A stretch of 64,000 bases of DNA from Vulcanimicrobiota bacterium (lineage in GTDB: Bacteria; Vulcanimicrobiota; Vulcanimicrobiia; Vulcanimicrobiales; Vulcanimicrobiaceae). The translations under genes and the position numbers were made by a program. The notes beneath the pieces are model-generated. The model ran no database searches, was not told the DNA's origin, and was given only the letters and a program-made list of their open reading frames with translations. Of the stretch, positions 1-64,000 are shown one piece after another; the stretch's first letter is position 1, and each line of letters begins with the position of its first letter. The stretch spans positions 186,001-250,000 of the forward strand of contig DAHUXH010000012.1 of assembly GCA_027307235.1 (NCBI GenBank), read 5' to 3'.

Positions 1-196
1 CCATCGCACCGATCTGCGCGTCGGTGGGACGCATGCCGGGCGCGATCTCAGTCTCCACGGGCGAGAAGTTGTCGCTCATCGCGGCGCGTGTGAATTGATC
101 GGCCAGCGACTCGTAATGATTCTCGAATGAGCACGCGGCGAGTGCGAGCGATGCCGCGAGCGCGGTGAGCGCGGTGAGCGCGAGACGGTAGTTCAT
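1..196 (-). CDS. Lipoprotein, N-terminal part only (cut by window edge)
   Basis: The visible 65 codons begin MNYRLALTALTALAASLA and continue to a lipobox LAAC, so the product should be exported and lipid-anchored at Cys22. The mature part is hydrophilic and I do not recognise a family. The ATG overlaps the stop of prfC (ATGA), so the two are translationally coupled and this is the last visible gene of the leftward block. The rest lies outside the window. Confidence 0.7.
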   Translation of the reverse strand, partial: MNYRLALTALTALAASLALAACSFENHYESLADQFTRAAMSDNFSPVETEIAPGMRPTDAQIGAM

Positions 197-1815
197 GATG
201 CGACGGTCTCCTCTGCATCGACGGCGGTACCTTCGACAAAGCCGACGGCCGGGTTCCATTCCCGCGCGAGGCGCAGGCTCCATTCGCTTTCGAAAAGCAC
301 GACCGGCCGGCCGCTCCAGTCTTCGACGAGCTTGGCATTCGACGGCAGTTGCATGCGGGCAGCGGCATCGGAGTCGAGCTGCACGCGGCACGCCAGCGAA
401 TAGGGCAACGCGGTGAAATGCGTCTTGACGTTGTACTCCGACTCCAAGCGATACTTCACCACTTCGAACTGCAGCGCGCCGACCGCGGCCAGTATCGGCT
501 CGGTGCGCGGCGATCCGAACGGATACATCACTTGGATCGCCCCCTCTTCACGCAACTGCTCGATGCCCTTTCCGAACGACTTGTAGCTCGAAGTGTCGAT
601 ACTCCGAACGCTCGCGAAATGTTCCGGCGCGAACGGGGGGATGGGATCGAAGCGCACGAGCGCACCTTCGCACAGCGTGTCGCCGATCGCGAACACGCCG
701 GGATTCGCCAAGCCGACCACGTCGCCCGCGAACGCCGTCTCCAGCGATTCGCGCTCGTCCGCGAAGAGGCGCATCCCGCGCGACAAGCGCACCTCTTTGC
801 CGGTGCGAGCGTTGCGTACCACCATGTCGCGCTCGAACTTCCCCGAGCAGACGCGCACGAACGCGATCCGGTCGCGGTGGCGGGGGTCCATGTTCGCCTG
901 CACTTTGAAGACGAACCCGGTGAAGCGCTCGTCGTCGGGCGCAACCTCGCCGTGCGCGGCGCGACGTGCATGCGGCGACGGAGCCAACGTCACAAAACGA
1001 TCGAGGAAGAGCTGCACGCCGAAGTTCGTCCCGGCACTGCCGAAGAACACCGGCGACACGTCGCCGCGCAGCATCGCATCGCGATTGAAGTCCGCCCCCG
1101 CGCCGTCGAGTAATTCGATGCCGTCGATGAACTGCCGGTAGGTTTGGTCATCGACCAGTTCGCGCAACTGCGGATCGCGTGCATCGGCCGTCTGCACGGC
1201 CGCACGCTTGCTGCCGTGAGCCGAACGCTCGAACAAGTGCAACTCGCGCGTCTGGCGGTCGTAGACGCCTTTGAACGTTTCGCCGTTCCCAAGCGGCCAA
1301 TTCATCGGATAGACACCGATGCCGAGTACGTTCTCCAATTCGTCGAGCAGTTCGAGCGGATCGCGGCTGGGGCGATCCATCTTGTTGATGAACGTGAACA
1401 GCGGCAAGCGCCGCGCACGGCAGATCGCAAACAACTTTTTCGTCTGCGGCTCGACGCCCTTGGCGGCATCGATCAGCATGACCGCGGCATCGGCCGCAAG
1501 CAGCGTGCGATACGTATCCTCGCCGAAGTCTTGGTGGCCGGGTGTGTCGAGCAGGTTGACGACGAAGCTCTCGCCGCCGGAGATCGCGTAAGGAAACTGC
1601 AAGACCGTCGAGGTGATCGAGATGCCGCGTTCGCGTTCGAGCGCCATCCAATCGCTGGTCGCTTGGCGCTGGCGCTTGCGCGCCGACACTTGACCCGCGA
1701 CTTGAATCGCACCGCCGTACAACAGCAGTTTTTCCGTGAGGGTGGTCTTGCCGGCGTCGGGATGCGAGATGATCGCGAACGTCCGGCGCTTGCGAACTTC
1801 GGGCGTGATGCTCAT
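193..1815 (-). CDS. prfC: Peptide chain release factor 3 (RF3)
   Basis: A 540-residue translational GTPase that recycles RF1/RF2 from the ribosome after peptide release. The G1 motif SHPDAGKTTLTEKLL lies near residue 18, the G3 motif DTPGHQDFGEDTYR near residue 90 and NKMDR near residue 145. The 'ERERGISITS' switch and the C-terminal RF3 domain ('VMYPFGSPRTEPILAAVGALQFEV') distinguish it from EF-G and TypA. Length matches the family (about 530). It starts at ATG 1815, 6 bases after the upstream gene, and its stop overlaps the following lipoprotein gene. Confidence 0.96.
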   Translation of the reverse strand: MSITPEVRKRRTFAIISHPDAGKTTLTEKLLLYGGAIQVAGQVSARKRQRQATSDWMALERERGISITSTVLQFPYAISGGESFVVNLLDTPGHQDFGEDTYRTLLAADAAVMLIDAAKGVEPQTKKLFAICRARRLPLFTFINKMDRPSRDPLELLDELENVLGIGVYPMNWPLGNGETFKGVYDRQTRELHLFERSAHGSKRAAVQTADARDPQLRELVDDQTYRQFIDGIELLDGAGADFNRDAMLRGDVSPVFFGSAGTNFGVQLFLDRFVTLAPSPHARRAAHGEVAPDDERFTGFVFKVQANMDPRHRDRIAFVRVCSGKFERDMVVRNARTGKEVRLSRGMRLFADERESLETAFAGDVVGLANPGVFAIGDTLCEGALVRFDPIPPFAPEHFASVRSIDTSSYKSFGKGIEQLREEGAIQVMYPFGSPRTEPILAAVGALQFEVVKYRLESEYNVKTHFTALPYSLACRVQLDSDAAARMQLPSNAKLVEDWSGRPVVLFESEWSLRLAREWNPAVGFVEGTAVDAEETVAS

Positions 1816-1821
1816 GCTAGG

Positions 1822-2310
1822 TTAGAAGATCTTCGCTGCGGCATAGCTGCGCAACTGCGCGCCGCTCGCGTCGACGCGCAGCAAGAACAGCCGGTCGGAC
1901 GAGCGATAGAGCCGCGAGACGGGCGGAATGTGAAACCGATCGCGGCCGCGAGCGACGTCGACGGTGTCACCGTGCACCATGATCGTGCAGGCGCCATAGC
2001 GCAACGCCGCGCCGTCGGGAACCGCGACTGCGCCGGACGCCACGTGAGCGCGCACGTAGCTCAACGGTCCGCGCGAGACCAGCTTCTGCTCCAAGCAATC
2101 CGGAACCGCGGAGAGCGCCCAGGGCGCGACACCGACGAACGGACGGCCGCTCGGCGCATTGCTGCTGCGCTCGTCGATCGCTTTGGGCGCAGCGCTTCCC
2201 GGCACCGACGCGAGCTTGATGTCGCCGAGCGAAAATCGCCCTTCCAGAGCGGCCGCGATCATCACCACCCCGACGACAATGATCGTCGCGAGCACCACCC
2301 AACGAATCAT
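1822..2310 (-). CDS. Single-pass membrane protein of unknown function
   Basis: A 162-residue protein. Residues 2-21 (IRWVVLATIIVVGVVMIAAA) form one N-terminal membrane anchor, followed by about 140 residues probably outside the cytoplasm. No motif or family is recognised. It sits 7 bases after the GH130-like gene and 6 bases before prfC, so all are probably cotranscribed, but the neighbours do not suggest a function. Confidence 0.75.
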   Translation of the reverse strand: MIRWVVLATIIVVGVVMIAAALEGRFSLGDIKLASVPGSAAPKAIDERSSNAPSGRPFVGVAPWALSAVPDCLEQKLVSRGPLSYVRAHVASGAVAVPDGAALRYGACTIMVHGDTVDVARGRDRFHIPPVSRLYRSSDRLFLLRVDASGAQLRSYAAAKIF

Positions 2311-2317
2311 GCGAACA

Positions 2318-3379
2318 TCAGATGAGCGTCATGCGGACGGCACCCACGGCATAATCGGCCATGCCGTAATAGATGTCGAACGTGCGCGCGCCCAAGTCCG
2401 GACGCGGATCGATACCGGTGGGAAAGACCACGTTGTCGACGATGCCGGTGCGTTCTTCCGCGGTCTCGGGTCTTAAGACCGGCTGCGGCGAGCGATAGAT
2501 CACGCGATGCGGCTCATGCCGATCGTGCACGACGATCCCCGCGCTGTACTGGAAGCCGGGCCGCCCCCCGTCCAGCGCTACGGCGTCGACTGCATGGAAG
2601 ACCGACATCCAGCCTTCGTCGATCAGAACCGGCGGCGTTCCGGCGCCGAGTTTGATCGAGCCCCAGCGGTCGTCGGGCGAGAGCACTTGCACGCTCTCAC
2701 CGACCTCGAGCAGTTTCGTGATGTCGTCGCGTACCCCGGCGAGCGGAATGTATCCGATGCGAATCGATTCGCGATCTTCAAACGGCATTCGCTCGATCAT
2801 GAGCGTCGCCGCCCGGCCGTCGACCGCCGACAGATGCAACATCGGACGATGATAAAACGCGAGCGATTCGACGCCGTTCGGCGAGAGCACCGGCTCGGGA
2901 AAGAACGCCGCATCTTTGTCGTCGTCGCGATTCATTCCGGGATGCTCGAACCGCAGCAACCCTAAGCGCTCCCACGACAAACCGTCGTTCGAAAGTGCGA
3001 TCGCGATGCGCGGTCCTTGCGGGCCGAACGCGGTGTAGGCCATCACGTACTTGCCGATCGCACCGACGTAGGTCACGCGCGGATCTTCGCACCCGTACCC
3101 GGGCTGCGGACGGAGTTCGTATGGTGCATCGGGCTGCAATGCGAAGCCGTCGCGACCGATCGAAAATCCGCCGGCGTTCTCGCGAACGCGCATGATACCG
3201 ACGCGCGATATGTTTCCCTCCGCGACGCAGCGCGGATACAACAGCAGATCGCCGGCGTGCGTTCTCGCGCACGCCGGATTCAGCACGCCTTCCGCTTCGG
3301 AAGCATCGCCGTTGGGCGTCAGCACCACGCCGCGCCGTTCCATGCGAACGTCCAGCCGTTCGAAACTCGTTGTCGTCAT
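2318..3379 (-). CDS. GH130-like glycoside phosphorylase/hydrolase
   Basis: A 353-residue protein resembling glycoside hydrolase family 130, five-bladed propeller enzymes that phosphorolyse or hydrolyse beta-mannosides. Blade-like repeats are visible (GIMRVRENAGGFSIGRDG; IAIALSNDGLSWERLGLL), together with the GH130-type signature CEDPRVTYVG near residue 97, whose Asp/Arg contact sugar and phosphate in the family. There is no signal peptide, so it is cytoplasmic. It is the first gene of the leftward block and does not touch the amino-sugar genes further right. Substrate cannot be read from sequence. Confidence 0.75.
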   Translation of the reverse strand: MTTTSFERLDVRMERRGVVLTPNGDASEAEGVLNPACARTHAGDLLLYPRCVAEGNISRVGIMRVRENAGGFSIGRDGFALQPDAPYELRPQPGYGCEDPRVTYVGAIGKYVMAYTAFGPQGPRIAIALSNDGLSWERLGLLRFEHPGMNRDDDKDAAFFPEPVLSPNGVESLAFYHRPMLHLSAVDGRAATLMIERMPFEDRESIRIGYIPLAGVRDDITKLLEVGESVQVLSPDDRWGSIKLGAGTPPVLIDEGWMSVFHAVDAVALDGGRPGFQYSAGIVVHDRHEPHRVIYRSPQPVLRPETAEERTGIVDNVVFPTGIDPRPDLGARTFDIYYGMADYAVGAVRMTLI

Positions 3380-3434
3380 GTCAGCCGTTCACAATTATCG
3401 TCTGCATGTCCATTATGCTTAGGAAGGTGCTTGC

Positions 3435-3866
3435 TTACGGCAGCGCCGTGCTGGCGATGGGCTCATTGCTTGGGGTGACGACTTGGACCCGAATGCCTCG
3501 CGCATATTCATTGTTGGGCAGTACCCAGACGGTGAACGTGCGATACGTGCCGGTCGGCTCGCCGCCGTCGGGCGGGGCTTGCTCGAAGGCCACCAGGCGT
3601 ACTCCGCCGATTCCCGGCCCGATCGATTCGACGATCTGCCGATAGCCCGAGCGGTCGTGGGGGCCCATCAGCAGCACCACCGCGAACTCCCGGCGAAACC
3701 TCAGCGGAAGCTTGATTCCCAGGCGTTCGAGCTGCTCTTCGCTGCGCGCGACGACCACCTGGTTGCTGCCCAGGACGCCGGTGATGCCGGTGGCGTACGT
3801 CCGGACCCGAACCTCCCGGCACCCGGCAAGCAGGACAAGCACAGCGAGCGCCCACCAACGTTTCAC
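3435..3866 (-). CDS. Small lipoprotein of unknown function
   Basis: The open frame extends upstream, but the likely start is GTG 3866: it follows a G-rich Shine-Dalgarno-like run and gives a clear lipoprotein signal, VKRWWALAVLVLLAGC. The product is then 143 residues. The mature part (VVLLMGPHDRSGYRQIVESIG; TGTYRTFTVWVLP) looks like a compact beta-rich domain, possibly of the PrcB/protease-complex-subunit type, which I cannot confirm. It is divergent from the secreted gene at 3967. Confidence 0.7.
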   Translation of the reverse strand: MKRWWALAVLVLLAGCREVRVRTYATGITGVLGSNQVVVARSEEQLERLGIKLPLRFRREFAVVLLMGPHDRSGYRQIVESIGPGIGGVRLVAFEQAPPDGGEPTGTYRTFTVWVLPNNEYARGIRVQVVTPSNEPIASTALP

Positions 3867-3900
3867 GCCCCCCGTTTCGCCGACGTTCGGGCACCCCCCG

Positions 3901-3929
3901 TTGTCAAAGGTGTCCGGCGGGTGCATTCT
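3901..3929 (+). promoter_or_regulatory. Sigma-70-type promoter for the tandem secreted proteins
   Basis: TTGTCA (3901-3906), a 17-base spacer and CATTCT (3924-3929) lie about 40 bases before the ATG at 3967. Hexamers and spacing fit a housekeeping promoter. A GAAGGG ribosome-binding-like stretch follows at about 3950. Confidence 0.5.
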
Positions 3930-3966
3930 AAAGAGAGATTCATCTTCGCAGAAGGGCTGAACGAAC

Positions 3967-4716
3967 ATGCTGCCCACCCTCGTATTTCTCGGAGCCTTGA
4001 TCGCGCCGGCACCGCCGCCGACGCCGGCCCCCGCAGCGACGCCGCTGAAGACGATCGCGCATTTGCGCGCGACTCCGGTGTGCACCGCGCTCGGAAAACA
4101 CGCCAACGACGCCATCACCAACACCGTGCGCAACGACGAGATCATCGCGCAATCGATCGGATCGATGCGCAGTGCCGATTTGAGGGTGGACAACGCGGTG
4201 GCGCGCCGCGGCGACGAACAATACCTGGTGAAGCTCCTCCAACAGCTCGGGAACGGCGCGCACGACGGATTGCAGAACGTCGTCGCATTGCGCGCTCTGG
4301 CCGACAAGGTCACCGACCCCGATCAGAAGGCCGCCTTGCTGGCGTTTGCCAATTCGCTCGGCGGCGCGCTCGCGCTACAGCAAAAATCAGCGCACGACAT
4401 CGCGATCACGCTGGCGCGGATCGACACCGAGAACACGCTGCGTGCCGGCGACTTGGTCGCGAGCGACATCAACCATACGGTTCCGGGAGAACCCAGTTTC
4501 GAGGTCGGAACCGATCGCATGGTCTACGGCAACATGCCGCACGTTCGGCCCCCCTCCTACGACGATCCGACGATCGACACGTGGGCCGATCCGTTCCAGG
4601 CTGCCACAGCATTGGCGCGGGAGACCGCCGATCATGTTCAGAGCCAGCAGCAAGCCATCGGCGAGAACGAGGCCACCGCAGCCGAGCACGTCGTCGGCGC
4701 CGTCGCGGGCTGCTAG
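3967..4716 (+). CDS. Secreted protein, paralogue 1 of a tandem pair
   Basis: A 249-residue exported protein: a hydrophobic signal (MLPTLVFLGALIAPA), a Pro/Ala/Thr linker (PPPTPAPAATP) and a mostly helical mature domain. That domain begins LKTIAHLRATPVCTALGKHANDAI and ends in Gly-Cys (AVAGC). Two cysteines, one near the mature start and one at the extreme C terminus, are shared with the next gene and might pair in a disulphide. No known family is recognised. A promoter lies upstream and the stop is 5 bases before its paralogue's GTG. Confidence 0.8.
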   Translation: MLPTLVFLGALIAPAPPPTPAPAATPLKTIAHLRATPVCTALGKHANDAITNTVRNDEIIAQSIGSMRSADLRVDNAVARRGDEQYLVKLLQQLGNGAHDGLQNVVALRALADKVTDPDQKAALLAFANSLGGALALQQKSAHDIAITLARIDTENTLRAGDLVASDINHTVPGEPSFEVGTDRMVYGNMPHVRPPSYDDPTIDTWADPFQAATALARETADHVQSQQQAIGENEATAAEHVVGAVAGC

Positions 4717-4721
4717 CGTCC

Positions 4722-5486
4722 GTGCTGCCGGTGCTCCTGGCGTTGACGATGCTGGCGGCGGCACCGGAGCCGACGCCAACGCCGGCACCGCTCGCGCCGG
4801 TCATCCTCGCGACACCGACGCCGGCACCGCAAGCGCAAGGACTCAAGACGATCGCACACATTCGCACCACCGCGCTCTGCTCGGCCTTTCGCGATCATGC
4901 GAACAACGCCATCGTCGATCTTACCGATGACGATGCGGCACTGACGCGCGCGATCGGCGCGCTGCGCACGGCCGATTTTCGCGAGACCAATCTCGCCAAA
5001 CGATTCTCCGGCGAGCAGACGCTCAACGCGCTCGAACTCCAACTCGGTGACAGCGCGCACGGCGGACTCAAAGACGTCGACGCGCTGCGCGCGCTCGCCG
5101 CGCACGCACAGGATTCCGCTCAGAAGCGCGAGCTGCTCGCCTTCGCCGATGCGCTGGCCGGGGCGCTCGGCCGTCAACAGAAGATCGCAAGTGACGTCGG
5201 CGTCTTCTTGAACCGGCTGACCCTCGCCGACTCCATGCGCGAAGACCGGGAAAGCGAACTGGGCGTGGCCGCCAGCACCGTGCCCAGCCTGGACGATCTC
5301 CTGCCGTCTTCCGACGGCGTGACCAGCGCGCTGCGCAGCATCTACGGGTCGTCGGCACCGTCATACACGGCGGCGGCCGACGCGGGGCCGGCGGTCGCCG
5401 ATGAGTTCGCACGCCGCGTCCCGCTCATCCAGGCCGATGAGCAGGCTGCGGCCGTTCATATCCCCGGCGCGATTGCCGGATGCTAA
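4722..5486 (+). CDS. Secreted protein, paralogue 2 of a tandem pair
   Basis: The GTG at 4722 gives a signal peptide (MLPVLLALTMLAAA) and a 254-residue product close to its neighbour in length and layout: Pro/Thr linker (PEPTPTPAPLAPV), then LKTIAHIRTTALCSAFRDHANNAI, ending AIAGC. Several blocks align with paralogue 1 (GLKDVDALRALA versus GLQNVVALRALA; LLAFADALAGALGRQQK versus LLAFANSLGGALALQQK). This indicates a tandem duplication that has since diverged. The long open frame reaching back to 3483 is antisense and out-of-frame shadow. Function unknown. Confidence 0.78.
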   Translation: MLPVLLALTMLAAAPEPTPTPAPLAPVILATPTPAPQAQGLKTIAHIRTTALCSAFRDHANNAIVDLTDDDAALTRAIGALRTADFRETNLAKRFSGEQTLNALELQLGDSAHGGLKDVDALRALAAHAQDSAQKRELLAFADALAGALGRQQKIASDVGVFLNRLTLADSMREDRESELGVAASTVPSLDDLLPSSDGVTSALRSIYGSSAPSYTAAADAGPAVADEFARRVPLIQADEQAAAVHIPGAIAGC

Positions 5487-5536
5487 GACGCCTGTCGTTG
5501 GCGGCGCGCACGAACGAGGGATAGACTAAGAGCCTC

Positions 5537-6445
5537 GTGTTATCGCTGCGCAACCTGGCCTTGGTCGCGAGTGCCGTGGCCTACGGTGCCGTCATGCTCG
5601 GCAGTTGGACCCGGATCAACGGGGCGGGGATGACCTGTCCCGACTGGCCGCTTTGCCATGGACAGCTCGTTCCGTCGATGGCCGACGGAACGGTCTGGGA
5701 ATGGTCGCACCGTCTGCTCGCGTTCTGCGTGACGCCGCTCGTGCTCGGGGTCTTGCTCGTGGCCTGGCGCCGGCGCAGCGCCCCCGGCATGCTCGCGGCC
5801 GGAGGCGCCATTGTGGCGCTCTTCCTCACGCAGGTGCTGCTCGGCGCGGCGACCGTCCATCTGGGCAACAGCCCCATCTCGGTGGTGCTGCACTGGGGCA
5901 CGGCCATGGCTTTCATCGCGGCGCTGGTCTCGCTCGCGATCCTCACCGACGCCGGGCACCGCCGGACGCGCCTCACGAACCAGACTTCGCGGTGCGTCGT
6001 CACCGCGCTCGGCGCCACCGCGACGATTGCGTTCGTGACCATGTGCATCGGCGCATACGTGAGTTCCAGCGGCGCCGGGCTGGCCTGCCTCTCGATACCG
6101 ACGTGCGCCGGCACTATCGTGGTGTACTCGGACGGTCAACTCGTGCAGATGATTCACCGCATCGTCGCCGCGCTCACCCTGGTCGGCGGCGCGGCATCGG
6201 CCACACTAGTCTTCGTGCTTCCCTCGAGCGTGCGCGTGCGCGCCATCGCGCTCACCGGGCTCGGGCTGATCTTCATTCAGGTGCTCCTCGGTCTGCTCAA
6301 CGTCGCTCTGCGGCTGCCGATGGATCTGCGTGAGGCGCATGCCGCCAATGCCGCCCTCGTCTTTCTCGCGTATGTGGCAGCCACGCTCTTCGCCTTCATC
6401 GACACATCGGAACCGGCGCGCCGGACGGCGGTCTCGCTTCGATGA
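5537..6445 (+). CDS. ctaA: Haem A synthase
   Basis: A 302-residue polytopic membrane protein of the CtaA/COX15 family, which oxidises the C8 methyl of haem O to make haem A for aa3-type oxidases. The family N-terminal region is visible (GSWTRINGAGMTCPDWPLCHG), with a second pseudo-symmetric copy (GAYVSSSGAGLACLSIPTCAG) and the haem-ligand histidines in EWSHR and MIHR. There are about eight membrane helices. It starts at GTG 5537 and its stop overlaps the ATG of ctaB, so haem O and haem A synthesis are coupled, upstream of the convergent coxBAC genes. Confidence 0.95.
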   Translation: MLSLRNLALVASAVAYGAVMLGSWTRINGAGMTCPDWPLCHGQLVPSMADGTVWEWSHRLLAFCVTPLVLGVLLVAWRRRSAPGMLAAGGAIVALFLTQVLLGAATVHLGNSPISVVLHWGTAMAFIAALVSLAILTDAGHRRTRLTNQTSRCVVTALGATATIAFVTMCIGAYVSSSGAGLACLSIPTCAGTIVVYSDGQLVQMIHRIVAALTLVGGAASATLVFVLPSSVRVRAIALTGLGLIFIQVLLGLLNVALRLPMDLREAHAANAALVFLAYVAATLFAFIDTSEPARRTAVSLR

Positions 6446-7305
6446 GCGCGCGCTTCCGCGATTATTTCGAACTGTGCAAGCCGCGCATCATCGTGCTGCT
6501 GCTGATCACTACCGCGGCAGCGATGGTGATGGCGCAACGCGGCATTCCGCCGCTGCTGCTCACGCTCTGGACGCTGCTCGGCGGCGCGCTCGCGTCGGCA
6601 TCGGCCGGCGCGCTCAACTGCGTCTACGATGCCGACATCGACGCCGTCATGCGGCGCACGATGCATCGCCCGATTCCGCAAGGGCGCATCACGGTGGTGA
6701 ACGCCACCGTCTTCGCGATCGCGCTCGGCGTCGCATCGTTTGCGATCCTGTACCTTCTCGTCAATCCGCTGGCCGCGTGGCTCGCGATGGCAGGCAACGT
6801 CTACTACGTCGGCATCTACACGATGTGGCTCAAGCGCCTTACTCCGATCAACATCGTCATCGGCGGCGCCGCCGGCGCCGTGCCGCCGCTGGTCGGTTGG
6901 GCGGCGGTGACGCATCAGATCGGTGCGCCCGCGCTCGGTCTCTTCGCGCTGATCTTCTTGTGGACGCCGCCGCATTTCTGGGCACTGGCGTTGACGACCG
7001 AGACCGACTACGACAAAGCCAAAGTTCCGATGCTGCCCAACGTCAGCGGAGAAGAACGCACCAAGCGCGAGATCGTCTACTATAGCGCGCTGCTCGTCAT
7101 CGCCTCGCTCGCACTCTTCCCGCTGCACGTCATGGGCGCGCTGTATTTTGCGGCCGCGGCGTTGCTGGGTGCGAAGTTCATGGTCGACGCGTTTCGCACG
7201 TGGCGCGACCCGTCGAAGGTGTCGGCGCGCGCGCTGTTCCGTTTCTCGCTGTTGTATCTCGCGCTGATGTGCGCGGTCATGGTCATCGACCGGATTGTCG
7301 CCTAA
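6442..7305 (+). CDS. ctaB: Haem O synthase (protohaem IX farnesyltransferase)
   Basis: A 287-residue UbiA-superfamily membrane enzyme that farnesylates haem B to haem O. The first prenyl-diphosphate site is NCVYDADIDAVMRRTMHRP near residue 55, and the second region is ALTTETDYDKAKVPMLPNV. About eight or nine membrane helices are seen. It begins with ATG inside the ctaA stop (4-base overlap). Its product feeds CtaA for the caa3 oxidase encoded at 12-16 kb. Confidence 0.95.
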   Translation: MSARFRDYFELCKPRIIVLLLITTAAAMVMAQRGIPPLLLTLWTLLGGALASASAGALNCVYDADIDAVMRRTMHRPIPQGRITVVNATVFAIALGVASFAILYLLVNPLAAWLAMAGNVYYVGIYTMWLKRLTPINIVIGGAAGAVPPLVGWAAVTHQIGAPALGLFALIFLWTPPHFWALALTTETDYDKAKVPMLPNVSGEERTKREIVYYSALLVIASLALFPLHVMGALYFAAAALLGAKFMVDAFRTWRDPSKVSARALFRFSLLYLALMCAVMVIDRIVA

Positions 7306-8626
7306 CACGTCCCTGCGCAACACCCCGCTGCTCGTCACGCTGGCACTCGGCGTGTTCGCTGGCGCGCTCGATCTGGGCGTGCTGTCGCCAGCGCTTCCCG
7401 CGATCGGCAGCCAGTTCGCGGTTGGAACCGGCGATCTCGCGTGGATTTACACGCTCTATCTTCTCGCGACGGTCGCCAGCATCGCGGTGGCGAGCACGCT
7501 CGCCGATCGGTACGGCCGGCGTCCGGTCTACTTGGGCTGTCTCGCGCTCTTCGCGCTCGGCAGCGTCATCGCGATCATCGCCCCCAACTACGGCATCTTC
7601 TTGCTCGCGCGCACGCTGCAGGCACTCGGCGCCGGCGGCATCTTCCCGGTTGCCACCGCGGCGATCGGCGACGTGGTGCCGGCCGAGCGGCGCGGCGCGG
7701 CGCTCGGAATGGTCGCCGCGACCTGGGGATTGGCCGCAATCGTCGGTCCGCTCGTCGGCGGCGTCGTCACGCACGCAATCTCCTGGCGATGGATCTTCGC
7801 GGCAAACGTTCCGCTCGCGGCATTCGTCGGCGTGCGCGCGCTGCGCGACGTTCCGCTGACCGCACCACACACGCGCGGGCCGCTCGACGTCGGCGGCTTG
7901 ACGCTGCTGGTCGCCGGGCTGCTCGGCATGATGTACGGCATGGTCGACGCGCACGTCGTTCCGCTGGTCACCGGCGCACTGGTGCTCGGTGCGTTTGCAT
8001 TCTGGCAGCGGCATGCGCTGGCACCGATCGTTCCTCCGCGGCTGTTCACTTCGCGCCAGCTCACCACCACCTACGTGCTCGAACTGCTGATCGGCATGCT
8101 CGAAGGCGCGCTCTTCTTTATTCCCACCGTGCTCGTCAACACGCTCGGCATTTCGTTTGCGCTGGCGGGAGCGATCGCGGCCATCGGCGCGATCGCCTTC
8201 GTCGCCGTCATCCCGGTCTCGGGCCGTCTGCTGGATCGCATCGGGAGCCGCGACGTACTGCTCGGCGGCACACTGCTCGCAGAAATCGGCCTGGCCGCGT
8301 TCGCCTTGGGCTTTTCGTCGCTCGCACTTGCGATCGCCGCGATCGTGGTCGCGGGCATCGGTTTCGGCGCGCTGCTCGGCGCTCCGACACGCTATATCGT
8401 GACCAGCGAAGTTGACGAAGGCTCGCGCGCCACCGCAGTCGGCTTGCTCAGTCAATTCTTGATCGTCGGACAGATCGTCGGCGGTTCGCTCGCGGGCGGC
8501 ATCATGGCGCTTGCGACGAGCGAGATCGCCGGGTATCGCGACGCGTACCTCGCATTCGCCGCGGTTGCGCTCGGCGCACTCATCGTCACCACCTTTTTGA
8601 GACCCCGCCGTGCAGAGATCGCCTGA
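7295..8626 (+). CDS. MFS drug/solute exporter
   Basis: A 443-residue major facilitator superfamily protein with 12-14 membrane helices. Motif A (LADRYGRRPVY) follows helix 2 near residue 69, and GLAAIVGPLVGG resembles the motif C 'antiporter' signature, so export by proton antiport is likely. The best start is TTG 7295, overlapping the end of ctaB by 11 bases. No closer ATG or GTG keeps the first helix. The substrate cannot be inferred; the neighbouring ctaAB genes may be coincidental. Confidence 0.85.
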   Translation: MSPNTSLRNTPLLVTLALGVFAGALDLGVLSPALPAIGSQFAVGTGDLAWIYTLYLLATVASIAVASTLADRYGRRPVYLGCLALFALGSVIAIIAPNYGIFLLARTLQALGAGGIFPVATAAIGDVVPAERRGAALGMVAATWGLAAIVGPLVGGVVTHAISWRWIFAANVPLAAFVGVRALRDVPLTAPHTRGPLDVGGLTLLVAGLLGMMYGMVDAHVVPLVTGALVLGAFAFWQRHALAPIVPPRLFTSRQLTTTYVLELLIGMLEGALFFIPTVLVNTLGISFALAGAIAAIGAIAFVAVIPVSGRLLDRIGSRDVLLGGTLLAEIGLAAFALGFSSLALAIAAIVVAGIGFGALLGAPTRYIVTSEVDEGSRATAVGLLSQFLIVGQIVGGSLAGGIMALATSEIAGYRDAYLAFAAVALGALIVTTFLRPRRAEIA

Positions 8627-9836
8627 CCCAACGCGACGCGCGATGCTCGCCGTTGCGCTCGCGCTCGTGACACTCGGGGCAGGTGCGGTACCGGCGGCAG
8701 ACCCGATGGCGACGGCATCGCTCATGCGCGCAGTGACGCACAGTCACGAACCGGCGGCGATTCGCTTTGAGCTCGCGGCGCGAGCGGCGATGCGCGGTAA
8801 TCGCGCAACGGCGTTGTCGCTGCTGCGATCGGTGGCAGCGACCGGCGGTCTCTACGACCCGTCGCGCGACATCGGCGATCGCTTCGCCTCGCTCGCCCGC
8901 GACCCAAGCTACCGGCAGTTGCTCGCGACGATTCATCACACACATCCGCCGGTGAGCAACAGCCGCCTCGTGACGATCGTGCATGCGCCCAGCTTCATCA
9001 CCGAAGACGTGGCCTACGATCGGGTGAGCCGTGCATTCTACGTCGGCAGCATCCCGACGCGTCAGATCGTGCGCGTCGATCGCTTCGGCGCCGTCACGAC
9101 GTTCGTTCCGCCGCAGTACGGCGGCATCGGAAAGATGCTCGGCATGCGTCTGCTGCAATCCGGCCGGACGCTCTGGGTGGTGGCGAATCGCGACGATGCA
9201 AGCGGCCTCTACGTCTTCTCGCTCGCGACAGGCCGGCTCATCCGGCGTGTCATGCTGCCGCACGGTGGTCAACCGCATCTGTTCAACGACCTGCTCGTCA
9301 CGCCCGCGCACGATGCATACATCACCGACTCGAATGCCGGAGTGGTCTATCGCGTCGCACGAGACGGGCATGCGTTTGTGGTAGTGATGCGCGGATTGCT
9401 GCTACCCAACGGCATCACGCAGTCGACTGACGGTCGCGCGATCTATGTATCGACGGAGTTCGAAGGTGTGTATCGTTACGACGCGGCAACCGCGAGCGTC
9501 GCGTTGCTGCCGCATGCGCCGGGAATCGCGATGGCGTCGATCGACGGACTCTACTCCGACGGCCGATACTTGGCAGGAGTTCAGAACGGGTACGGCATCA
9601 TTCGCGCGGTGCGTTTCACCTTGAATGCCGCCGGCACCGCGGTCATCGCGGAAAAGACACTCGAATACAACACGCCGGCAGTGTCATTGCCGACCGAGGG
9701 CTGCATTGACGACGGCACCTTGTACTTCGTTGGAAATAGTCAACTCGATCGTTGGGACGGGCACCGCGTGCGTGGATCGGCACCGCTGGTTCCCATTCAC
9801 GTCTATGCGGTGCGTTACCGGCCTTCCGGGGCGTGA
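8610..9836 (+). CDS. Secreted SMP-30/NHL-like beta-propeller protein
   Basis: A 408-residue protein starting at GTG 8610 with a Tat-like or Sec signal (RRAMLAVALALVTLGAGAVPAA). An 80-residue helical segment (ARAAMRGNRATALSLLRSVAATGGLYDPSRD) resembles a TPR-type helix pair. The rest is a propeller of the SMP-30/gluconolactonase superfamily, with blade motifs such as DVAYDRVSRAFYVGSI, YITDSNAGVVYRV and LPNGITQSTDGRAIYVST. Any catalytic metal site is unproven. It overlaps the MFS gene by 17 bases and runs tail-to-tail into SCO1 with a 22-base overlap. Confidence 0.75.
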   Translation: MQRSPDPTRRAMLAVALALVTLGAGAVPAADPMATASLMRAVTHSHEPAAIRFELAARAAMRGNRATALSLLRSVAATGGLYDPSRDIGDRFASLARDPSYRQLLATIHHTHPPVSNSRLVTIVHAPSFITEDVAYDRVSRAFYVGSIPTRQIVRVDRFGAVTTFVPPQYGGIGKMLGMRLLQSGRTLWVVANRDDASGLYVFSLATGRLIRRVMLPHGGQPHLFNDLLVTPAHDAYITDSNAGVVYRVARDGHAFVVVMRGLLLPNGITQSTDGRAIYVSTEFEGVYRYDAATASVALLPHAPGIAMASIDGLYSDGRYLAGVQNGYGIIRAVRFTLNAAGTAVIAEKTLEYNTPAVSLPTEGCIDDGTLYFVGNSQLDRWDGHRVRGSAPLVPIHVYAVRYRPSGA

Positions 9837-10813
9837 TTGATCGCGCGGTAGAGCCGGTACATTCCCCAGAAGAAGGCCAAGAAGATCAGACTGACGACGC
9901 CCAAGTCGACGAAGCCGTCGAATCCAGCGACGCTGTTGCCGCAGACGGCGACCGCTTCACGCGAGAGCGCAAGATCCAGGCGAACCAGCGGATTGGCGAA
10001 CTTGCCGTCGATCGCATTCAATTCCGCCACGATCTCGCCCGGCTGCCACGAGTTGGTGGTGATGACGTTGCGTACGATGCCGCTGCGATCGACGATGGCC
10101 GTCACTTCCTCGTGAATCATGCCTTCCTGTGGATCGGCGAGGGGATTGACGCCGAAGCCTTTGATGAAATCGATGACGGTCCGCACGTCGCCGGTCAAGA
10201 ACGACCAGCGCGATGAGTCGGCGCCGTAGCGCTGTGCGTACGCCGCGAGCACCGGCACGGTGTCGTAAGCCGGATCGAGCGTCACCAGCACCAGATGCGT
10301 GGCGGCGTGGGCATGCACGAGCGACTGGAGTTCCGCGAATTTCTCCGACGTGAGCGGACACTCGTTCTTGTCGCGGCAGCGCGTGTAGATGAAACCGATG
10401 ACGACGTCTTGCCCGCGCAGCGACGACAAGCGAAACGCGCGACCGCTTTGATCGGCGAGCGGCGGATCGGGAATACGCGAGTCGAGTTGCACGGGTGCCA
10501 CTTGATCGAGTGCCGGAACGGCCGCTGAAGCGGCGGGGGCCGGATCGTGGAGCGTCCACGGCAGGGTCTGTGTCTCTACCTCGCCGGTGATGCGCTCGCC
10601 GACATGCAGCGTCCGCAGCGCCGAGGCTGGATCGACGCGGAAGGCCTTCGTCAGACTCGGTCCCCCGGCGAAGGCGGCGTAGTGTACAATGGCCGTACCG
10701 TTTCCGGCCTCGACCGCCAGTACCGTGCCGCGCAGGAGTTGATGCGCGCACGCGCCCAGTGGTGTGAGCGCCAGGACCGAGACCGCGACGCAGGAAGTCA
10801 GCAGTGTGCGCAT
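9815..10813 (-). CDS. SCO1/SenC copper chaperone with C-terminal anchor
   Basis: A 332-residue SCO-family protein that should deliver copper to the CuA site of cytochrome oxidase. It has an N-terminal signal (residues 1-22), an OB-like segment, then a thioredoxin fold with the copper ligands Cys146 and Cys152 (TRCRDKNECP, CX5C rather than the usual CX3C) and the conserved His in GMIHEEVT. A second membrane helix (VVSLIFLAFFWGMYRLYRAI) ends the protein. Start ATG 10813 was chosen for the signal; ATG 10840 is possible. It serves coxBAC, which lie just upstream on the same strand. Confidence 0.88.
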   Translation of the reverse strand: MRTLLTSCVAVSVLALTPLGACAHQLLRGTVLAVEAGNGTAIVHYAAFAGGPSLTKAFRVDPASALRTLHVGERITGEVETQTLPWTLHDPAPAASAAVPALDQVAPVQLDSRIPDPPLADQSGRAFRLSSLRGQDVVIGFIYTRCRDKNECPLTSEKFAELQSLVHAHAATHLVLVTLDPAYDTVPVLAAYAQRYGADSSRWSFLTGDVRTVIDFIKGFGVNPLADPQEGMIHEEVTAIVDRSGIVRNVITTNSWQPGEIVAELNAIDGKFANPLVRLDLALSREAVAVCGNSVAGFDGFVDLGVVSLIFLAFFWGMYRLYRAINHAPEGR

Positions 10814-10820
10814 ACGGAAG

Positions 10821-11384
10821 ATGAACGCGAGAACACGCATGCTTGCGCAACGCGCTTGGACGCCTCGCGAGCGCCATGTCGTGTGGCGAGGCGTCACCGG
10901 TCGGATGGCGATCGCGATCGAGCCGTTTCTTGGCATGCTGTTCTTTGCGCTCTTTACCTGGGGAATCATCTGGCGTTCGCACCACGTACCCGCGGATGCG
11001 TCGATCATCGTCATCGCGCCCGTCTTCGCCGTCGGTGCTCTCTCTTTCACCATCTATGCTATCGCGGTGATGGTCGCACCCCTACGCGCTTTCCTACAGA
11101 CCTATCGCCCGATCTACATCGTCGACGGCTACGTTCGCTATCGCGCCCCTGACGAGCGTGCGGAAATCGACGCGTCCGGCTACATCGCCGCCCTTTTCGA
11201 GGATCGCACCGTCGCGTGCGAGTGGGAGTGTTTCGGCAGCAGGCACCTGCCCGAGCGCACCATCCCGGCGCACATCGAATTTTCTACCTACGGCGGGCTC
11301 CACAGCATCGACGGCAAACCCACCGGCGTCCTCCCCGACACCGAACTGCCGGTGTTAGCCATAGGAATAGCTCCTCGCCACTAG
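10821..11384 (+). CDS. Two-helix membrane protein of unknown function
   Basis: About 187 residues with two membrane helices (IEPFLGMLFFALFTWGIIW; IIVIAPVFAVGALSFTIYAIAVM) followed by a soluble beta-rich domain (RPIYIVDGYVRYRAPD). No family is recognised. ATG 10821 and ATG 10839 are both in frame and neither has a strong ribosome-binding site. It is divergent from SCO1, so the promoters of the two must overlap each other's first codons. Confidence 0.6.
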   Translation: MNARTRMLAQRAWTPRERHVVWRGVTGRMAIAIEPFLGMLFFALFTWGIIWRSHHVPADASIIVIAPVFAVGALSFTIYAIAVMVAPLRAFLQTYRPIYIVDGYVRYRAPDERAEIDASGYIAALFEDRTVACEWECFGSRHLPERTIPAHIEFSTYGGLHSIDGKPTGVLPDTELPVLAIGIAPRH

Positions 11385-11417
11385 CCAATGACATTGTGGC
11401 AGAAGGTCTGATTTCCG

Positions 11418-11444
11418 CCATGCCGTCGTTGCGAAGAGGCTCGA
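11418..11444 (+). repeat. REP-like repeat, partial copy
   Basis: GCCATGCCGTCGTTGCG and the following AGAGGCTCG match, apart from one base, the left half of the large palindrome at 20805-20910. It lies downstream of the exported-protein gene at 11473 (minus strand). A further related stretch, GTTAGGCCGAGG..CGCAACGG, lies at about 11960-11985 on the minus strand, so at least three related sequences occur in the window. Confidence 0.5.
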
Positions 11445-11472
11445 AAGCCGGAAGCCCCAGTAGAGCAAGTGA

Positions 11473-12051
11473 TCACCTATGTGAGGGTGACGGGAGTTCG
11501 TGTGGATTCATCCAGGGTCCGGGTGTCGGAACGTTATCGGCCGATGCGCCGTGCGTGGTAAACGGATTGTCGCCTGGTTCGTACACGCCGTTCAGGCTGT
11601 TGAGAATGCGATATCCTCCGACGGCAAGACACGGCCCGTTTCGAGCGTCGAAGATAACAAAATAATCGTTTTCGATGAAAGCAAAGCGAAGGCTTGGCGA
11701 ATGCACATAGTGCTGGATCCTGCGTAGCATGTTCGATTGTTCTGTCGTCAGGCGTGGCACGTCGCTTTGACCGACATCGAGCGCGGAGTAGCTGGGCGGA
11801 CCAACCTTGTTCGGAAATGCAAAACTCGTGCAGCCCACACCGTGTCTGGAAACGGCGACCGGGTGACCCGGCGGTGGCAACGTGGCGGACGACGACGGCC
11901 AGCGATTCGCGCAGGCAGAAGACGTCGAGATCAGCACCAGCGCCGAAAAAGAGCAAGCAACCGTTGCGAAGAGCCTCGGCCTAACGAAAATCAGGACCTC
12001 ACTTAAGTATTCTTGGTTAGGTCGTATCGTTGAGATTGAGGGGACGGCCAC
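11473..12051 (-). CDS. Small exported protein of unknown function
   Basis: The only canonical start is GTG 12051, which overlaps the small cox-linked gene by 49 bases and gives 192 residues. A better-placed alternative is an ATT at about 11991 with GAGGT 4 bases before it. That would start the protein just before the signal peptide VRPRLFATVACSFSALVLI. The mature part (LRRIQHYVHSPSLRFAFIENDYFVIFDARNGPCLAVGGYRILN) is not recognised. The signal-peptide codons coincide with a REP-like sequence. It is last in the direction of the coxBAC block. Confidence 0.55.
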   Translation of the reverse strand: MAVPSISTIRPNQEYLSEVLIFVRPRLFATVACSFSALVLISTSSACANRWPSSSATLPPPGHPVAVSRHGVGCTSFAFPNKVGPPSYSALDVGQSDVPRLTTEQSNMLRRIQHYVHSPSLRFAFIENDYFVIFDARNGPCLAVGGYRILNSLNGVYEPGDNPFTTHGASADNVPTPGPWMNPHELPSPSHR

Positions 12052-12209
12052 ATGTGGCCGTGGCCGGCGGTGAGGACGCAGGCGCCGCCGATGAGGAAGA
12101 TGCAGATGAGGCCGATCGCGGCGATAAATGGGAGGAACGACGGGATGCCGGTGCTCTGCGGAACGGTTCCGAAGTCGGGGTGAAAATCGCTCTCGGATAC
12201 GACTGCCAT
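12003..12209 (-). CDS. Small cox-linked membrane protein
   Basis: A 68-residue protein starting MAVVSESDFHPDFG at ATG 12209, with one membrane helix (SFLPFIAAIGLICIFLIGGACVL) and a short tail. It follows subunit III and another one-gene-sized membrane protein on the same strand, 2 bases after the latter. Position and size fit an accessory subunit of a bacterial caa3 oxidase (subunit IV-like), but there is no sequence motif to prove this. Confidence 0.7.
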   Translation of the reverse strand: MAVVSESDFHPDFGTVPQSTGIPSFLPFIAAIGLICIFLIGGACVLTAGHGHMWPSPQSQRYDLTKNT

Positions 12210-12211
12210 GA

Positions 12212-12421
12212 TTATGCCGCCTTTGGGAAATTGCCGAGCAGGCCGACGGCCGCGAAAAACGCGAGCGCGGCGCCCACCGCCAGCAGAACGAGCATCAATT
12301 TGAACACGTGATTGTCGATGCCGACCGACTTGCGGTCGTTCCAAAACGCGATGACCGCGACCAGAAAGACGATGATGCCGCCGACGATCGCGAAGATCTT
12401 TTCAATGATTGCGAGATCCAT
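12212..12421 (-). CDS. Small two-helix cox-linked membrane protein
   Basis: A 69-residue protein with two membrane helices (IFAIVGGIIVFLVAVIAFW; LMLVLLAVGAALAFFAAVGLL). It sits 12 bases after ctaE and 2 bases before the next small gene, so it is almost certainly cotranscribed with the oxidase. It may be a small structural subunit or assembly factor. No family is recognised. Confidence 0.7.
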   Translation of the reverse strand: MDLAIIEKIFAIVGGIIVFLVAVIAFWNDRKSVGIDNHVFKLMLVLLAVGAALAFFAAVGLLGNFPKAA

Positions 12422-12433
12422 GACGCTCCGTCC

Positions 12434-13056
12434 CTAAATGAGATAGAAGATCGAGAAGAGCACGACCCAAATCACGTCGACGAAGTGCCAGTACAACGTG
12501 CCCGCGGTCAAGCCGAAATACTTCTGCTTGGTGTAGACGCCATGCACCGATTGCAGCAGCAGCACCGTCAGGTACCACACGCCGACGAAGACGTGGAAGC
12601 CGTGCATGCCGGTCAGCGTGAAGAACGATGCGCCGAAGATGCCGCTGCCTGCCCACGACACGTGTTCGCGGAAGTACAGCGTCGTGTATTCGTACCCTTG
12701 TCCGCACAGGAACATGGCGCCGAGCACGATCGTCGCGACCATCAGGCCCGCATACCGGCCGAAGTTTCCGTGCTTCCAGTTCTCGAGCGCGTAGTGCATG
12801 GTGGCGCCCGACCCGAAGAGCACGACCGAGTTCAGCGCCGCGAACGCGACGTCGAGCCGATTGATGCCCGGGGGCGGCCAGCCCTGGCCGGTGTTGCGCA
12901 TGTAGAGATAGGCGAAGATGAACGACGAGAACAAGACCACGTCGCTCACGAGGAACAATAGGAACCCGTTCAGGCGTAGATCGCGCGTCTCTGCGTAGAG
13001 ACGATCGACCTCACCGTGATCGGCGGTCTGAGCGTGCGGCAGCGTTGCAACGGCCA

Positions 13057-13057
<1 letters not shown>
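12434..13057 (-). CDS. ctaE: Cytochrome c oxidase subunit III
   Basis: A 207-residue membrane protein of the subunit III/CyoC family with five membrane helices. Family signatures are GMHGFHVFVGVWYL (residues about 146-159) and the C-terminal YWHFVDVIWVVLFSIFYLI. It has the short five-helix form typical of caa3/bo3 oxidases rather than the seven-helix mitochondrial form. It begins within the stop of ctaD (1-base overlap). Confidence 0.95.
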
Positions 13058-14733
<1,676 letters not shown>

Positions 14734-14748
14734 GTCTGCTTCCCCCGA

Positions 14749-15846
14749 TTACTTCAACGACGCCAGATAGGCGACGAGATTGGCGATGTCTTTGTCCGAC
14801 AAGCCATTTTGCGCTTGATTGGGCATCACACCCAAGTCGCCCTTAAAGCCGTTCTGCAAAATCTTCGCGACGTCGGCGGGCGTGGCTTTGTCGCCGTCGA
14901 CCAGATTCGGATGCGCGGGATCGTCCAGCACGCCCTTGAGGCCCGGACCGACGATGCGCTGCGAGAACGGGCCGACCGCGTGACAGGCCGAGCACTTCTG
15001 GCTGAAGAGCTGCTGGCCGGCGGCAGCGTCACCGCCCGCAAGGTTGATCGCGCCGGTCGACACCGTGGCGAGCGCATCGCTCATGTTGGCGTGCGCAGCC
15101 TGCGTCGCTTGATACCACTTGTCGAAGTCTGCCTTCGATTGAATGACGACCGTCTGCTTGTTCATCTCGCCGTGCTGCGTGCCGCAGAACTCGGTGCAGA
15201 TGATCTTGTACGTGCCGACCGCGCTCGGCGTGAAACGAATGGTGTTGATCAGGCCCGGCACCATGTCGGCCTTCAGGCGCATCGTCGGCACCCAGAACGA
15301 ATGGATGACGTCGGACGAGGTCACGTGGAGCGTCACCGGAACGCCGAGCGCCAAGTGCATCTCGTCGGGCACTTCGCCTTTGACGTTGGGATAGCGGAAC
15401 GTGTAGAACCACTGATGACCGATCGCTTCGAGAACCATGCCGTTGTTCGGCTGCGCAATCTGGATGCCCCACCAGATCTTCACGCTCAACACAGAAAGCA
15501 GGATCACGAACAGCGCCGGGATCAGCGCCCACCAAAATTCCAGTTTGTGATTATCGTGAATTTGGACGCCGATCGCGTCGGGCGCATCGGTCGAGCGCGC
15601 GCGAAACGCAATCGAGAAATAGAGAATGTACCCGCAGACGAAGACGAACAGGGCCGTGCTCGTCGCCGCCATGAACGCGAACAAGGCGTCGACCTGGTCG
15701 GCCGGTTGCGCGGACTCCGGCAGCCAGTGCTGCAGCGGCACGGCATACCAAAAGATAATGCCGCAGATGGATAGCACGGCCAGGACCGCCGTGACGATCC
15801 AAAACCCGCGGTCCAGCTTTACGGCCGGGTCTCGTTGCTCTACCAA
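14749..15846 (-). CDS. ctaC: Cytochrome c oxidase subunit II fused to cytochrome c
   Basis: A 365-residue subunit with two N-terminal membrane helices, a cupredoxin domain and a C-terminal cytochrome c domain. The CuA ligands are in CTEFCGTQHGEM near residue 198, and the haem c motif is CSACHAV near residue 283 with Met in GVMPNQ. The fusion defines a caa3 oxidase, which takes electrons without a separate docking cytochrome. The start appears to be TTG 15846. It is the first gene of the oxidase operon, preceded by a palindrome and a TATAGT element. Confidence 0.95.
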   Translation of the reverse strand: MVEQRDPAVKLDRGFWIVTAVLAVLSICGIIFWYAVPLQHWLPESAQPADQVDALFAFMAATSTALFVFVCGYILYFSIAFRARSTDAPDAIGVQIHDNHKLEFWWALIPALFVILLSVLSVKIWWGIQIAQPNNGMVLEAIGHQWFYTFRYPNVKGEVPDEMHLALGVPVTLHVTSSDVIHSFWVPTMRLKADMVPGLINTIRFTPSAVGTYKIICTEFCGTQHGEMNKQTVVIQSKADFDKWYQATQAAHANMSDALATVSTGAINLAGGDAAAGQQLFSQKCSACHAVGPFSQRIVGPGLKGVLDDPAHPNLVDGDKATPADVAKILQNGFKGDLGVMPNQAQNGLSDKDIANLVAYLASLK

Positions 15847-15881
15847 AACGTCTCTCCCAGATGCGGAGCGCTCTCACGAAA

Positions 15882-15907
15882 ACTATAGGGATACGTGCCG
15901 CGGCACG
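15882..15907 (-). promoter_or_regulatory. Promoter-proximal palindrome upstream of ctaC
   Basis: A perfect 14-base palindrome CGTGCCGCGGCACG (15894-15907) lies just upstream of a TATAGT -10-like element (15882-15887, minus strand), about 40 bases before ctaC. It could be an operator for the oxidase operon. There is no good -35, and the regulator is not identifiable. Confidence 0.35.
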
Positions 15908-15940
15908 CACCGACTTTAGGCCCACGCGAAGCGCGCTCCA

Positions 15941-16615
15941 CTAGTTAGCCAAGCGCCGCACAAACTCCCCGACGCGCCGGTCGATGTTGGTGATGGCGGT
16001 TCCGACCACGATCGCATCCGCCCCGGCGTCGAGCGCGGCGCGCCCACCCTCCGGGCTCGCGATGCCGCCCTCGCAGACGACGAAGCCGCCGAGCGCGGCG
16101 CGAAGCTCGCGCACGAGGCCAAGTGCGGGCAGCGCGGCACCGTTCGTTTCCTTTGTATAGCCATGCAGGGTGGTGCCCACCAGGTCGGCGCCGCCGCCGA
16201 GGGCGGCGACCGCGTCGGCGAGCACGGCGCAGTCGGCCATCGCGAGCGCTCCGCCGTCGTGGATGGCCGACACCAGCGCACCAATCTGCGCCCCGGACGG
16301 GTGCGGGCGCAGCGTCGCATCGAAGGCGACGATCTCGGCGCCGCAGGCCAGCACCTCGTCGACTTCGCGCAGCGTCGGCGTGATGTACGGCTCGAAACCA
16401 TCATAGGCGCGCTTGATCAAGCCGATCACGGGAATCCCGACGGCCGCGCGGACCGCGCGAATCTGCTCCACGCCGCGAATGCGCACCGCGACCGCTCCGT
16501 TGTCCTGCGCGGCGCGTGCCATCGCCGCGATGACGTGCGCGTCGTCGATCGCCGAACCGGGATCGGCTTGAACCGAGACGATGAGCCCCCCGCGCAATCG
16601 ATCGAGCACGGTCAT
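15941..16615 (-). CDS. nanE: N-acetylmannosamine-6-phosphate 2-epimerase
   Basis: A 224-residue TIM-barrel enzyme that interconverts ManNAc-6-P and GlcNAc-6-P. Family blocks are seen: GLIVSVQ at the N terminus, VIGLIKR with the catalytic Lys near residue 87, EIVAFDATLRPHP, GTTLHGYTKET and CEGGIASPE. It starts inside the stop of the upstream kinase gene (4-base overlap). Kinase followed by epimerase suggests uptake and phosphorylation of an amino sugar that is then converted to GlcNAc-6-P. Confidence 0.93.
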   Translation of the reverse strand: MTVLDRLRGGLIVSVQADPGSAIDDAHVIAAMARAAQDNGAVAVRIRGVEQIRAVRAAVGIPVIGLIKRAYDGFEPYITPTLREVDEVLACGAEIVAFDATLRPHPSGAQIGALVSAIHDGGALAMADCAVLADAVAALGGGADLVGTTLHGYTKETNGAALPALGLVRELRAALGGFVVCEGGIASPEGGRAALDAGADAIVVGTAITNIDRRVGEFVRRLAN

Positions 16616-17538
16616 CCGATCACCTCCGTCACCTGCAGCCCGGCTTCACGATATGCCAGCAGCAGCGCGCCGGCCGCCGGATCGTAGCGCGGCGCCACCC
16701 GCCGCATCGCGGGCGCTCCGGCGCCGAGCGCGGCATCGATCTGTTGGGAGAACCACGCATTGGCAAGCAGACCTCCGACGAAGCAGACCTCCGGTGCGAT
16801 CATTTCCAGACGGCGTGCCGCGCCGCCCGCGAGGTGCGCGAGCGCTGCCGCGGACGAGCGCGCGATCTGCGCGGCGCGTTCATCACCGTGCTCTGCCAGC
16901 ACGAGCGTGGTCTTCGCCAACGCCGCAATCGCGTCACGCGCGACCGCTCCATCCGAACACGCTCGCACGAACCCATGCAGACTCGGATAGCCGCTGTGGG
17001 CTTGAACCGCGCGAAAGAGCGCGTCGTCAAGCCTGCCGTCGTCGAACGCGCACGTCGCGGCGCGCACCGTCTCGCGCGCGATCGCGAAGGCGCTTCCGTC
17101 GTCGCCGAAGAGAAAGCCCCATCCGCCGACGGTGACGGCCTCGCCCGAGGCAGCGACACCGTATGCGACCGATCCGGTCCCGGCGATCACGACGATGCCC
17201 GCGCGCGCAGCGAACGCGCCGGCATGTGCGATCGGCGCATCGTGGAGAAGCACGGAGCGCTGCGCGGGCAAATCAGGCCGCACGCCGCGCGGAGAGCCTT
17301 CGTAGCCGCTGACGCCCGCGACGACGGTGTCGACACGCGTTGCGGGCGAGAGGTGCGCAGCGCGCATGGCGGCAGAGAGCGCGTCGCCGAGCGCATCGCG
17401 CAGACGCGTCGAATCGCTGCTGGCGCCGACTTCATCGGCGGGGCCCGCCGTGCCGCGTCCGAGCAGAACGCCGCGCTCATCCGCGATGACGCACCGTGTC
17501 TGCGACTGACCGCCGTCGATGCCCGCGAAGAGCCTCAC
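16612..17538 (-). CDS. BadF/BadG-type N-acetylglucosamine kinase
   Basis: A 308-residue ASKHA-fold kinase. The phosphate-1 loop FAGIDGGQSQTRCVI lies at residues 4-18, phosphate-2 GTGSVAYGV near 121-129, and the adenosine loop CFVGGLLAN near 273. This matches the N-acetylglucosamine kinase branch of the BadF/BadG/BcrA/BcrD family. It overlaps both neighbours by 4 bases. Paired with NanE, the substrate is likely GlcNAc or ManNAc. Confidence 0.87.
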   Translation of the reverse strand: MRLFAGIDGGQSQTRCVIADERGVLLGRGTAGPADEVGASSDSTRLRDALGDALSAAMRAAHLSPATRVDTVVAGVSGYEGSPRGVRPDLPAQRSVLLHDAPIAHAGAFAARAGIVVIAGTGSVAYGVAASGEAVTVGGWGFLFGDDGSAFAIARETVRAATCAFDDGRLDDALFRAVQAHSGYPSLHGFVRACSDGAVARDAIAALAKTTLVLAEHGDERAAQIARSSAAALAHLAGGAARRLEMIAPEVCFVGGLLANAWFSQQIDAALGAGAPAMRRVAPRYDPAAGALLLAYREAGLQVTEVIG

Positions 17539-17858
17539 ACGCGCTCCATGAGTGCACGCGCAAAGTCGTCGGCCGCGCGCTCGCGGGCCGCGCGATCCGA
17601 TCGGCGCTCGACTTCTCCGAGGCGTTCGCGATGATGGTGGAGTTCATGTCCGAGCGCATGTGCGATGAACGCGCCCCGTTCGCCGGGCGCGAGGCGTTCG
17701 ACGACGCGTCGATTGATGCGAATGGCCGGGCCCGACGGATCGTATTCCGAACGCAACTCGCCCGGACCCCACTCGCCCAAGTCGGCGATTTCAATGCGAA
17801 CGCCGTACTCGCGCGCGAGCCGCCAGGCGCGACCGTCGTGCTCGTTCACATCGGTCAC
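17535..17858 (-). CDS. Minimal HEXXH (ImmA/IrrE-like) putative metalloprotease
   Basis: GTG 17858 overlaps the stop of the FAD oxidoreductase (GTGA), giving 107 residues. The motif HALGHELHHHRE contains HEXXH, and RERAADDFARALME resembles the third-ligand helix of ImmA/IrrE-like zincins. Before it, ITADLG-type and RINRRV segments fit the small beta part of that fold. ImmA-type proteins usually cleave a repressor, but none is adjacent, so the role within this amino-sugar chain is unknown. Confidence 0.65.
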   Translation of the reverse strand: MTDVNEHDGRAWRLAREYGVRIEIADLGEWGPGELRSEYDPSGPAIRINRRVVERLAPGERGAFIAHALGHELHHHRERLGEVERRSDRAARERAADDFARALMERV

Positions 17859-19198
17859 CGGCGCAGATCGACGCCGTCGGCGACGAGCGTGCGCCGCAAC
17901 TCGGCCGCGTCGAACTGATGCAGCGCGCGCTCCTGGCGCAGCGCGAGCGCAGCGGCGGTTCCGGCCGCCTGCCCGAGCGTCATGACCGTCGGCGTCAGGC
18001 GCGTCGATGCCAGCGCTTCGTGTGTCGTCGAGATGCACCGCCCCGCGACCAGCAGCCGTTCGCGATTGATCGGAATCAAACAGCGGAACGGAATCTCGTA
18101 ACTGGTTCCCGGCGCGAGGCGTGTGGTCGTTGTTCCGCTCCCCGACGGGTTGTGGACGTCGATCGGATAGGCGCTGCGTGCGACGGCGTCGTCGAACTGC
18201 CGCGCTTGCAGCACGTCGTCACGCGTGAGCGTGTAGCGGCCGACGATGCGGCGCGATTCGCGAATGCCGATCTGCGTGCCGGTCGCGGCGATGCGCGCGT
18301 TTTCAAAGCCGGGAACGCGCCGCCGGAAGAACGCCGCAAGCTGCATGACTTGCGCGCGCGCTTCTATTTCAGCACGCGTGAGGTCGTCGGGGTCGAGCGG
18401 ATCGATGTCGGTGACGCGCGTCATGTTCACCGTCACTTCATCGGGATACGGCGAGATGAAGAACGACACGAGTTCGCGCGGAACGTCGACCTCGCCGGAT
18501 GCGCGCGCGTGATCCCACAGGTCGTTGAGGCCCGCCACCGCGGTGATGGCGTGCGCGGTGCGTTCGTGGGCTTTGAGCGAGGTCCGCATTTGATCGGGGT
18601 GCATGCGCACGTACGATGCGATCTTGCTGAGATCGACGTGCGACAGGCGAAACATCAAGCTCGCCGGCTGCACGCGGCCGCGTTCGTCGCCCTGTTGCGT
18701 CGGCACCCCGGCGCTGGACGCGACATAGGCATCCGCGGTTGCGTCGATGATCGCACGCGCGCGGTATTCGCGCACGCCGGCAACGGTGGCGACGCGCACC
18801 CCGGCGACGCTCTCGCTCTCGACCAGCGCCTCCAAGAACCAGGCATGCAGCAGCAGGGAGACGCCGGATTCCGCCATCATCTCGAAGAGCAGCGCCTTGT
18901 GCGCTTCGGGATCGAACGGTGTGATCGTAGGCACGTAGTCGGAAGAATCATGGAGATGGCCGGGCGAGGCGCCCGCGCGCATCAGCCGCTCGACGATCTC
19001 CTGCGCGATGCCGCCGACGATGCGCTCGCCGCCGGAATGGAAGGTCATCCACGGCCCGACCATGGCCGCGGTCGCGGTGCCGCCCAAGAAGCCGTAGCGC
19101 TCGATGAGCAGCGTTCGCGCCCCGTGGCGCGCAGCGGAAATGGCCGCCGCGCAGCCGGCGTTCCCGCCGCCGACCACCAGCACGTCGTAATCGAGCAT
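17855..19198 (-). CDS. FAD-dependent oxidoreductase (FAD_oxidored family)
   Basis: A 447-residue flavoprotein. The N-terminal Rossmann motif VVGGGNAGCAAAISAARHGARTL (about residues 7-29) binds the ADP part of FAD. GFLGGTATAAMVGPW follows, and GRCISTTHEALASTRLTPTVMTLGQAAGTAAAL near the C terminus is typical of the PF12831 family. It is the first gene of the four-gene chain with the HEXXH protein, amino-sugar kinase and nanE. The sugar substrate is inference only. Confidence 0.85.
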   Translation of the reverse strand: MLDYDVLVVGGGNAGCAAAISAARHGARTLLIERYGFLGGTATAAMVGPWMTFHSGGERIVGGIAQEIVERLMRAGASPGHLHDSSDYVPTITPFDPEAHKALLFEMMAESGVSLLLHAWFLEALVESESVAGVRVATVAGVREYRARAIIDATADAYVASSAGVPTQQGDERGRVQPASLMFRLSHVDLSKIASYVRMHPDQMRTSLKAHERTAHAITAVAGLNDLWDHARASGEVDVPRELVSFFISPYPDEVTVNMTRVTDIDPLDPDDLTRAEIEARAQVMQLAAFFRRRVPGFENARIAATGTQIGIRESRRIVGRYTLTRDDVLQARQFDDAVARSAYPIDVHNPSGSGTTTTRLAPGTSYEIPFRCLIPINRERLLVAGRCISTTHEALASTRLTPTVMTLGQAAGTAAALALRQERALHQFDAAELRRTLVADGVDLRR

Positions 19199-19326
19199 CG
19201 CGCGGGGTTTCGAGCGCGCAGGCTCAACGTACTCCTCGGCTGCGTTTCAGGCAGGTCGCTTGCCTCGATTCAATCTTCTTAGCGACAAATACAGGGAGTC
19301 TGCGACCAAGCGCATATTCCCGCCGG

Positions 19327-20808
19327 ATGATCATGCAACGCATAAAGCCGCTGGCCACCATTTTGGCCGAGGGTTCAGACGGAACAAAAGGTCTGAAGCG
19401 CACTCTCGGTCCGTGGTCCCTGACGGCAATGGGAATCGGTGCGATCATCGGCACCGGCATCTTCGTCCTAACGGGCGTCGCTTCAGCAACCCGTGCCGGG
19501 CCGGCGATTACGATCTCGTTTATCGTCGCCGGCATCGTCAGCGCGTTTGCCGCGCTGTGTTACGCGGAAGTCGCGAGCAAGATTCCGATCGCGGGCAGCG
19601 CGTACACGTACGCCTACGCAACGGTCGGCGAGTTTCTCGCGTGGGTCGTCGGGTGGGACTTGATCCTCGAATACGCGCTCGGCGCGGCCACCGTGAGCAT
19701 CGGGTGGGCCGGGTATTTCGGGAATTTTCTTACTGCCGCATTCGGTATCACGCTGCCGACGATGTGGACGCACAACCATTGGGATCCGACGCCCGGGATC
19801 ATGAACGTGCCGGCCGCCGCGATCATCCTCGTCATGACCGCGCTGCTCGCCAGGGGCACGCGAGAATCGGGCATGGTGAACAATATCATCGTCACGATCA
19901 AGATCGCGATCGTGCTGTTCTTCATCGCGGTCGGCATCGGGCATGTGAACCCGGCGAACTTCCATCTTCCGGCCGGACCCACGACCGGGGCCGGCGGGTA
20001 CTTCCCGTTCGGCTGGCAAGGCGTGCTCGGCGGCGCGGCGTTCATCTTCTTCGCCTACATCGGCTTCGACGCGGTGTCGACCAGCGCGGAAGAATGCAAG
20101 AACCCCGGGCGCGATCTGCCGTTCGGCATCATCATGAGCCTCGCGGTCTGCACAGTGCTCTACATCGCCGTCGTCGCGATCCTGAACGGCATGGTGCCGT
20201 TCAACTTGCTCAACGTCGCCTCGCCGGTGGCGTTCGCTGTCCTCCACGTCGGCTTGCCGTCATGGATGGCATTGGTCATCTCACTCGGCGCCATCGCCGG
20301 TTTGACGACCGTGCTGCTGGTCATGATGTTCGGACAGAGCCGCGTCATCTTCGCGATGTCGCGCGACGGCTTGATTCCGCAATGGTTCGCGGCGGTGCAC
20401 AAGACCTGGCGGACGCCGGTTTTCTCGACCGTCTTCTTCGGCATCTTCATTGCGACCGTCGCCGGCTTCACGCCCATCGGCGTGGTCGGATCGCTGACGA
20501 ACATGGGAACCCTCGCGGCCTTCATCCTTACCTCGCTCGCCGTTCCGGTGCTGCGTGCTAAGTATCCTGAACTGACGAGCGGCAAAGGCTTCAGCGTCCC
20601 GGGCGGCCCCTATCTCATTCCAATCATCTCGGCCGTGGTCTCGTTCGGTTTGATGGTCTCGCTGATGTTCGGCAGCCCGTCGGTCCCCGGAACGAACATC
20701 CCGTTGCCGTGGGCCGGCTTCATCGTTTGGCTCCTGATCGGCATGGTGCTCTACTTCGTCTACGGACGGCGGAACAGCACGGTATCGACCAACGGAAAAG
20801 TGAACTAG
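19327..20808 (+). CDS. APC-family amino-acid permease
   Basis: A 493-residue transporter with 12 or more membrane helices. The first helix has the APC signature (GPWSLTAMGIGAIIGTGIFVLTG, residues about 29-51). Other blocks are SGSAYTYAY-like (IAGSAYTYAYATVGEF) and AAFIFFAYIGFDAVSTSAEECKNP, as in cationic amino-acid transporters. It is alone on its strand, divergent from the FAD operon, with the large palindrome immediately after its stop. Uptake of an amino acid by proton symport is likely. Confidence 0.92.
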   Translation: MIMQRIKPLATILAEGSDGTKGLKRTLGPWSLTAMGIGAIIGTGIFVLTGVASATRAGPAITISFIVAGIVSAFAALCYAEVASKIPIAGSAYTYAYATVGEFLAWVVGWDLILEYALGAATVSIGWAGYFGNFLTAAFGITLPTMWTHNHWDPTPGIMNVPAAAIILVMTALLARGTRESGMVNNIIVTIKIAIVLFFIAVGIGHVNPANFHLPAGPTTGAGGYFPFGWQGVLGGAAFIFFAYIGFDAVSTSAEECKNPGRDLPFGIIMSLAVCTVLYIAVVAILNGMVPFNLLNVASPVAFAVLHVGLPSWMALVISLGAIAGLTTVLLVMMFGQSRVIFAMSRDGLIPQWFAAVHKTWRTPVFSTVFFGIFIATVAGFTPIGVVGSLTNMGTLAAFILTSLAVPVLRAKYPELTSGKGFSVPGGPYLIPIISAVVSFGLMVSLMFGSPSVPGTNIPLPWAGFIVWLLIGMVLYFVYGRRNSTVSTNGKVN

Positions 20809-20910
20809 CTTTTGCTGTAGTACGCCATGCCGTCGTTGCGGAGAGGCTCGTGTACCGTAGTACACTTCGCCTCTCCGCGCCTCGGCCTGACGTACTACAG
20901 CAAAAGCTAG
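20805..20910. repeat. 106-base near-perfect palindrome (REP-like, probable two-way terminator)
   Basis: Outer arms 20805-20824 and 20891-20910 are perfect 20-base inverted repeats. Inner arms GCGGAGAGGC (20838-20847) and GCCTCTCCGC (20869-20878) are also perfect, with a GTGTAC/GTACAC tip (20850-20865). The left outer arm includes the permease stop codon. It lies between the convergent permease and hyuA genes, where a two-way terminator would be useful. Its left half recurs at 11418. Confidence 0.8.
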
Positions 20911-20952
20911 GACTTTCACCAACAAGGGGGTCGCAGGCGATGCGGCCCGTTG

Positions 20953-23082
20953 TTATTTTCGGGGTTTTGCAACGATGACGACGCGCGCGGTGGGCTCCCG
21001 GCCGGCGATGTCTTCGACCGCGAGTGCGATCGCGTGTTCGGTGTTCATGATGCCGCGGAAATCGGCGATGCGCGCACCATGCAAGATGTACAGCTCGGGC
21101 AACGCACGGCCGACGTCACTGAAGACGGTGGCTTCTTCCAATGTGCGCCGTAATGCCGCTGCGAGCGCGGCGGCGGTGGTCTGCACGACGAGCGCGTCGC
21201 GCGCACCGAAACGCACGATCGCGCGCTCGTCCACGATGCGCTGTTCGCGTACGCGAGCGGTTCTCCCGAAAGCGCCGCGTCGAGTGAGGGACGCTTCGTA
21301 GACGTCGAGCGCGTCGCTCGCCGCGATCAACGACACACCCTCGCTCCCGGTGCGCATCGAGAGGGCCGCGGCCGCTCGGCGTTCCTCTGCGCCGCGAACC
21401 GCCTGCGCGGCGCCTTCGACCATGGCCGTCGCGCCGGACGCAATCGCGCGCACGCGATTGCGCTGCGCGTCGATCTCGATGGTGACGTCGACGCGATCCG
21501 GCGCGGCACCGGCGGCGACAGCCCGGTCGCTCGCCTCACGACGAACGCGCAGTATGTCGCCGGGCGTCGGGTCGACGATGGTGCGCTCGACGACGTCGCG
21601 GACCAGTGCGAGCGCGACGCCGATCGGCGAGATGACCTCCGCGTCGCGCGCAAGCCGGCTCGCGAGGCCCGCGTGCCGCGCGCTTCCCGGCACCAGCGCG
21701 GCCGCACCACCGCCTCCGCCGACGAGCACGACCGACTCGCGTTCGAGCGCGTACTGCGCGATCAGTTCTTCCACGCATGCGGTCACCTTTGCGCAGGCCA
21801 TGTCGAGCACGCGCCGGGCGCACGCGCGCGCATCCAACCCGAGGTACGCGCCCAGCACTTCGAAACCGCGCCGCGCGCTCTCGTCATCGCCGCGAGCAAA
21901 GTTGCCGTCGGGAATGTCGCCGAGCAGATTGGCGGCGCAGGTGGGTGTCACCGCGATGCGCGTTCCATCGCGCGTGACGATCACCGCATAATCGGCTGAA
22001 TCACGCTGCGTCGGCGCGACGCGTTCGACGTGCGCGCCGTCGAACGACCCCGGTTCGACGAAACAGGCGTAGCGTGCGCCCGCGATATGCGCCGAGCGCG
22101 GGCCCACATCGGCGATGCCGCCGGGGCCGACACGCACCATGCTTCCGCCGGCAATCGCAAGTGTGCGCACGTCGAGCGTCTGCAGCATCGTGCGGTGTCC
22201 GCCGATGCGCGCCGCGCGCATCTGCGGCTGGCCGGCGCGAATGACCGAAAGATCGGCGCTCGTCCCGCCGACTTCGACGAAGATGCCGTCCGTCACGTTT
22301 TCGTGGAAGAGCGCGCCCGCGATACCGGCTGCGGGTCCCGAGAGCATCGTTTGAATCGGTCGGCGCTCCACTTCCGCGACGTCCATCACGCCGCCGTCGC
22401 TGCGCATGATCAGAAGCGGCGCGGCGATCGCCGCTCCTTTGACGGCGGCGTCGGTCATGTGCGCGGTACGCATCATGATCGGCAAAATCGCCGCGTTGAG
22501 CGCAGCGGTGCGGGTCCGCGCGCGCAGACCGTACAGCGAGCTGACGTCGTGACCGCACGTAGCGGCGATGCCGCGCTCGCGAATGCTGCGCGCGACCGTC
22601 GATTCGAGCGTCCCGTCGTCAACGCCGAACGCGGACGTGACCGCCACCGATTCAACGCCGCGCCGTGCGAGTTCACCGATCGCCGCGTTTAGTTCGGTGT
22701 CATCGGCGCGCGCGAAGACGAACGGCGGCTCCAGCCGCTTCGACGCCGTCAGCGGAACCGGCGCAAAGCGCATGCGCGCCGCAGCGAGCGCACCAAAACC
22801 GTCGAGAACGCCCAGCACGCCCACGCGCGCCACGTCACCCTCCAGCAACGCATTGGTGGCTTGTGTCGTCGAGTGCGCGATGAACGCAACGTCGTGCGGC
22901 GCGATGGAACATTGTTCGAGCAGCGTCGTGATGCCGGCGACGATTCCGGCGGCCACGCCGTCGGATGCATGGTGCGTCGTCGGAACCTTGACACGCGCGA
23001 CCAGCATGCGCGTCGCCGCGTCGATCGCCACCACGTCGGTGAAGGTCCCACCGACGTCGATGCCCATGCGAAGCGTGCTCAC
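20953..23082 (-). CDS. Hydantoinase/oxoprolinase-family protein (HyuA-like)
   Basis: About 709 residues of the HyuA family, ATP-dependent enzymes opening hydantoin, 5-oxoproline or related rings, or carboxylating ketones. The N terminus MGIDVGGTFTDVVAID is the actin-like phosphate loop. HSTTQATNALLEG and EVGGTSADLSVI are further family motifs, and VVLVGGGGGAAALVP is the C-terminal adenosine loop. The frame opens at 23097, but GTG 23082, right after the M20 stop, is the more natural start. No HyuB partner is present, so the substrate is unclear. Confidence 0.82.
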   Translation of the reverse strand: MSTLRMGIDVGGTFTDVVAIDAATRMLVARVKVPTTHHASDGVAAGIVAGITTLLEQCSIAPHDVAFIAHSTTQATNALLEGDVARVGVLGVLDGFGALAAARMRFAPVPLTASKRLEPPFVFARADDTELNAAIGELARRGVESVAVTSAFGVDDGTLESTVARSIRERGIAATCGHDVSSLYGLRARTRTAALNAAILPIMMRTAHMTDAAVKGAAIAAPLLIMRSDGGVMDVAEVERRPIQTMLSGPAAGIAGALFHENVTDGIFVEVGGTSADLSVIRAGQPQMRAARIGGHRTMLQTLDVRTLAIAGGSMVRVGPGGIADVGPRSAHIAGARYACFVEPGSFDGAHVERVAPTQRDSADYAVIVTRDGTRIAVTPTCAANLLGDIPDGNFARGDDESARRGFEVLGAYLGLDARACARRVLDMACAKVTACVEELIAQYALERESVVLVGGGGGAAALVPGSARHAGLASRLARDAEVISPIGVALALVRDVVERTIVDPTPGDILRVRREASDRAVAAGAAPDRVDVTIEIDAQRNRVRAIASGATAMVEGAAQAVRGAEERRAAAALSMRTGSEGVSLIAASDALDVYEASLTRRGAFGRTARVREQRIVDERAIVRFGARDALVVQTTAAALAAALRRTLEEATVFSDVGRALPELYILHGARIADFRGIMNTEHAIALAVEDIAGREPTARVVIVAKPRK

Positions 23083-23083
23083 C

Positions 23084-24463
23084 TCATAGCGCGGCAAGCT
23101 CGTCGTACAGACGAGCCATGACTTTGATGCCGCCGAAGAATTGCGCGAGTGAAAATTTCTCGTTGGGAGCGTGGATCTGATCGTCGGGCAAACCGACGCC
23201 GATCAAAACTTGCGGCAGCTTCAGGATGCGATCGAAGCTCACGACCGGACCGATGGTTCCACCGGTTCCGATGAAGACCGGTTCCTTCCCGAACCCGAAG
23301 GCCATCGCGCGCGCCGCCGCCGCGACGGCGGGATGCGAACGCGACGTCACCACCGCGCGCACGTCGCCGTGCTCTTCGACGTGAACGCGAACGCCGCTCG
23401 GCGCGGCCTGCGTGATGAACTGCGCGACCAGCCGCTTGATGCGCTCGGGTTCCTGATCTCCGACCAGACGCGCGGAGATCTTGGCCTTCGCCCAACTCGG
23501 AATGATCGTCTTGCTGCCGGGTCCCGAATAGCCGCCCCAGATGCCGTTGCATTCCAGCGTCGGGCGAAACCACATGCGTTCGAGCGCGGGGCGGCCGCGC
23601 TCGCCGGCCAGCTCGGTGACGCCGATCGCCTTGGCTTCGCGTATCTCGTCGAATGCAAGCGCGCGCAGTTCCGCCGATTGTTCCGGCGAAAGTTCCCGAA
23701 CACCGTCGTAGAAGCCGGGGATAGCGATGCGTCCGTCGGCATCTTTCAGCGATGCGATGATGCGCGCCAGCGCTTCGATCGGATTGCGCACCGCGCCACC
23801 GAAGTAGCCGGAGTGAATATCGCTCGACGGACCGTTGACAGTCACTTCCCAGTTCACCAGTCCGCGAATCGACGTGGTGAGCGACGGCGTCTGTTCGTCG
23901 TAGACCGCCGTGTCGGAGATCACCGCGACGTCGGCGGCGAAGCGATCGCGATAGCGGGCCAGCGCCGCGTCGAAGTTGATCGAGCCGATCTCTTCTTCTC
24001 CTTCGGCAACGATTTTGATATTGACGGGAAGACGGCCGCGCGTGCGCAGATGCGCCTCGATCGCAGCCAGGTGCATGATGACTTGCCCCTTGTCGTCAAC
24101 CGCACCGCGCCCATAGATGTTCCCGTCACGCACGCTGCCCTCGAACGGCGGCGTGTGCCACAATTCCAACGGATCCACCGGCTGCACGTCGTAGTGGCCG
24201 TAGATCAGCACAGTCGGCTTGCCCGGCGCTCCCATCCATTCGCCGTACGCGAGCGGATTGCCGTCGGTTTCGAGCACGGTGGACTCAAGACCGATCGCGC
24301 GCATGCGCTCGACGAACGATTCGCAGCAGCGTCGCACCTCACCAGCGTATGCCGGATCAGCCGAGACCGACGCGATCGCAATCGCCGACTTGAGCGCATC
24401 GAGATGCTGCTCGCGGTTGGCGTCGCAGTAGGCGAAGAGATCGTCGCCGGTGGTCGTCGTCAT
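23084..24463 (-). CDS. M20-family dipeptidase
   Basis: A 459-residue metallopeptidase of the M20 family with two zinc ions. Ligands are visible in YGHYDVQP (His and catalytic Asp near residues 90-92), GRGAVDDKG (bridging Asp), VAEGEEEIGS (general base Glu and zinc Glu) and GTGGTIGPV near the C terminus. Length and layout fit cytoplasmic dipeptidases of the CPG2/carnosinase-like branch. It follows the permease-PDZ gene and precedes HyuA, fitting breakdown of imported peptides. Confidence 0.9.
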   Translation of the reverse strand: MTTTTGDDLFAYCDANREQHLDALKSAIAIASVSADPAYAGEVRRCCESFVERMRAIGLESTVLETDGNPLAYGEWMGAPGKPTVLIYGHYDVQPVDPLELWHTPPFEGSVRDGNIYGRGAVDDKGQVIMHLAAIEAHLRTRGRLPVNIKIVAEGEEEIGSINFDAALARYRDRFAADVAVISDTAVYDEQTPSLTTSIRGLVNWEVTVNGPSSDIHSGYFGGAVRNPIEALARIIASLKDADGRIAIPGFYDGVRELSPEQSAELRALAFDEIREAKAIGVTELAGERGRPALERMWFRPTLECNGIWGGYSGPGSKTIIPSWAKAKISARLVGDQEPERIKRLVAQFITQAAPSGVRVHVEEHGDVRAVVTSRSHPAVAAAARAMAFGFGKEPVFIGTGGTIGPVVSFDRILKLPQVLIGVGLPDDQIHAPNEKFSLAQFFGGIKVMARLYDELAAL

Positions 24464-24490
24464 CCTTGCTATTGTCCTTCCTCATAGGCG

Positions 24491-26509
24491 CTAGGGCGCA
24501 AACGGCTGCGTGAGTTCGATGTCGAGGGTGTGACCGCGGCGTTCGACCTCAAAGCGGTGAGGCTTGCCGTCGTAGGCGCGCGACTGGGTCTGATACGTGC
24601 CGTACTCCCACCAAAACTTTCCGTCGAATTTATCGACGATGTCGCCGGTGCGCAATCCGTCACGATAGGCCGGTCCGCCTGCCCGCACAAAGGCGTGCAT
24701 GTAGCCGTCGATCGGCTTGAAGAGCGAGTAATAGTACGTCGGCCGGTCGCCCGGCGCGAACGCCGCTCCGTACGACCAGAGATTGGCGGAGCGCACCGGG
24801 TTCGCGTCGCTCCAGCGCTTCATCCGCTGTAGATCGGCAAGACCGAGCGCGCCCAGATACGGCAGGTAGTTGCTCACGATGTAGACGCGATGCTCGTGCC
24901 ACTGGTCGACTTCCCAACCGCCGCAATCTTCCAAGAGCAGTCCGACATCGAAATCGACTCCGTCGTGCAGCGCGAATTGCGTCGCACGCACCTGCGCGTA
25001 CCCAGCGTAGTTCTTGGCCGAACACTCGCGCACGTTCGGGTCGAGATGCGCGCGAACCGCGTGCAGCTTCGGAAACACCGAGGAAACCTGCGCCGCGATC
25101 GCATCGGCGGCGCCGCGCGCGAGCGGCGATCCGTCGTCGTCGACGACCATGCGGTCGACGCCCGCCGGGCCCACGAACATACCGGGCGGAGCGCTGGGAG
25201 CAGCCACCGTGTCGGCCCGAGCCGGCGCGATCGCACTGCCGAACGCCGGCGCTCCGAACAAGCGGGGCGCAAACGCGACCGCGACGACACATGCCAGCGT
25301 CGCCACGGCGACTTGATACGGCAGCGTTCGGCGTGCGATCTCATCCGTCGTAACGCCCGTATAGTTCGCGACCCAGACGTTGGCGGTGTTGGTTGGATCG
25401 CAGACGTTCTGCACTTGCACGACGGCCATCACGCCGGCCACCAGCGCAATCGGCGGGATCGCGTGCGCGGCGAGCAATGCCCCGAAGACGGCGATGCCGA
25501 CGCCGAACGGATTGAGCGGACCGCGATAGAGCGCGAGCGGACTGAGCAGCCCGAAGAGCGTGACGTAGACGATCGGCGATTTCAGCGGAACGGCGCGCAC
25601 GACGGGCGCGAGCGCTGCCGCCACCTGCGGCGTCTGGCTCGCCGCGAGCAACATCCCGATACCCATGAACAGCCAAACCGCAGGCGCGACGTCTTCCAGC
25701 CCCTTGATCGCCGCCGCGACGAGCGTTTGCGCGACGGCTCGTGGTCGCGCGAGCGCTGCCGCATAGATCGCCGACAACGCGAACGCCACCGTCGCCTCAA
25801 GATGAAACCCGAAATAGAGCACGATTGGGAGTACCGGTGCAAGGTACGCCGGTAACGGCGGATGTTTCGATGGCTCTTCATCGGCGCGCACCGCCCAGGT
25901 TGCATACCCTTCTTGCTCGCGACAGGCGACGGCTGCGTACACGACCAGCGCGATTGCATCGATCACGCCCAGCGCAACAGCATAGACGATCAGTTGCTGT
26001 TCCTGGATGCCGAAGAACTTCGCGTAGAACGTCCAGTTAGCGATGTTGAAGATGAAGCCGAGAGCGAACGCCATCAAGAACAGCGTCGCGCTGGCGCGGC
26101 GGGGAACGCCCGACGTCAGCAAGATCGGCAGCACGATCGAGCCGACCATAACGATCGCTCCCAAACCCGAGAGCGAGACGAAGAGCACGGCGACGATCGC
26201 GCACAGCCCAAGCGCGACCGGAAGCGGTTCCTCACCGCCGAACTCGGCGACGACATTCACGATGCCGCGTGCGATGCCGGTGTCGATGGTGACGCGCCCG
26301 AGCCATGCGCCGAAGATCACCGCCACGTACGCGTTCGACAACGCGCCCGCCCCGCCGACGACGATCGCGCCCAACTCGGGCAATGCGACGCCTGAGACGA
26401 CGGCCATGCCGAGCGCCATCAGCGGTACGGCCAGCAACGCCGGCAGCCGGCGCGTCGCCATCAAGGCCGCACTCACGATGAAAACCGCGACGATCGCAGC
26501 GCCGCTCAT
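24491..26509 (-). CDS. Polytopic permease with C-terminal PDZ-like domain
   Basis: 672 residues in two parts. Residues 1 to about 430 have 10 or more membrane helices and look like an ion-transporter-superfamily permease (GLGAIVMVGSIVLPILL; DPTNTANVWVANYTG). The last 230 residues are soluble and end in a PDZ-like stretch (FVRAGGPAYRDGLRTGDIVDKFDG ... FEVERRGHTLDIEL). I do not know this architecture as standard. Its ATG overlaps the GH20 stop by 4 bases. Transport of a product released by GH20 or the peptidase is an inference. Confidence 0.75.
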   Translation of the reverse strand: MSGAAIVAVFIVSAALMATRRLPALLAVPLMALGMAVVSGVALPELGAIVVGGAGALSNAYVAVIFGAWLGRVTIDTGIARGIVNVVAEFGGEEPLPVALGLCAIVAVLFVSLSGLGAIVMVGSIVLPILLTSGVPRRASATLFLMAFALGFIFNIANWTFYAKFFGIQEQQLIVYAVALGVIDAIALVVYAAVACREQEGYATWAVRADEEPSKHPPLPAYLAPVLPIVLYFGFHLEATVAFALSAIYAAALARPRAVAQTLVAAAIKGLEDVAPAVWLFMGIGMLLAASQTPQVAAALAPVVRAVPLKSPIVYVTLFGLLSPLALYRGPLNPFGVGIAVFGALLAAHAIPPIALVAGVMAVVQVQNVCDPTNTANVWVANYTGVTTDEIARRTLPYQVAVATLACVVAVAFAPRLFGAPAFGSAIAPARADTVAAPSAPPGMFVGPAGVDRMVVDDDGSPLARGAADAIAAQVSSVFPKLHAVRAHLDPNVRECSAKNYAGYAQVRATQFALHDGVDFDVGLLLEDCGGWEVDQWHEHRVYIVSNYLPYLGALGLADLQRMKRWSDANPVRSANLWSYGAAFAPGDRPTYYYSLFKPIDGYMHAFVRAGGPAYRDGLRTGDIVDKFDGKFWWEYGTYQTQSRAYDGKPHRFEVERRGHTLDIELTQPFAP

Positions 26510-28473
26510 CGCGTCAACTCATCGAGCGGCGGCAGGGTGTGGTTGCGCACGAAGTCTTCATAGGTCGCGCGGTCGATCGCATCGGCGAGCCAGATCGCGC
26601 GTTGCGCGGCCAGATGATAGCGCTCGAGCACGCTTGCCAAATGACTCGCGCGGTTTTCGTAGCGCCAAGCGCGAGCGTAGAGATCGGCGAGTTGTTCGTC
26701 GTCGTCGCGCAACTCCCACATCCAGTACTTGCACCAGAAGAGATCGCGCAACGCCGGACCGGATGCCTCGGTGACGTGCGCCTGCGCATCGGCGTACATC
26801 GCGGCAATCTCCGTGGCGATTTGAAATTTGCGGCCGAGCACGTCATACCGGCGCGCAGCGAGCAGCATGGCGCGCGCCGCAGCGGCATGCAGCGGCGGAA
26901 CGGCGCGATCCAGGTGAGTCTCGACCGCCTCGGCATCCAGACGCACGGTGTGCAGATCGACCTGCGCCATGCGTGCGCCGGCGGCGGCATCGAACGTGTC
27001 GCTCCAAAACAGACGATCGGTGGTGTCGTAGGGATGCGATTCGAGCAGCGTGAGTGCGTGGCCGAGATCGGCGACGTCGCGGGCATAACCCGCGTCGTCA
27101 ACACCGAAAAACGCAAACGGAAGGTCGCGCGCGAAGCGCGCCGGTGCGAGATCGTCGCGTTCCCACGCATCGGCGGCAGCGTAGAGCACGGGGTACCAGG
27201 TCGATTCGAAGAGCGTCTCGCCGTCGTCGTTCCAGACCGTTTGAAACAAACCGAGCACGTGCGCGCCCTTCCCATCCGCGATAAACTGCCGTTCATTGGC
27301 AATCGCGGCATCGACATTGGGAAAAATTTCGTTCCAGTTGCGCGCGCCCGGCGCCACCATCTGTTCGAAACCGCCGCGCGCGACCAGCGCGATGTACGGA
27401 CGAAACGTCTTCTCAGTGCCGTAGTGCCAATTCACGATCACCGTTTTCTTGGGCAGGAGCGGCATGATCGACGCATCCTGTTCGATCGCATCGTCCCAGA
27501 GCATGGTGCGCGCCCCAGAGGGTGCGATCGTGCGGTCGAGGGCGCGCACGTGATCGGCAAACACCGCCGCGCGGCCGCGCGCGGCGACGAGAGCGCGCGA
27601 TTGCCCAAGTCCGAGCGTCGCCGTCTCGTCGGAGCCGATGTGAACGAACGGCGGATGCGCAACCGCCCGCAGTACCGCCGCGACCATCCGCTGAGCGTAC
27701 GCAAGCGCACCCGGTGCGCTCGGCGAGAGCAAGAATCCGTGAGGCTCTTCGGCGTCGCTCGCGTATTGCTCGTAAGCGAGCGTATTGTGCATGTGCGCGA
27801 ACGTTTGCTGTTCGGGAATCAAACGCACGTGAAAACGCCGCGCATAGAGATCGAGCGCGCGCAACTGACCGGCCGTGATGCCGTCGAACGGCGCCGGCAG
27901 CGGATCGCTCGCGACCGCGAAGACGTGCTCCATGTACGGCGAATACCCGTTCATCTTGAACGCTGCGATCGTGCGAATCCGTTCCTCGAAATAGCGCATC
28001 GTCGGCAACGGACCGCGTGACACGTCGTCGGAGAGCACGCGCCAACGCAACGCCGGTTCGTCCTCGATCCGCACGCACGGCATTCGCCACCCGTCCGCGC
28101 GACGAACCGGAAGCTGCGCGAGCGTCATCGCTGCGTAGAAGACGCCGTCGTCGTCGCCCGCTTCCACCCGGATCGGATGAACGCTAGTGTCGAGCCGATA
28201 CGCCTGCGGCGCCATCGCGGCGAACGCAACGGTAACGTCCGCGTGCGGCGCGCGCACCGGCGTGCCGATGGCGAGCGCGCGCCACCGCTGCGTTATCTCC
28301 TCGAGCGCGGCGCCGTCAAATCGCGTGGAAAGGGTGCGAGGGACGGCGTCCTGACTGCCGCGGCACGCACGCAGGTCGACATGAAGCGGCCGCGGGAGCA
28401 AATGCAGCTCATCGGCGCTCGCCCGACCCACACAGGCCGTCAGAAGCGCGGCGATACACGCCGCGCGGCGCAC
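26506..28473 (-). CDS. Secreted GH20 beta-N-acetylhexosaminidase-like enzyme
   Basis: GTG 28473 gives a signal peptide (MRRAACIAALLTACVGRASA) and a 655-residue protein. A GH20b-like domain covers about residues 25-140, followed by the GH20 barrel with the catalytic Asp282-Glu283 pair in HIGSDET. FKMNGYSPYMEH and LIPEQQTFAHM are further barrel strands. The C-terminal 200 residues are helical. GH20 enzymes release terminal GlcNAc or GalNAc. It is the first gene of the permease/M20/HyuA chain. The open frame beyond 28473 is antisense shadow of the cyclase-like gene. Confidence 0.87.
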   Translation of the reverse strand: MRRAACIAALLTACVGRASADELHLLPRPLHVDLRACRGSQDAVPRTLSTRFDGAALEEITQRWRALAIGTPVRAPHADVTVAFAAMAPQAYRLDTSVHPIRVEAGDDDGVFYAAMTLAQLPVRRADGWRMPCVRIEDEPALRWRVLSDDVSRGPLPTMRYFEERIRTIAAFKMNGYSPYMEHVFAVASDPLPAPFDGITAGQLRALDLYARRFHVRLIPEQQTFAHMHNTLAYEQYASDAEEPHGFLLSPSAPGALAYAQRMVAAVLRAVAHPPFVHIGSDETATLGLGQSRALVAARGRAAVFADHVRALDRTIAPSGARTMLWDDAIEQDASIMPLLPKKTVIVNWHYGTEKTFRPYIALVARGGFEQMVAPGARNWNEIFPNVDAAIANERQFIADGKGAHVLGLFQTVWNDDGETLFESTWYPVLYAAADAWERDDLAPARFARDLPFAFFGVDDAGYARDVADLGHALTLLESHPYDTTDRLFWSDTFDAAAGARMAQVDLHTVRLDAEAVETHLDRAVPPLHAAAARAMLLAARRYDVLGRKFQIATEIAAMYADAQAHVTEASGPALRDLFWCKYWMWELRDDDEQLADLYARAWRYENRASHLASVLERYHLAAQRAIWLADAIDRATYEDFVRNHTLPPLDELTR

Positions 28474-28602
28474 GGATCCGCTCTGCACAGAACGCCCGTT
28501 TGGCCGCGCTGCACGGGTTACCTTCGGACCATCGCGGCGGCCGCCCGTTTCCGTCCGTTCATGGGCGGGATCATCGGGTCGCCGTAGTATAGAGGGTGGG
28601 CG

Positions 28603-29640
28603 ATGGCGATCTTCGTGGTTGTCGTGGCGTTGCTGGCCGCGATTGCGGCCGGAGCGTTCGCGCACGTCTATTTCAAACGATACTTGCGCGAGCGCGAGGA
28701 ATACAATCGCGTGCGCGCGCTCTTCTCGCGCTACGTGTCGCCGCAAGTCGTCGACGATCTGCTCGAGCGCCACGACCCGCGTCTGTTTGAAGCCCGCGAG
28801 TACTACGCAACCATCCTCTGTGCGCGGATTCGCAACTTCGCGCTCGTCGCCGAATCGCTCTCGCCCGAACACACGCTGCGCTATCTCAACGAATTCTACA
28901 CGATCGTCGGTCAGGCTGTGCAGCGCAACCGCGGGATGATCGAAACCTTGCGGGGCGACACCGTCTTCGCCGTCTTCGGCGTGCTGGTCGAGGAAACGTT
29001 TCAAGAAGAACGCGCGCTGCGTGCCGCGCTCGACATCGTGCGCCTTGCCGACGCCATGGAACGGCGCTGGAAGCAGCAAAACCGCAAGCCGCTCTTCGTC
29101 AGCGTGGGCGTCAACTCGGGGAAGATCGTTGCAGGCGACACCGGTTTTCAGCATCGGCGGGAATTCGCGGTGATCGGAAACCCGGCTACCGTCGCTTCCC
29201 GTCTGCAGACCGCAGCCGAAGAGATCAACGCCCTGATCGTCGCGTCGGAGGACACCTACAACCCGGTTCGCGATCTGTTCGTCGGGTTGCCCGCCTCGTC
29301 GCTGCCGCTGCGAGGGCTCAAACGTTTGCAGAACGCCTATCTCATTCGCGGCCTCAGCAACGCGGTGCCCGACGATCCCTCGCTCACGCTGCCTTCCGAA
29401 CGCGCGTTCAAGCAAACGGTCGTGGTCGCTCAACCGCCCCCGGATGCCGTCGAGCCCGACGCCTACATCGCACCGGCCGAAGAAGCCGTTCCGACCGGGG
29501 TCGTGGTCGATGGTTTCGGGCGCATCGATACCTCGCGTCTCTCGCAACTCGACGACGACGCACCGGCGATGCCCGAACTCCCCGTCATCAGCGGCACCTA
29601 CGAAGACGAGTTCGGACCGCCGTTTCGCCTCAACCCGTAA
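28603..29640 (+). CDS. Membrane-anchored nucleotide-cyclase-like protein, degenerate active site
   Basis: A 345-residue protein: one N-terminal helix (residues 2-24), a short coiled linker (REREEYNRVRALFSRYVSPQVVDDLL) and a class III cyclase homology domain (about 62-255), then a 90-residue acidic tail. The first metal Asp is replaced by Arg75 (ILCARIRNF), the substrate Lys region reads ETLRGD, and the second substrate Asp is Asn193 (VIGNPATVASR). Asp119 and Arg200 remain. It is therefore probably not an active cyclase. It may bind nucleotide or act as a pseudo-enzyme. Confidence 0.82.
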   Translation: MAIFVVVVALLAAIAAGAFAHVYFKRYLREREEYNRVRALFSRYVSPQVVDDLLERHDPRLFEAREYYATILCARIRNFALVAESLSPEHTLRYLNEFYTIVGQAVQRNRGMIETLRGDTVFAVFGVLVEETFQEERALRAALDIVRLADAMERRWKQQNRKPLFVSVGVNSGKIVAGDTGFQHRREFAVIGNPATVASRLQTAAEEINALIVASEDTYNPVRDLFVGLPASSLPLRGLKRLQNAYLIRGLSNAVPDDPSLTLPSERAFKQTVVVAQPPPDAVEPDAYIAPAEEAVPTGVVVDGFGRIDTSRLSQLDDDAPAMPELPVISGTYEDEFGPPFRLNP

Positions 29641-29643
29641 GCG

Positions 29644-29670
29644 GGAATCCGTTTGGCCGCCCCGCGCGTT
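29644..29670 (+). promoter_or_regulatory. Possible ECF-type autoregulatory promoter
   Basis: GGAATC (29644-29649), a 17-base spacer and CGTT (29667-29670) precede the sigma factor gene. This resembles the GGAAC-N16/17-CGTC pattern of many ECF sigma factors, which often control their own gene. It is weak evidence without an alignment. Confidence 0.3.
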
Positions 29671-29714
29671 ATTCTGGCGAGGGCCCAAGCGCGGCGAAAA
29701 GCGAAGAACACGGC

Positions 29715-30248
29715 GTGGAAGATGCCGGGCATCTGATGGAGCGCGTTCGCAAACGCGACACGGATGCGTTCGAAACGCTGTACGATGACTATCATCGCCT
29801 CGCCTACGGGGTCGCTCTGCGCGTGCTCGACGACGTTTCGGCGGCCGAAGACGTCACACAAGCGGTTTTTTTGAAGGTATGGAGTGCACCTGACCTGTTT
29901 CGAGGCGGAAATTTTGCAGCATGGATTGCGCGCGTCGCGCGCAATCGAGCCCTCGATATGCGCTCGTCGGCCGCATTCCGGCCAAAGAGCGAACTGCCCG
30001 AATCGCTGCCGGAAAACGAAAATCTCGAAGACGTCGCGGTCGCGCACCTCGACGCCGAATCGGTGCGCAATGCCCTCGACAAGCTTCCCAAAGACCAGCG
30101 CGAGCCGATCGAGATGGGCTTCTTCGGCGGCATCACGCACGAAGAGATCGCCCGGCGCACCGGCATTCCGCTCGGCACGATCAAGACACGCATTCGCACC
30201 GGTCTGCGCAAGCTTCGCCATGAGTTGGAAGCGGCGGTGACGGCATGA
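29715..30248 (+). CDS. ECF RNA polymerase sigma factor
   Basis: A 177-residue sigma-70 family factor with region 2 (DAFETLYDDYHRLAYGVALRVLDDVSAAEDVTQAVFLKVW) and region 4 (LPKDQREPIEMGFFGGITHEEIARRTGIPLGTIKTRIRTGLRKLRH) and no region 1 or 3, so it belongs to the ECF group. It starts at GTG 29715 or ATG 29736. Its end overlaps the ATG of the anti-sigma gene by 4 bases, the usual arrangement for a sigma/anti-sigma pair. Confidence 0.93.
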   Translation: MEDAGHLMERVRKRDTDAFETLYDDYHRLAYGVALRVLDDVSAAEDVTQAVFLKVWSAPDLFRGGNFAAWIARVARNRALDMRSSAAFRPKSELPESLPENENLEDVAVAHLDAESVRNALDKLPKDQREPIEMGFFGGITHEEIARRTGIPLGTIKTRIRTGLRKLRHELEAAVTA

Positions 30249-31027
30249 TCGACAGACACGACGATTGGCTCGACGACGTCGCCGCCTACGCGCTCGGAAC
30301 GCTGCGCGCCGACGAAGCCGCTCGCGTGCGCGAGCATCTGCGTCTCTGCGAGCGGTGCCGTGCCGAATACGCCGCGCTGCAGCCGGCTGTCGTCCAACTT
30401 GCGTATTCCGCGCAAGCCTGCCCGACCGGCGTCAACGGCCCGCAAGTCAGCCCCTTGCTCAAGACGCGCATCATGCGCGCGGTGCGCACCGATGCCGCCC
30501 CGCGTCCGGCTCCGCGCTCTCGCTCGCGCTCGATATCACCGTGGCCGGCGTATCTGGTTGCGGCCGCCTGCATCGCGCTTACGCTGCTGACCTCGATCTC
30601 CAACATCGACCTCACCGCGCGTCTGCATGCCACACAGTCGCAATTGGCACAAAACGCCCGCCGTATCGAGACGCTCCAACGGATCGACATGGAGTCGCGC
30701 GCGATGGTCGCCGATCTGTTGAGCGCCGACGCGCAGCGCTTTCCGGTGAACAACGGTGAGGTCGTGCGCCGCGGCGCGCATCTCTACATCGCGATGCGCT
30801 CGATGACCGATCTCGGTCGCGGAAAAACCTATCAGGCCTGGACGCTTGCGCGCGGCTCCACCACGATGACGCCGTCGGTGACCTTCGAACCCGATCGCAG
30901 CGGCGGCGCCGTCGTCGCGCTCCCGGTCAATGCCACCGGCACTTCGGCCGTCGCGGTCAGCGTCGAGCCGTTCGGAGGCAGCAAACAGCCGACGACCGCG
31001 CCGTTGTTCGTCGTTTCCTTGCGCTGA
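30245..31027 (+). CDS. Anti-sigma factor (zinc-finger plus RskA-type domain)
   Basis: A 260-residue membrane protein partner of the ECF sigma factor. The N-terminal domain has a zinc-binding HLRLCERC (H-x3-C-x2-C) near residue 30. A membrane helix (ISPWPAYLVAAACIALTLLTSI) lies near residues 98-119, a coiled segment follows, and the outer domain (GKTYQAWTLARGSTTMTPSVTF ... AVAVSVEPFGGSKQPTTAP) is of the RskA C-terminal type. The signal sensed is unknown; in relatives proteolysis releases sigma. A site-2 protease lies 4.3 kb downstream. Confidence 0.88.
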   Translation: MIDRHDDWLDDVAAYALGTLRADEAARVREHLRLCERCRAEYAALQPAVVQLAYSAQACPTGVNGPQVSPLLKTRIMRAVRTDAAPRPAPRSRSRSISPWPAYLVAAACIALTLLTSISNIDLTARLHATQSQLAQNARRIETLQRIDMESRAMVADLLSADAQRFPVNNGEVVRRGAHLYIAMRSMTDLGRGKTYQAWTLARGSTTMTPSVTFEPDRSGGAVVALPVNATGTSAVAVSVEPFGGSKQPTTAPLFVVSLR

Positions 31028-31848
31028 TGCCGGTCCGAGTGCAACGCTATGCGCGCCAAAGCGAGCGCGCGGTTCGAGCGTTTCTCGATCGCTCGCCGAT
31101 CGAGAACGTCTATCTTTCGTTCTTGGTCTCGTCGAACGGCGCGCCGTCAGGAGACCTATTCGTCGCGCGCGATCTCGACGGCTCATGCATCGGGGTGGCT
31201 TTTTTCGGCCGGCAGATCGTGCTCGCGTGCGAGCGCGACGACGTCATCGAAGCGTTCGCCGCGATGGCGCGCGATCACCGCGGCGAGCGCATGATCGTGG
31301 CTCCACGGCGCATCGCCCAGAAGTACTGGGCGATCGTCAAACCGTGGCACCGGCCGGCGCGCGCCTATCGCGAGCGCCAGTTCGTCATGTCGGTCGAACG
31401 ATCGTCGCTGCGGGGGACGCGAGACAGCGTGCTCACGCGACCGGCGCAGCCCAATGAATGGCGCAGCGTTGCATCTAGTTCAGCCCACGTCATCGAACAC
31501 GAACTCGGGTTCGATCCGCGCACGACTTCAGTCACATTCGACGAGGACATCCGGCGCACCATCGATCGCGGCCTGTGGTACGTCGGCGAACACGCCAAGA
31601 CGCTCTGCTTCTTCTGCAACATCGGCCCGTACACAGAGCACACCGTGCAGTTGCAAGGAATTTGGACGCCGCCCGAACTGCGCGGCAGCGGTTTTGCGAC
31701 CCATGCCCTCTACGGCATCTGCGCGACACTTCTCGATCGCGTCCCGACCATCTCGCTGTACGTGAACGACTTCAATGAACCCGCCGTCGCGCTCTACGAC
31801 CGCGTCGGTTTTCGCACCATCGGCGAGTTCTCAACCATTCTCTTTTGA
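31027..31848 (+). CDS. GNAT N-acetyltransferase (DUF4081-GNAT type)
   Basis: A 273-residue protein in two halves. Residues 1 to about 125 resemble the DUF4081 domain, and the C-terminal half is a GNAT acetyltransferase with the acetyl-CoA motif ELRGSGFATHALYGIC and the final NDFNEPAVALYDRVGFRTIGEF strand-helix. The acyl acceptor is unknown. It begins on the last base of the anti-sigma stop, so it belongs to the sigma-factor operon. Confidence 0.85.
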   Translation: MPVRVQRYARQSERAVRAFLDRSPIENVYLSFLVSSNGAPSGDLFVARDLDGSCIGVAFFGRQIVLACERDDVIEAFAAMARDHRGERMIVAPRRIAQKYWAIVKPWHRPARAYRERQFVMSVERSSLRGTRDSVLTRPAQPNEWRSVASSSAHVIEHELGFDPRTTSVTFDEDIRRTIDRGLWYVGEHAKTLCFFCNIGPYTEHTVQLQGIWTPPELRGSGFATHALYGICATLLDRVPTISLYVNDFNEPAVALYDRVGFRTIGEFSTILF

Positions 31849-31864
31849 GCGAAGGTCCCGATCT

Positions 31865-32050
31865 CTAGCGGTCGTGGTGCGTGATAGCGCGCTCGGCATT
31901 CTCGACGCCCTGCTCGACCGCGTGCTCGGCCTTCCAAAACAGCCCGACGATCCAGCGGATCGTCGCGTACACGCCGACCAGCGCGAAGAGAAAGATGATG
32001 AGAAATGTCCAAGCCGCACCCTGGGCCATGTGCACGAGAGTCTGTTCCAC
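31865..32050 (-). CDS. Small membrane protein
   Basis: A 61-residue protein with one membrane helix (WTFLIIFLFALVGVYATIRWIVGLF) and a short amphipathic tail (KAEHAVEQGVENAERAITHH). It is alone on its strand between the GNAT gene and the CBM9-like gene, and its first codons lie opposite the leader of the latter. No function can be assigned. Confidence 0.55.
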   Translation of the reverse strand: MEQTLVHMAQGAAWTFLIIFLFALVGVYATIRWIVGLFWKAEHAVEQGVENAERAITHHDR

Positions 32051-32172
32051 GCGGTACCTCTTCCTCTAAACGATCAAGAATTCATCAATACGGAACAATG
32101 ATGCGCTGCCCGTCGTTGACTGTGGGTTTTCACCATGCTAGCTTGTCCTGGCCTTCCGGGAGTCCCTATTAC

Positions 32173-34254
32173 GTGCGTCGTTTTTTCGCTCGCAAGCTTT
32201 TCGCGGTCGTTGCCCTGACTGCGGCATGTTCGTGCTTGCCCGGGCGCGGCACGGCGGCGCAGAAAGCGTTTGCCGTACCGGCCGCGTTGGCCGTCGTGCC
32301 GCCGAAACTTGACGGCACGCTCGACGACCCGGCATGGCAGAAGGCCGCGCACGTCCAGTTGGATTGGAATTTCTCGTTTCGCCGCCCCGCCGAGGAACGC
32401 ACCGACGCCTACCTGCTCGTCGACGCGCACTTCATCTACGTCGCCTTCGTCGTGCAACAAGTTGAACCGATAACGGCAACGCAGCATACCAACGACGCCG
32501 GTCTGTCCACCGACGACATCGTCGACGTGCGTCTCTGGCCGGGCGGGGATCGCGGCTTTGACTACGATTTTACCGCCAATCCGATCGGAACGCGCTCATC
32601 TTCCTCCTCGGAGAACTCGGCGTTTGCTCCGCTCTGGACGGCCGTCGGCACGACGAACGCGCGAGGCTATGTGGTTACCGAGCGCATTCCGCTCGACGTG
32701 ATGCGCGGCGATGGCCGCACGTCCTGGAGACTGCAGTTGGAGCGGAAAGTGCGTAACGCAAACACCACCTACGAGTGGTCACATGCCGACGCGCAAGGCG
32801 GCCCCGGCGATCCGTCGTACGCGGGATACCTCACCGGAATGGCGGTGGCCGCGAAGAGCACGCGAACCAAACCGCGCCTGCAACTCTATTCGCTCGGAAC
32901 GTTCGCCAATCGAGCCGCCGGCGGCGACACGTCGCGAGTCGGCGCTGATTTTTCGCTGCCGGTGACCGAGACGTCGTCATTCATCGGAACGCTCCATCCC
33001 GATTACTCGAATGTCGAACTCGACCAGCAGACCATCTCTCCGACCGCATTCGCGCGTCAGTTTCAAGAAGTTCGCCCGTTCTTCACGCAAGGCAGCAATT
33101 TCTATAACAACTTCGATTGTAACGACTGCGTCGGCTCTCCGTGGCTCTACACGCCGGCGATTCCGACGCCGCGCGACGGTTTCTCCTTCGAAGGCGTCCA
33201 GAAGCGCCTTCAGTTCGGCGGATTCGAGGCGCTCTCCAATGGGCGAACCGACACGGCGCAGTCGGCCGGCTGGACATCACCGGACCGCCGCGTTCGCCTG
33301 CTTGCGCAACGCGAAAGCGTCGACATGCTCGGCATGCACGACGACGTGAGCTTCGCACAAGCGGAGATCGGCAACGTCCACAACTTCAGCACTTATGTCA
33401 TCGGCGGTCAGGAAAACGGCACGCAGATATCCTCGGCTGCAGGCGGACGCTACCGTGAGTTCGGAGTCAATCTGTTCAACCCGAACTCCGGTGTCTTCGC
33501 CGCCTACCATGACGTGGGAACCCAATACAACCCGCTGGACAGCTTCACGCAATTGAATGATGTTCGCGGGCCCACGGTGTTCGGCTTTCACGAATTCATC
33601 TTCGGCAAGTCGGCACCTATTCAAAAAATTTCGGTCTCGCATGACGACAATCGGTTTGTCTCGCACGCGGGCGGCGTGGATTACACATTCTCCAATTCGA
33701 GTGTATCGATCGACACGCGCACGCAATTTTCGCTGAACCTCAGTGCCGGCGAGACCTATATACTCCAAGGGAGCAATCCAGGCGGCTATGCCAACCAAAA
33801 CGGCCTCTCGCTCGCATACCGCCAAAATACCTCGACTCCGACGCGGATCTCGTACAACATCGGCCGTTTCGGTGCTGGTTATCTGCACGCGTGGGCGCGA
33901 GCCACGTCGTTACGGCTAGGCGCGCGTGGAACGCTGACGCTGGAAGCCGATAATACGATCGATCACGCCGACGACACCACCAGCGATGTGCAATGGCTCG
34001 AACGGGCCGACATCGCGTATCAGCTCGGTTCGAACACGTCGTTCAGCGTGGGCGCTCGCCGCATCATCGGAACGGGTCCGCCGTTTTTTTCCTCCGCGCA
34101 ATTCACGAACGCGACGAATTTGAGTGTTGCCTATTACCAGCGCGTCGCGCACGCGGAACTCTATTTCGTGTACGGCGACCCCAATCAACTTGCCACCCAG
34201 CATTCGTTCGTGGTGAAGCTGATCGACTACGTAGGGGCGCAGAAGGGGACGTAG
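32173..34254 (+). CDS. CBM9/DUF5916-like outer-membrane-type protein
   Basis: GTG 32173, with GGGAG 10 bases upstream, gives a signal peptide (VRRFFARKLFAVVALTAACSC) and 693 residues; the frame stays open back to 32005. A carbohydrate-binding-module-9-like domain comes first (LDGTLDDPAWQKAAHVQLDWNF ... ADAHFIYVAFVV). A DUF5916-like region rich in alternating beta strands (DFSLPVTETSSFIGTLHPDYSNVELDQQ; RPFFTQGSNFYNN) runs to the C terminus and probably forms a barrel. Role in sugar capture or export is inferred only. Such a protein implies an outer membrane. Confidence 0.75.
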   Translation: MRRFFARKLFAVVALTAACSCLPGRGTAAQKAFAVPAALAVVPPKLDGTLDDPAWQKAAHVQLDWNFSFRRPAEERTDAYLLVDAHFIYVAFVVQQVEPITATQHTNDAGLSTDDIVDVRLWPGGDRGFDYDFTANPIGTRSSSSSENSAFAPLWTAVGTTNARGYVVTERIPLDVMRGDGRTSWRLQLERKVRNANTTYEWSHADAQGGPGDPSYAGYLTGMAVAAKSTRTKPRLQLYSLGTFANRAAGGDTSRVGADFSLPVTETSSFIGTLHPDYSNVELDQQTISPTAFARQFQEVRPFFTQGSNFYNNFDCNDCVGSPWLYTPAIPTPRDGFSFEGVQKRLQFGGFEALSNGRTDTAQSAGWTSPDRRVRLLAQRESVDMLGMHDDVSFAQAEIGNVHNFSTYVIGGQENGTQISSAAGGRYREFGVNLFNPNSGVFAAYHDVGTQYNPLDSFTQLNDVRGPTVFGFHEFIFGKSAPIQKISVSHDDNRFVSHAGGVDYTFSNSSVSIDTRTQFSLNLSAGETYILQGSNPGGYANQNGLSLAYRQNTSTPTRISYNIGRFGAGYLHAWARATSLRLGARGTLTLEADNTIDHADDTTSDVQWLERADIAYQLGSNTSFSVGARRIIGTGPPFFSSAQFTNATNLSVAYYQRVAHAELYFVYGDPNQLATQHSFVVKLIDYVGAQKGT

Positions 34255-34401
34255 GCGCGCCCCAAGCGACCGCGCCTCGGAGCGGGTGTGAAGCGGCTGT
34301 GAACTTCTCGGGAAGCCGGGGGCGATTCTCGGCGCGCTCGTTCCCAAGATCCTGAAATGGTCGCCGTATGATGGCCCAGCAACCCGGGAAGGAGGGGCCT
34401 C

Positions 34402-34881
34402 ATGAAACACCTGAACGCGGAGCCGACAGCAATCTCACCGATGCTGACCGAGAGGTTCTGGATACTGCATGAGGCCGATCCGCTCAATGACCTCTCGGCG
34501 TACCTCCAGGCGCGCAATGGCTCGGCGCTCTTCCGGCTGCACCTGCCGGTTCCCGGCGAGCATTCCCAGCCGCCACTCAGCGCCGTCTTTGAGCTTCGCG
34601 CGATCGCGACCGGGAGCGGACGCCGCCGCTCGATAGTGTTCTCGTGGTCTGGGCGCAACGGCTTCCCGCTCCCGACCATGCACGGGACGATCACCTCGCG
34701 GTGCATCGGCGTACTCGCAAGCGTCGTCGTCGAGGCGCGCTATTCGTGTGCGAACGACGTCGCGGGTAAGCTCTTTCACGATACCGTCGGCAAGCAGCTC
34801 GCGCAAGCGACGCTGGCGGCCCTGATGCACGCGCTGCGCATGATCGTGAAGACCGGATCGCGTTCCGTCACCTTCCAGTAA
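34402..34881 (+). CDS. Hypothetical protein
   Basis: A 159-residue soluble protein with a good ribosome-binding site (GGAGGGG, 3-4 bases before the ATG). It has no signal peptide or membrane helix. A basic central strand region (IATGSGRRRSIVFSWSGRNGF) and a C-terminal helix (LAQATLAALMHALRMIVK) suggest a small alpha/beta fold. I do not recognise a family. It precedes the cupin gene by 44 bases. Confidence 0.65.
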   Translation: MKHLNAEPTAISPMLTERFWILHEADPLNDLSAYLQARNGSALFRLHLPVPGEHSQPPLSAVFELRAIATGSGRRRSIVFSWSGRNGFPLPTMHGTITSRCIGVLASVVVEARYSCANDVAGKLFHDTVGKQLAQATLAALMHALRMIVKTGSRSVTFQ

Positions 34882-34925
34882 CGTGACTCGCATGACTCAC
34901 ACGCCGCGCGCGAGAACAGCCTCGC

Positions 34926-35285
34926 ATGAACCAACCGCATGCGACCGCTCTTTCCAACTGTCAGACCAAGACGTTCGCGCCCGGCATCAGCTGGGCGGTG
35001 TTGCCCGGCGACGGGATGACCCTAGTGTACTGGATCTTCGAACCGCCGACGTGCGGCGACGTGCCGCTGCACCAGCACGAGGTCGCGCAGGGCGGCGTGA
35101 TTCTCGAAGGCTCGATCGTCATGCGCTACACGGACGGGACCGAATGCACGCTGCGCCCCGGCGATCTCTACGTCGTCGGAAAGAACGTTCCGCATTCGGC
35201 GACGTTCCCGGAACGCTGCGTGCTGGTCGACGTGTTCACGCCGAACCGGCTCGAGTACGAGGAGCGCTACGCGCAGAGCGCCTGA
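34926..35285 (+). CDS. Single-domain cupin protein
   Basis: A 119-residue cupin. Motif 1 is PLHQHEVAQGGVILEGSIVM, with two His and a downstream acidic position as metal ligands, and motif 2 is PGDLYVVGKNVPHSATFPE with the last His. It could be a small metal-dependent isomerase/dioxygenase or a sensor. Function cannot be inferred. It lies just before the site-2 protease gene, 52 bases apart. Confidence 0.8.
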   Translation: MNQPHATALSNCQTKTFAPGISWAVLPGDGMTLVYWIFEPPTCGDVPLHQHEVAQGGVILEGSIVMRYTDGTECTLRPGDLYVVGKNVPHSATFPERCVLVDVFTPNRLEYEERYAQSA

Positions 35286-35337
35286 ACGACGCCGCGGCTG
35301 ACGTAACGCCGGCCGGACCGGCATAGTGGAGTAGGCC

Positions 35338-36456
35338 GTGCAGTTCGGCCGGATCTTCGGCATCACCCTACGGATCGACTGGAGCTGGCTCATCGTCTTC
35401 GGACTGATGACCTGGTCGCTCTCCGGCGCTCCCGGACCATTCGCGCATCTTCCCGAGCGCACGCGCATCGTGACGGCGGCCATCGCAGTGCTGCTGCTTT
35501 TCGCATGCGTCATCGCGCACGAACTCGCCCATGCTTTGACTGCCCGGCGATTCGGCATCGACACGGCGAGCATCACGCTCTTCGTGTTCGGCGGCGTGTC
35601 GAGCCTCAGGTCGGAACCAAATTCACCGCGTGCTGAGGCGCTGATCTCGCTCGCGGGTCCGTTGACGAGCTTCGTCCTGGCGTTGATCTTCTTCGCCGTT
35701 GCGAGCGTCGTGCGCGTCGGCGACGCCGCCGCGACCGCGATGCTCTACCTGGCGTTCGTCAATGCACTCCTCGGCGCGTTCAATCTGCTTCCGGCTTATC
35801 CGCTCGACGGCAGTCACGTCTTCCATGCCATCGTGTGGCATGTCAACAAGAATCGCGCGCGAGCGACCGGATTCACCGCAGGCATGACGCGCGCGGTCGG
35901 CGGAGCCTTCGTTCTCTTTGGTATTCTGCAGCTCGCCGGCGGCTATCTGGTCTCCGGCGTGTGGCTCGAACTGCTGGCTTGGTTCATGCTGCGTGCCGGT
36001 CAAGCAGAATGGCAGTACGAGATGATCCTTCGCCCCATGCAGGCGATGCGCGTCGTCGACGTCGCCGACCCGGTCGGCGCATCATTGCCGCTGAAAGCAA
36101 ACTGCCAAGCCGCTCTCGACCGCATGATAGCGACGCAACACCGAGCCCTGCCCGTGGTCTCCAACGATGAATTGTCCGGCATGGTGACGCTAGCGGATTT
36201 CGCGAAGCTCGACGGGCGCGCATTGGACGACGCCGCCGTCACTTCGATCATGACACGCGCCGCCGATCTGGTCAGTGTCGCGGCGAGCGAACCGGCGTTC
36301 GCGGCATTTCAAAAACTCGCAAACTCATCGCACAGCCAACTGCCGGTCCTCGATGAGCATGCTCATCTGGTCGGCTTCGTCACACGTGACACCGTGATTC
36401 GCAGTCTGTTGTTCGCTCGCGAACAGCAGATGCTGGGGCCGATCTCCCGGCGCTAA
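35338..36456 (+). CDS. Site-2 metalloprotease (M50) with CBS domains
   Basis: A 372-residue intramembrane protease of the Rip3/SpoIVFB type. The zinc site is HELAH near residue 62 in the membrane helix AVLLLFACVIAHELAHALTA, and the second half-site is NLLPAYPLDGSH near residue 150. After about six helices come two CBS modules (PLKANCQAALDRMIATQHRALPVVS; EPAFAAFQKLANSSHSQLPVLDE), which in relatives sense nucleotides. It may release a membrane-bound regulator such as the anti-sigma factor upstream. It is convergent with the M56 operon across a terminator. Confidence 0.9.
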   Translation: MQFGRIFGITLRIDWSWLIVFGLMTWSLSGAPGPFAHLPERTRIVTAAIAVLLLFACVIAHELAHALTARRFGIDTASITLFVFGGVSSLRSEPNSPRAEALISLAGPLTSFVLALIFFAVASVVRVGDAAATAMLYLAFVNALLGAFNLLPAYPLDGSHVFHAIVWHVNKNRARATGFTAGMTRAVGGAFVLFGILQLAGGYLVSGVWLELLAWFMLRAGQAEWQYEMILRPMQAMRVVDVADPVGASLPLKANCQAALDRMIATQHRALPVVSNDELSGMVTLADFAKLDGRALDDAAVTSIMTRAADLVSVAASEPAFAAFQKLANSSHSQLPVLDEHAHLVGFVTRDTVIRSLLFAREQQMLGPISRR

Positions 36457-36477
36457 GCTCTAGGCTCCTAGCGCCGG
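36447..36477. terminator. Two-way terminator hairpin between convergent genes
   Basis: CCGGCGCTA (36447-36455) and TAGCGCCGG (36469-36477) are perfect inverted repeats. The hairpin includes the stop codon of the site-2 protease and reaches into the last codons of the small gene on the minus strand. A shorter CTAGG-CT-CCTAG palindrome lies inside it as an alternative fold. Confidence 0.65.
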
Positions 36478-36704
36478 ACCGCGTAGCGGACTTGCCCCGC
36501 CAGCCACTCGCACACGCTGCCGTCGCGCATCACGAACGATTCGCAGCCGTCGACGTCCGGGTTGAAATCTTCATTGGCGGCTTTCGTCGCCGGCCAGTTC
36601 ACCTCGGGGAACTGACGCGCCGCCGCGCGTGCTTTCATGTAGGAAAACTGCGGCGCCTTCACCAGGATGTTGAGCGCGTTCGCCAATTTCTGCGCGTCAG
36701 TCAT
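36468..36704 (-). CDS. Small protein, last gene of the BlaI-M56 operon
   Basis: A 78-residue soluble protein beginning MTDAQKLANALNILV. ATG 36704 was chosen over ATG 36710 because the strong Shine-Dalgarno GGAGGT (36714-36719) sits 9 bases from it and only 3 from the other. The ribosome-binding site and first codons overlap the 3' end of the M56 gene, so they are coupled. It contains two cysteines (DVDGCESF, SVCEWL). No family is recognised. Confidence 0.65.
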   Translation of the reverse strand: MTDAQKLANALNILVKAPQFSYMKARAAARQFPEVNWPATKAANEDFNPDVDGCESFVMRDGSVCEWLAGQVRYAVRR

Positions 36705-38334
36705 GGACATCGTACCTCCAAAGCGTTGATCCCACGTTGTAAAATCGCTGGCGTTGCGGGTCGAACGCGATCGTGCAGGTGATGGTTCTTCCGTTGGCAT
36801 CGAAGCCATCCCAAATCAGCACGTGTCCGTTGGGCAGCAAGCGTATGCCTTGACCGGCATGCTCGCCGCCGTCCATCCGTGCGCGAACGAAGCGCCGCGC
36901 GCGTGGGTCGAAAAATTCCGGCGTGTGCACGAACCGGTTGACGGCGTATTCGCCGCCGGTCAGGAAGACGCGGCCATCGCGCAACAGGATGGCGGAGTGC
37001 TGCGCGCGCGCGTACGTCATGCTCGTGACCTCTCGCACGCGGTGATCCTGCGGTGAGTAGATCAGCGCGTCGCGAGTCACGCCGCCACGCGTCCATCCGC
37101 CTGCGATCAAGACGGTGCCGTCGGCGAGTTGCGTTGCCGTGGCATCGGCGCGGGCGACCGGCATGCGCGCCGTCGCGATCACCCGTCCCGTTCGCGCATC
37201 GATCTCTTGGATAATCGGCAAGAACGTGCCGTCCGGCGTGCGGCCGCCGACAATCAACGTGGTGCCGCCGCGCAACGTCACGACCGTCGCCGCGGTCCGC
37301 GTCATCGCGCGCTGCGCGAGCGCGGGAACGGCCCAGGTCAGCAGCACGGCCAGCACGGCCACGAGCGCCCCGAACGGGATGCCCGTCACCAGTCCATTCC
37401 ACGAAGCGGCGCGCGCATCGTCATCAAGCAACTGGCGCAATCGCACCGCGGTGTGCGAGCCACTCCTCACTATGCCCACCGACAGCACCGGCGTGCGCGC
37501 CGCCGGTTGCTGCGCAAGCTGCCACAACAACTCAGCATAGCGGCGTGACGAACCGGTGGTCGCGACCGCCTCACGGTCGCAGGCGAGTTCACGTTCTAAC
37601 GACAGGCGCGTGCACACAAAGGCGAGCAAAGGATTGAACCAGAGTAACGCCGCGACGACGCGTTCGATGAGTTGCACCCAATCATCGCGACGGCCTATGT
37701 GCGCCAGTTCATGGCGGAGCAGACACGCGATGTCTTCAGACGACATAGACTCCAAGAGTGCCTGTGGCATCACGATTGCCGGATGCAGATATCCAAGCGC
37801 GATCGGTGTGGTCACGGCATCGGCGGACAGCAGCCGCACGTCGCGCGACAGAAGCGGCAGCACAACGTCGAGCGGCTTGGCGCGGCTCTTTAGCATCCGC
37901 ACGCCCCGAAGAGCGCGCGCGATGCAAAGGAGGCGCCACACCGCGATGGTCAGCCACACCACGACGGCCGGCACAGCAACCGCCGGAATCTGCAGCCGCT
38001 GCCGAACGCCTGCGATATCGGCCGTCGAGGTTGCGGACTGCTCACTCGTGCGCAATGCATCGGCACGGAACTGCGGTTCAACTGTCGGCGAGACGTGCCG
38101 CACCGCCGGAAGCGCCACCGTCGGCGGGGCGTTGAGCACGGCACGGCCGTACACGAAAGGCGTCGCAGCGGTCGCCATCAAGACGAACATCCAGCACCGG
38201 TAACGCGCGCCGGGCGCCGCTTTCGGCACCAGCGTCGTGACCGCCATTGCGGCAGCCACACCGAGCGAGGCCACTAGCACACTCGCCGCCAACCCGTACG
38301 CGAGTTGCGAGGTGACGGCAAACGGCTCGATCAC
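36697..38334 (-). CDS. BlaR1-like M56 protease with external Kelch-type domain
   Basis: A 545-residue membrane protein. Helices lie at about 12-34, 47-63, 118-139 and 314-340. Between the third and fourth is an M56 protease domain with HELAH at 208-212 and the third-ligand region ERELACDREAV at 248-258. Residues 350-545 carry at least four Kelch-like blade motifs (LIVGGR, LIAGGW, FLTGGE, LIWDGF) instead of BlaR1's penicillin-binding domain. The neighbouring BlaI repressor is the expected cleavage target. The signal sensed is unknown. It overlaps blaI by 4 bases. Confidence 0.88.
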   Translation of the reverse strand: MIEPFAVTSQLAYGLAASVLVASLGVAAAMAVTTLVPKAAPGARYRCWMFVLMATAATPFVYGRAVLNAPPTVALPAVRHVSPTVEPQFRADALRTSEQSATSTADIAGVRQRLQIPAVAVPAVVVWLTIAVWRLLCIARALRGVRMLKSRAKPLDVVLPLLSRDVRLLSADAVTTPIALGYLHPAIVMPQALLESMSSEDIACLLRHELAHIGRRDDWVQLIERVVAALLWFNPLLAFVCTRLSLERELACDREAVATTGSSRRYAELLWQLAQQPAARTPVLSVGIVRSGSHTAVRLRQLLDDDARAASWNGLVTGIPFGALVAVLAVLLTWAVPALAQRAMTRTAATVVTLRGGTTLIVGGRTPDGTFLPIIQEIDARTGRVIATARMPVARADATATQLADGTVLIAGGWTRGGVTRDALIYSPQDHRVREVTSMTYARAQHSAILLRDGRVFLTGGEYAVNRFVHTPEFFDPRARRFVRARMDGGEHAGQGIRLLPNGHVLIWDGFDANGRTITCTIAFDPQRQRFYNVGSTLWRYDVHD

Positions 38335-38711
38335 TTGCGTTTTCGGCTCTCCTCGAAAAGCGCACGAATGCTTGCGGCTTCCTGCGCCGTCATCTGCTTG
38401 GAATCGAGCAGTGCCGACACGAGGAGGCTCGGCGAGCTATCGAAGAACCGCGCGACGACGTCCGCGAGCGCGGTTTTTTGCGCCGCGCTCTGGGCGATCG
38501 TAGCGCGATACAGGAACGTTCGTCCCGCAACCGTGTGCTTCACCGCGCCTTTGCGTTCAAGGACGCCCAAGGTCGTGAGCACCGTGTTGCGTGCCAAGCG
38601 CGGTGTTTCGATGGCATCGACGATCTCGTTGACCGTCGCCTCGGCACGCGACCAAAGCACGCGCATGATGCGCAACTCGGCTTCGGTCAACGCAGCGGCG
38701 CGTTGCGCCAC
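38331..38711 (-). CDS. BlaI/MecI-family transcriptional repressor
   Basis: A 126-residue winged-helix repressor. The N-terminal domain (LTEAELRIMRVLWSRAEATVNEIVDAI ... ARNTVLTTLGVLERKGAVKHTVAGRTFLYRA) is the typical BlaI DNA-binding part, followed by a helical dimerisation region with the segment (VSALLDSKQMTAQEAASIRALFEE). In the family the partner M56 protease inactivates the repressor. It lies 1 base after the secreted-protein gene and overlaps the M56 gene by 4 bases. A likely operator is at 39564-39576. Confidence 0.93.
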   Translation of the reverse strand: MAQRAAALTEAELRIMRVLWSRAEATVNEIVDAIETPRLARNTVLTTLGVLERKGAVKHTVAGRTFLYRATIAQSAAQKTALADVVARFFDSSPSLLVSALLDSKQMTAQEAASIRALFEESRKRK

Positions 38712-38712
38712 G

Positions 38713-39495
38713 TTAGGTGTCGCCGGGAACGGCGTTGAGCAGCATAATCATGCGTTCTTTGGCGCGAAACGTGCGCCCGTCGCGAGTAGCCAAGATGACG
38801 TCACGCTCGCTCAATACGTCATCGCTGATGATGATACCGCTGCGAAAGGTGGTGTACCCACGCCAGTGGGTCGGGCCGGCGGAGGTGACGGAGACCGCAA
38901 CCTGCTTGCCGTTGATCAGAATCGACGTTCCTCTCGACTTCGACGACTTCTGGGCAGTAGCGCGCCCTTCGCGCATCAGCATCACCGTCGCGTGGTCCGG
39001 GTCGGCCTGCACGACCGTGACGGTCTGCACCCCCGCCGGTCCCATCTCCCAGTCCGTCGGTATCGTGACCGTCCATGTCTGACCCGCGCGCAGCCGGTCG
39101 GGCGGATTGCCCCACAAGAAGCGATTGAGTGCAAGTCCGCTTGCCTGGGTATCGGGCGTCACGTGACCCTTCACGATCGGCATCAGCGTTCGCACGTCCA
39201 AGCTGTATCCAGCGTTGGTTCCCGAGGCCAAGCCATCGTAGCGGTATGGCCCTGTGAAGTTCGCCCGTCCGTTGTGAACATCGGTCACCACATACGTCGC
39301 TGAACCCGCCACGCGGCGGACCTGTTCCCTAAAACCCGGTCCCCGGAACGAGTACATAAAGGAGAAAACGTTCGACAAATGCTCGCCGCGCGTGAACGTG
39401 TGGTGGAAGTAATCCGGTGCCGGTTGGGCTATAGCACGGACACCGCCGCAGAGCACGATCAGTGCGGCAAGGGCCAGCAACTTCAGACGATTCAT
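38713..39495 (-). CDS. Secreted protein, first gene of the BlaI-M56 operon
   Basis: A 260-residue exported protein with a signal peptide (MNRLKLLALAALIVLCGGVRAIA) and a beta-rich mature domain (FTRGEHLSNVFSFMYSFRGPGFREQV; LRAGQTWTVTIPTDWEMGPAGVQTVTVVQAD). No family is recognised. It is transcribed away from the MBL-fold gene at 39585 and leads into blaI, so it is probably a regulated target of the system. Confidence 0.75.
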   Translation of the reverse strand: MNRLKLLALAALIVLCGGVRAIAQPAPDYFHHTFTRGEHLSNVFSFMYSFRGPGFREQVRRVAGSATYVVTDVHNGRANFTGPYRYDGLASGTNAGYSLDVRTLMPIVKGHVTPDTQASGLALNRFLWGNPPDRLRAGQTWTVTIPTDWEMGPAGVQTVTVVQADPDHATVMLMREGRATAQKSSKSRGTSILINGKQVAVSVTSAGPTHWRGYTTFRSGIIISDDVLSERDVILATRDGRTFRAKERMIMLLNAVPGDT

Positions 39496-39548
39496 TGAGA
39501 CCTCCGGCTCGACGATTCACACCTATTATTTTAAGCCTATATTCATAG

Positions 39549-39578
39549 TTGACAATCGTTAGCCCTACTGTGTAGGCT
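39549..39578 (+). promoter_or_regulatory. Promoter of the MBL-fold gene, apparently leaderless
   Basis: TTGACA (39549-39554), an 18-base spacer and TAGGCT (39573-39578) place the expected transcription start about 7 bases downstream, on or next to the ATG at 39585. No ribosome-binding site precedes that ATG, so the mRNA may be leaderless. Confidence 0.55.
39564..39576. promoter_or_regulatory. Candidate BlaI operator
   Basis: CCTAC-TGT-GTAGG is a perfect inverted repeat with half-sites like the TAC/GTA dyads bound by BlaI and MecI repressors. It overlaps the -10 element of the promoter to the right and lies 69 bases upstream of the first gene of the blaI operon, so one bound repressor could control both directions. 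Confidence 0.55.
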
Positions 39579-39584
39579 CCTCAC

Positions 39585-41126
39585 ATGAAAAGCAGCAGAG
39601 TCCTCGGATGCCTCCTGATGTTCAGCCTACCGGCGGCCGGAGCGCAGGCGCAAGCCAGTGGTGCGGCGCGAGCCATCGTCGCTCGCGCGATCGCGGTCGT
39701 CGGCGTTCATCGCGACCTGCATTCGATGCGATCGCTGCAAATGTCCGAAAGAACGATCTCGTTTCACATCACCGACAGCGATCACGCCGATGCGCCATTT
39801 CTCGTCGCATTCGGCAACGCGACCGTGACGGACGACCTGCCCGGCCGTCGCGAATCGAGCACCAGCGTCTCGGTCCTTCCCGGGAATGACACGAACACGC
39901 CCGGGAAAGAGTCGCGTATCACAGGCACGCTGATTCTCACCCGCGACATCGCGCAATACGCCGTTTCGCGCGACAACGATCCGCCGTCGACGAACGCGCT
40001 CGCAGTGCCGCCGACGTGGGAGACGAGTAATCCTGTGCAAGCATTGCTGATCGCCGCAGCCGCTCCCGACCTCACGCAGGAACCGGACGCCATAAGCCAC
40101 GATGCGCCGCAACACGTCGTCAGCTTCACGAACGACGGCTACCGCGTGCGGTTGTTCATCAATGCAGATACGGACCTTCCGAGCGCGGTTGAAGCGACCG
40201 TCGATTATCGCGGAGAGATTGCCTGGAATGCGTGGGGCGACGTCGTCGAACGCACTGAGTATCAGAATTGGACGCTCGTCGACGGTATTCGTTACCCGTT
40301 TCAATGGGATATCACGCGCAACGGCGACATTTATAAGACGATCGCGCTCTCGCAAGTGCATGCCGACGTGCCGCTTGCGGCCGACGCTTTTGCTATTGCC
40401 GCGACGACACGCAAGGATGCGGACACCCCCGGAATCGCCGCTGCCGACGACATTCCGCTCGGCACTCCGGGCCGGCCGATCAGCGAAATCGCACCTGGCA
40501 TCGTGCAAATACCGGGATCTTGGTACACGACGCTCGTGCGGCAGAATGACGGGATCGTTATCATCGACGCTCCGATCTCGGCTGGATATTCGCAGCGGGT
40601 GATCGCCGAGGTGCAACGCCGCTTCCCGGGTGTGCCGATCAAAGCACTCATCACGTCAACCGGATACTTCTGGCACATTGCCGGCGTCCGCGAATATGCG
40701 GCTCGCGGAATACCGATCTACGTGTTGGATCACAATGCGCCGACGGTTCATCGCTTGTTGAGCGCACCGCATACCATCGTCCCCGACGACCTGGCGAAGA
40801 GCGGCCGGCAACCCGACATTCGCATCGTCTCTGATCGCACGGTGATCGGCAGCGGGCACAATCAACTGGTAGTACTTCCGATCCGCCGCGCCAGCGGAAA
40901 CATGTTGATGACCTACATTCCCGACGCGAAACTCGCTCACACTGCGGAGATGGCGCAACCGCTCGGTCCCAACGGTTCGTTCCTCTTCCCCGAATCGCTG
41001 CTCGAACTCAAGGAAGCGATTCGCGACGCGCACATCACTGTCAGCACGATCATCGGCATGCATATGAGCCCCACGCCCTGGTCGAAGGTCGAAGACACAC
41101 TCCGCGCCGCTTCCCCGCAGCCATGA
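39585..41126 (+). CDS. Secreted metallo-beta-lactamase-fold protein lacking the metal motif
   Basis: A 513-residue protein with a signal peptide (MKSSRVLGCLLMFSLPAAGAQA), a 250-residue beta-rich N-terminal part, and a C-terminal metallo-beta-lactamase fold. At the HxHxDH site it reads TGYFWH (359-364): both first histidines and the Asp are lost and only the last His stays. Later positions (GSGHNQL, YIPDAKLAHTAE, GMHMSP) keep His/Asp-like residues. It is divergent from the blaI operon and likely controlled by the same operator. Hydrolase activity is doubtful; a binding role is possible. Confidence 0.8.
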   Translation: MKSSRVLGCLLMFSLPAAGAQAQASGAARAIVARAIAVVGVHRDLHSMRSLQMSERTISFHITDSDHADAPFLVAFGNATVTDDLPGRRESSTSVSVLPGNDTNTPGKESRITGTLILTRDIAQYAVSRDNDPPSTNALAVPPTWETSNPVQALLIAAAAPDLTQEPDAISHDAPQHVVSFTNDGYRVRLFINADTDLPSAVEATVDYRGEIAWNAWGDVVERTEYQNWTLVDGIRYPFQWDITRNGDIYKTIALSQVHADVPLAADAFAIAATTRKDADTPGIAAADDIPLGTPGRPISEIAPGIVQIPGSWYTTLVRQNDGIVIIDAPISAGYSQRVIAEVQRRFPGVPIKALITSTGYFWHIAGVREYAARGIPIYVLDHNAPTVHRLLSAPHTIVPDDLAKSGRQPDIRIVSDRTVIGSGHNQLVVLPIRRASGNMLMTYIPDAKLAHTAEMAQPLGPNGSFLFPESLLELKEAIRDAHITVSTIIGMHMSPTPWSKVEDTLRAASPQP

Positions 41127-41281
41127 AAGCGCAGGAGGGCATGCCTCACGCCGCGTAGGGTGCCCGACGAAGCCTTGCACGGGTGTGGTTGTTTCACGGC
41201 TTCTCTGACCATCTGACCAGCAAGGTGTTCGATTTCCACACGCAGGGAGCAGTGTCTCCCGAGATCATGGAGAGTGAACAC

Positions 41282-42211
41282 ATGTCCACAGGCACGATTC
41301 AATTTTACGGGAGCGGCCTCTTTCAGGACGCCTATCCCAATCCGACGGTGCCCTACGCCACCCAACTCGCGCAGATCCAAAAATCACCGTTCAACCGCTG
41401 CGTCCTTTGGGCGCTGCACGTTCAGACGAACGGAGATTTCTATTACAACGATACGCCGATGGTGCAGAACGGCAAGTTCGTCACGAGTACCGATCCCACG
41501 AAAGGGGTCAACCCGGATCTCGCGAGCCTGCTTTCGCAAGTGAAGAGCGGCGGGAACGTCGGCAAGATTTTGTTCAGCATTGGGCCGTTCCAAAGCGATT
41601 TCGATCACATCGTCGCCAACCTTGCGAGTGCCAGGGCAAACTTCGCCGCACTCAAGGCAGCGCTGCCGATCGACGGCATCGATTTTGATTACGAGGGTAA
41701 TTACGGCGACCAAGACGCAACCAACCTCGCGAATCTCACAACGCTTCTTTACAAGGACCTCGGCCTCGAGGTGACCTACTGCCCGTACACCTACGAGAGT
41801 TTCTGGCTGTCCTGTCTCGCGCAGGTCTACCAAAAGAACAAGAACGTGCAACTCGTCAGCGCGTTCAATTTGCAGTGCTACGACGGTGGAACGGGGAACG
41901 ACCCGGCACAGTGGGCAGCGGAGATTTCGAGCTACGGCTCGCCGCTCGGGATCGCGGACCCCATCACATTCATCTTCCCCGGCTTCTGGGTTGCGCATGC
42001 CGGCGCAAAATCTGGAATGGGTCAGTGCCCAAGCGAGATGCAGTCGACATTCACAGCGCTGCAACCTGAAGGTGTCGTCGGAGGGTGGGTCTGGAATTCG
42101 GGCGACATCTTCAACAACGAATCGGCCGCATTATGTCCAAATCAGGACGTGACGCCGAACGGTTATGCTTCGGCAATCGCAAACGGCCTCGGATTGCTCG
42201 CGAACCGTTAG
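41282..42211 (+). CDS. GH18-like glycoside hydrolase without signal peptide
   Basis: ATG 41282, with GGAGAG 7-8 bases upstream, gives 309 residues; the frame is open to 41183. The barrel signature DGIDFDYE (131-138) matches the family 18 DxxDxDxE motif with Glu138 as the acid. VGKILFSIGPF, LVSAFNLQCYDGG and GVVGGWVWNSGD are consistent barrel strands. GH18 enzymes cut chitin or peptidoglycan-type GlcNAc links. No export signal is visible, so it is either cytoplasmic or uses another route. Confidence 0.78.
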   Translation: MSTGTIQFYGSGLFQDAYPNPTVPYATQLAQIQKSPFNRCVLWALHVQTNGDFYYNDTPMVQNGKFVTSTDPTKGVNPDLASLLSQVKSGGNVGKILFSIGPFQSDFDHIVANLASARANFAALKAALPIDGIDFDYEGNYGDQDATNLANLTTLLYKDLGLEVTYCPYTYESFWLSCLAQVYQKNKNVQLVSAFNLQCYDGGTGNDPAQWAAEISSYGSPLGIADPITFIFPGFWVAHAGAKSGMGQCPSEMQSTFTALQPEGVVGGWVWNSGDIFNNESAALCPNQDVTPNGYASAIANGLGLLANR

Positions 42212-42310
42212 TCAACAAGGTCCCGCCCATATGCCGCGCCGCGACTCACTCGCGCGCGGCATCTTTCTTTTTCGGCTTGCAAACCTTATGGTCAATCTCA
42301 TAGGCAACGC

Positions 42311-43468
42311 CTACTCCACCGCATCGACGATACGAATTATGTCAGCACACAGGTACAGGTGCTGTTTACCGCTATCTCTGTACCGTTCGATGATGCCGAA
42401 TTCCACGAGTTTCAAAACTGTATCGCGCGACGATTGCCAGGAGAAACCCAACACGTTCTCGGCGATTGCATAGGTCATTACGGGGAGCCTGAACAGTTCA
42501 TCGGCAAGCCGCAAGGGTGCGGCCGTTACACGTGCCTCGGTTAATTTCTTACGGTATTGCTCACGTAGTTCTTGTAGTTGTTTGGTGCGTTGCACCGCGT
42601 CACGCGCTTGTAGCGCGATGCCGCGCAGGAAGAACAGTATCCACGGCTCCCACTGCCCGTCCTTGCTGATGTTGAGCATGAGATCGTTGTATTGCTGCCG
42701 CCGACGTTCAAAGTATGCGCTCAAATAAAGCATCGGCACGGCAAGCCGTTTCTCGGCGCATAACATGAGCGTGATGAGTAATCGCCCGATGCGTCCGTTA
42801 CCGTCGAGGAATGGATGGATCGCCTCGAACTGATAGTGCACCAGCGCAAGGCGCACGATCAACGGCAGCCGATCCGGCTTTTGGATGTACTGGCCCAGCG
42901 CATCGAACGCCTCATCGAGGAAATACGGCGGCGGCGGAACGTAACGCGCTTCGGCGATGCCCAAACCGTGCGGACCGATGTACACCTGCGTCTTACGAAA
43001 TTGGCCGGGGTGCGTATTCTCCTCGTCGATTCCTGCGAGTAGTTTCTTGTGAACCTCGCAGAGCAATCGTTTGCCGATCGGAATGTCTCCACAGCGCGCG
43101 AGCGCGTACTGAAGTGCGGCGACATAGTTTGACACTTCCCGGTTGTCACGCTCGCGTTCAGACTTCTCGAACTGCGCCGCCTCAAAAAGCACGAGATCGG
43201 AGAACGTCGTCTGGGTTCCCTCGATGCGGCTTGATAGCACTGCTTCCTTACGCAAGAACGGCGCGATGAGCAACTGAGGATCGGGGAGGTTTTGGCCATG
43301 ACCATCCAGCCGACCTAATTCCGTTGTCGCTTCATCGAGCGCGAGAATCACATCGGGAGACAGCACGAAATTAGCGAGCGGCAGCGGCTTGGGCAAGAAA
43401 GCAACCCCGCCCTCGGTGATGCGCACAAGTTCTCCGGTCATCCGGTTAGTAAATGACCACGGCTCCAT
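42311..43468 (-). CDS. Fic-domain protein (AMP transferase) with inhibitory helix
   Basis: A 385-residue protein. The Fic active-site motif HPFLDGNGRIGR (218-229) is intact, so it should transfer AMP (or another nucleotide part) to protein hydroxyls. The N-terminal inhibitory motif SSRIEG (79-84) follows the (S/T)xxxE(G/N) pattern of self-inhibited class II Fic proteins, and the C-terminal 90 residues form a winged-helix-like domain (LADELFRLPVMTYAIAENVLGFS). The start ATG lies within repeated CCTAGG elements. It stands alone next to integrase and tRNA-Sec. Confidence 0.93.
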   Translation of the reverse strand: MEPWSFTNRMTGELVRITEGGVAFLPKPLPLANFVLSPDVILALDEATTELGRLDGHGQNLPDPQLLIAPFLRKEAVLSSRIEGTQTTFSDLVLFEAAQFEKSERERDNREVSNYVAALQYALARCGDIPIGKRLLCEVHKKLLAGIDEENTHPGQFRKTQVYIGPHGLGIAEARYVPPPPYFLDEAFDALGQYIQKPDRLPLIVRLALVHYQFEAIHPFLDGNGRIGRLLITLMLCAEKRLAVPMLYLSAYFERRRQQYNDLMLNISKDGQWEPWILFFLRGIALQARDAVQRTKQLQELREQYRKKLTEARVTAAPLRLADELFRLPVMTYAIAENVLGFSWQSSRDTVLKLVEFGIIERYRDSGKQHLYLCADIIRIVDAVE

Positions 43469-43470
43469 GG

Positions 43471-43543
43471 TTTGCCTAGGGTTGCCTCCGTTACTCTAGG
43501 TAAAATGGCAGTTTGCCTAGGTTTCGTGACCACAACCCTAGGG
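43471..43543 (-). repeat. CCTAGG-type repeats in the fic upstream region
   Basis: TTTGCCTAGG occurs at 43471-43480 and 43512-43521, a related CTCTAGGTAA lies at about 43495-43504, and CCCTAGGG (43536-43543) is a palindrome. All are within 80 bases of the fic start, so they could be operator copies for its winged-helix domain or another regulator. Confidence 0.45.
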
Positions 43544-43710
43544 CCTCCCCCGCGTCGGCGCGAGGATCGCTGAGTCCTCCGCAGGCGCTCTCCGGCAAAT
43601 GTCGCAATAAACTGGTAGGCGCCCGATCGGTGGGAAAGCGTATGGATATGCCGCACTTCGCCGGATGTTTGAGCACGAAACTGGCGATCGGACGTAACGC
43701 ACTAAACGCT

Positions 43711-44020
43711 TTATGAACGTCACTTACCGCGGCGCACGATCACTCGCGCACCGAACCGCAAGGGCAAACCGCTCGCAGGCGGCACGCTGCGAAACATCCT
43801 CGTCACGCTGTTCACGCGAATCACAGTGCGCGAGCCGACGCTATTGGATTCTTCACGCGCGCCGACGCAAACCCGTGGAATCCGGATGAACTCTCCCGGA
43901 AATTCTCGCGGCTCATCTACGTGCGCTTGTTTGATGAGGGCGGCGCGAGAAGGCGCAGCGCCTCGACCGCCTACCTGCGCGATGCGGTAGACGCATCATG
44001 CCGGGGATCAAAAGCAGAAA
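43711..44020 (+). pseudogene. Possible tyrosine-recombinase remnant beside tRNA-Sec
   Basis: Two frames give recombinase-like fragments: about 43715-43860 (...RTITRAPNRKGKPLAGGTLRNIL, like a core-binding domain), then, one frame over from 43846, FFTRADANPWNPDELSRKFSRL, like the segment before the catalytic domain. No catalytic box is left. It begins 30 bases from the tRNA's 3' end, where an integrase of a tRNA-targeting island would sit. Short and decayed, so the call is tentative. Confidence 0.38.
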
Positions 44021-44050
44021 TGCCGATAAACTCGCGCGTTTTTGGGGATG

Positions 44051-44144
44051 TGGCGGGAAAGTGTAGGAATCGAACCTACCAGCCGCCTTGCGGCGACCTC
44101 AGCGGTTTTGAAGACCGTGCGGGCCACCAGACCCGTACTTTCCC
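44051..44144 (-). tRNA. selC: tRNA-Sec (anticodon UCA)
   Basis: A 94-base tRNA with encoded CCA. An 8-base-pair acceptor stem (GGGAAAGT/ACTTTCCC) is followed by discriminator G. The D-arm is CGGG-TCTGGTGG-CCCG and the anticodon loop CTTCAAA gives UCA on a CGGT/ACCG stem. A long variable arm (GCCGC-AA-GGCGGC) precedes the T-arm GTAGG-TTCGATT-CCTAC. The 8+5 stem, long extra arm and UCA anticodon are those of bacterial tRNA-Sec, which is charged with serine and converted by SelA, whose gene is at 59 kb. Confidence 0.95.
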
Positions 44145-44556
44145 ATCGGATACCCTATTTCGCCGGATTCGCGTTTCCTACGAGATCGTCCTGATATGCC
44201 ACTGCGGCGAACCGCCTTTGCGACGCGGATTCAGAGAAGCGTTCGCGGCGACGCTCTTTCGTGCGTGATGCGATCGCCGCCTATCCGCGCGTGGCTTTCA
44301 CGAACTCCGATGAAGTGGTGATGCGTCAGCCTGTCCATCGCGAATGACTTCACCGTTCCTCGCATTGCTCAGTAGCGCGAACGAAGTGTCTAGTTTGTGT
44401 ATGGGATTGGTTTGAATTTTGATCAGGGAAAGAACCCGCAAACCTTCGCGCGTAAAATCTTCTCGAAGTGTACTCCTGTAGGCAGCGGCCGAGTTTTGGT
44501 TTGGATGATCATTAATCGTTACCAGCCCGGGTGGTGGACTTTTTACTAATGCCGGA
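44145..44556. other. Non-coding stretch between tRNA-Sec and the XRE gene
   Basis: About 410 bases with stop codons in all frames and no ORF I can support. The base composition toward 44400-44560 is more A+T-rich than the rest of the window, as if acquired or promoter-bearing. No second tRNA, repeat array or clear transposon end is visible. Confidence 0.5.
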
Positions 44557-44582
44557 ATTCGCGAATATCCCGTTTTGGGATA
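44557..44582. promoter_or_regulatory. Two adjoining palindromes upstream of the XRE gene
   Basis: ATTCGCGAAT (44557-44566) and TATCCC-GTTTT-GGGATA (44566-44582) share one base. They lie 40-65 bases before the XRE start codon, as expected for sites bound by the XRE protein itself. Confidence 0.45.
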
Positions 44583-44621
44583 GCTTTCCGCGGCAATTCA
44601 TAATCGGGCGGTGGAGGCCCG

Positions 44622-44924
44622 TTGAGCAAATCAATCCATACGGCCCTTTACAAGAGGCTACGGCAGTTGCTGGTGAGCTATCGTGAAAAGGGTGAGATGA
44701 CTCAGTCGGAACTTGCGGCGGCGATCGGGAAGCCGCAATCGTTTATCTCGAAAGTTGAAAGCGGTGAACGTCGCCTAGACATTGTCGAGTTGATTCAAAT
44801 TCTCAACGCATTGCATGCTGATCCAGGTGAATTCATCGACGAACTGCTCCCGGGAGCACGCCTCTTCAGCACGGACGGTGCTTCTGCGTCGGACGTTATC
44901 GTGGTCGATCATGCAAGCATTTAA
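44622..44924 (+). CDS. XRE-family helix-turn-helix regulator
   Basis: A 100-residue protein starting at TTG 44622 after GGAGG (44613-44617). The helix-turn-helix is MTQSELAAAIGKPQSFISKVESGERRLDIVELIQILNAL (about residues 26-64). The C-terminal 30 residues are not recognised. Palindromes upstream suggest autoregulation. No restriction, toxin or phage gene is adjacent; the next gene is an orphan histidine kinase. Confidence 0.87.
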   Translation: MSKSIHTALYKRLRQLLVSYREKGEMTQSELAAAIGKPQSFISKVESGERRLDIVELIQILNALHADPGEFIDELLPGARLFSTDGASASDVIVVDHASI

Positions 44925-44953
44925 TCGTTTTGTAATCGTAACAGGTCATAATC

Positions 44954-44965
44954 TTTACATGTAAA
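44954..44965. promoter_or_regulatory. TTTACATGTAAA palindrome before the histidine kinase
   Basis: A perfect 12-base palindrome lies in the 107-base gap between the XRE gene and the kinase, about 67 bases before the kinase ATG. It could be an operator for the kinase gene. The regulator is unknown, and its sequence differs from the palindromes before the XRE gene. Confidence 0.35.
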
Positions 44966-45031
44966 CACTAGCTTCAACACATCGCACACTCCGAACTTTC
45001 GTTTCGTTACCGATACATAATGCGGGGGATT

Positions 45032-46354
45032 ATGACCATCACCGAGCCAGCAGCGCTTGGACGGGAAGATATTCTCGACCGGCTTCTTACCACGACGCGC
45101 GACGTACTCCAGGCGCATGAATTGACACCTGCGCTGGAGTCAGTTGCCCGTGCCGTGGTGGAATTGTTCGGCTTTAAGTACGTGACAATCGTGGCCGCAG
45201 ATTTCCCCGGCGGTGACCTGAAGCGACGCGTCGTGCTCGGCTGGCCTGAAGCGGTGATCGAAGAACGCCTGGGTGAACATGTCGAGCGGAACGCTGTCGA
45301 ACGCCTTCTCCAGAAACGTTTTGAAATCGTCCCGAACTGTTACTACGTATCGGCGGAAGATGACGTTCATTGGGAACGCACGATCTACGCCGGCGACATG
45401 CCGCTCGATGCGCCGCGAACGCAATCCGATGCGTGGCACGAGCGCGACCTCCTCGCGTTGGTGCTTTCAGACAGCGACGGCGAGATGCTGGGTTACCTGT
45501 CCGCTGACGGTCCGCACGACGGACGCATACCGTCGCGCAGCATGCTCGAGCAGATGCAGTTGTTCGTCAATCTGGTTGCGTTGGCGCTGGCGAACACACG
45601 CGCACACCGGTCCGAGGTCGAACGGCGTGAACTCTTGGAGCAGCACTCCCAACTCCAAACCGAATTCTTCGCGATGGTCTCGCACGAAGTACGTTCACCG
45701 CTCTCGGCGATCCGCGGGGCAACGGCTATCCTAGAGTCGCACTTCGATTCGCTATCGCTCGAACGCCGGAATGAACTGCTGAGCGTGATCGGCAGTTCTA
45801 CGACGCGGCTCTCGACGATTTTCGATGACTTCTTGCTGCTCTCGCGCATGGATGCCGGCAAACTCACCTTGCGGATCGAGCCGGTCGATCCAATCGCTAT
45901 CTGCACCGAATCGATTGCGCGCATGGAGAGCGAGCACCCCGGCCGCGAGTTTTGTATGGCGTATATCCAGCCGGTGCCGATGATTCGCGCCGATGAAGGC
46001 CGCGTCGTGCAGATCCTCACAAATCTCCTCTCGAACGCATCGAAGTACTCGTTTGCAAATACGCCGGTGACCGTCGAAATTAAAGTCTACGACGATCGCG
46101 TGCTATTCGCGATCTCGAACGAGGGCCGGGGCATCGATCGGGAGGACCGGGGCAAGCTCTTCACCCGCTTTGGACATCTGTCGCACTCCGACGGATCGAC
46201 CGGACTCGGGCTCCACATCTGCGCCCAACTGACCGAACTCATGAACGGCCGCGTCGGCTGCGAGAGCGAGCCGAACAAGCGAACGACGTTCTGGTTCACC
46301 ATGCCCCGTGCCGACGTCGCCGCTCTGGCGCAGGCCCCAAGCCTGGACGGATGA
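45032..46354 (+). CDS. Soluble GAF-domain sensor histidine kinase (orphan)
   Basis: A 440-residue kinase. ATG 45032 is preferred because GGGGG sits 4 bases upstream. Residues 20-195 look like a GAF sensor domain (LESVARAVVELFGFKYVTIVAA ... LALANTRAHRSEVE). Then come the HisKA H-box (FFAMVSHEVRSPLSAIRGA) and the ATPase boxes N (LTNLLSNASKYS), G1 (NEGRGIDREDRGKLFTRFG) and G2 (STGLGLHIC). No membrane helix and no adjacent response regulator, so the partner is elsewhere. Confidence 0.9.
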   Translation: MTITEPAALGREDILDRLLTTTRDVLQAHELTPALESVARAVVELFGFKYVTIVAADFPGGDLKRRVVLGWPEAVIEERLGEHVERNAVERLLQKRFEIVPNCYYVSAEDDVHWERTIYAGDMPLDAPRTQSDAWHERDLLALVLSDSDGEMLGYLSADGPHDGRIPSRSMLEQMQLFVNLVALALANTRAHRSEVERRELLEQHSQLQTEFFAMVSHEVRSPLSAIRGATAILESHFDSLSLERRNELLSVIGSSTTRLSTIFDDFLLLSRMDAGKLTLRIEPVDPIAICTESIARMESEHPGREFCMAYIQPVPMIRADEGRVVQILTNLLSNASKYSFANTPVTVEIKVYDDRVLFAISNEGRGIDREDRGKLFTRFGHLSHSDGSTGLGLHICAQLTELMNGRVGCESEPNKRTTFWFTMPRADVAALAQAPSLDG

Positions 46355-46400
46355 ACGACTCCACCTGACGCCGCGGGTACAAGGTGAAATTTCGTGTTGC

Positions 46401-47398
46401 TCACGCTGATTGCGCGAGGCACCCGGTCGGTTCCCGGCCGGTGTGGGCCAGCGCCCACAAGAGAGTGACGCGCGCAGCGTTTTGATCGCGTGAAAAGGCC
46501 AAGCCGCATGCACAGACGTGTTGGCGCTCCGCGAGCGTTTTCGTACGCTGCACTCCACAGTTGCTGCACGTTTGGCTTGGTTTGACCGTATGCGACGGAA
46601 CCTCGACGAACTCGACACCAGCTTCTGCCGCTTTGTATGCGAGCATATCGAGAAATGCGCGTGGGGCCGTCGCGAGTATCTCGCGATTGAGGCCCGCCTT
46701 TTGCGCAACGTTGCGCCCGGGTGATTCGACCGTTCCTCTGGCCGAACGGGTCATCTTCCTGATCGAGAGCGATTCGGTCGCGATGAGATTCGACGCTTTC
46801 ACCAGCGCTGCCGAGAGCTGATGCAGAAAGTTGTGGCGCCGAGCGGCCGTCTTACGCTGGATTGTGCTGACGGCCAGGCGTGCCTTAAGGCGGTTCTTCG
46901 AGCATTTGTCCTTGCGCGCAAGGTTCTGCTGCGCCGCTTCCAGCTTGGCGCGCATCTGTGTGAAGAAGCGCGGGTTCTCGATTGCCGAGAAGCTGCCGTC
47001 GTCGTGGGCGAGCGTGGCGAACGTCTCGACACCCCAATCCAAGCCAACGGCAGACGTTCCGCCTGACACCTGAGAGACGCGGCCTGCCATGTCGGTCGCC
47101 GTTGCCAGGTGTGAAGCGGAAGCCATCGCCGTGCGTCTTATATCCCCAGCCTGAGAACCGGGCGAACGCCTGAAAGCGCGGGAAACCTGGGGCTTCGCCG
47201 TTCTTGCAGCGCCGAAAGAACGACGCGCATTTGATCGTATGCCGACAGGCTCTTGCGCTGCAGCCGCCAGGCGGCGATGCGCTGTTCGAGCGCGGCGTTA
47301 TAGAGCCGTTGGTGCAGCCCGAGCATATCCAGCAGCGCCGCCTCCTGCGAGCGCGACGGATAGAGGCGATAGACGACCTTGCGCGAGACGGGCTCCAT
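46401..47398 (-). pseudogene. Decayed IS200/IS605-type TnpB (RNA-guided nuclease) gene
   Basis: The N terminus reads MEPVSRKVVYRLYPSRSQEA from 47398. The middle moves to another frame (KNGEAPGFPRFQAFARFSGW, then YKTHGDGFRFTPGNG). A third frame carries GLDWGVETFATLA (RuvC I Asp), ATESLSI (RuvC II Glu), the zinc ribbon CSNC..CACG, and SRDQNAA (RuvC III Asp). About 70-100 residues of the middle are lost, so the ORF is broken although the three catalytic residues remain. No TnpA is present. It stops just before typA. Confidence 0.88.
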
Positions 47399-47495
47399 CG
47401 TGCCTACTATTGCCTTTCTGGATGCCATGCGGGTGACATTCTGGAATCGCCTGCAAGGTAGGTGCCGCGCGCCTCTGCGCGTAAAGGCGGCTGCC

Positions 47496-49322
<1,827 letters not shown>

Positions 49323-49327
49323 GGTCT

Positions 49328-49347
49328 AGGAGCCTGTGCAGGCTCCT
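49328..49347. terminator. Two-way terminator hairpin after typA
   Basis: AGGAGCCTG-TG-CAGGCTCCT is a perfect 9-base-pair stem between the stop codons of typA and the glycosyltransferase, which converge here. It resembles the CTAGGCTCCTAG core at 36460-36471. Confidence 0.7.
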
Positions 49348-50948
49348 TAGCCCAGCGGTATCGGCGAATCGGCTCTTGCACGCGCCGGCCGCTCAAGCCC
49401 GGAGCGCGCCACGCGCGCAAGATCGAGGACGCGCATCGCGCTGCGCCGAGGAGAGAACCGTCGCGAGAAATCGGCGACCGCGCACGTCGCTTTCGCCCGG
49501 CGTGATGCGACATCGCGCAACGCGCGCTCGGCCAGCGACGGCAACGCGGACGTAGACCCGATGAACGCGACGTCGTCAGCGTAGATGCGGCGCGTCGCCG
49601 CATGCTCGAGGACGACCGTGGGGATACCGGCACGGGCGAGCAACACGTTGCCGTACGCGCACGTGTCGGTCAAGCCCGCAAAGATCGCAACATCGAGATA
49701 GGTGGGTTCGCCGTGCGCGAACAGCATCTGCCCGTCGAGCGCGACAATCTCCAGCTGCGGATCGGACGCGCGGACGGCGGCAACGGCAGCGGCAACAGCG
49801 TGTTGCTTTTCCGGCGTATCGCCGGCGGCGACAAAGACGCCGACGCGACGCGCAGCCACGTCATCCGCGTGCCGTACACCGCAGTGTGCTGCGCGTTCGG
49901 CATCCACTCCCGGCAGCCAGGGGATGCTCCCCGCATAGGCACCGTGCGCGGTCAGAGCGGCGAAGCCGTCGTCGCCGGCGGCAACCGTCACTCCGGCTCT
50001 GGGTGATGGCTCCGGCGCAAACCAGTCGAGCGAAGCGGCGATGCGAAACCGCCGGTTGACCAACGACCAGGGCGCGATGCGATCGGCGACCATCGGATGT
50101 CCGAACGAACGCATGCCGCCCAGCAGATCGTCGAGTGCGCGATCAAGCAATAGATCGCCGTGTGTGTCGCGGCGCACGACCACCGCACCGACCTCGCCGC
50201 GTTCGACGCGCGCGACGTCATGCAAACGACGATGCCAACGACGAAAGAACCGCATCTCGTTGTGCTGCTCGTGATCGAAGCGGCCGTCGGTAGCACCTTC
50301 ATAGTGCGCGAACGCCGCGTCGGCCACAAACCGTACGTTTCGTCCATCTTCACCGGCACGCATACACAGATCGACGTCTTCGTAGCCGTTGCGATACGCC
50401 TGGTCGAAACCGCCCGCGGCGAGGAACCAATCACGCCGCACGGCCATCGCCGCTCCCGGCACTGCTGCGGCTTCATACGTTGCGCCGTCGTGCGCAGGTG
50501 AATCCGGAAGATGACGATGCGAATGCCACCACTGCGCGTTTGGCAACAGCACCATGCCGTTGGCCTGCAGCACACCGTCTTCGAAGACGAGCCGTCCGGC
50601 CGCGATCGCGACACGATCGTCTGAAAACGCGGCGCGAATCGGCGTCAGTGCATCGCCGAGCGGAACGGCGTCGTTGTTGAGAAACAACACCACCGGTGCT
50701 TGGGCGGCCTTCGCTCCAACGTTGCATGCGCCCGCGAAGTTCAAGTTCGTCTCCTGCCGCAACGTACACACCCAAGAAAAATCTCGCTGCATGGCTGCGG
50801 GTGTCTCATCAGTCGAAGCATTGTCGACGACGATGACGTCAAACGCGGTCGCGCCCTCGGTGCGCAGAGCCGCAAGCGCGTCAAGACATCGGCGCGTCAA
50901 CCACCAGTTGTTGCGCACCGGTATCACGACGCTGAGCATCGGATGCAT
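49347..50948 (-). CDS. Family 2 glycosyltransferase
   Basis: ATG 50948 gives 533 residues, starting with the GT2 (GT-A) fold MHPMLSVVIPVRNNWWLTRRCLDAL. DVIVVDNASTDETPAAM binds the nucleotide, and FLNNDAVPLG carries a DxD-like metal motif. The C-terminal third (RRDWFLAAGGFDQAYRNGYEDVDLCMRAGE) is typical of rhamnosyl/galactofuranosyl-like transferases, followed by an extra domain of 220 residues not recognised. It is convergent with typA. Cell-surface polysaccharide synthesis is a likely role. Confidence 0.88.
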   Translation of the reverse strand: MHPMLSVVIPVRNNWWLTRRCLDALAALRTEGATAFDVIVVDNASTDETPAAMQRDFSWVCTLRQETNLNFAGACNVGAKAAQAPVVLFLNNDAVPLGDALTPIRAAFSDDRVAIAAGRLVFEDGVLQANGMVLLPNAQWWHSHRHLPDSPAHDGATYEAAAVPGAAMAVRRDWFLAAGGFDQAYRNGYEDVDLCMRAGEDGRNVRFVADAAFAHYEGATDGRFDHEQHNEMRFFRRWHRRLHDVARVERGEVGAVVVRRDTHGDLLLDRALDDLLGGMRSFGHPMVADRIAPWSLVNRRFRIAASLDWFAPEPSPRAGVTVAAGDDGFAALTAHGAYAGSIPWLPGVDAERAAHCGVRHADDVAARRVGVFVAAGDTPEKQHAVAAAVAAVRASDPQLEIVALDGQMLFAHGEPTYLDVAIFAGLTDTCAYGNVLLARAGIPTVVLEHAATRRIYADDVAFIGSTSALPSLAERALRDVASRRAKATCAVADFSRRFSPRRSAMRVLDLARVARSGLERPARARADSPIPLG

Positions 50949-51009
50949 GGCACGCTTTTTCGAGCGGGAAGAGGTCAGCACCTTACCGGTGCGGGAAGTA
51001 GGCGCCGTG

Positions 51010-51774
51010 ATGAGTCGTCCATTCCTGGCCGCTCTCTTGGCTCTCACACTGCTGGCGGCCGATCCGGTCTCCGCGCCGTCCGATCCGACACTGCTCCTTG
51101 CACTGCGGGGCAAGTCGGCAGCGGCGCTCACCTTCGTGCCGTTCGACGGTCCGCCGCAACCGCTGGTGCAACCGGGCAAACCGACGGTCGTCATCGCATT
51201 CGCGTCGTGGTGCGAGCCATGCATTCAAGAATTGCCGAGAGTGCTTGCCGACTACGCGCGCTTCAAAGACCGCGTCAATTTCGCCGGCATCGACTTTCTC
51301 GATGCGGAGCAAGCCGGACGCTCGGTCGTCGCACGGTATGCGATTCCGTTTCCGGTCGAGCATTTCGGCGACGAGTCGATGGGACAATCCGTGACGATCG
51401 ATGCACTTCAGGCAACCGAAGCGCGGTGCCGCTGCGTACCGTCCCAGAAGACCGCGTTCACCGCAACCGAGTTGGACACGATCTTGCCGTTGCTCAAACG
51501 TGCCCTCTTTCCGGAAACCTTCGCGCGGCTCGTTCCAGTCCTCAAGCGCGGCGTGGACGTCACACCGCGTGAACTGACGGCGCTGGCCGCGGAGCACGGC
51601 GTCGCCATCACCGTCGGCATCGGTAAGATCACGACCTCGCCGGTCGACAATCCGCTTGCTTTACCGCACGCGTTCATCATCGATGATCGCGGCATCGTCC
51701 GCAACGAGGTGATCGGGTATTCGCAGTCAGTCGACCCGATCGCCGATGCACTCATTACCTTGGGAATCCGATAG
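51010..51774 (+). CDS. TlpA-like thioredoxin-fold exported protein
   Basis: A 254-residue protein with a signal (MSRPFLAALLALTLLAADPVSA) and a thioredoxin fold with the redox pair Cys68-Cys71 in SWCEPC. After the first fold half there is a 90-residue helical insertion (RCRCVPSQKTAFTATELDTILPLLKRAL), and the fold closes with LPHAFIIDDRGIV. The extra CRC pair lies in the insertion. Probably a periplasmic reductase. ATG 51010 is chosen; GTG 51007 precedes it in frame. It overlaps mscL by 1 base. Confidence 0.8.
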   Translation: MSRPFLAALLALTLLAADPVSAPSDPTLLLALRGKSAAALTFVPFDGPPQPLVQPGKPTVVIAFASWCEPCIQELPRVLADYARFKDRVNFAGIDFLDAEQAGRSVVARYAIPFPVEHFGDESMGQSVTIDALQATEARCRCVPSQKTAFTATELDTILPLLKRALFPETFARLVPVLKRGVDVTPRELTALAAEHGVAITVGIGKITTSPVDNPLALPHAFIIDDRGIVRNEVIGYSQSVDPIADALITLGIR

Positions 51775-52229
51775 TGGAACTCGATCCGAAAGTCGTCGCG
51801 CGCCGTGGACAATCGCTCGCGCAAGGATTCGCGCGCTTCTTGCTGCGCGGAAAAGTCGTCGATCTGGCCATCGCCGTCGTGATCGGCGCCGCGGCCGGCA
51901 GCCTGATCACCTCGTTTGTCAAAGACATCTTCGCTCCGGCGATTGCGATGATCTTCGGAACGCACGAGTTCGAGAAGGCGACGTTGACGATCCGGGGCAG
52001 CACCATCAGTTACGGCAGCTTTATCAACTCGCTGCTGTCGTTTCTCATCATCGCCGGTGTGGTGTATCTGTTCGTGATCACGCCCACCAACCGGCTCGAG
52101 AACAACGCGTACTTTCAACCCCCATCCGACCCGAACTTTCGGAAATGTCCGGAGTGTCTGGGTGAGATTCCCAAGGACGCGCGGCGGTGCATGTTCTGCA
52201 CCCAATTGGTGGGAGCGCTCGAAGAATAG
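51774..52229 (+). CDS. mscL: Large-conductance mechanosensitive channel with zinc ribbon
   Basis: A 151-residue MscL: N-terminal helix, TM1 (VVDLAIAVVIGAAAGSLITSFVKDIFAPAI), periplasmic loop and TM2 (FINSLLSFLIIAGVVYLFVI). These channels open under membrane tension and release solutes on osmotic downshock. Unlike E. coli MscL, it ends in a four-cysteine zinc ribbon (CPECLGEIPKDARRCMFC), seen in some other bacterial MscL proteins. The start is GTG 51774, overlapping the stop of the upstream gene. Confidence 0.93.
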   Translation: MELDPKVVARRGQSLAQGFARFLLRGKVVDLAIAVVIGAAAGSLITSFVKDIFAPAIAMIFGTHEFEKATLTIRGSTISYGSFINSLLSFLIIAGVVYLFVITPTNRLENNAYFQPPSDPNFRKCPECLGEIPKDARRCMFCTQLVGALEE

Positions 52230-52233
52230 CTGC

Positions 52234-54864
52234 TTACGGCAAGGCGGCGGTGACGCGAGCCTCCGTCGCAAAAGTCAGTTCACCGCGGAGATCGTCGTAA
52301 CCGACCTCGACGGCATCGCCTTCGCGAACATCGCCCGCAAGAATCTTGCGCCCGAGCGGTGTTTCCAGCTCTTTCTGAATCGTTCGCTTGAGCGGACGCG
52401 CACCGTAGGTGGGATCATAGCCGGATTTCACTAGATGCCGCTTCGCCGCCGCATCGAGAACCAGCGTGATGTGGCGATCCTCCAAGCGTTTGCGTAAACG
52501 CCGCAACTGGATCTCGACGATCTCTTCGAGTTCTTCCTCGGTAAGCGAGTGGAACACAATCGTCTCGTCGACGCGGTTGAGAAATTCCGGGCGAAAGTGC
52601 TGGCGCAACTCGTCGAGCACGGTCGCACGCATGACCGCGTACTCGGCGCCGGTAAGCGCACCTTTGTAATCGAGGATGCGATGGCTGCCGATGTTCGAGG
52701 TCATCACGACGATCGTGTTCTTGAAATCGACGGTGTGACCCTGACCGTCGGTGAGCCGTCCGTCGTCGAGGATCTGCAAGAAGACGTTGAACACGTCACT
52801 GCTCGCTTTTTCGATCTCGTCGAAGAGCACCACCGAATACGGGCGGCGGCGCACGGCCTCGGTGAGCTGGCCGCCCTCTTCATAGCCGACGTATCCCGGC
52901 GGCGCGCCGATCAAGCGCGCGACGGTGTGCTTTTCCTGATACTCCGACATGTCTATGCGAATCAGCGCACGTTCGTCGTTGAAGAGATACTCCGCGAGCG
53001 CACGCGCCAACTCCGTCTTACCGACGCCGGTCGGACCCAGGAAGATGAACGAGCCGATCGGACGATTCGGGTCGGAGAGACCCGAGCGCGAACGCATGAC
53101 GGCCTCGGCGACGGCATCGACCGCTTCACCTTGGCCGATGACGCGCCGATGCAACTCCTCGTCGAGGTGGAGCAGCTTCTGCTTCTCCCCTTCGAGCAGC
53201 TTCGTCACTGGAATGCCGGTCCAGCGCGCGATTACCTCGGCGATGTCTTCCTCGTCGACCTCTTCTTTCGAGAGGCGCCCGTGGTGCTGACTGAGCAGAT
53301 GCTCTTCCTGCGCCTTCAATTGTTTTTCGAGATCAGCAAGCGTGCCGTATTTCAACTGCGCCACGCGGTTGAGATCGTACTGACGCTCCGCCTGCTCGAT
53401 CTGCACCTTCGTGGTTTGAATCTGCTCGCGCAGATCGCGCAGCGCGACCGCCGCTCCCTTCTCCTTGTCCCATTGCGCCTTGAGCGTCATCTGCTCGGCG
53501 CGCACCTCCGCGAGTTCTTTTTCAAGGTTGTCTAGACGCGCCTTGCTGGCAGCATCGCTCTCCTTACGCAGCGCCTCGCGCTCAATTTCGAGCTGCATCA
53601 CGCGGCGCGTCAACTCGTCGAGTTCCTGCGGCATCGAGTCGATCTCCGTACGCAGCTTGGCGGCGGCTTCGTCAACCAAGTCGATCGCCTTGTCGGGCAA
53701 GAAACGGTCGGCGATGTACCGGTTGCTGAGCGTCGCGGCGGCAACCAGCGCACCGTCCTTGATACGCACGCCGTGATGAGCCTCGTACTTTTCCTTGAGG
53801 CCGCGCAGAATCGAGATCGTGTCTTCGACGCTGGGCTGATCCACTACCACCGGCTGAAAGCGGCGTTCGAGCGCACCGTCTTTTTCGATGTGCTTGCGAT
53901 ACTCGTCGAGCGTCGTCGCGCCGATCATGTGCAGTTCGCCGCGCGCCAGCATCGGCTTGAGCAGGTTGCCGGCATCCATCGAGCCTTCGGTCTTCCCTGC
54001 CCCGACCAGCGTATGCAGCTCATCGAGAAAGAGCACGATGCGGCCCTCGGATTGGCTAACGTCCTTGAGCACGGCCTTCAGCCGCTCTTCGAATTCGCCG
54101 CGATACTTGGCACCGGCGATCAGCGCGCCCATGTCGAGCGCGACGATGCGTTTGTCTTTGAGGCCTTCAGGCACGTCACCGCGCACGATGCGCTGCGCCA
54201 AGCCTTCGACGATCGCGGTCTTGCCGACACCGGGATCGCCGACCAGCACCGGGTTGTTCTTCGTGCGACGCGAGAGCACTTGAACGACGCGGCGAATCTC
54301 TTCGTCGCGACCGATCACCGGATCGAGCTTTCCGCGCTCGGCATCCAGAGTGAGATCGCGTCCGTATCGTTCGAGCGCCTTGTACGTTCCTTCCGGGTCC
54401 TTGGTCGTGACGCGCTGATTGCCGCGCACGTCGCGCAGTGCCTTGAGCAGCGCATCCTTGCTGAGACCGCTGTCGCGAAACAGTCTTCCGACGGTGCCGC
54501 TCGATTGCGCGAGCGCCAGCAGCACGTGCTCGACCGAGACGTAATCGTCTTGTAGGGTCTTGGCTTCGCCCTCCGCGACGCTCATCACGCGCGACAGCTC
54601 CGGCGCGAGCGTCGGCTGCGCGCTCTCCGCGCCGGCGCCGCTCAGGCGAGGCAGGCGACCGATCAACTCCTCGTTCTTGCGCGCGAGCACCCGCGGATCG
54701 GCTCCGGCCTTCTCGATGATGTCCGGGGCGATGCCGCGTTCTTGCTCGAGCAGGGCGGCCAGCATGTGCTCTGGCGAGACCTGCGTATGGTGCTCATTGA
54801 GCGCCTGGGAGTAGGCGGTACTGAGCGCATCCGACACGCGCTCGGTCATGCGTTCAACATTCAT
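52234..54864 (-). CDS. clpB: ATP-dependent disaggregase ClpB
   Basis: ATG 54864 gives 876 residues, the family's usual length; the frame is open to 54957. The N-terminal repeat domain ([26 protein letters not shown]) is followed by two AAA+ modules with Walker A motifs [13 protein letters not shown] and [13 protein letters not shown], and Walker B VLFLDEL and [10 protein letters not shown] coiled middle domain (about 400-520: [22 protein letters not shown]) is present. With DnaK it dissolves aggregates. It is divergent from a DUF155-like gene across a hairpin. Confidence 0.97.
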
Positions 54865-54900
54865 TCCACACCATAGTACCGCGCTTGCGGCTCGGCGGTT

Positions 54901-54934
54901 GCAGGCTTGCCCTCTTAGCGGAGGGCTGGCCTGC
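54901..54934. promoter_or_regulatory. Hairpin between divergent clpB and the DUF155-like gene
   Basis: GCAGGC-TT-GCCCTC-TTAGCG-GAGGGC-TG-GCCTGC forms a 12-base-pair stem with a 2-base internal bubble. It lies in the 91-base gap between two divergent starts, so it could be an operator. It is not a CIRCE-type sequence. Confidence 0.4.
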
Positions 54935-54955
54935 TCGTGGAAGATCAGGCTCGAC

Positions 54956-56044
54956 ATGCAGATCGAAACCGGGGCCCTGCGCGCGTACTATCTGTTCGAC
55001 GTCGCGGACACGATCGATCTGGGAAGTCTGAGGAGCATCGCGGGCGGGGGCCTGGCGCGCGCACCGCTCGTTCTCCGGCAGCACACCTCGCAGGGCTATC
55101 TCCAGTTTCCGGTGCCGCCGCTGGTCGCGCTGCTCGCCGATCAGGAGTACCAGGGGCAGCCGCTCGCCGTTCGTGTCAAGCTGTTCGACTACGGCGTCAT
55201 CTCGGTGCGCCTCACGTTGCGCTTTTCCGGCTCGTGGAGCGACTTCTCCGATGCCGTCGTCCGCTTTCGTCAGAACGAGGAGTTGCTCGATCGCGCGCGG
55301 CGCGTCGCAAGCGACGTCCAGGACGAGATCGGGGCGGCCTTAGACGATCCGCACGTTCCGCTGATGGAAGACTACCTCGTCGTCGAGATCGAGCGCTTCA
55401 CCAATCCGATCACCGGCGCACAGTTGCTCGGCGAACATGCAAGCGCGCTCGCGACCCTTCTGCTCGGTGAGACGCGAGCGCTCTCGAGCGCCGAAGTCGA
55501 AGAGACCTTGCGATCAAATTTTTCCTATTACCCCGACGATTGCACGATCGTGCAATGGGACACGGCCTTCGTCTACGACCGGCGCGATAGCGCCGACGCG
55601 ATTGAGGACATTCTTGAATTTGCGAACTCTCAGTTGCTCGAACTGCGAACGTACGATCAGCAGCTCGATGATGAACTCAACGCGATCTACGCGACGCAGC
55701 CCGGACGGACGACACGCGGCGTTCTCGGACGGCGCGTCGCCGAACGCGCTGCTTCGCTTCGATACCTGATCGTCGACGTGCTCGAACTCACTGACCGAGC
55801 CAGCAACGCACTCAAAGTGATCGGCGACGCCTACTACGCGCGCGTGTACCGCGCCGCGGCGCGCCGCCTTGGCCTAGCCGACTGGCAAAAGCAGATCGAC
55901 TCCAAGCTCGCGAGCATCGGCGACATGTACCGCTTCTTCCACGACGAGTCGAGAAATCACCGCGACGAGTTCCTCGAACTCATCGTGATCATCCTGATTG
56001 CGTTGGAACTGGTGGTCGGAGTGGTGACGCTGCTTCATCATTGA
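54956..56044 (+). CDS. DUF155/RMD1-like membrane-tail protein
   Basis: ATG 54956 gives 362 residues. The N-terminal soluble part ([18 protein letters not shown] ... [14 protein letters not shown]) and the helical C-terminal half end in one membrane helix ([20 protein letters not shown]). This layout, with FDYGV and a C-terminal anchor, resembles the DUF155 (RMD1/YagE) family, whose biochemistry is unknown. It runs tail-to-tail into selB with a 56-base overlap. Confidence 0.6.
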
Positions 56045-57908
56045 CGGCGTCCGCGGCTTTCGCCCCGCGCAGCATGCGATCGTTGCCGCTGCGGACGGTG
56101 ACGCCGTGCGCATCAAACCATTCGAGCAGCGGCACTGCGTACTTGCGCGAGGTCCCGAGAAGGTCGCGAAATTCCGCCGCCGTCATCTTCCCTTCACGCC
56201 GCAAGAAGTTCTCGACTGCGTGGCGGATCGCCGAGATCTGAGCGCCGCGATAGAGCGCCGTGTCAACTTTCACAATAACGCCGCGCACGAGCAGCGTTTC
56301 GAATGCGCGAGCGATACCGGTGATGTCGGACGCACGCACCGCAGAGGCAACGCGATCGAACGACTCCGGCAGATTCGGCGCGAGCGGATCGAGCGGAAAC
56401 GCGCTGTCGAAGAACCGGCGCTGCTCGGCGCTCAAGCGCGGCTGATGCTCGGGCGTGGCATAATAACCGGAACGGGCGGCGACGCGCCCTTCGTCGGCGT
56501 AAGACGCAAGGATGCGCACCAGCACCCGCTCGGGAACCGCGAGCACACGCGCGAGCGCAATCGAGGTCACGCCCGCCGACCACGGTTCGCTGCGCTGATG
56601 CTCGTCGAGCACCGCGAGCGCGCGATCGAGTACGGTGCGCGCTTCACGCGCGCACAAATATTCATCGGGTTTGCGCAACGCAAGCACGTCACCGCGCGCC
56701 ACCAAGTCGGCGAGCACTTCGGCAACGACGTCTTCACGAATATTGGCCTCGAAGGCGAGGGCAACGCGATCACTCGGCGCGCCGCCGCGTGCCCGAAGAA
56801 CGGTGAGCAGCCGCTCACCAATCGGCGATCGATCATCTGCGACGGTTTCCTCTCCGATCGCATCGATCACGCCCCCGCCGAGCAGCGTCTTGGGAGACAA
56901 CCGCCGAACAACGTAGTGCACGCCGGGGAAAGCGACGGTCGATGCACTCAGTACCAGGCGCCCGTGCACGGTGGCGCCGGATGATGGTATCTCGTCGAGG
57001 AGCAACGTTCCGAGAATCTCAGCCGATCCAAGATAGACGCGCACGCGCTGCTTGCGCCGCAAGAGCGAACCCGCTTCGACAACCGCCTCGAATGATACCG
57101 CGAACTCCGCTCGCGGCGTCAACTGCGGATGCGCAAGCACCGCTCCGCGCGCGATCTCGCTCTTCTCGATGCCCGGCAGGTTGACGGCGACCCGCGCACC
57201 GCCTTCAACGCGCGTCTTGCTGTGATGGAACACGTGCAGGCTGCGAACGCGAACCGGTGTGGTGCCGGGCTCGAGCACAAGCGCTTCACCGACCGAGATC
57301 GTGCCTTGCATTAGCGTCCCGGTCACAATCGTTCCGAGTCCGGCCAGCGTGAAGACCCGATCGATCGGCAGATAGGCCGGCGCATCGAGTGCGCGCGGCG
57401 GCAATACGTTGAGCGCATCGGCGATCGCCGCGCGCAGATCTTCGAGGCCATACCCCGATCGCGACGAGACGCGAACGAGCGGCGCACCGGCCGCGATCGT
57501 GCCGCGCAGATCGCGTTCGATCGCCGCGACGGCACGGTCGAGCTCGGCACCGTCGAGCAAGTCGGCCTTCGTCACCACGACGATCGTGCGCGCGACGTTC
57601 AGAAAGCGGAGGATCTGCAGATGCTCGACCGTCTGCGCCATGACGCCTTCGTTCGCGGCCACGACCAGGAGCAGCAACTCCATCCCGGCCGCTCCGGCAA
57701 GCATGTTGTGCAAGAAGCGCTCGTGACCGGGAACGTCGACGATGCCCGCTTCACTTCCGCCGTCGAGGTGAAGGTAGGCAAAGCCAAGGTCGAGCGTCAT
57801 GCCGCGCAGTTGCTCCTCGAACAAGCGATCCGGGTTGGTCCCGGTCAATGCCTCGACGAGCGACGACTTTCCGTGATCGACATGTCCGGCCGTTCCGATG
57901 ATGTGCAT
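55989..57908 (-). CDS. selB: Selenocysteine-specific elongation factor SelB
   Basis: A 639-residue translational GTPase that carries Sec-tRNA to UGA codons beside a SECIS hairpin. G1 is GTAGHVDHGKSSLVEALTG (residues 5-23), G3 VDVPGHERF and G4 TKADLL. A beta-barrel follows, then winged-helix repeats, the last (RREGKMTAAEFRDLLGTSRKYAVPLLEWF) being the SECIS-binding type. It lies 24 bases downstream of selA on the same strand; selC is at 44 kb. Confidence 0.95.
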   Translation of the reverse strand: MHIIGTAGHVDHGKSSLVEALTGTNPDRLFEEQLRGMTLDLGFAYLHLDGGSEAGIVDVPGHERFLHNMLAGAAGMELLLLVVAANEGVMAQTVEHLQILRFLNVARTIVVVTKADLLDGAELDRAVAAIERDLRGTIAAGAPLVRVSSRSGYGLEDLRAAIADALNVLPPRALDAPAYLPIDRVFTLAGLGTIVTGTLMQGTISVGEALVLEPGTTPVRVRSLHVFHHSKTRVEGGARVAVNLPGIEKSEIARGAVLAHPQLTPRAEFAVSFEAVVEAGSLLRRKQRVRVYLGSAEILGTLLLDEIPSSGATVHGRLVLSASTVAFPGVHYVVRRLSPKTLLGGGVIDAIGEETVADDRSPIGERLLTVLRARGGAPSDRVALAFEANIREDVVAEVLADLVARGDVLALRKPDEYLCAREARTVLDRALAVLDEHQRSEPWSAGVTSIALARVLAVPERVLVRILASYADEGRVAARSGYYATPEHQPRLSAEQRRFFDSAFPLDPLAPNLPESFDRVASAVRASDITGIARAFETLLVRGVIVKVDTALYRGAQISAIRHAVENFLRREGKMTAAEFRDLLGTSRKYAVPLLEWFDAHGVTVRSGNDRMLRGAKAADAVNDEAASPLRPPVPTQSG

Positions 57909-57931
57909 GCGTGCAAGCGTTCCTTCTCGAT

Positions 57932-59197
57932 TCAGCCCGCGATGCCCAATACAGCTTCGATCACGGCTGCGTCCTGCTTGGGTGCGATGGTGCGCAAATC
58001 GAGACGAACCTCGCCGTTCTCGATGCGAGCCACGATCGGCGGGCGCCCGCGCCGCAGACGTTCCATCAATTGATCGGGATACGGTGTCTCAAAAGCAATT
58101 GCGACCGACGGCACGTGCGCTCGCGGCAGTGATCCGCCGCCGACGAACGCTTGTGCGTCGACGATGCGCGCGTTGCCGACCTGCGCGGCATAGCGCCGCG
58201 CGCGTTCGCGCAGGCTCTCCATCGGCATCGCCAGCATGGCGAAGAAGGGAATCTGCTCGCGCGAGCGCCGATCGTGATACAAGCGCAGCGTGGCGGCGAG
58301 CAGTGCGAGAGTCATCTTGTCGACGCGCAGCGCGCGGAGAAGCGGATTGGCCCGCAAACGCGCCGTCAGCGCGGAGTTGCCGACGATGATGCCGGCCTGC
58401 GGCCCGCCCAAGAGTTTGTCACCGGAGAACGCGACCACGTCAACGCCGTCACGCAGCGCATCCTGAACGGTGCGTTCATGCGGCAATCCATACTCGGCCA
58501 GATCGACCACGGCGCCGCTGCCCAGATCTTCGACCAGGGGAATGCCCGCGCGCCGAGCCAGTGCGCTCAACGCCGGCGGCGCGGCGTCGGCCGTGAATCC
58601 TTCGATCGCGAAATTCGATTGGTGCGTTCGCAGCAGCAGCGCGGTGTCGGTAGTGAGCGCTCGCTCGAAGTCGCGCTCGTTCACTTTGTTGGTCGTGCCG
58701 ACTTCAACGAGGATGGCACCGCTGCGTTCCAGCACCTCGGGCACGCGAAATCCGCCGCCGATCTCGATGAGTTGATTGCGCGCCACGACTACTTCGCGGC
58801 CTTTCGCGAAGGTGTCGAGAATCAAGAGCATCGCGGCGGCGCAGTTGTTCACGACGAGCGCATCCTGCGCACCGGTGATCTCACGGAGCAGTCCGGTGAC
58901 GCGATCGTAGCGCGATCCGCGTTCTCCAAGCGTCAGGTCGTATTCGAGATTCGAATAGCCCCGGCCGATGTCACAGGCGTGCGCACAAGCGGCCTCGGCC
59001 AGCGGCGCGCGACCAAGGTTGGTGTGCAGCAGCACGCCGGTCGCGTTGATGACGGCGACGAGCGAAGCGGCCGCATCGCGATCGAGCCGATCGATCACGC
59101 CGAGCGCAAGATGCTCGTATGCCGCGACGCCGTCGCACGCGCGCGCCGCATCCAACTCAGACGCAACGGCACGCTTGAGCGCATCGCGCCCGAGCAA
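57932..59197 (-). CDS. selA: L-seryl-tRNA(Sec) selenium transferase SelA
   Basis: 421 residues from TTG 59197. SelA converts Ser-tRNA(Sec) to Sec-tRNA(Sec) with selenophosphate. Its PLP lysine lies in VVAFSGDKLLGGPQ, with INATGVLLHTNLGRAPL and GCAA-like VVNNCAAAML upstream. The frame stays open to the trxA stop and codes NLPPVNRFLEDHRIAPYEQ, which looks like the SelA N terminus (consensus LPxVDxLL), but has no ATG, GTG or TTG. The true start may therefore be non-standard. Confidence 0.92.
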   Translation of the reverse strand: MLGRDALKRAVASELDAARACDGVAAYEHLALGVIDRLDRDAAASLVAVINATGVLLHTNLGRAPLAEAACAHACDIGRGYSNLEYDLTLGERGSRYDRVTGLLREITGAQDALVVNNCAAAMLLILDTFAKGREVVVARNQLIEIGGGFRVPEVLERSGAILVEVGTTNKVNERDFERALTTDTALLLRTHQSNFAIEGFTADAAPPALSALARRAGIPLVEDLGSGAVVDLAEYGLPHERTVQDALRDGVDVVAFSGDKLLGGPQAGIIVGNSALTARLRANPLLRALRVDKMTLALLAATLRLYHDRRSREQIPFFAMLAMPMESLRERARRYAAQVGNARIVDAQAFVGGGSLPRAHVPSVAIAFETPYPDQLMERLRRGRPPIVARIENGEVRLDLRTIAPKQDAAVIEAVLGIAG

Positions 59198-59252
59198 TTG
59201 CTCGTAGGGCGCGATGCGGTGATCTTCGAGGAACCGATTGACCGGGGGAAGA

Positions 59253-59579
59253 TTACGCGACGTGGCGGCTCAGCATCGTGGAGATGGTCTGCTCGGGAAC
59301 GTAGCCGACGATACGATCGACTTCTTTCCCGCCCTTGAAAAGGATCAGACAGGGAATCCCCGAGACCTGATATTCGCCCGCGATGCTCGGATTGTCATCC
59401 GTGTTGAGCTTCACGAACTTCGCCTTGCCGGCATTGGCCGAAGCCACCTTCTCAACAACCGGTGAGAGCATGCGGCACGGTCCGCACCACGGTGCCCAGA
59501 AATCGACCAGCACCGGTTTGTCGCTGCCGATGACTTCGGTTTGAAACGTCGCTTGCGTTACGTCGGGTAGTGCACTCAT
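59253..59579 (-). CDS. trxA: Thioredoxin
   Basis: A 108-residue thioredoxin with the active site WAPWCGPCRM near residues 29-38 and the cis-Pro in SGIPCLILF near 73-80. ATG 59579 is chosen for the usual N-terminal length; the frame is open to 59735. It lies between gyrA and selA on the same strand. A thioredoxin beside selA is useful for reducing selenium compounds, but that link is inference. Confidence 0.94.
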   Translation of the reverse strand: MSALPDVTQATFQTEVIGSDKPVLVDFWAPWCGPCRMLSPVVEKVASANAGKAKFVKLNTDDNPSIAGEYQVSGIPCLILFKGGKEVDRIVGYVPEQTISTMLSRHVA

Positions 59580-59640
59580 GAGATTCTCTTTCTTCCTCCG
59601 GTGAGCTTCGACCGCATGGCCGGTCGCGATGGTTTCACTC

Positions 59641-62145
59641 TCACATCTCCGTCTGGAGCGGCTCGCCGGTGATGCCGGTAAGCTGTTCTGCTTGTTTGCC
59701 GAGGTTGGTGATCGCAATGACTTCATCGCCGTCACCCAAGCGCTGCAGGCGCACGCCCTTGGTCGATCGGCCGGTTCGGCGAATGTCTGCCACGTCCAGA
59801 CGAATGACCTGATTGCCCGAGGTGATCATCAAGATCTGATCGTCCGGGCCGACCATAATCTGATCGACGACCTTGCCGATGTCCTCGCGCTCCTTGGCGA
59901 AGGCTTTCACGCCCTTGCCTCCGCGCGAGGTATGGCGGTAGTCCTCGATCGGCGTCCGCTTCCCGAATGCCCTCGAAGTGACGAGCAGCACTTCTTTACG
60001 CTCGTCTTCGATAACGTCCATCGCGATGATCGAGTCGCCGTTTTCCAAGGTCATCGCGCGCACGCCGCGTGCGTTGCGTCCCATCGGACGCACATCGGTC
60101 TCGTTGAAGTGGACGGCCATGCCGTTGAGCGACGCGAGGATGATGTCGCGCGAGCCGTCGGACAGATCGACCGCCAACAAATCGTCGCTCTCATCGAGGT
60201 TGATCGCGTTGAGGCCGTTGCGGCGCACGTTCGCGAACTCGTCGAGCTTCGTCTTCTTGATGACGCCCTTCTTGGTCACCATCACGAGGTACTTCTCGCC
60301 CTCGAACTTGTCGATGGGGAAGACCGCCGTCACTTCCTCGCCCGGCGGAAGCGTGAGCAGATTGACGAGCGCGGTGCCGCGCGCCTGGCGCGTGGTATCG
60401 GGAATCTCGTATGCGCGCAAGCGATAGACACGACCCTTGCTCGTGAAGAACAAGACGTGATCGTGCGTCTTGGTCGTGAAGAAATTGCGCACCACGTCTT
60501 CACGCTTGAGATTGGCGATGCCGATCACCCCGCGGCCGCCCCGGTTCTGCGTCTTGAACGTGTCGACCGAGACGCGCTTGATGTAGCCGCCGACCGTGAA
60601 GGTCACGACGACGTCGATGTTCGGGATGAGCTGCTCCATCGAGATTTCGTCCTCGGCCGGGACGATCTCGGTGCGGCGCTCGTCGCCGAACTTCTTCTTG
60701 ACGTCGAGCGCCTCGGACTTGACGATCTGCGCAATGCGGCGCGGACTGCCGAGAATGTCTTCCAGCTCGGCGATCGTCTTGATCAACTCGTTGTACTCGT
60801 CTTCGATCTTCTGGCGTTCCAGACCGACGAGCGTACGCAGACGCATGTCGACGATCGCCTGCGCCTGCACGTCGGAGAGCGCGAAGCGGTCCGCGAGACG
60901 CTTCTTGGCTTCGTCGGTCGTTTGACTGCCGCGAACGATCTCGATGACTTCGTCGATGTTGTCGAGGGCGATGCGGTAGCCTTCAAGCAGATGCGCGCGC
61001 TCTTTGGCCTTGGTGAGATCGTACTGCGTGCGCCGCGTGATGACGTCTTTGCGATGCGTGATGTAGTGCTCGAGCAACTGCTTGAGCGTGAGTACCTGAG
61101 GCTCGAGCGCGACCGAACCGTCTTGGCGCTGCGCGCCGACCGGCACGAGCGCCAGCATGTTGAACCCGAACGACGCTTGCAGCGGCGTGTGTTTGAACAG
61201 CTGGTTGAGCACGACTTTCGGCGTCGCGCTCTTCTGCAATTCGACCACCACGCGCATGCCCTTACGATTGGACTCATCATCGAGTCGCGCGATGCCTTGA
61301 ATGCGTTTTTCGGCGTGTGCTTCGGCGATCGCTTCGACGATGCGGCCTTTGTACACCTGATATGGGATCTCGGTAATGACGATCTTGTGGCGGCCTTTTT
61401 CTTCGATGATCTCCGCCTTGCCGCGAATCGTGATCGAACCGCGTCCGGTCTTGTACGCTTGGCGGATCGCTTCTTGGCCCATGATCGTGCCGCCGGTCGG
61501 AAAATCGGGTCCCTTGACGATGTCGCACAACGCGTCGTCGGCGGCATTGGGCTCATCGACCAGAAGCGCGATCGCATCGGCGATCTCACTCAGATTGTGC
61601 GGCGGAATGTTGGTCGCCATACCGACCGCGATGCCGCTCGAGCCGTTGAGCAACAGTTGCGGTAATTTCCCCGGCAACACGCTCGGCTCGGTGCCTTGAT
61701 TATCGAAGTTGGGAACGAACGGCACCGTCTCTTTGTCGATGTCGCCGAGCATGTCCATCGATGGACGCGCCAAGCGCGCCTCGGTGTAACGGTACGCCGC
61801 CGGCGGATCGGGGTCGATCGAACCGAAGTTGCCGTGGCCGTCGATCAGCGGATAACGGAGCGTGAAGTCCTGCGCCATGCGCACGAGAGCGTCGTAGACC
61901 GACGAGTCGCCGTGCGGGTGGTAACTCTTGAGCACTTCACCGATGATTCCGGCGCACTTGCGGTGCTGCTTGGTCGGGTCCATACCCATGTCGCGCATCG
62001 CAAAGAGAATGCGGCGCTGCACGGGCTTGAGTCCGTCGCGAACGTCGGGCAGCGCACGCGAGGCGATGACCGACATGGCATACGAGAGATAGCTCTCCCG
62101 CATCTCGTCTTCGACGTTGACTTTCAGGATAATGTCGTTGTTCAA
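59641..62145 (-). CDS. gyrA: DNA gyrase subunit A
   Basis: An 834-residue type IIA topoisomerase subunit that introduces negative supercoils with GyrB. The quinolone-determining region HPHGDSSVYDALVRMAQDF has Ser, Ser, Asp at positions matching E. coli 83, 84, 87. The catalytic Tyr is in AYRYTEARL. The six-bladed C-terminal propeller includes the GyrA-box QNRGGRG, which separates it from ParC. gyrB is not in the window. Confidence 0.96.
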   Translation of the reverse strand: MNNDIILKVNVEDEMRESYLSYAMSVIASRALPDVRDGLKPVQRRILFAMRDMGMDPTKQHRKCAGIIGEVLKSYHPHGDSSVYDALVRMAQDFTLRYPLIDGHGNFGSIDPDPPAAYRYTEARLARPSMDMLGDIDKETVPFVPNFDNQGTEPSVLPGKLPQLLLNGSSGIAVGMATNIPPHNLSEIADAIALLVDEPNAADDALCDIVKGPDFPTGGTIMGQEAIRQAYKTGRGSITIRGKAEIIEEKGRHKIVITEIPYQVYKGRIVEAIAEAHAEKRIQGIARLDDESNRKGMRVVVELQKSATPKVVLNQLFKHTPLQASFGFNMLALVPVGAQRQDGSVALEPQVLTLKQLLEHYITHRKDVITRRTQYDLTKAKERAHLLEGYRIALDNIDEVIEIVRGSQTTDEAKKRLADRFALSDVQAQAIVDMRLRTLVGLERQKIEDEYNELIKTIAELEDILGSPRRIAQIVKSEALDVKKKFGDERRTEIVPAEDEISMEQLIPNIDVVVTFTVGGYIKRVSVDTFKTQNRGGRGVIGIANLKREDVVRNFFTTKTHDHVLFFTSKGRVYRLRAYEIPDTTRQARGTALVNLLTLPPGEEVTAVFPIDKFEGEKYLVMVTKKGVIKKTKLDEFANVRRNGLNAINLDESDDLLAVDLSDGSRDIILASLNGMAVHFNETDVRPMGRNARGVRAMTLENGDSIIAMDVIEDERKEVLLVTSRAFGKRTPIEDYRHTSRGGKGVKAFAKEREDIGKVVDQIMVGPDDQILMITSGNQVIRLDVADIRRTGRSTKGVRLQRLGDGDEVIAITNLGKQAEQLTGITGEPLQTEM

Positions 62146-62202
62146 CTACGTTCCTTGCTTCGGTTCTCGCTTCGCGCCGCGAGGCACGCTAAAATTGAAC
62201 GC

Positions 62203-62221
62203 GGTCGGCAGAAGGCCGACC
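62203..62221 (-). terminator. Possible terminator downstream of the acidic small gene
   Basis: GGTCGGC (62203-62209) and GCCGACC (62215-62221) form a 7-base-pair hairpin, followed on the minus strand by GCGTTCAATTTT. It lies between the small acidic gene and gyrA. Confidence 0.4.
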
Positions 62222-62288
62222 AACGGCACGCGCGGCGAGGCGAATCGACTAGAGCATACTTCGCTTCGGGCGGCTTTTTTCCCCAGGC

Positions 62289-62630
62289 TCAGAACTCGGG
62301 AAAGTCGCCGAAATCGACCAGCGGGTCGTGGGTCCGTACCGTGGCCGCTTCCGAGATCCTCTCCACGGTGCCCGGCGGCGGCAGGTCGGGAACGGGGGGA
62401 AGTTCGAGATCGGGCGCATCGAAATCGACCATCGGGCCGCCGGCCGGCTCGCGCCGCTCGAAGACCAGGTCGGCCGCGGGGGACGCCCCGGCCTCAAGGT
62501 CGATCAAGCCGTTCTCCAACCGGTCCTGCAGCGACCGGATCGCCCGCTGCAGCGTATCGACGTGCGCTTGGGCGGCGGCACGAATCTCCGCCGCGTCGTC
62601 TGGCTGATTCAGGATGTCCGCCCTCCACAT
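62289..62630 (-). CDS. Small acidic protein with coiled-coil start
   Basis: A 113-residue frame beginning MWRADILNQPDDAAEI with a helical segment (RAAAQAHVDTLQRAIRSLQDRLENGL) and a Pro/Asp-rich tail (DFDAPDLELPPVPDLPPPG). No Shine-Dalgarno is visible, and it is divergent from tsaE with only 23 bases between their starts. The composition looks protein-like, but conservation would be needed to confirm it. Confidence 0.5.
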   Translation of the reverse strand: MWRADILNQPDDAAEIRAAAQAHVDTLQRAIRSLQDRLENGLIDLEAGASPAADLVFERREPAGGPMVDFDAPDLELPPVPDLPPPGTVERISEAATVRTHDPLVDFGDFPEF

Positions 62631-62653
62631 TCGAATGGGACCGTGACGTGCCG

Positions 62654-63097
62654 ATGCATCAGCCTTCTCCTTCGCCGCCCCCCGCGCAGCGTACTGTCGC
62701 GACGCTCGCCGAGCTCGACGCGCTCGCACTCGAACTGGCCGCCATGCTGCGCCCGGGCGACGTGGTCGCGCTCTCCGGTCCGCTCGGGTCGGGAAAGACC
62801 GCGCTCGTGCGCGCGTTCGTGCGCATTCTGCACGGCCGCGACGAGGCATCGAGCCCGACCTTCACATTTTGGCATCGCTACGCGGGCCAGCCGCTCATCG
62901 ACCACCTCGACCTCTACCGCGTCGAGGATCCGTCCGAACTTGCCGACCTCGGTCTGGATGAAGCCTTCGGCGGCACCTCGATCGTCTTCGTCGAGTGGTG
63001 GGAGCATGCGCCGGACGTGCTGCCCGCACACGCCCTATTCATCGACATCAGCGGGGCGGGTGACGCACCTCGCCGCGTCGTCATCGAGCGCCGATGA
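62654..63097 (+). CDS. tsaE: tRNA t6A-synthesis ATPase TsaE
   Basis: A 147-residue P-loop ATPase needed with TsaB and TsaD for threonylcarbamoyl-adenosine in tRNAs reading ANN codons. Walker A is GPLGSGKTAL (about 43-52), and SPTFTFWHRY and DHLDLYRVEDPSELADLGLDEAF are family signatures. ATG 62654 is chosen; GTG 62648 is in frame just before it. It overlaps tsaB by 4 bases. Confidence 0.93.
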   Translation: MHQPSPSPPPAQRTVATLAELDALALELAAMLRPGDVVALSGPLGSGKTALVRAFVRILHGRDEASSPTFTFWHRYAGQPLIDHLDLYRVEDPSELADLGLDEAFGGTSIVFVEWWEHAPDVLPAHALFIDISGAGDAPRRVVIERR

Positions 63098-63732
63098 CGG
63101 TCCTGGGCATCGACGCCGCGCTCGGCTCGTTCTCGGCGGCGATCGTCGGCGGCGGAGACGAACGCACGATTGAGCTGCCCGGCAACCGCGCGCTGGAAGG
63201 CGGCATCTCGGCCATCGACGATCTGCTGCGCGAGGACGGCGGCGACCTTGCGCGCATCGCGGTCGGGGTCGGCCCCGGGGGCTTCACCGGATTGCGCATC
63301 GCGCTCAGCTATGCGAAAGCGCTGTCGCTGGCGTGGTCGTTGCCGCTCGTAGGCGTCTCGTCGTTCGATGCGATCGAAGCCGGTCTCGATCTTGGCCGCG
63401 TGCTCACCATCGTGAAAGGACGAACCGGCGTGATCTCCGCACGCTATCGCGATGCACATACCATGCGGCGCGCTTCGGGATTCATCGCGGACGTGCTTGC
63501 GGCCGTGCTGCCGCCGATCGTAGGAGCGCTGGACGTCGCCGGAGATGCGGAGGACGTGTTGCGCGCGCTCGACGAACGCGGCATCGACGTGAACACCATC
63601 GACTCACCCTTCCGGCCGGCCGCGCTCGCCATCGCGATGCTCGGGCGCACGCGCGAACCCGCCGACAACGCGCACGCCGTGCGCGCCGATTACGGCGAAT
63701 TGCCGGCCGCAAAGGTGCCGAGCGCTCGATGA
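63094..63732 (+). CDS. tsaB: tRNA t6A-synthesis partner protein TsaB
   Basis: A 212-residue ASKHA-fold protein, paralogous to TsaD but without its metal site, that scaffolds the TsaB-TsaD-TsaE complex. VLGIDAALGSFSAAIV opens the fold, and GVGPGGFTGLRIALSYAKALSLAWSLPLVGVSSFDAI is the family hallmark. It starts within the tsaE stop and its stop overlaps rimI by 4 bases. Confidence 0.94.
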   Translation: MTVLGIDAALGSFSAAIVGGGDERTIELPGNRALEGGISAIDDLLREDGGDLARIAVGVGPGGFTGLRIALSYAKALSLAWSLPLVGVSSFDAIEAGLDLGRVLTIVKGRTGVISARYRDAHTMRRASGFIADVLAAVLPPIVGALDVAGDAEDVLRALDERGIDVNTIDSPFRPAALAIAMLGRTREPADNAHAVRADYGELPAAKVPSAR

Positions 63733-64000
63733 ACCTTTCCCTCGAGCCGATGCTCCCGGCCGACATCCCCGACGTGGTGCGCATCGAGCGCGAGTCATTC
63801 TCGACGACCTGGCCGGGCGATGCGTTTCACACCGAACTGCAGACCAATCGCCTGGCGCACTACTACGTCGGCAAGATCGACGGAACGGTCGTCGCCTACG
63901 GCGGTATCTGGGTGATCATGGAAGATTCACACATCACGACGATCGCCGTCGATCCGCGCTATCGCGGCCGTAAATACGGCGAACTGCTGCTCGTGAAACT
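63729..64000 (+). CDS. rimI: Ribosomal-protein S18-alanine N-acetyltransferase (cut by window edge)
   Basis: Only the first 90 codons are present. They read MNLSLEPMLPADIPDVVRIE, ESFSTTWP, and the acetyl-CoA motif start ITTIAVDPRYRGRKYGELLL. GNAT-fold, RimI-type, and its position right after tsaE-tsaB is the usual one. The C-terminal part lies outside the window. Confidence 0.88.
   Translation, partial: MNLSLEPMLPADIPDVVRIERESFSTTWPGDAFHTELQTNRLAHYYVGKIDGTVVAYGGIWVIMEDSHITTIAVDPRYRGRKYGELLLVK

What the first reader, a model, noticed from the sequence alone, without database searches (positions are those of the whole stretch)
36468..41126. BlaI-M56 signalling cassette with a Kelch-type sensor
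The M56 protease is paired with a BlaI repressor but carries four Kelch-like blades outside the membrane instead of a penicillin-binding domain. The cassette also includes a secreted protein, an 78-residue coupled protein and a divergent MBL-fold protein. BlaI-M56 pairs are known to respond to beta-lactams. A propeller sensor suggests a different ligand, perhaps a cell-wall fragment or sugar. I do not know this arrangement as described.
Basis: partly seen in the sequence, partly recalled or inferred. Interest (0 to 1): 0.82.

Follow-up and report, generated by a model that had tools for sequence, protein, structure and literature searches.

The report
BlaI-BlaR1-type switch with Kelch sensor
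An uncultured bacterium carries a membrane protease and repressor pair of the type that senses penicillin, but with a four-bladed Kelch domain in place of the penicillin-binding part, so it probably reads a different signal; what that signal is remains unknown.

Summary
The core observation is confirmed. A BlaI repressor (38331-38711, -) overlaps by 4 nt an M56/BlaR1 metalloprotease (36697-38334, -). The protease has a complete BlaR1-type active site and ends in four Kelch blades after its last transmembrane helix, with no penicillin-binding domain. Two relatives in other genera of Candidatus Eremiobacterota carry the same BlaI-M56-Kelch pair; one is cut off at a contig end. The three form one clade (support 100/99).

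The five-gene cassette is not conserved: only BlaI and M56-Kelch recur. The 78-residue gene is a common gene of the class (71 of 117 genomes) found away from M56. A family-wide BlaI site, CTAA-N4-TTAG, occurs upstream of BlaI genes in Eremiobacterota and Acidobacteriota; its local version, CTATATTCATAG, lies at 39537-39548, inside the leftward promoter and against the -35 box of the divergent MBL-like gene.

Best explanation: an outside signal read by the Kelch domain makes the protease cleave BlaI and frees both divergent promoters. Anatomy and operator rest on sequence; signal, cleavage and output are inferred. Swapped ectodomains are common here (pentapeptide repeats in 23 of 34 M56 proteins), so this is a new variant of a known kind.

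The parts
38331..38711 (-). BlaI-family repressor, 126 aa
   Evidence: Penicillinase_R 1e-28; helix motif ARNTVxTTLGVLE shared only with the BlaIs of the two other Kelch systems among those compared
36697..38334 (-). BlaR1-type M56 metalloprotease with C-terminal Kelch domain, 545 aa; overlaps the BlaI gene by 4 nt
   Evidence: Peptidase_M56 5.2e-34, Kelch_4 8e-12; H208, E209, H212, E249, D253, Y266, R298 invariant in an alignment of 22; profile matches BlaR1 8exs at 3.9e-21
36697..37317 (-). Kelch ectodomain (protein residues 340-545), four blades
   Evidence: AlphaFold2 pLDDT 81, pTM 0.81; Foldseek TM 0.78 by query length to six-bladed Kelch structures
39537..39548 (.). proposed BlaI operator CTATATTCATAG
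   Evidence: variant of the family dyad CTAA-N4-TTAG; with the adjacent TTGACA, one of only two perfect matches in the genome, both next to BlaI genes; same variant at the G020 Kelch locus
39549..39554 (+). TTGACA, likely -35 box of the divergent MBL-like gene, touching the operator; its -10 is weak
   Evidence: sequence; TTAGTTGACA is recurrent at BlaI promoters of the class
39528..39555 (-). likely promoter of the leftward operon: -35 TTGTCA (39555-39550), -10 TAAAAT (39533-39528), 16-bp spacer that holds the operator
   Evidence: sequence; an operator-like dyad also lies in the promoter spacer at L045 and L033
38713..39495 (-). 260-aa protein with a signal-like N terminus, first gene of the leftward operon, family unknown
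   Evidence: no Pfam or NCBIfam hit; remote relatives in two other genomes of the class, whose fetched flanks hold no M56 or BlaI
39585..41126 (+). 513-aa exported-looking protein with a degenerate MBL-type C-terminal half; likely second target of the operator
   Evidence: weak class B core match 1.6e-6; relatives in 3 other genomes and 3 further places in this genome; HxHxDH replaced
36468..36704 (-). 78-aa gene overlapping the M56 end; not counted as part of the system
   Evidence: relatives in 71 of 117 genomes, up to 81% identical; no M56 or BlaI in the 15 loci inspected

Best explanation
This is a BlaI/BlaR1-type proteolytic signalling pair whose outside sensor is a four-bladed Kelch domain. 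Without signal, BlaI sits on CTATATTCATAG (39537-39548) between the divergent promoters and represses both its own operon (260-aa protein, BlaI, M56-Kelch) and the MBL-like gene. A ligand or protein partner outside the membrane binds the Kelch domain; the change passes through the last transmembrane helix to the cytoplasmic zinc protease, which cleaves BlaI and frees both promoters. Shown from sequence: domain content, intact active-site residues, predicted topology, family-type operator placement, recurrence in three genera. Inferred: binding, cleavage, direction of regulation, nature of the signal, and the function of the output proteins.
For: Domains. Residues described as functional in S. 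aureus BlaR1 (H201, H205, E242, D246, Y261, R294; PMC9834060) correspond by position and motif to H208, H212, E249, D253, Y266, R298, invariant in an alignment of 22; a profile of that alignment matches BlaR1 at 3.9e-21. Predicted helices with a long loop at about 70-119, a last helix at 315-343 and then Kelch. Three Kelch systems form one clade on BlaI+M56, 100/99. Operator: CTAA-N4-TTAG in 19 of 48 Eremiobacterota and 36 of 69 other BlaI upstream regions, against 0.2 and 0.0 expected; in this genome the two perfect matches of the extended pattern lie at its two BlaI genes over the Pfam cut-off. Operator-like dyads lie in the promoter spacer here and at both relatives.
Against: Nothing was measured. 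The BlaI cleavage site of S. aureus (N101-F102) aligns, through MecI, to A-L here, so cleavage is not certain. Four blades superpose on part of a six-bladed ring, so how the propeller closes is unknown. The -10 of the rightward promoter is weak. At up to 2 mismatches the reversed-pattern control gives about as many sites as the real pattern, so only the perfect sites carry weight. Neighbouring genes differ between the three systems.
Confidence: 0.72

Rival explanations
1. The system still responds to beta-lactams or cell-wall damage, directly or through a partner, and the Kelch domain is only a scaffold; the MBL-like protein or a nearby beta-lactamase is the resistance output.
For: In relative G073 a class A beta-lactamase-like gene (Beta-lactamase2 2.7e-51) lies about 2 kb downstream of the Kelch-M56 gene. 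The divergent gene here is distantly MBL-like.
Against: No penicillin-binding domain. The MBL-like protein lacks the HxHxDH motif. In G073 an oppositely oriented peptidase gene lies between, and no operator-like site was found next to the beta-lactamase.
Confidence: 0.15
2. The Kelch domain senses a protein partner, such as the 260-aa protein made by the same operon, rather than a small ligand. It is a variant of the best explanation and not exclusive of it.
For: The 260-aa gene is first in the operon and has a signal-like N terminus. Solved Kelch domains that match best include peptide-binding ones, such as KLHL12, KEAP1 and KLHL3.
Against: The class search for the 260-aa protein lists no match in G073 or G020, the two other Kelch genomes, so it cannot be the general partner.
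Confidence: 0.2
3. The pair is decayed or non-signalling: an incomplete four-blade propeller with no ligand, kept by chance.
For: Four blades match only part of a six-bladed ring; the architecture was seen in only three of 149 genomes of the phylum.
Against: The Kelch region is kept in G073 at 34% identity; catalytic residues and operator layout are conserved in three genera.
Confidence: 0.06

Closest known systems
Staphylococcus aureus BlaR1-BlaI (also MecR1-MecI)
   Same: Membrane M56 protease with the same active-site residues and similar predicted topology, encoded next to a BlaI repressor
   Different: Sensor is a Kelch domain, not a penicillin-binding domain related to class D beta-lactamases; no established resistance gene under its control
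M56 proteins with pentapeptide-repeat C termini in the same class of Candidatus Eremiobacterota, including the second pair in this genome
   Same: M56 core next to BlaI, operator of the same family
   Different: Pentapeptide repeats instead of Kelch; mostly CTAA-N4-TTAG operators instead of CTAT-N4-ATAG; BlaI helix mostly AYNTVLTTxRILE or AYNSVLTTxRILE instead of ARNTVxTTLGVLE
Kelch propellers (KLHL12, KEAP1, galactose oxidase, SAKe designs)
   Same: Blade sequence motif and fold
   Different: Four blades rather than the six of KLHL12, KEAP1 and the SAKe6 designs; joined to a membrane protease

Membership tests
BlaI (Penicillinase_R) repressors | Penicillinase_R domain over nearly the whole protein | tested here: met
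   residues 8-120, 1e-28, above the curated cut-off
BlaI (Penicillinase_R) repressors | binding to a dyad at its own promoter | not testable with these tools
   site predicted at 39537-39548; binding not measured
M56/BlaR1 peptidases | HEXXH...E zinc site and surrounding conserved residues | tested here: met
   H208, E209, H212, E249, D253, Y266, R298 invariant; Pfam 5.2e-34; BlaR1 8exs 3.9e-21
BlaR1 beta-lactam sensors | C-terminal penicillin-binding sensor domain | tested here: not met
   no such Pfam domain, Kelch instead; NCBIfam BlaR1 and MecR1 models match only the N-terminal part, far below cut-off
BlaR1 beta-lactam sensors | cleavage of BlaI | not testable with these tools
   needs a biochemical assay
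Kelch propeller | Kelch blades with Kelch fold | tested here: met
   Kelch_4 8e-12; model pTM 0.81; Foldseek 8.1e-13 to a Kelch-type design
Kelch propeller | closed ring | tested here: inconclusive
   four blades superpose on part of a six-bladed ring; closure of the model was not measured
Metallo-beta-lactamases (513-aa protein) | HxHxDH metal motif | tested here: not met
   TSTGYFWH at that place; two relatives have TTSDSWPH

The most novel reading that the evidence does not exclude
A branch of BlaI/BlaR1-type switches that senses a non-beta-lactam signal through a four-bladed Kelch arc, possibly completed across a domain-swapped dimer, with a changed BlaI recognition helix matched to a changed operator.
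Probability: 0.4. Interest if true: 0.7.

Novelty: new variant of a known kind. Interest (0 to 1): 0.55.

Why it matters
BlaR1-type proteases are known mainly as penicillin sensors. Here the same protease and repressor core carries a different outside domain, and the survey suggests that exchange of outside domains is common in this phylum (pentapeptide repeats, TonB C-terminal domains, Kelch). If signalling is confirmed, M56-BlaI is a general way to carry outside signals to genes by cutting a repressor. The operator found here gives a direct handle for finding regulated genes in Eremiobacterota and Acidobacteriota.

Tried and rejected
Five-gene cassette: rejected, because the 78-aa, 260-aa and MBL-like genes were not found next to M56 in other genomes. 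Operator at 39564-39576: rejected as unremarkable and not of the family type. TAC-type dyads upstream of BlaI genes: of the patterns tried only CTAC-N4-GTAG came out above expectation, 3 seen against 0.4. M56-only tree: the window was represented there by a truncated copy that joined long branches; replaced by a BlaI+M56 tree. The operator variant elsewhere in the class: four of six exact sites are not near BlaI or M56 in the fetched flanks and may be chance. Literature searches for BlaR1 with M56 and Kelch, and for peptidase M56 with Kelch, found no paper in the held library.

Full report
What is there. On the minus strand, a 260-aa ORF (38713-39495), a BlaI repressor (38331-38711) and an M56 protease (36697-38334) lie in series, the last two overlapping by 4 nt. 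Pfam gives Penicillinase_R 1e-28 for BlaI, Peptidase_M56 5.2e-34 for residues 17-298 of the protease, and Kelch motifs in its C-terminal part, Kelch_4 8e-12 and Kelch_6 7e-12. A sequence search of solved structures links residues 338-536 to Kelch domains and 153-270 to BlaR1. The divergent ORF at 39585-41126 (+) matches only a class B beta-lactamase core model, at 1.6e-6 and below its cut-off. It has no PDB match at E 0.1, and its usual metal motif is replaced.

Protease and topology. H208, E209, H212, E249, D253, Y266 and R298 are invariant in an alignment of 22 sequences. They correspond to residues described as functional in S. aureus BlaR1 (PMC9834060, passages read; the correspondence is mine, by position and motif). 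A profile of that alignment matches BlaR1 8exs at 3.9e-21. The AlphaFold2 model (mean pLDDT 69) has helices at 3-35, 41-68, 120-151 and 315-343 around the protease core, a long low-confidence loop at 70-115, and the Kelch domain after the last helix. By analogy with BlaR1 this places the Kelch domain outside.

Kelch domain. The domain alone is predicted with pLDDT 81 and pTM 0.81; DSSP lists 17 short strand segments, which I read as four blades of four strands with one strand split. It superposes on about 190 residues of six-bladed Kelch structures with TM 0.78 by query length, so the model looks like four consecutive blades of a larger ring. Whether the ring closes alone, stays open, or is completed in a dimer is not known. 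By eye the G073 relative also has four blades, plus a short C-terminal extension.

Distribution. Among 149 genomes of the phylum, a profile of two Kelch-M56 proteins leads to this genome, G073 and G020; the G020 copy ends near a contig edge, with the start of a Kelch repeat visible. Record titles of the two relatives name Candidatus Eremiobacterota. No other M56 ORF in the fetched loci matched a two-sequence Kelch profile. Of 34 M56 proteins scanned, 23 carry pentapeptide repeats, 4 TonB_C, 2 DUF4097 and 2 Kelch_4. A BlaI+M56 tree joins the three Kelch systems with 100/99 support, although the window's branch is long.

Cassette. The 78-aa gene has relatives in 71 of 117 genomes of the class, and none of 15 inspected loci holds M56 or BlaI. 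The 260-aa protein has remote relatives in G043 and G019, and the MBL-like protein in G020, G081 and G058; the flanks fetched for these five hold no M56 or BlaI. In G020 the MBL relative lies on a short contig apart from the Kelch-M56 contig, so linkage there cannot be judged. In G020 the gene before BlaI is a 434-aa ORF without a Pfam match; in G073 the 227-aa ORF before BlaI is divergent and has no Pfam match. The conserved unit is BlaI plus M56-Kelch.

Operator. A dyad count over BlaI upstream regions found CTAA-N4-TTAG in 19 of 48 Eremiobacterota regions (0.2 expected) and 36 of 69 others (0.0 expected), often followed by TTGACA in the former. The window site is CTATATTCATAG at 39537-39548, followed by TTGACA. 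In this genome the pattern CTAWNNNNWTAGTTGACA has two perfect matches: this one and C10:221568, just upstream of the other BlaI gene that passes the Pfam cut-off. At up to two mismatches the reversed control gives about as many sites, so only the perfect matches are informative. G020 has CTATATTTATAG in a promoter spacer before the 434-aa ORF; G073 has CTACAAATATAG and CTAAATTTGTAG at its BlaI promoter. The BlaI helix motif of the three Kelch systems (ARNTVxTTLGVLE) differs from the AYNTVLTTxRILE and AYNSVLTTxRILE types of most others. A link between helix change and operator change is plausible but untested.

Mechanism. The best reading is a repressor released by proteolysis, as in BlaR1-BlaI, with the signal read by the Kelch domain. 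The signal is unknown. The class A beta-lactamase-like gene near the G073 pair keeps a beta-lactam link possible, but an oppositely oriented gene lies between and no operator-like site was found beside it.

Limits. The genome-contig scan used two narrow peptide patterns, so the architecture may be more widespread than seen. No paper on M56 with Kelch was found in the held library, which lacks most papers of subscription journals. Nothing here was measured in the laboratory.

Noticed in passing
G000:C10:221671-223136 (L001, L043): Second BlaI-M56 pair of this genome, with pentapeptide-like repeats at the M56 C terminus and a canonical operator CTAAGAAATTAG before BlaI.
   Followed up: partly
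G000:C2:21037-26244 (L061, L060, L062): Three places related to the 513-aa MBL-like protein; two share one open frame of 1029 codons, as if fused in tandem.
   Followed up: no
L033:12902-13804: Class A beta-lactamase-like gene (Beta-lactamase2 2.7e-51) about 2 kb from the Kelch-M56 gene of G073.
   Followed up: partly
window 35338-36456: M50-family protease with CBS domains, convergent with the 78-aa gene.
   Followed up: no
window 41183-42211 and 42311-43468: Weak GH18-like protein (below the Pfam cut-off) and a Fic-domain protein beyond the MBL-like gene.
   Followed up: no
L013, L015, L050, L194: Several BlaI upstream regions of the class hold two dyads 45 bp apart, suggesting paired operators.
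   Followed up: no
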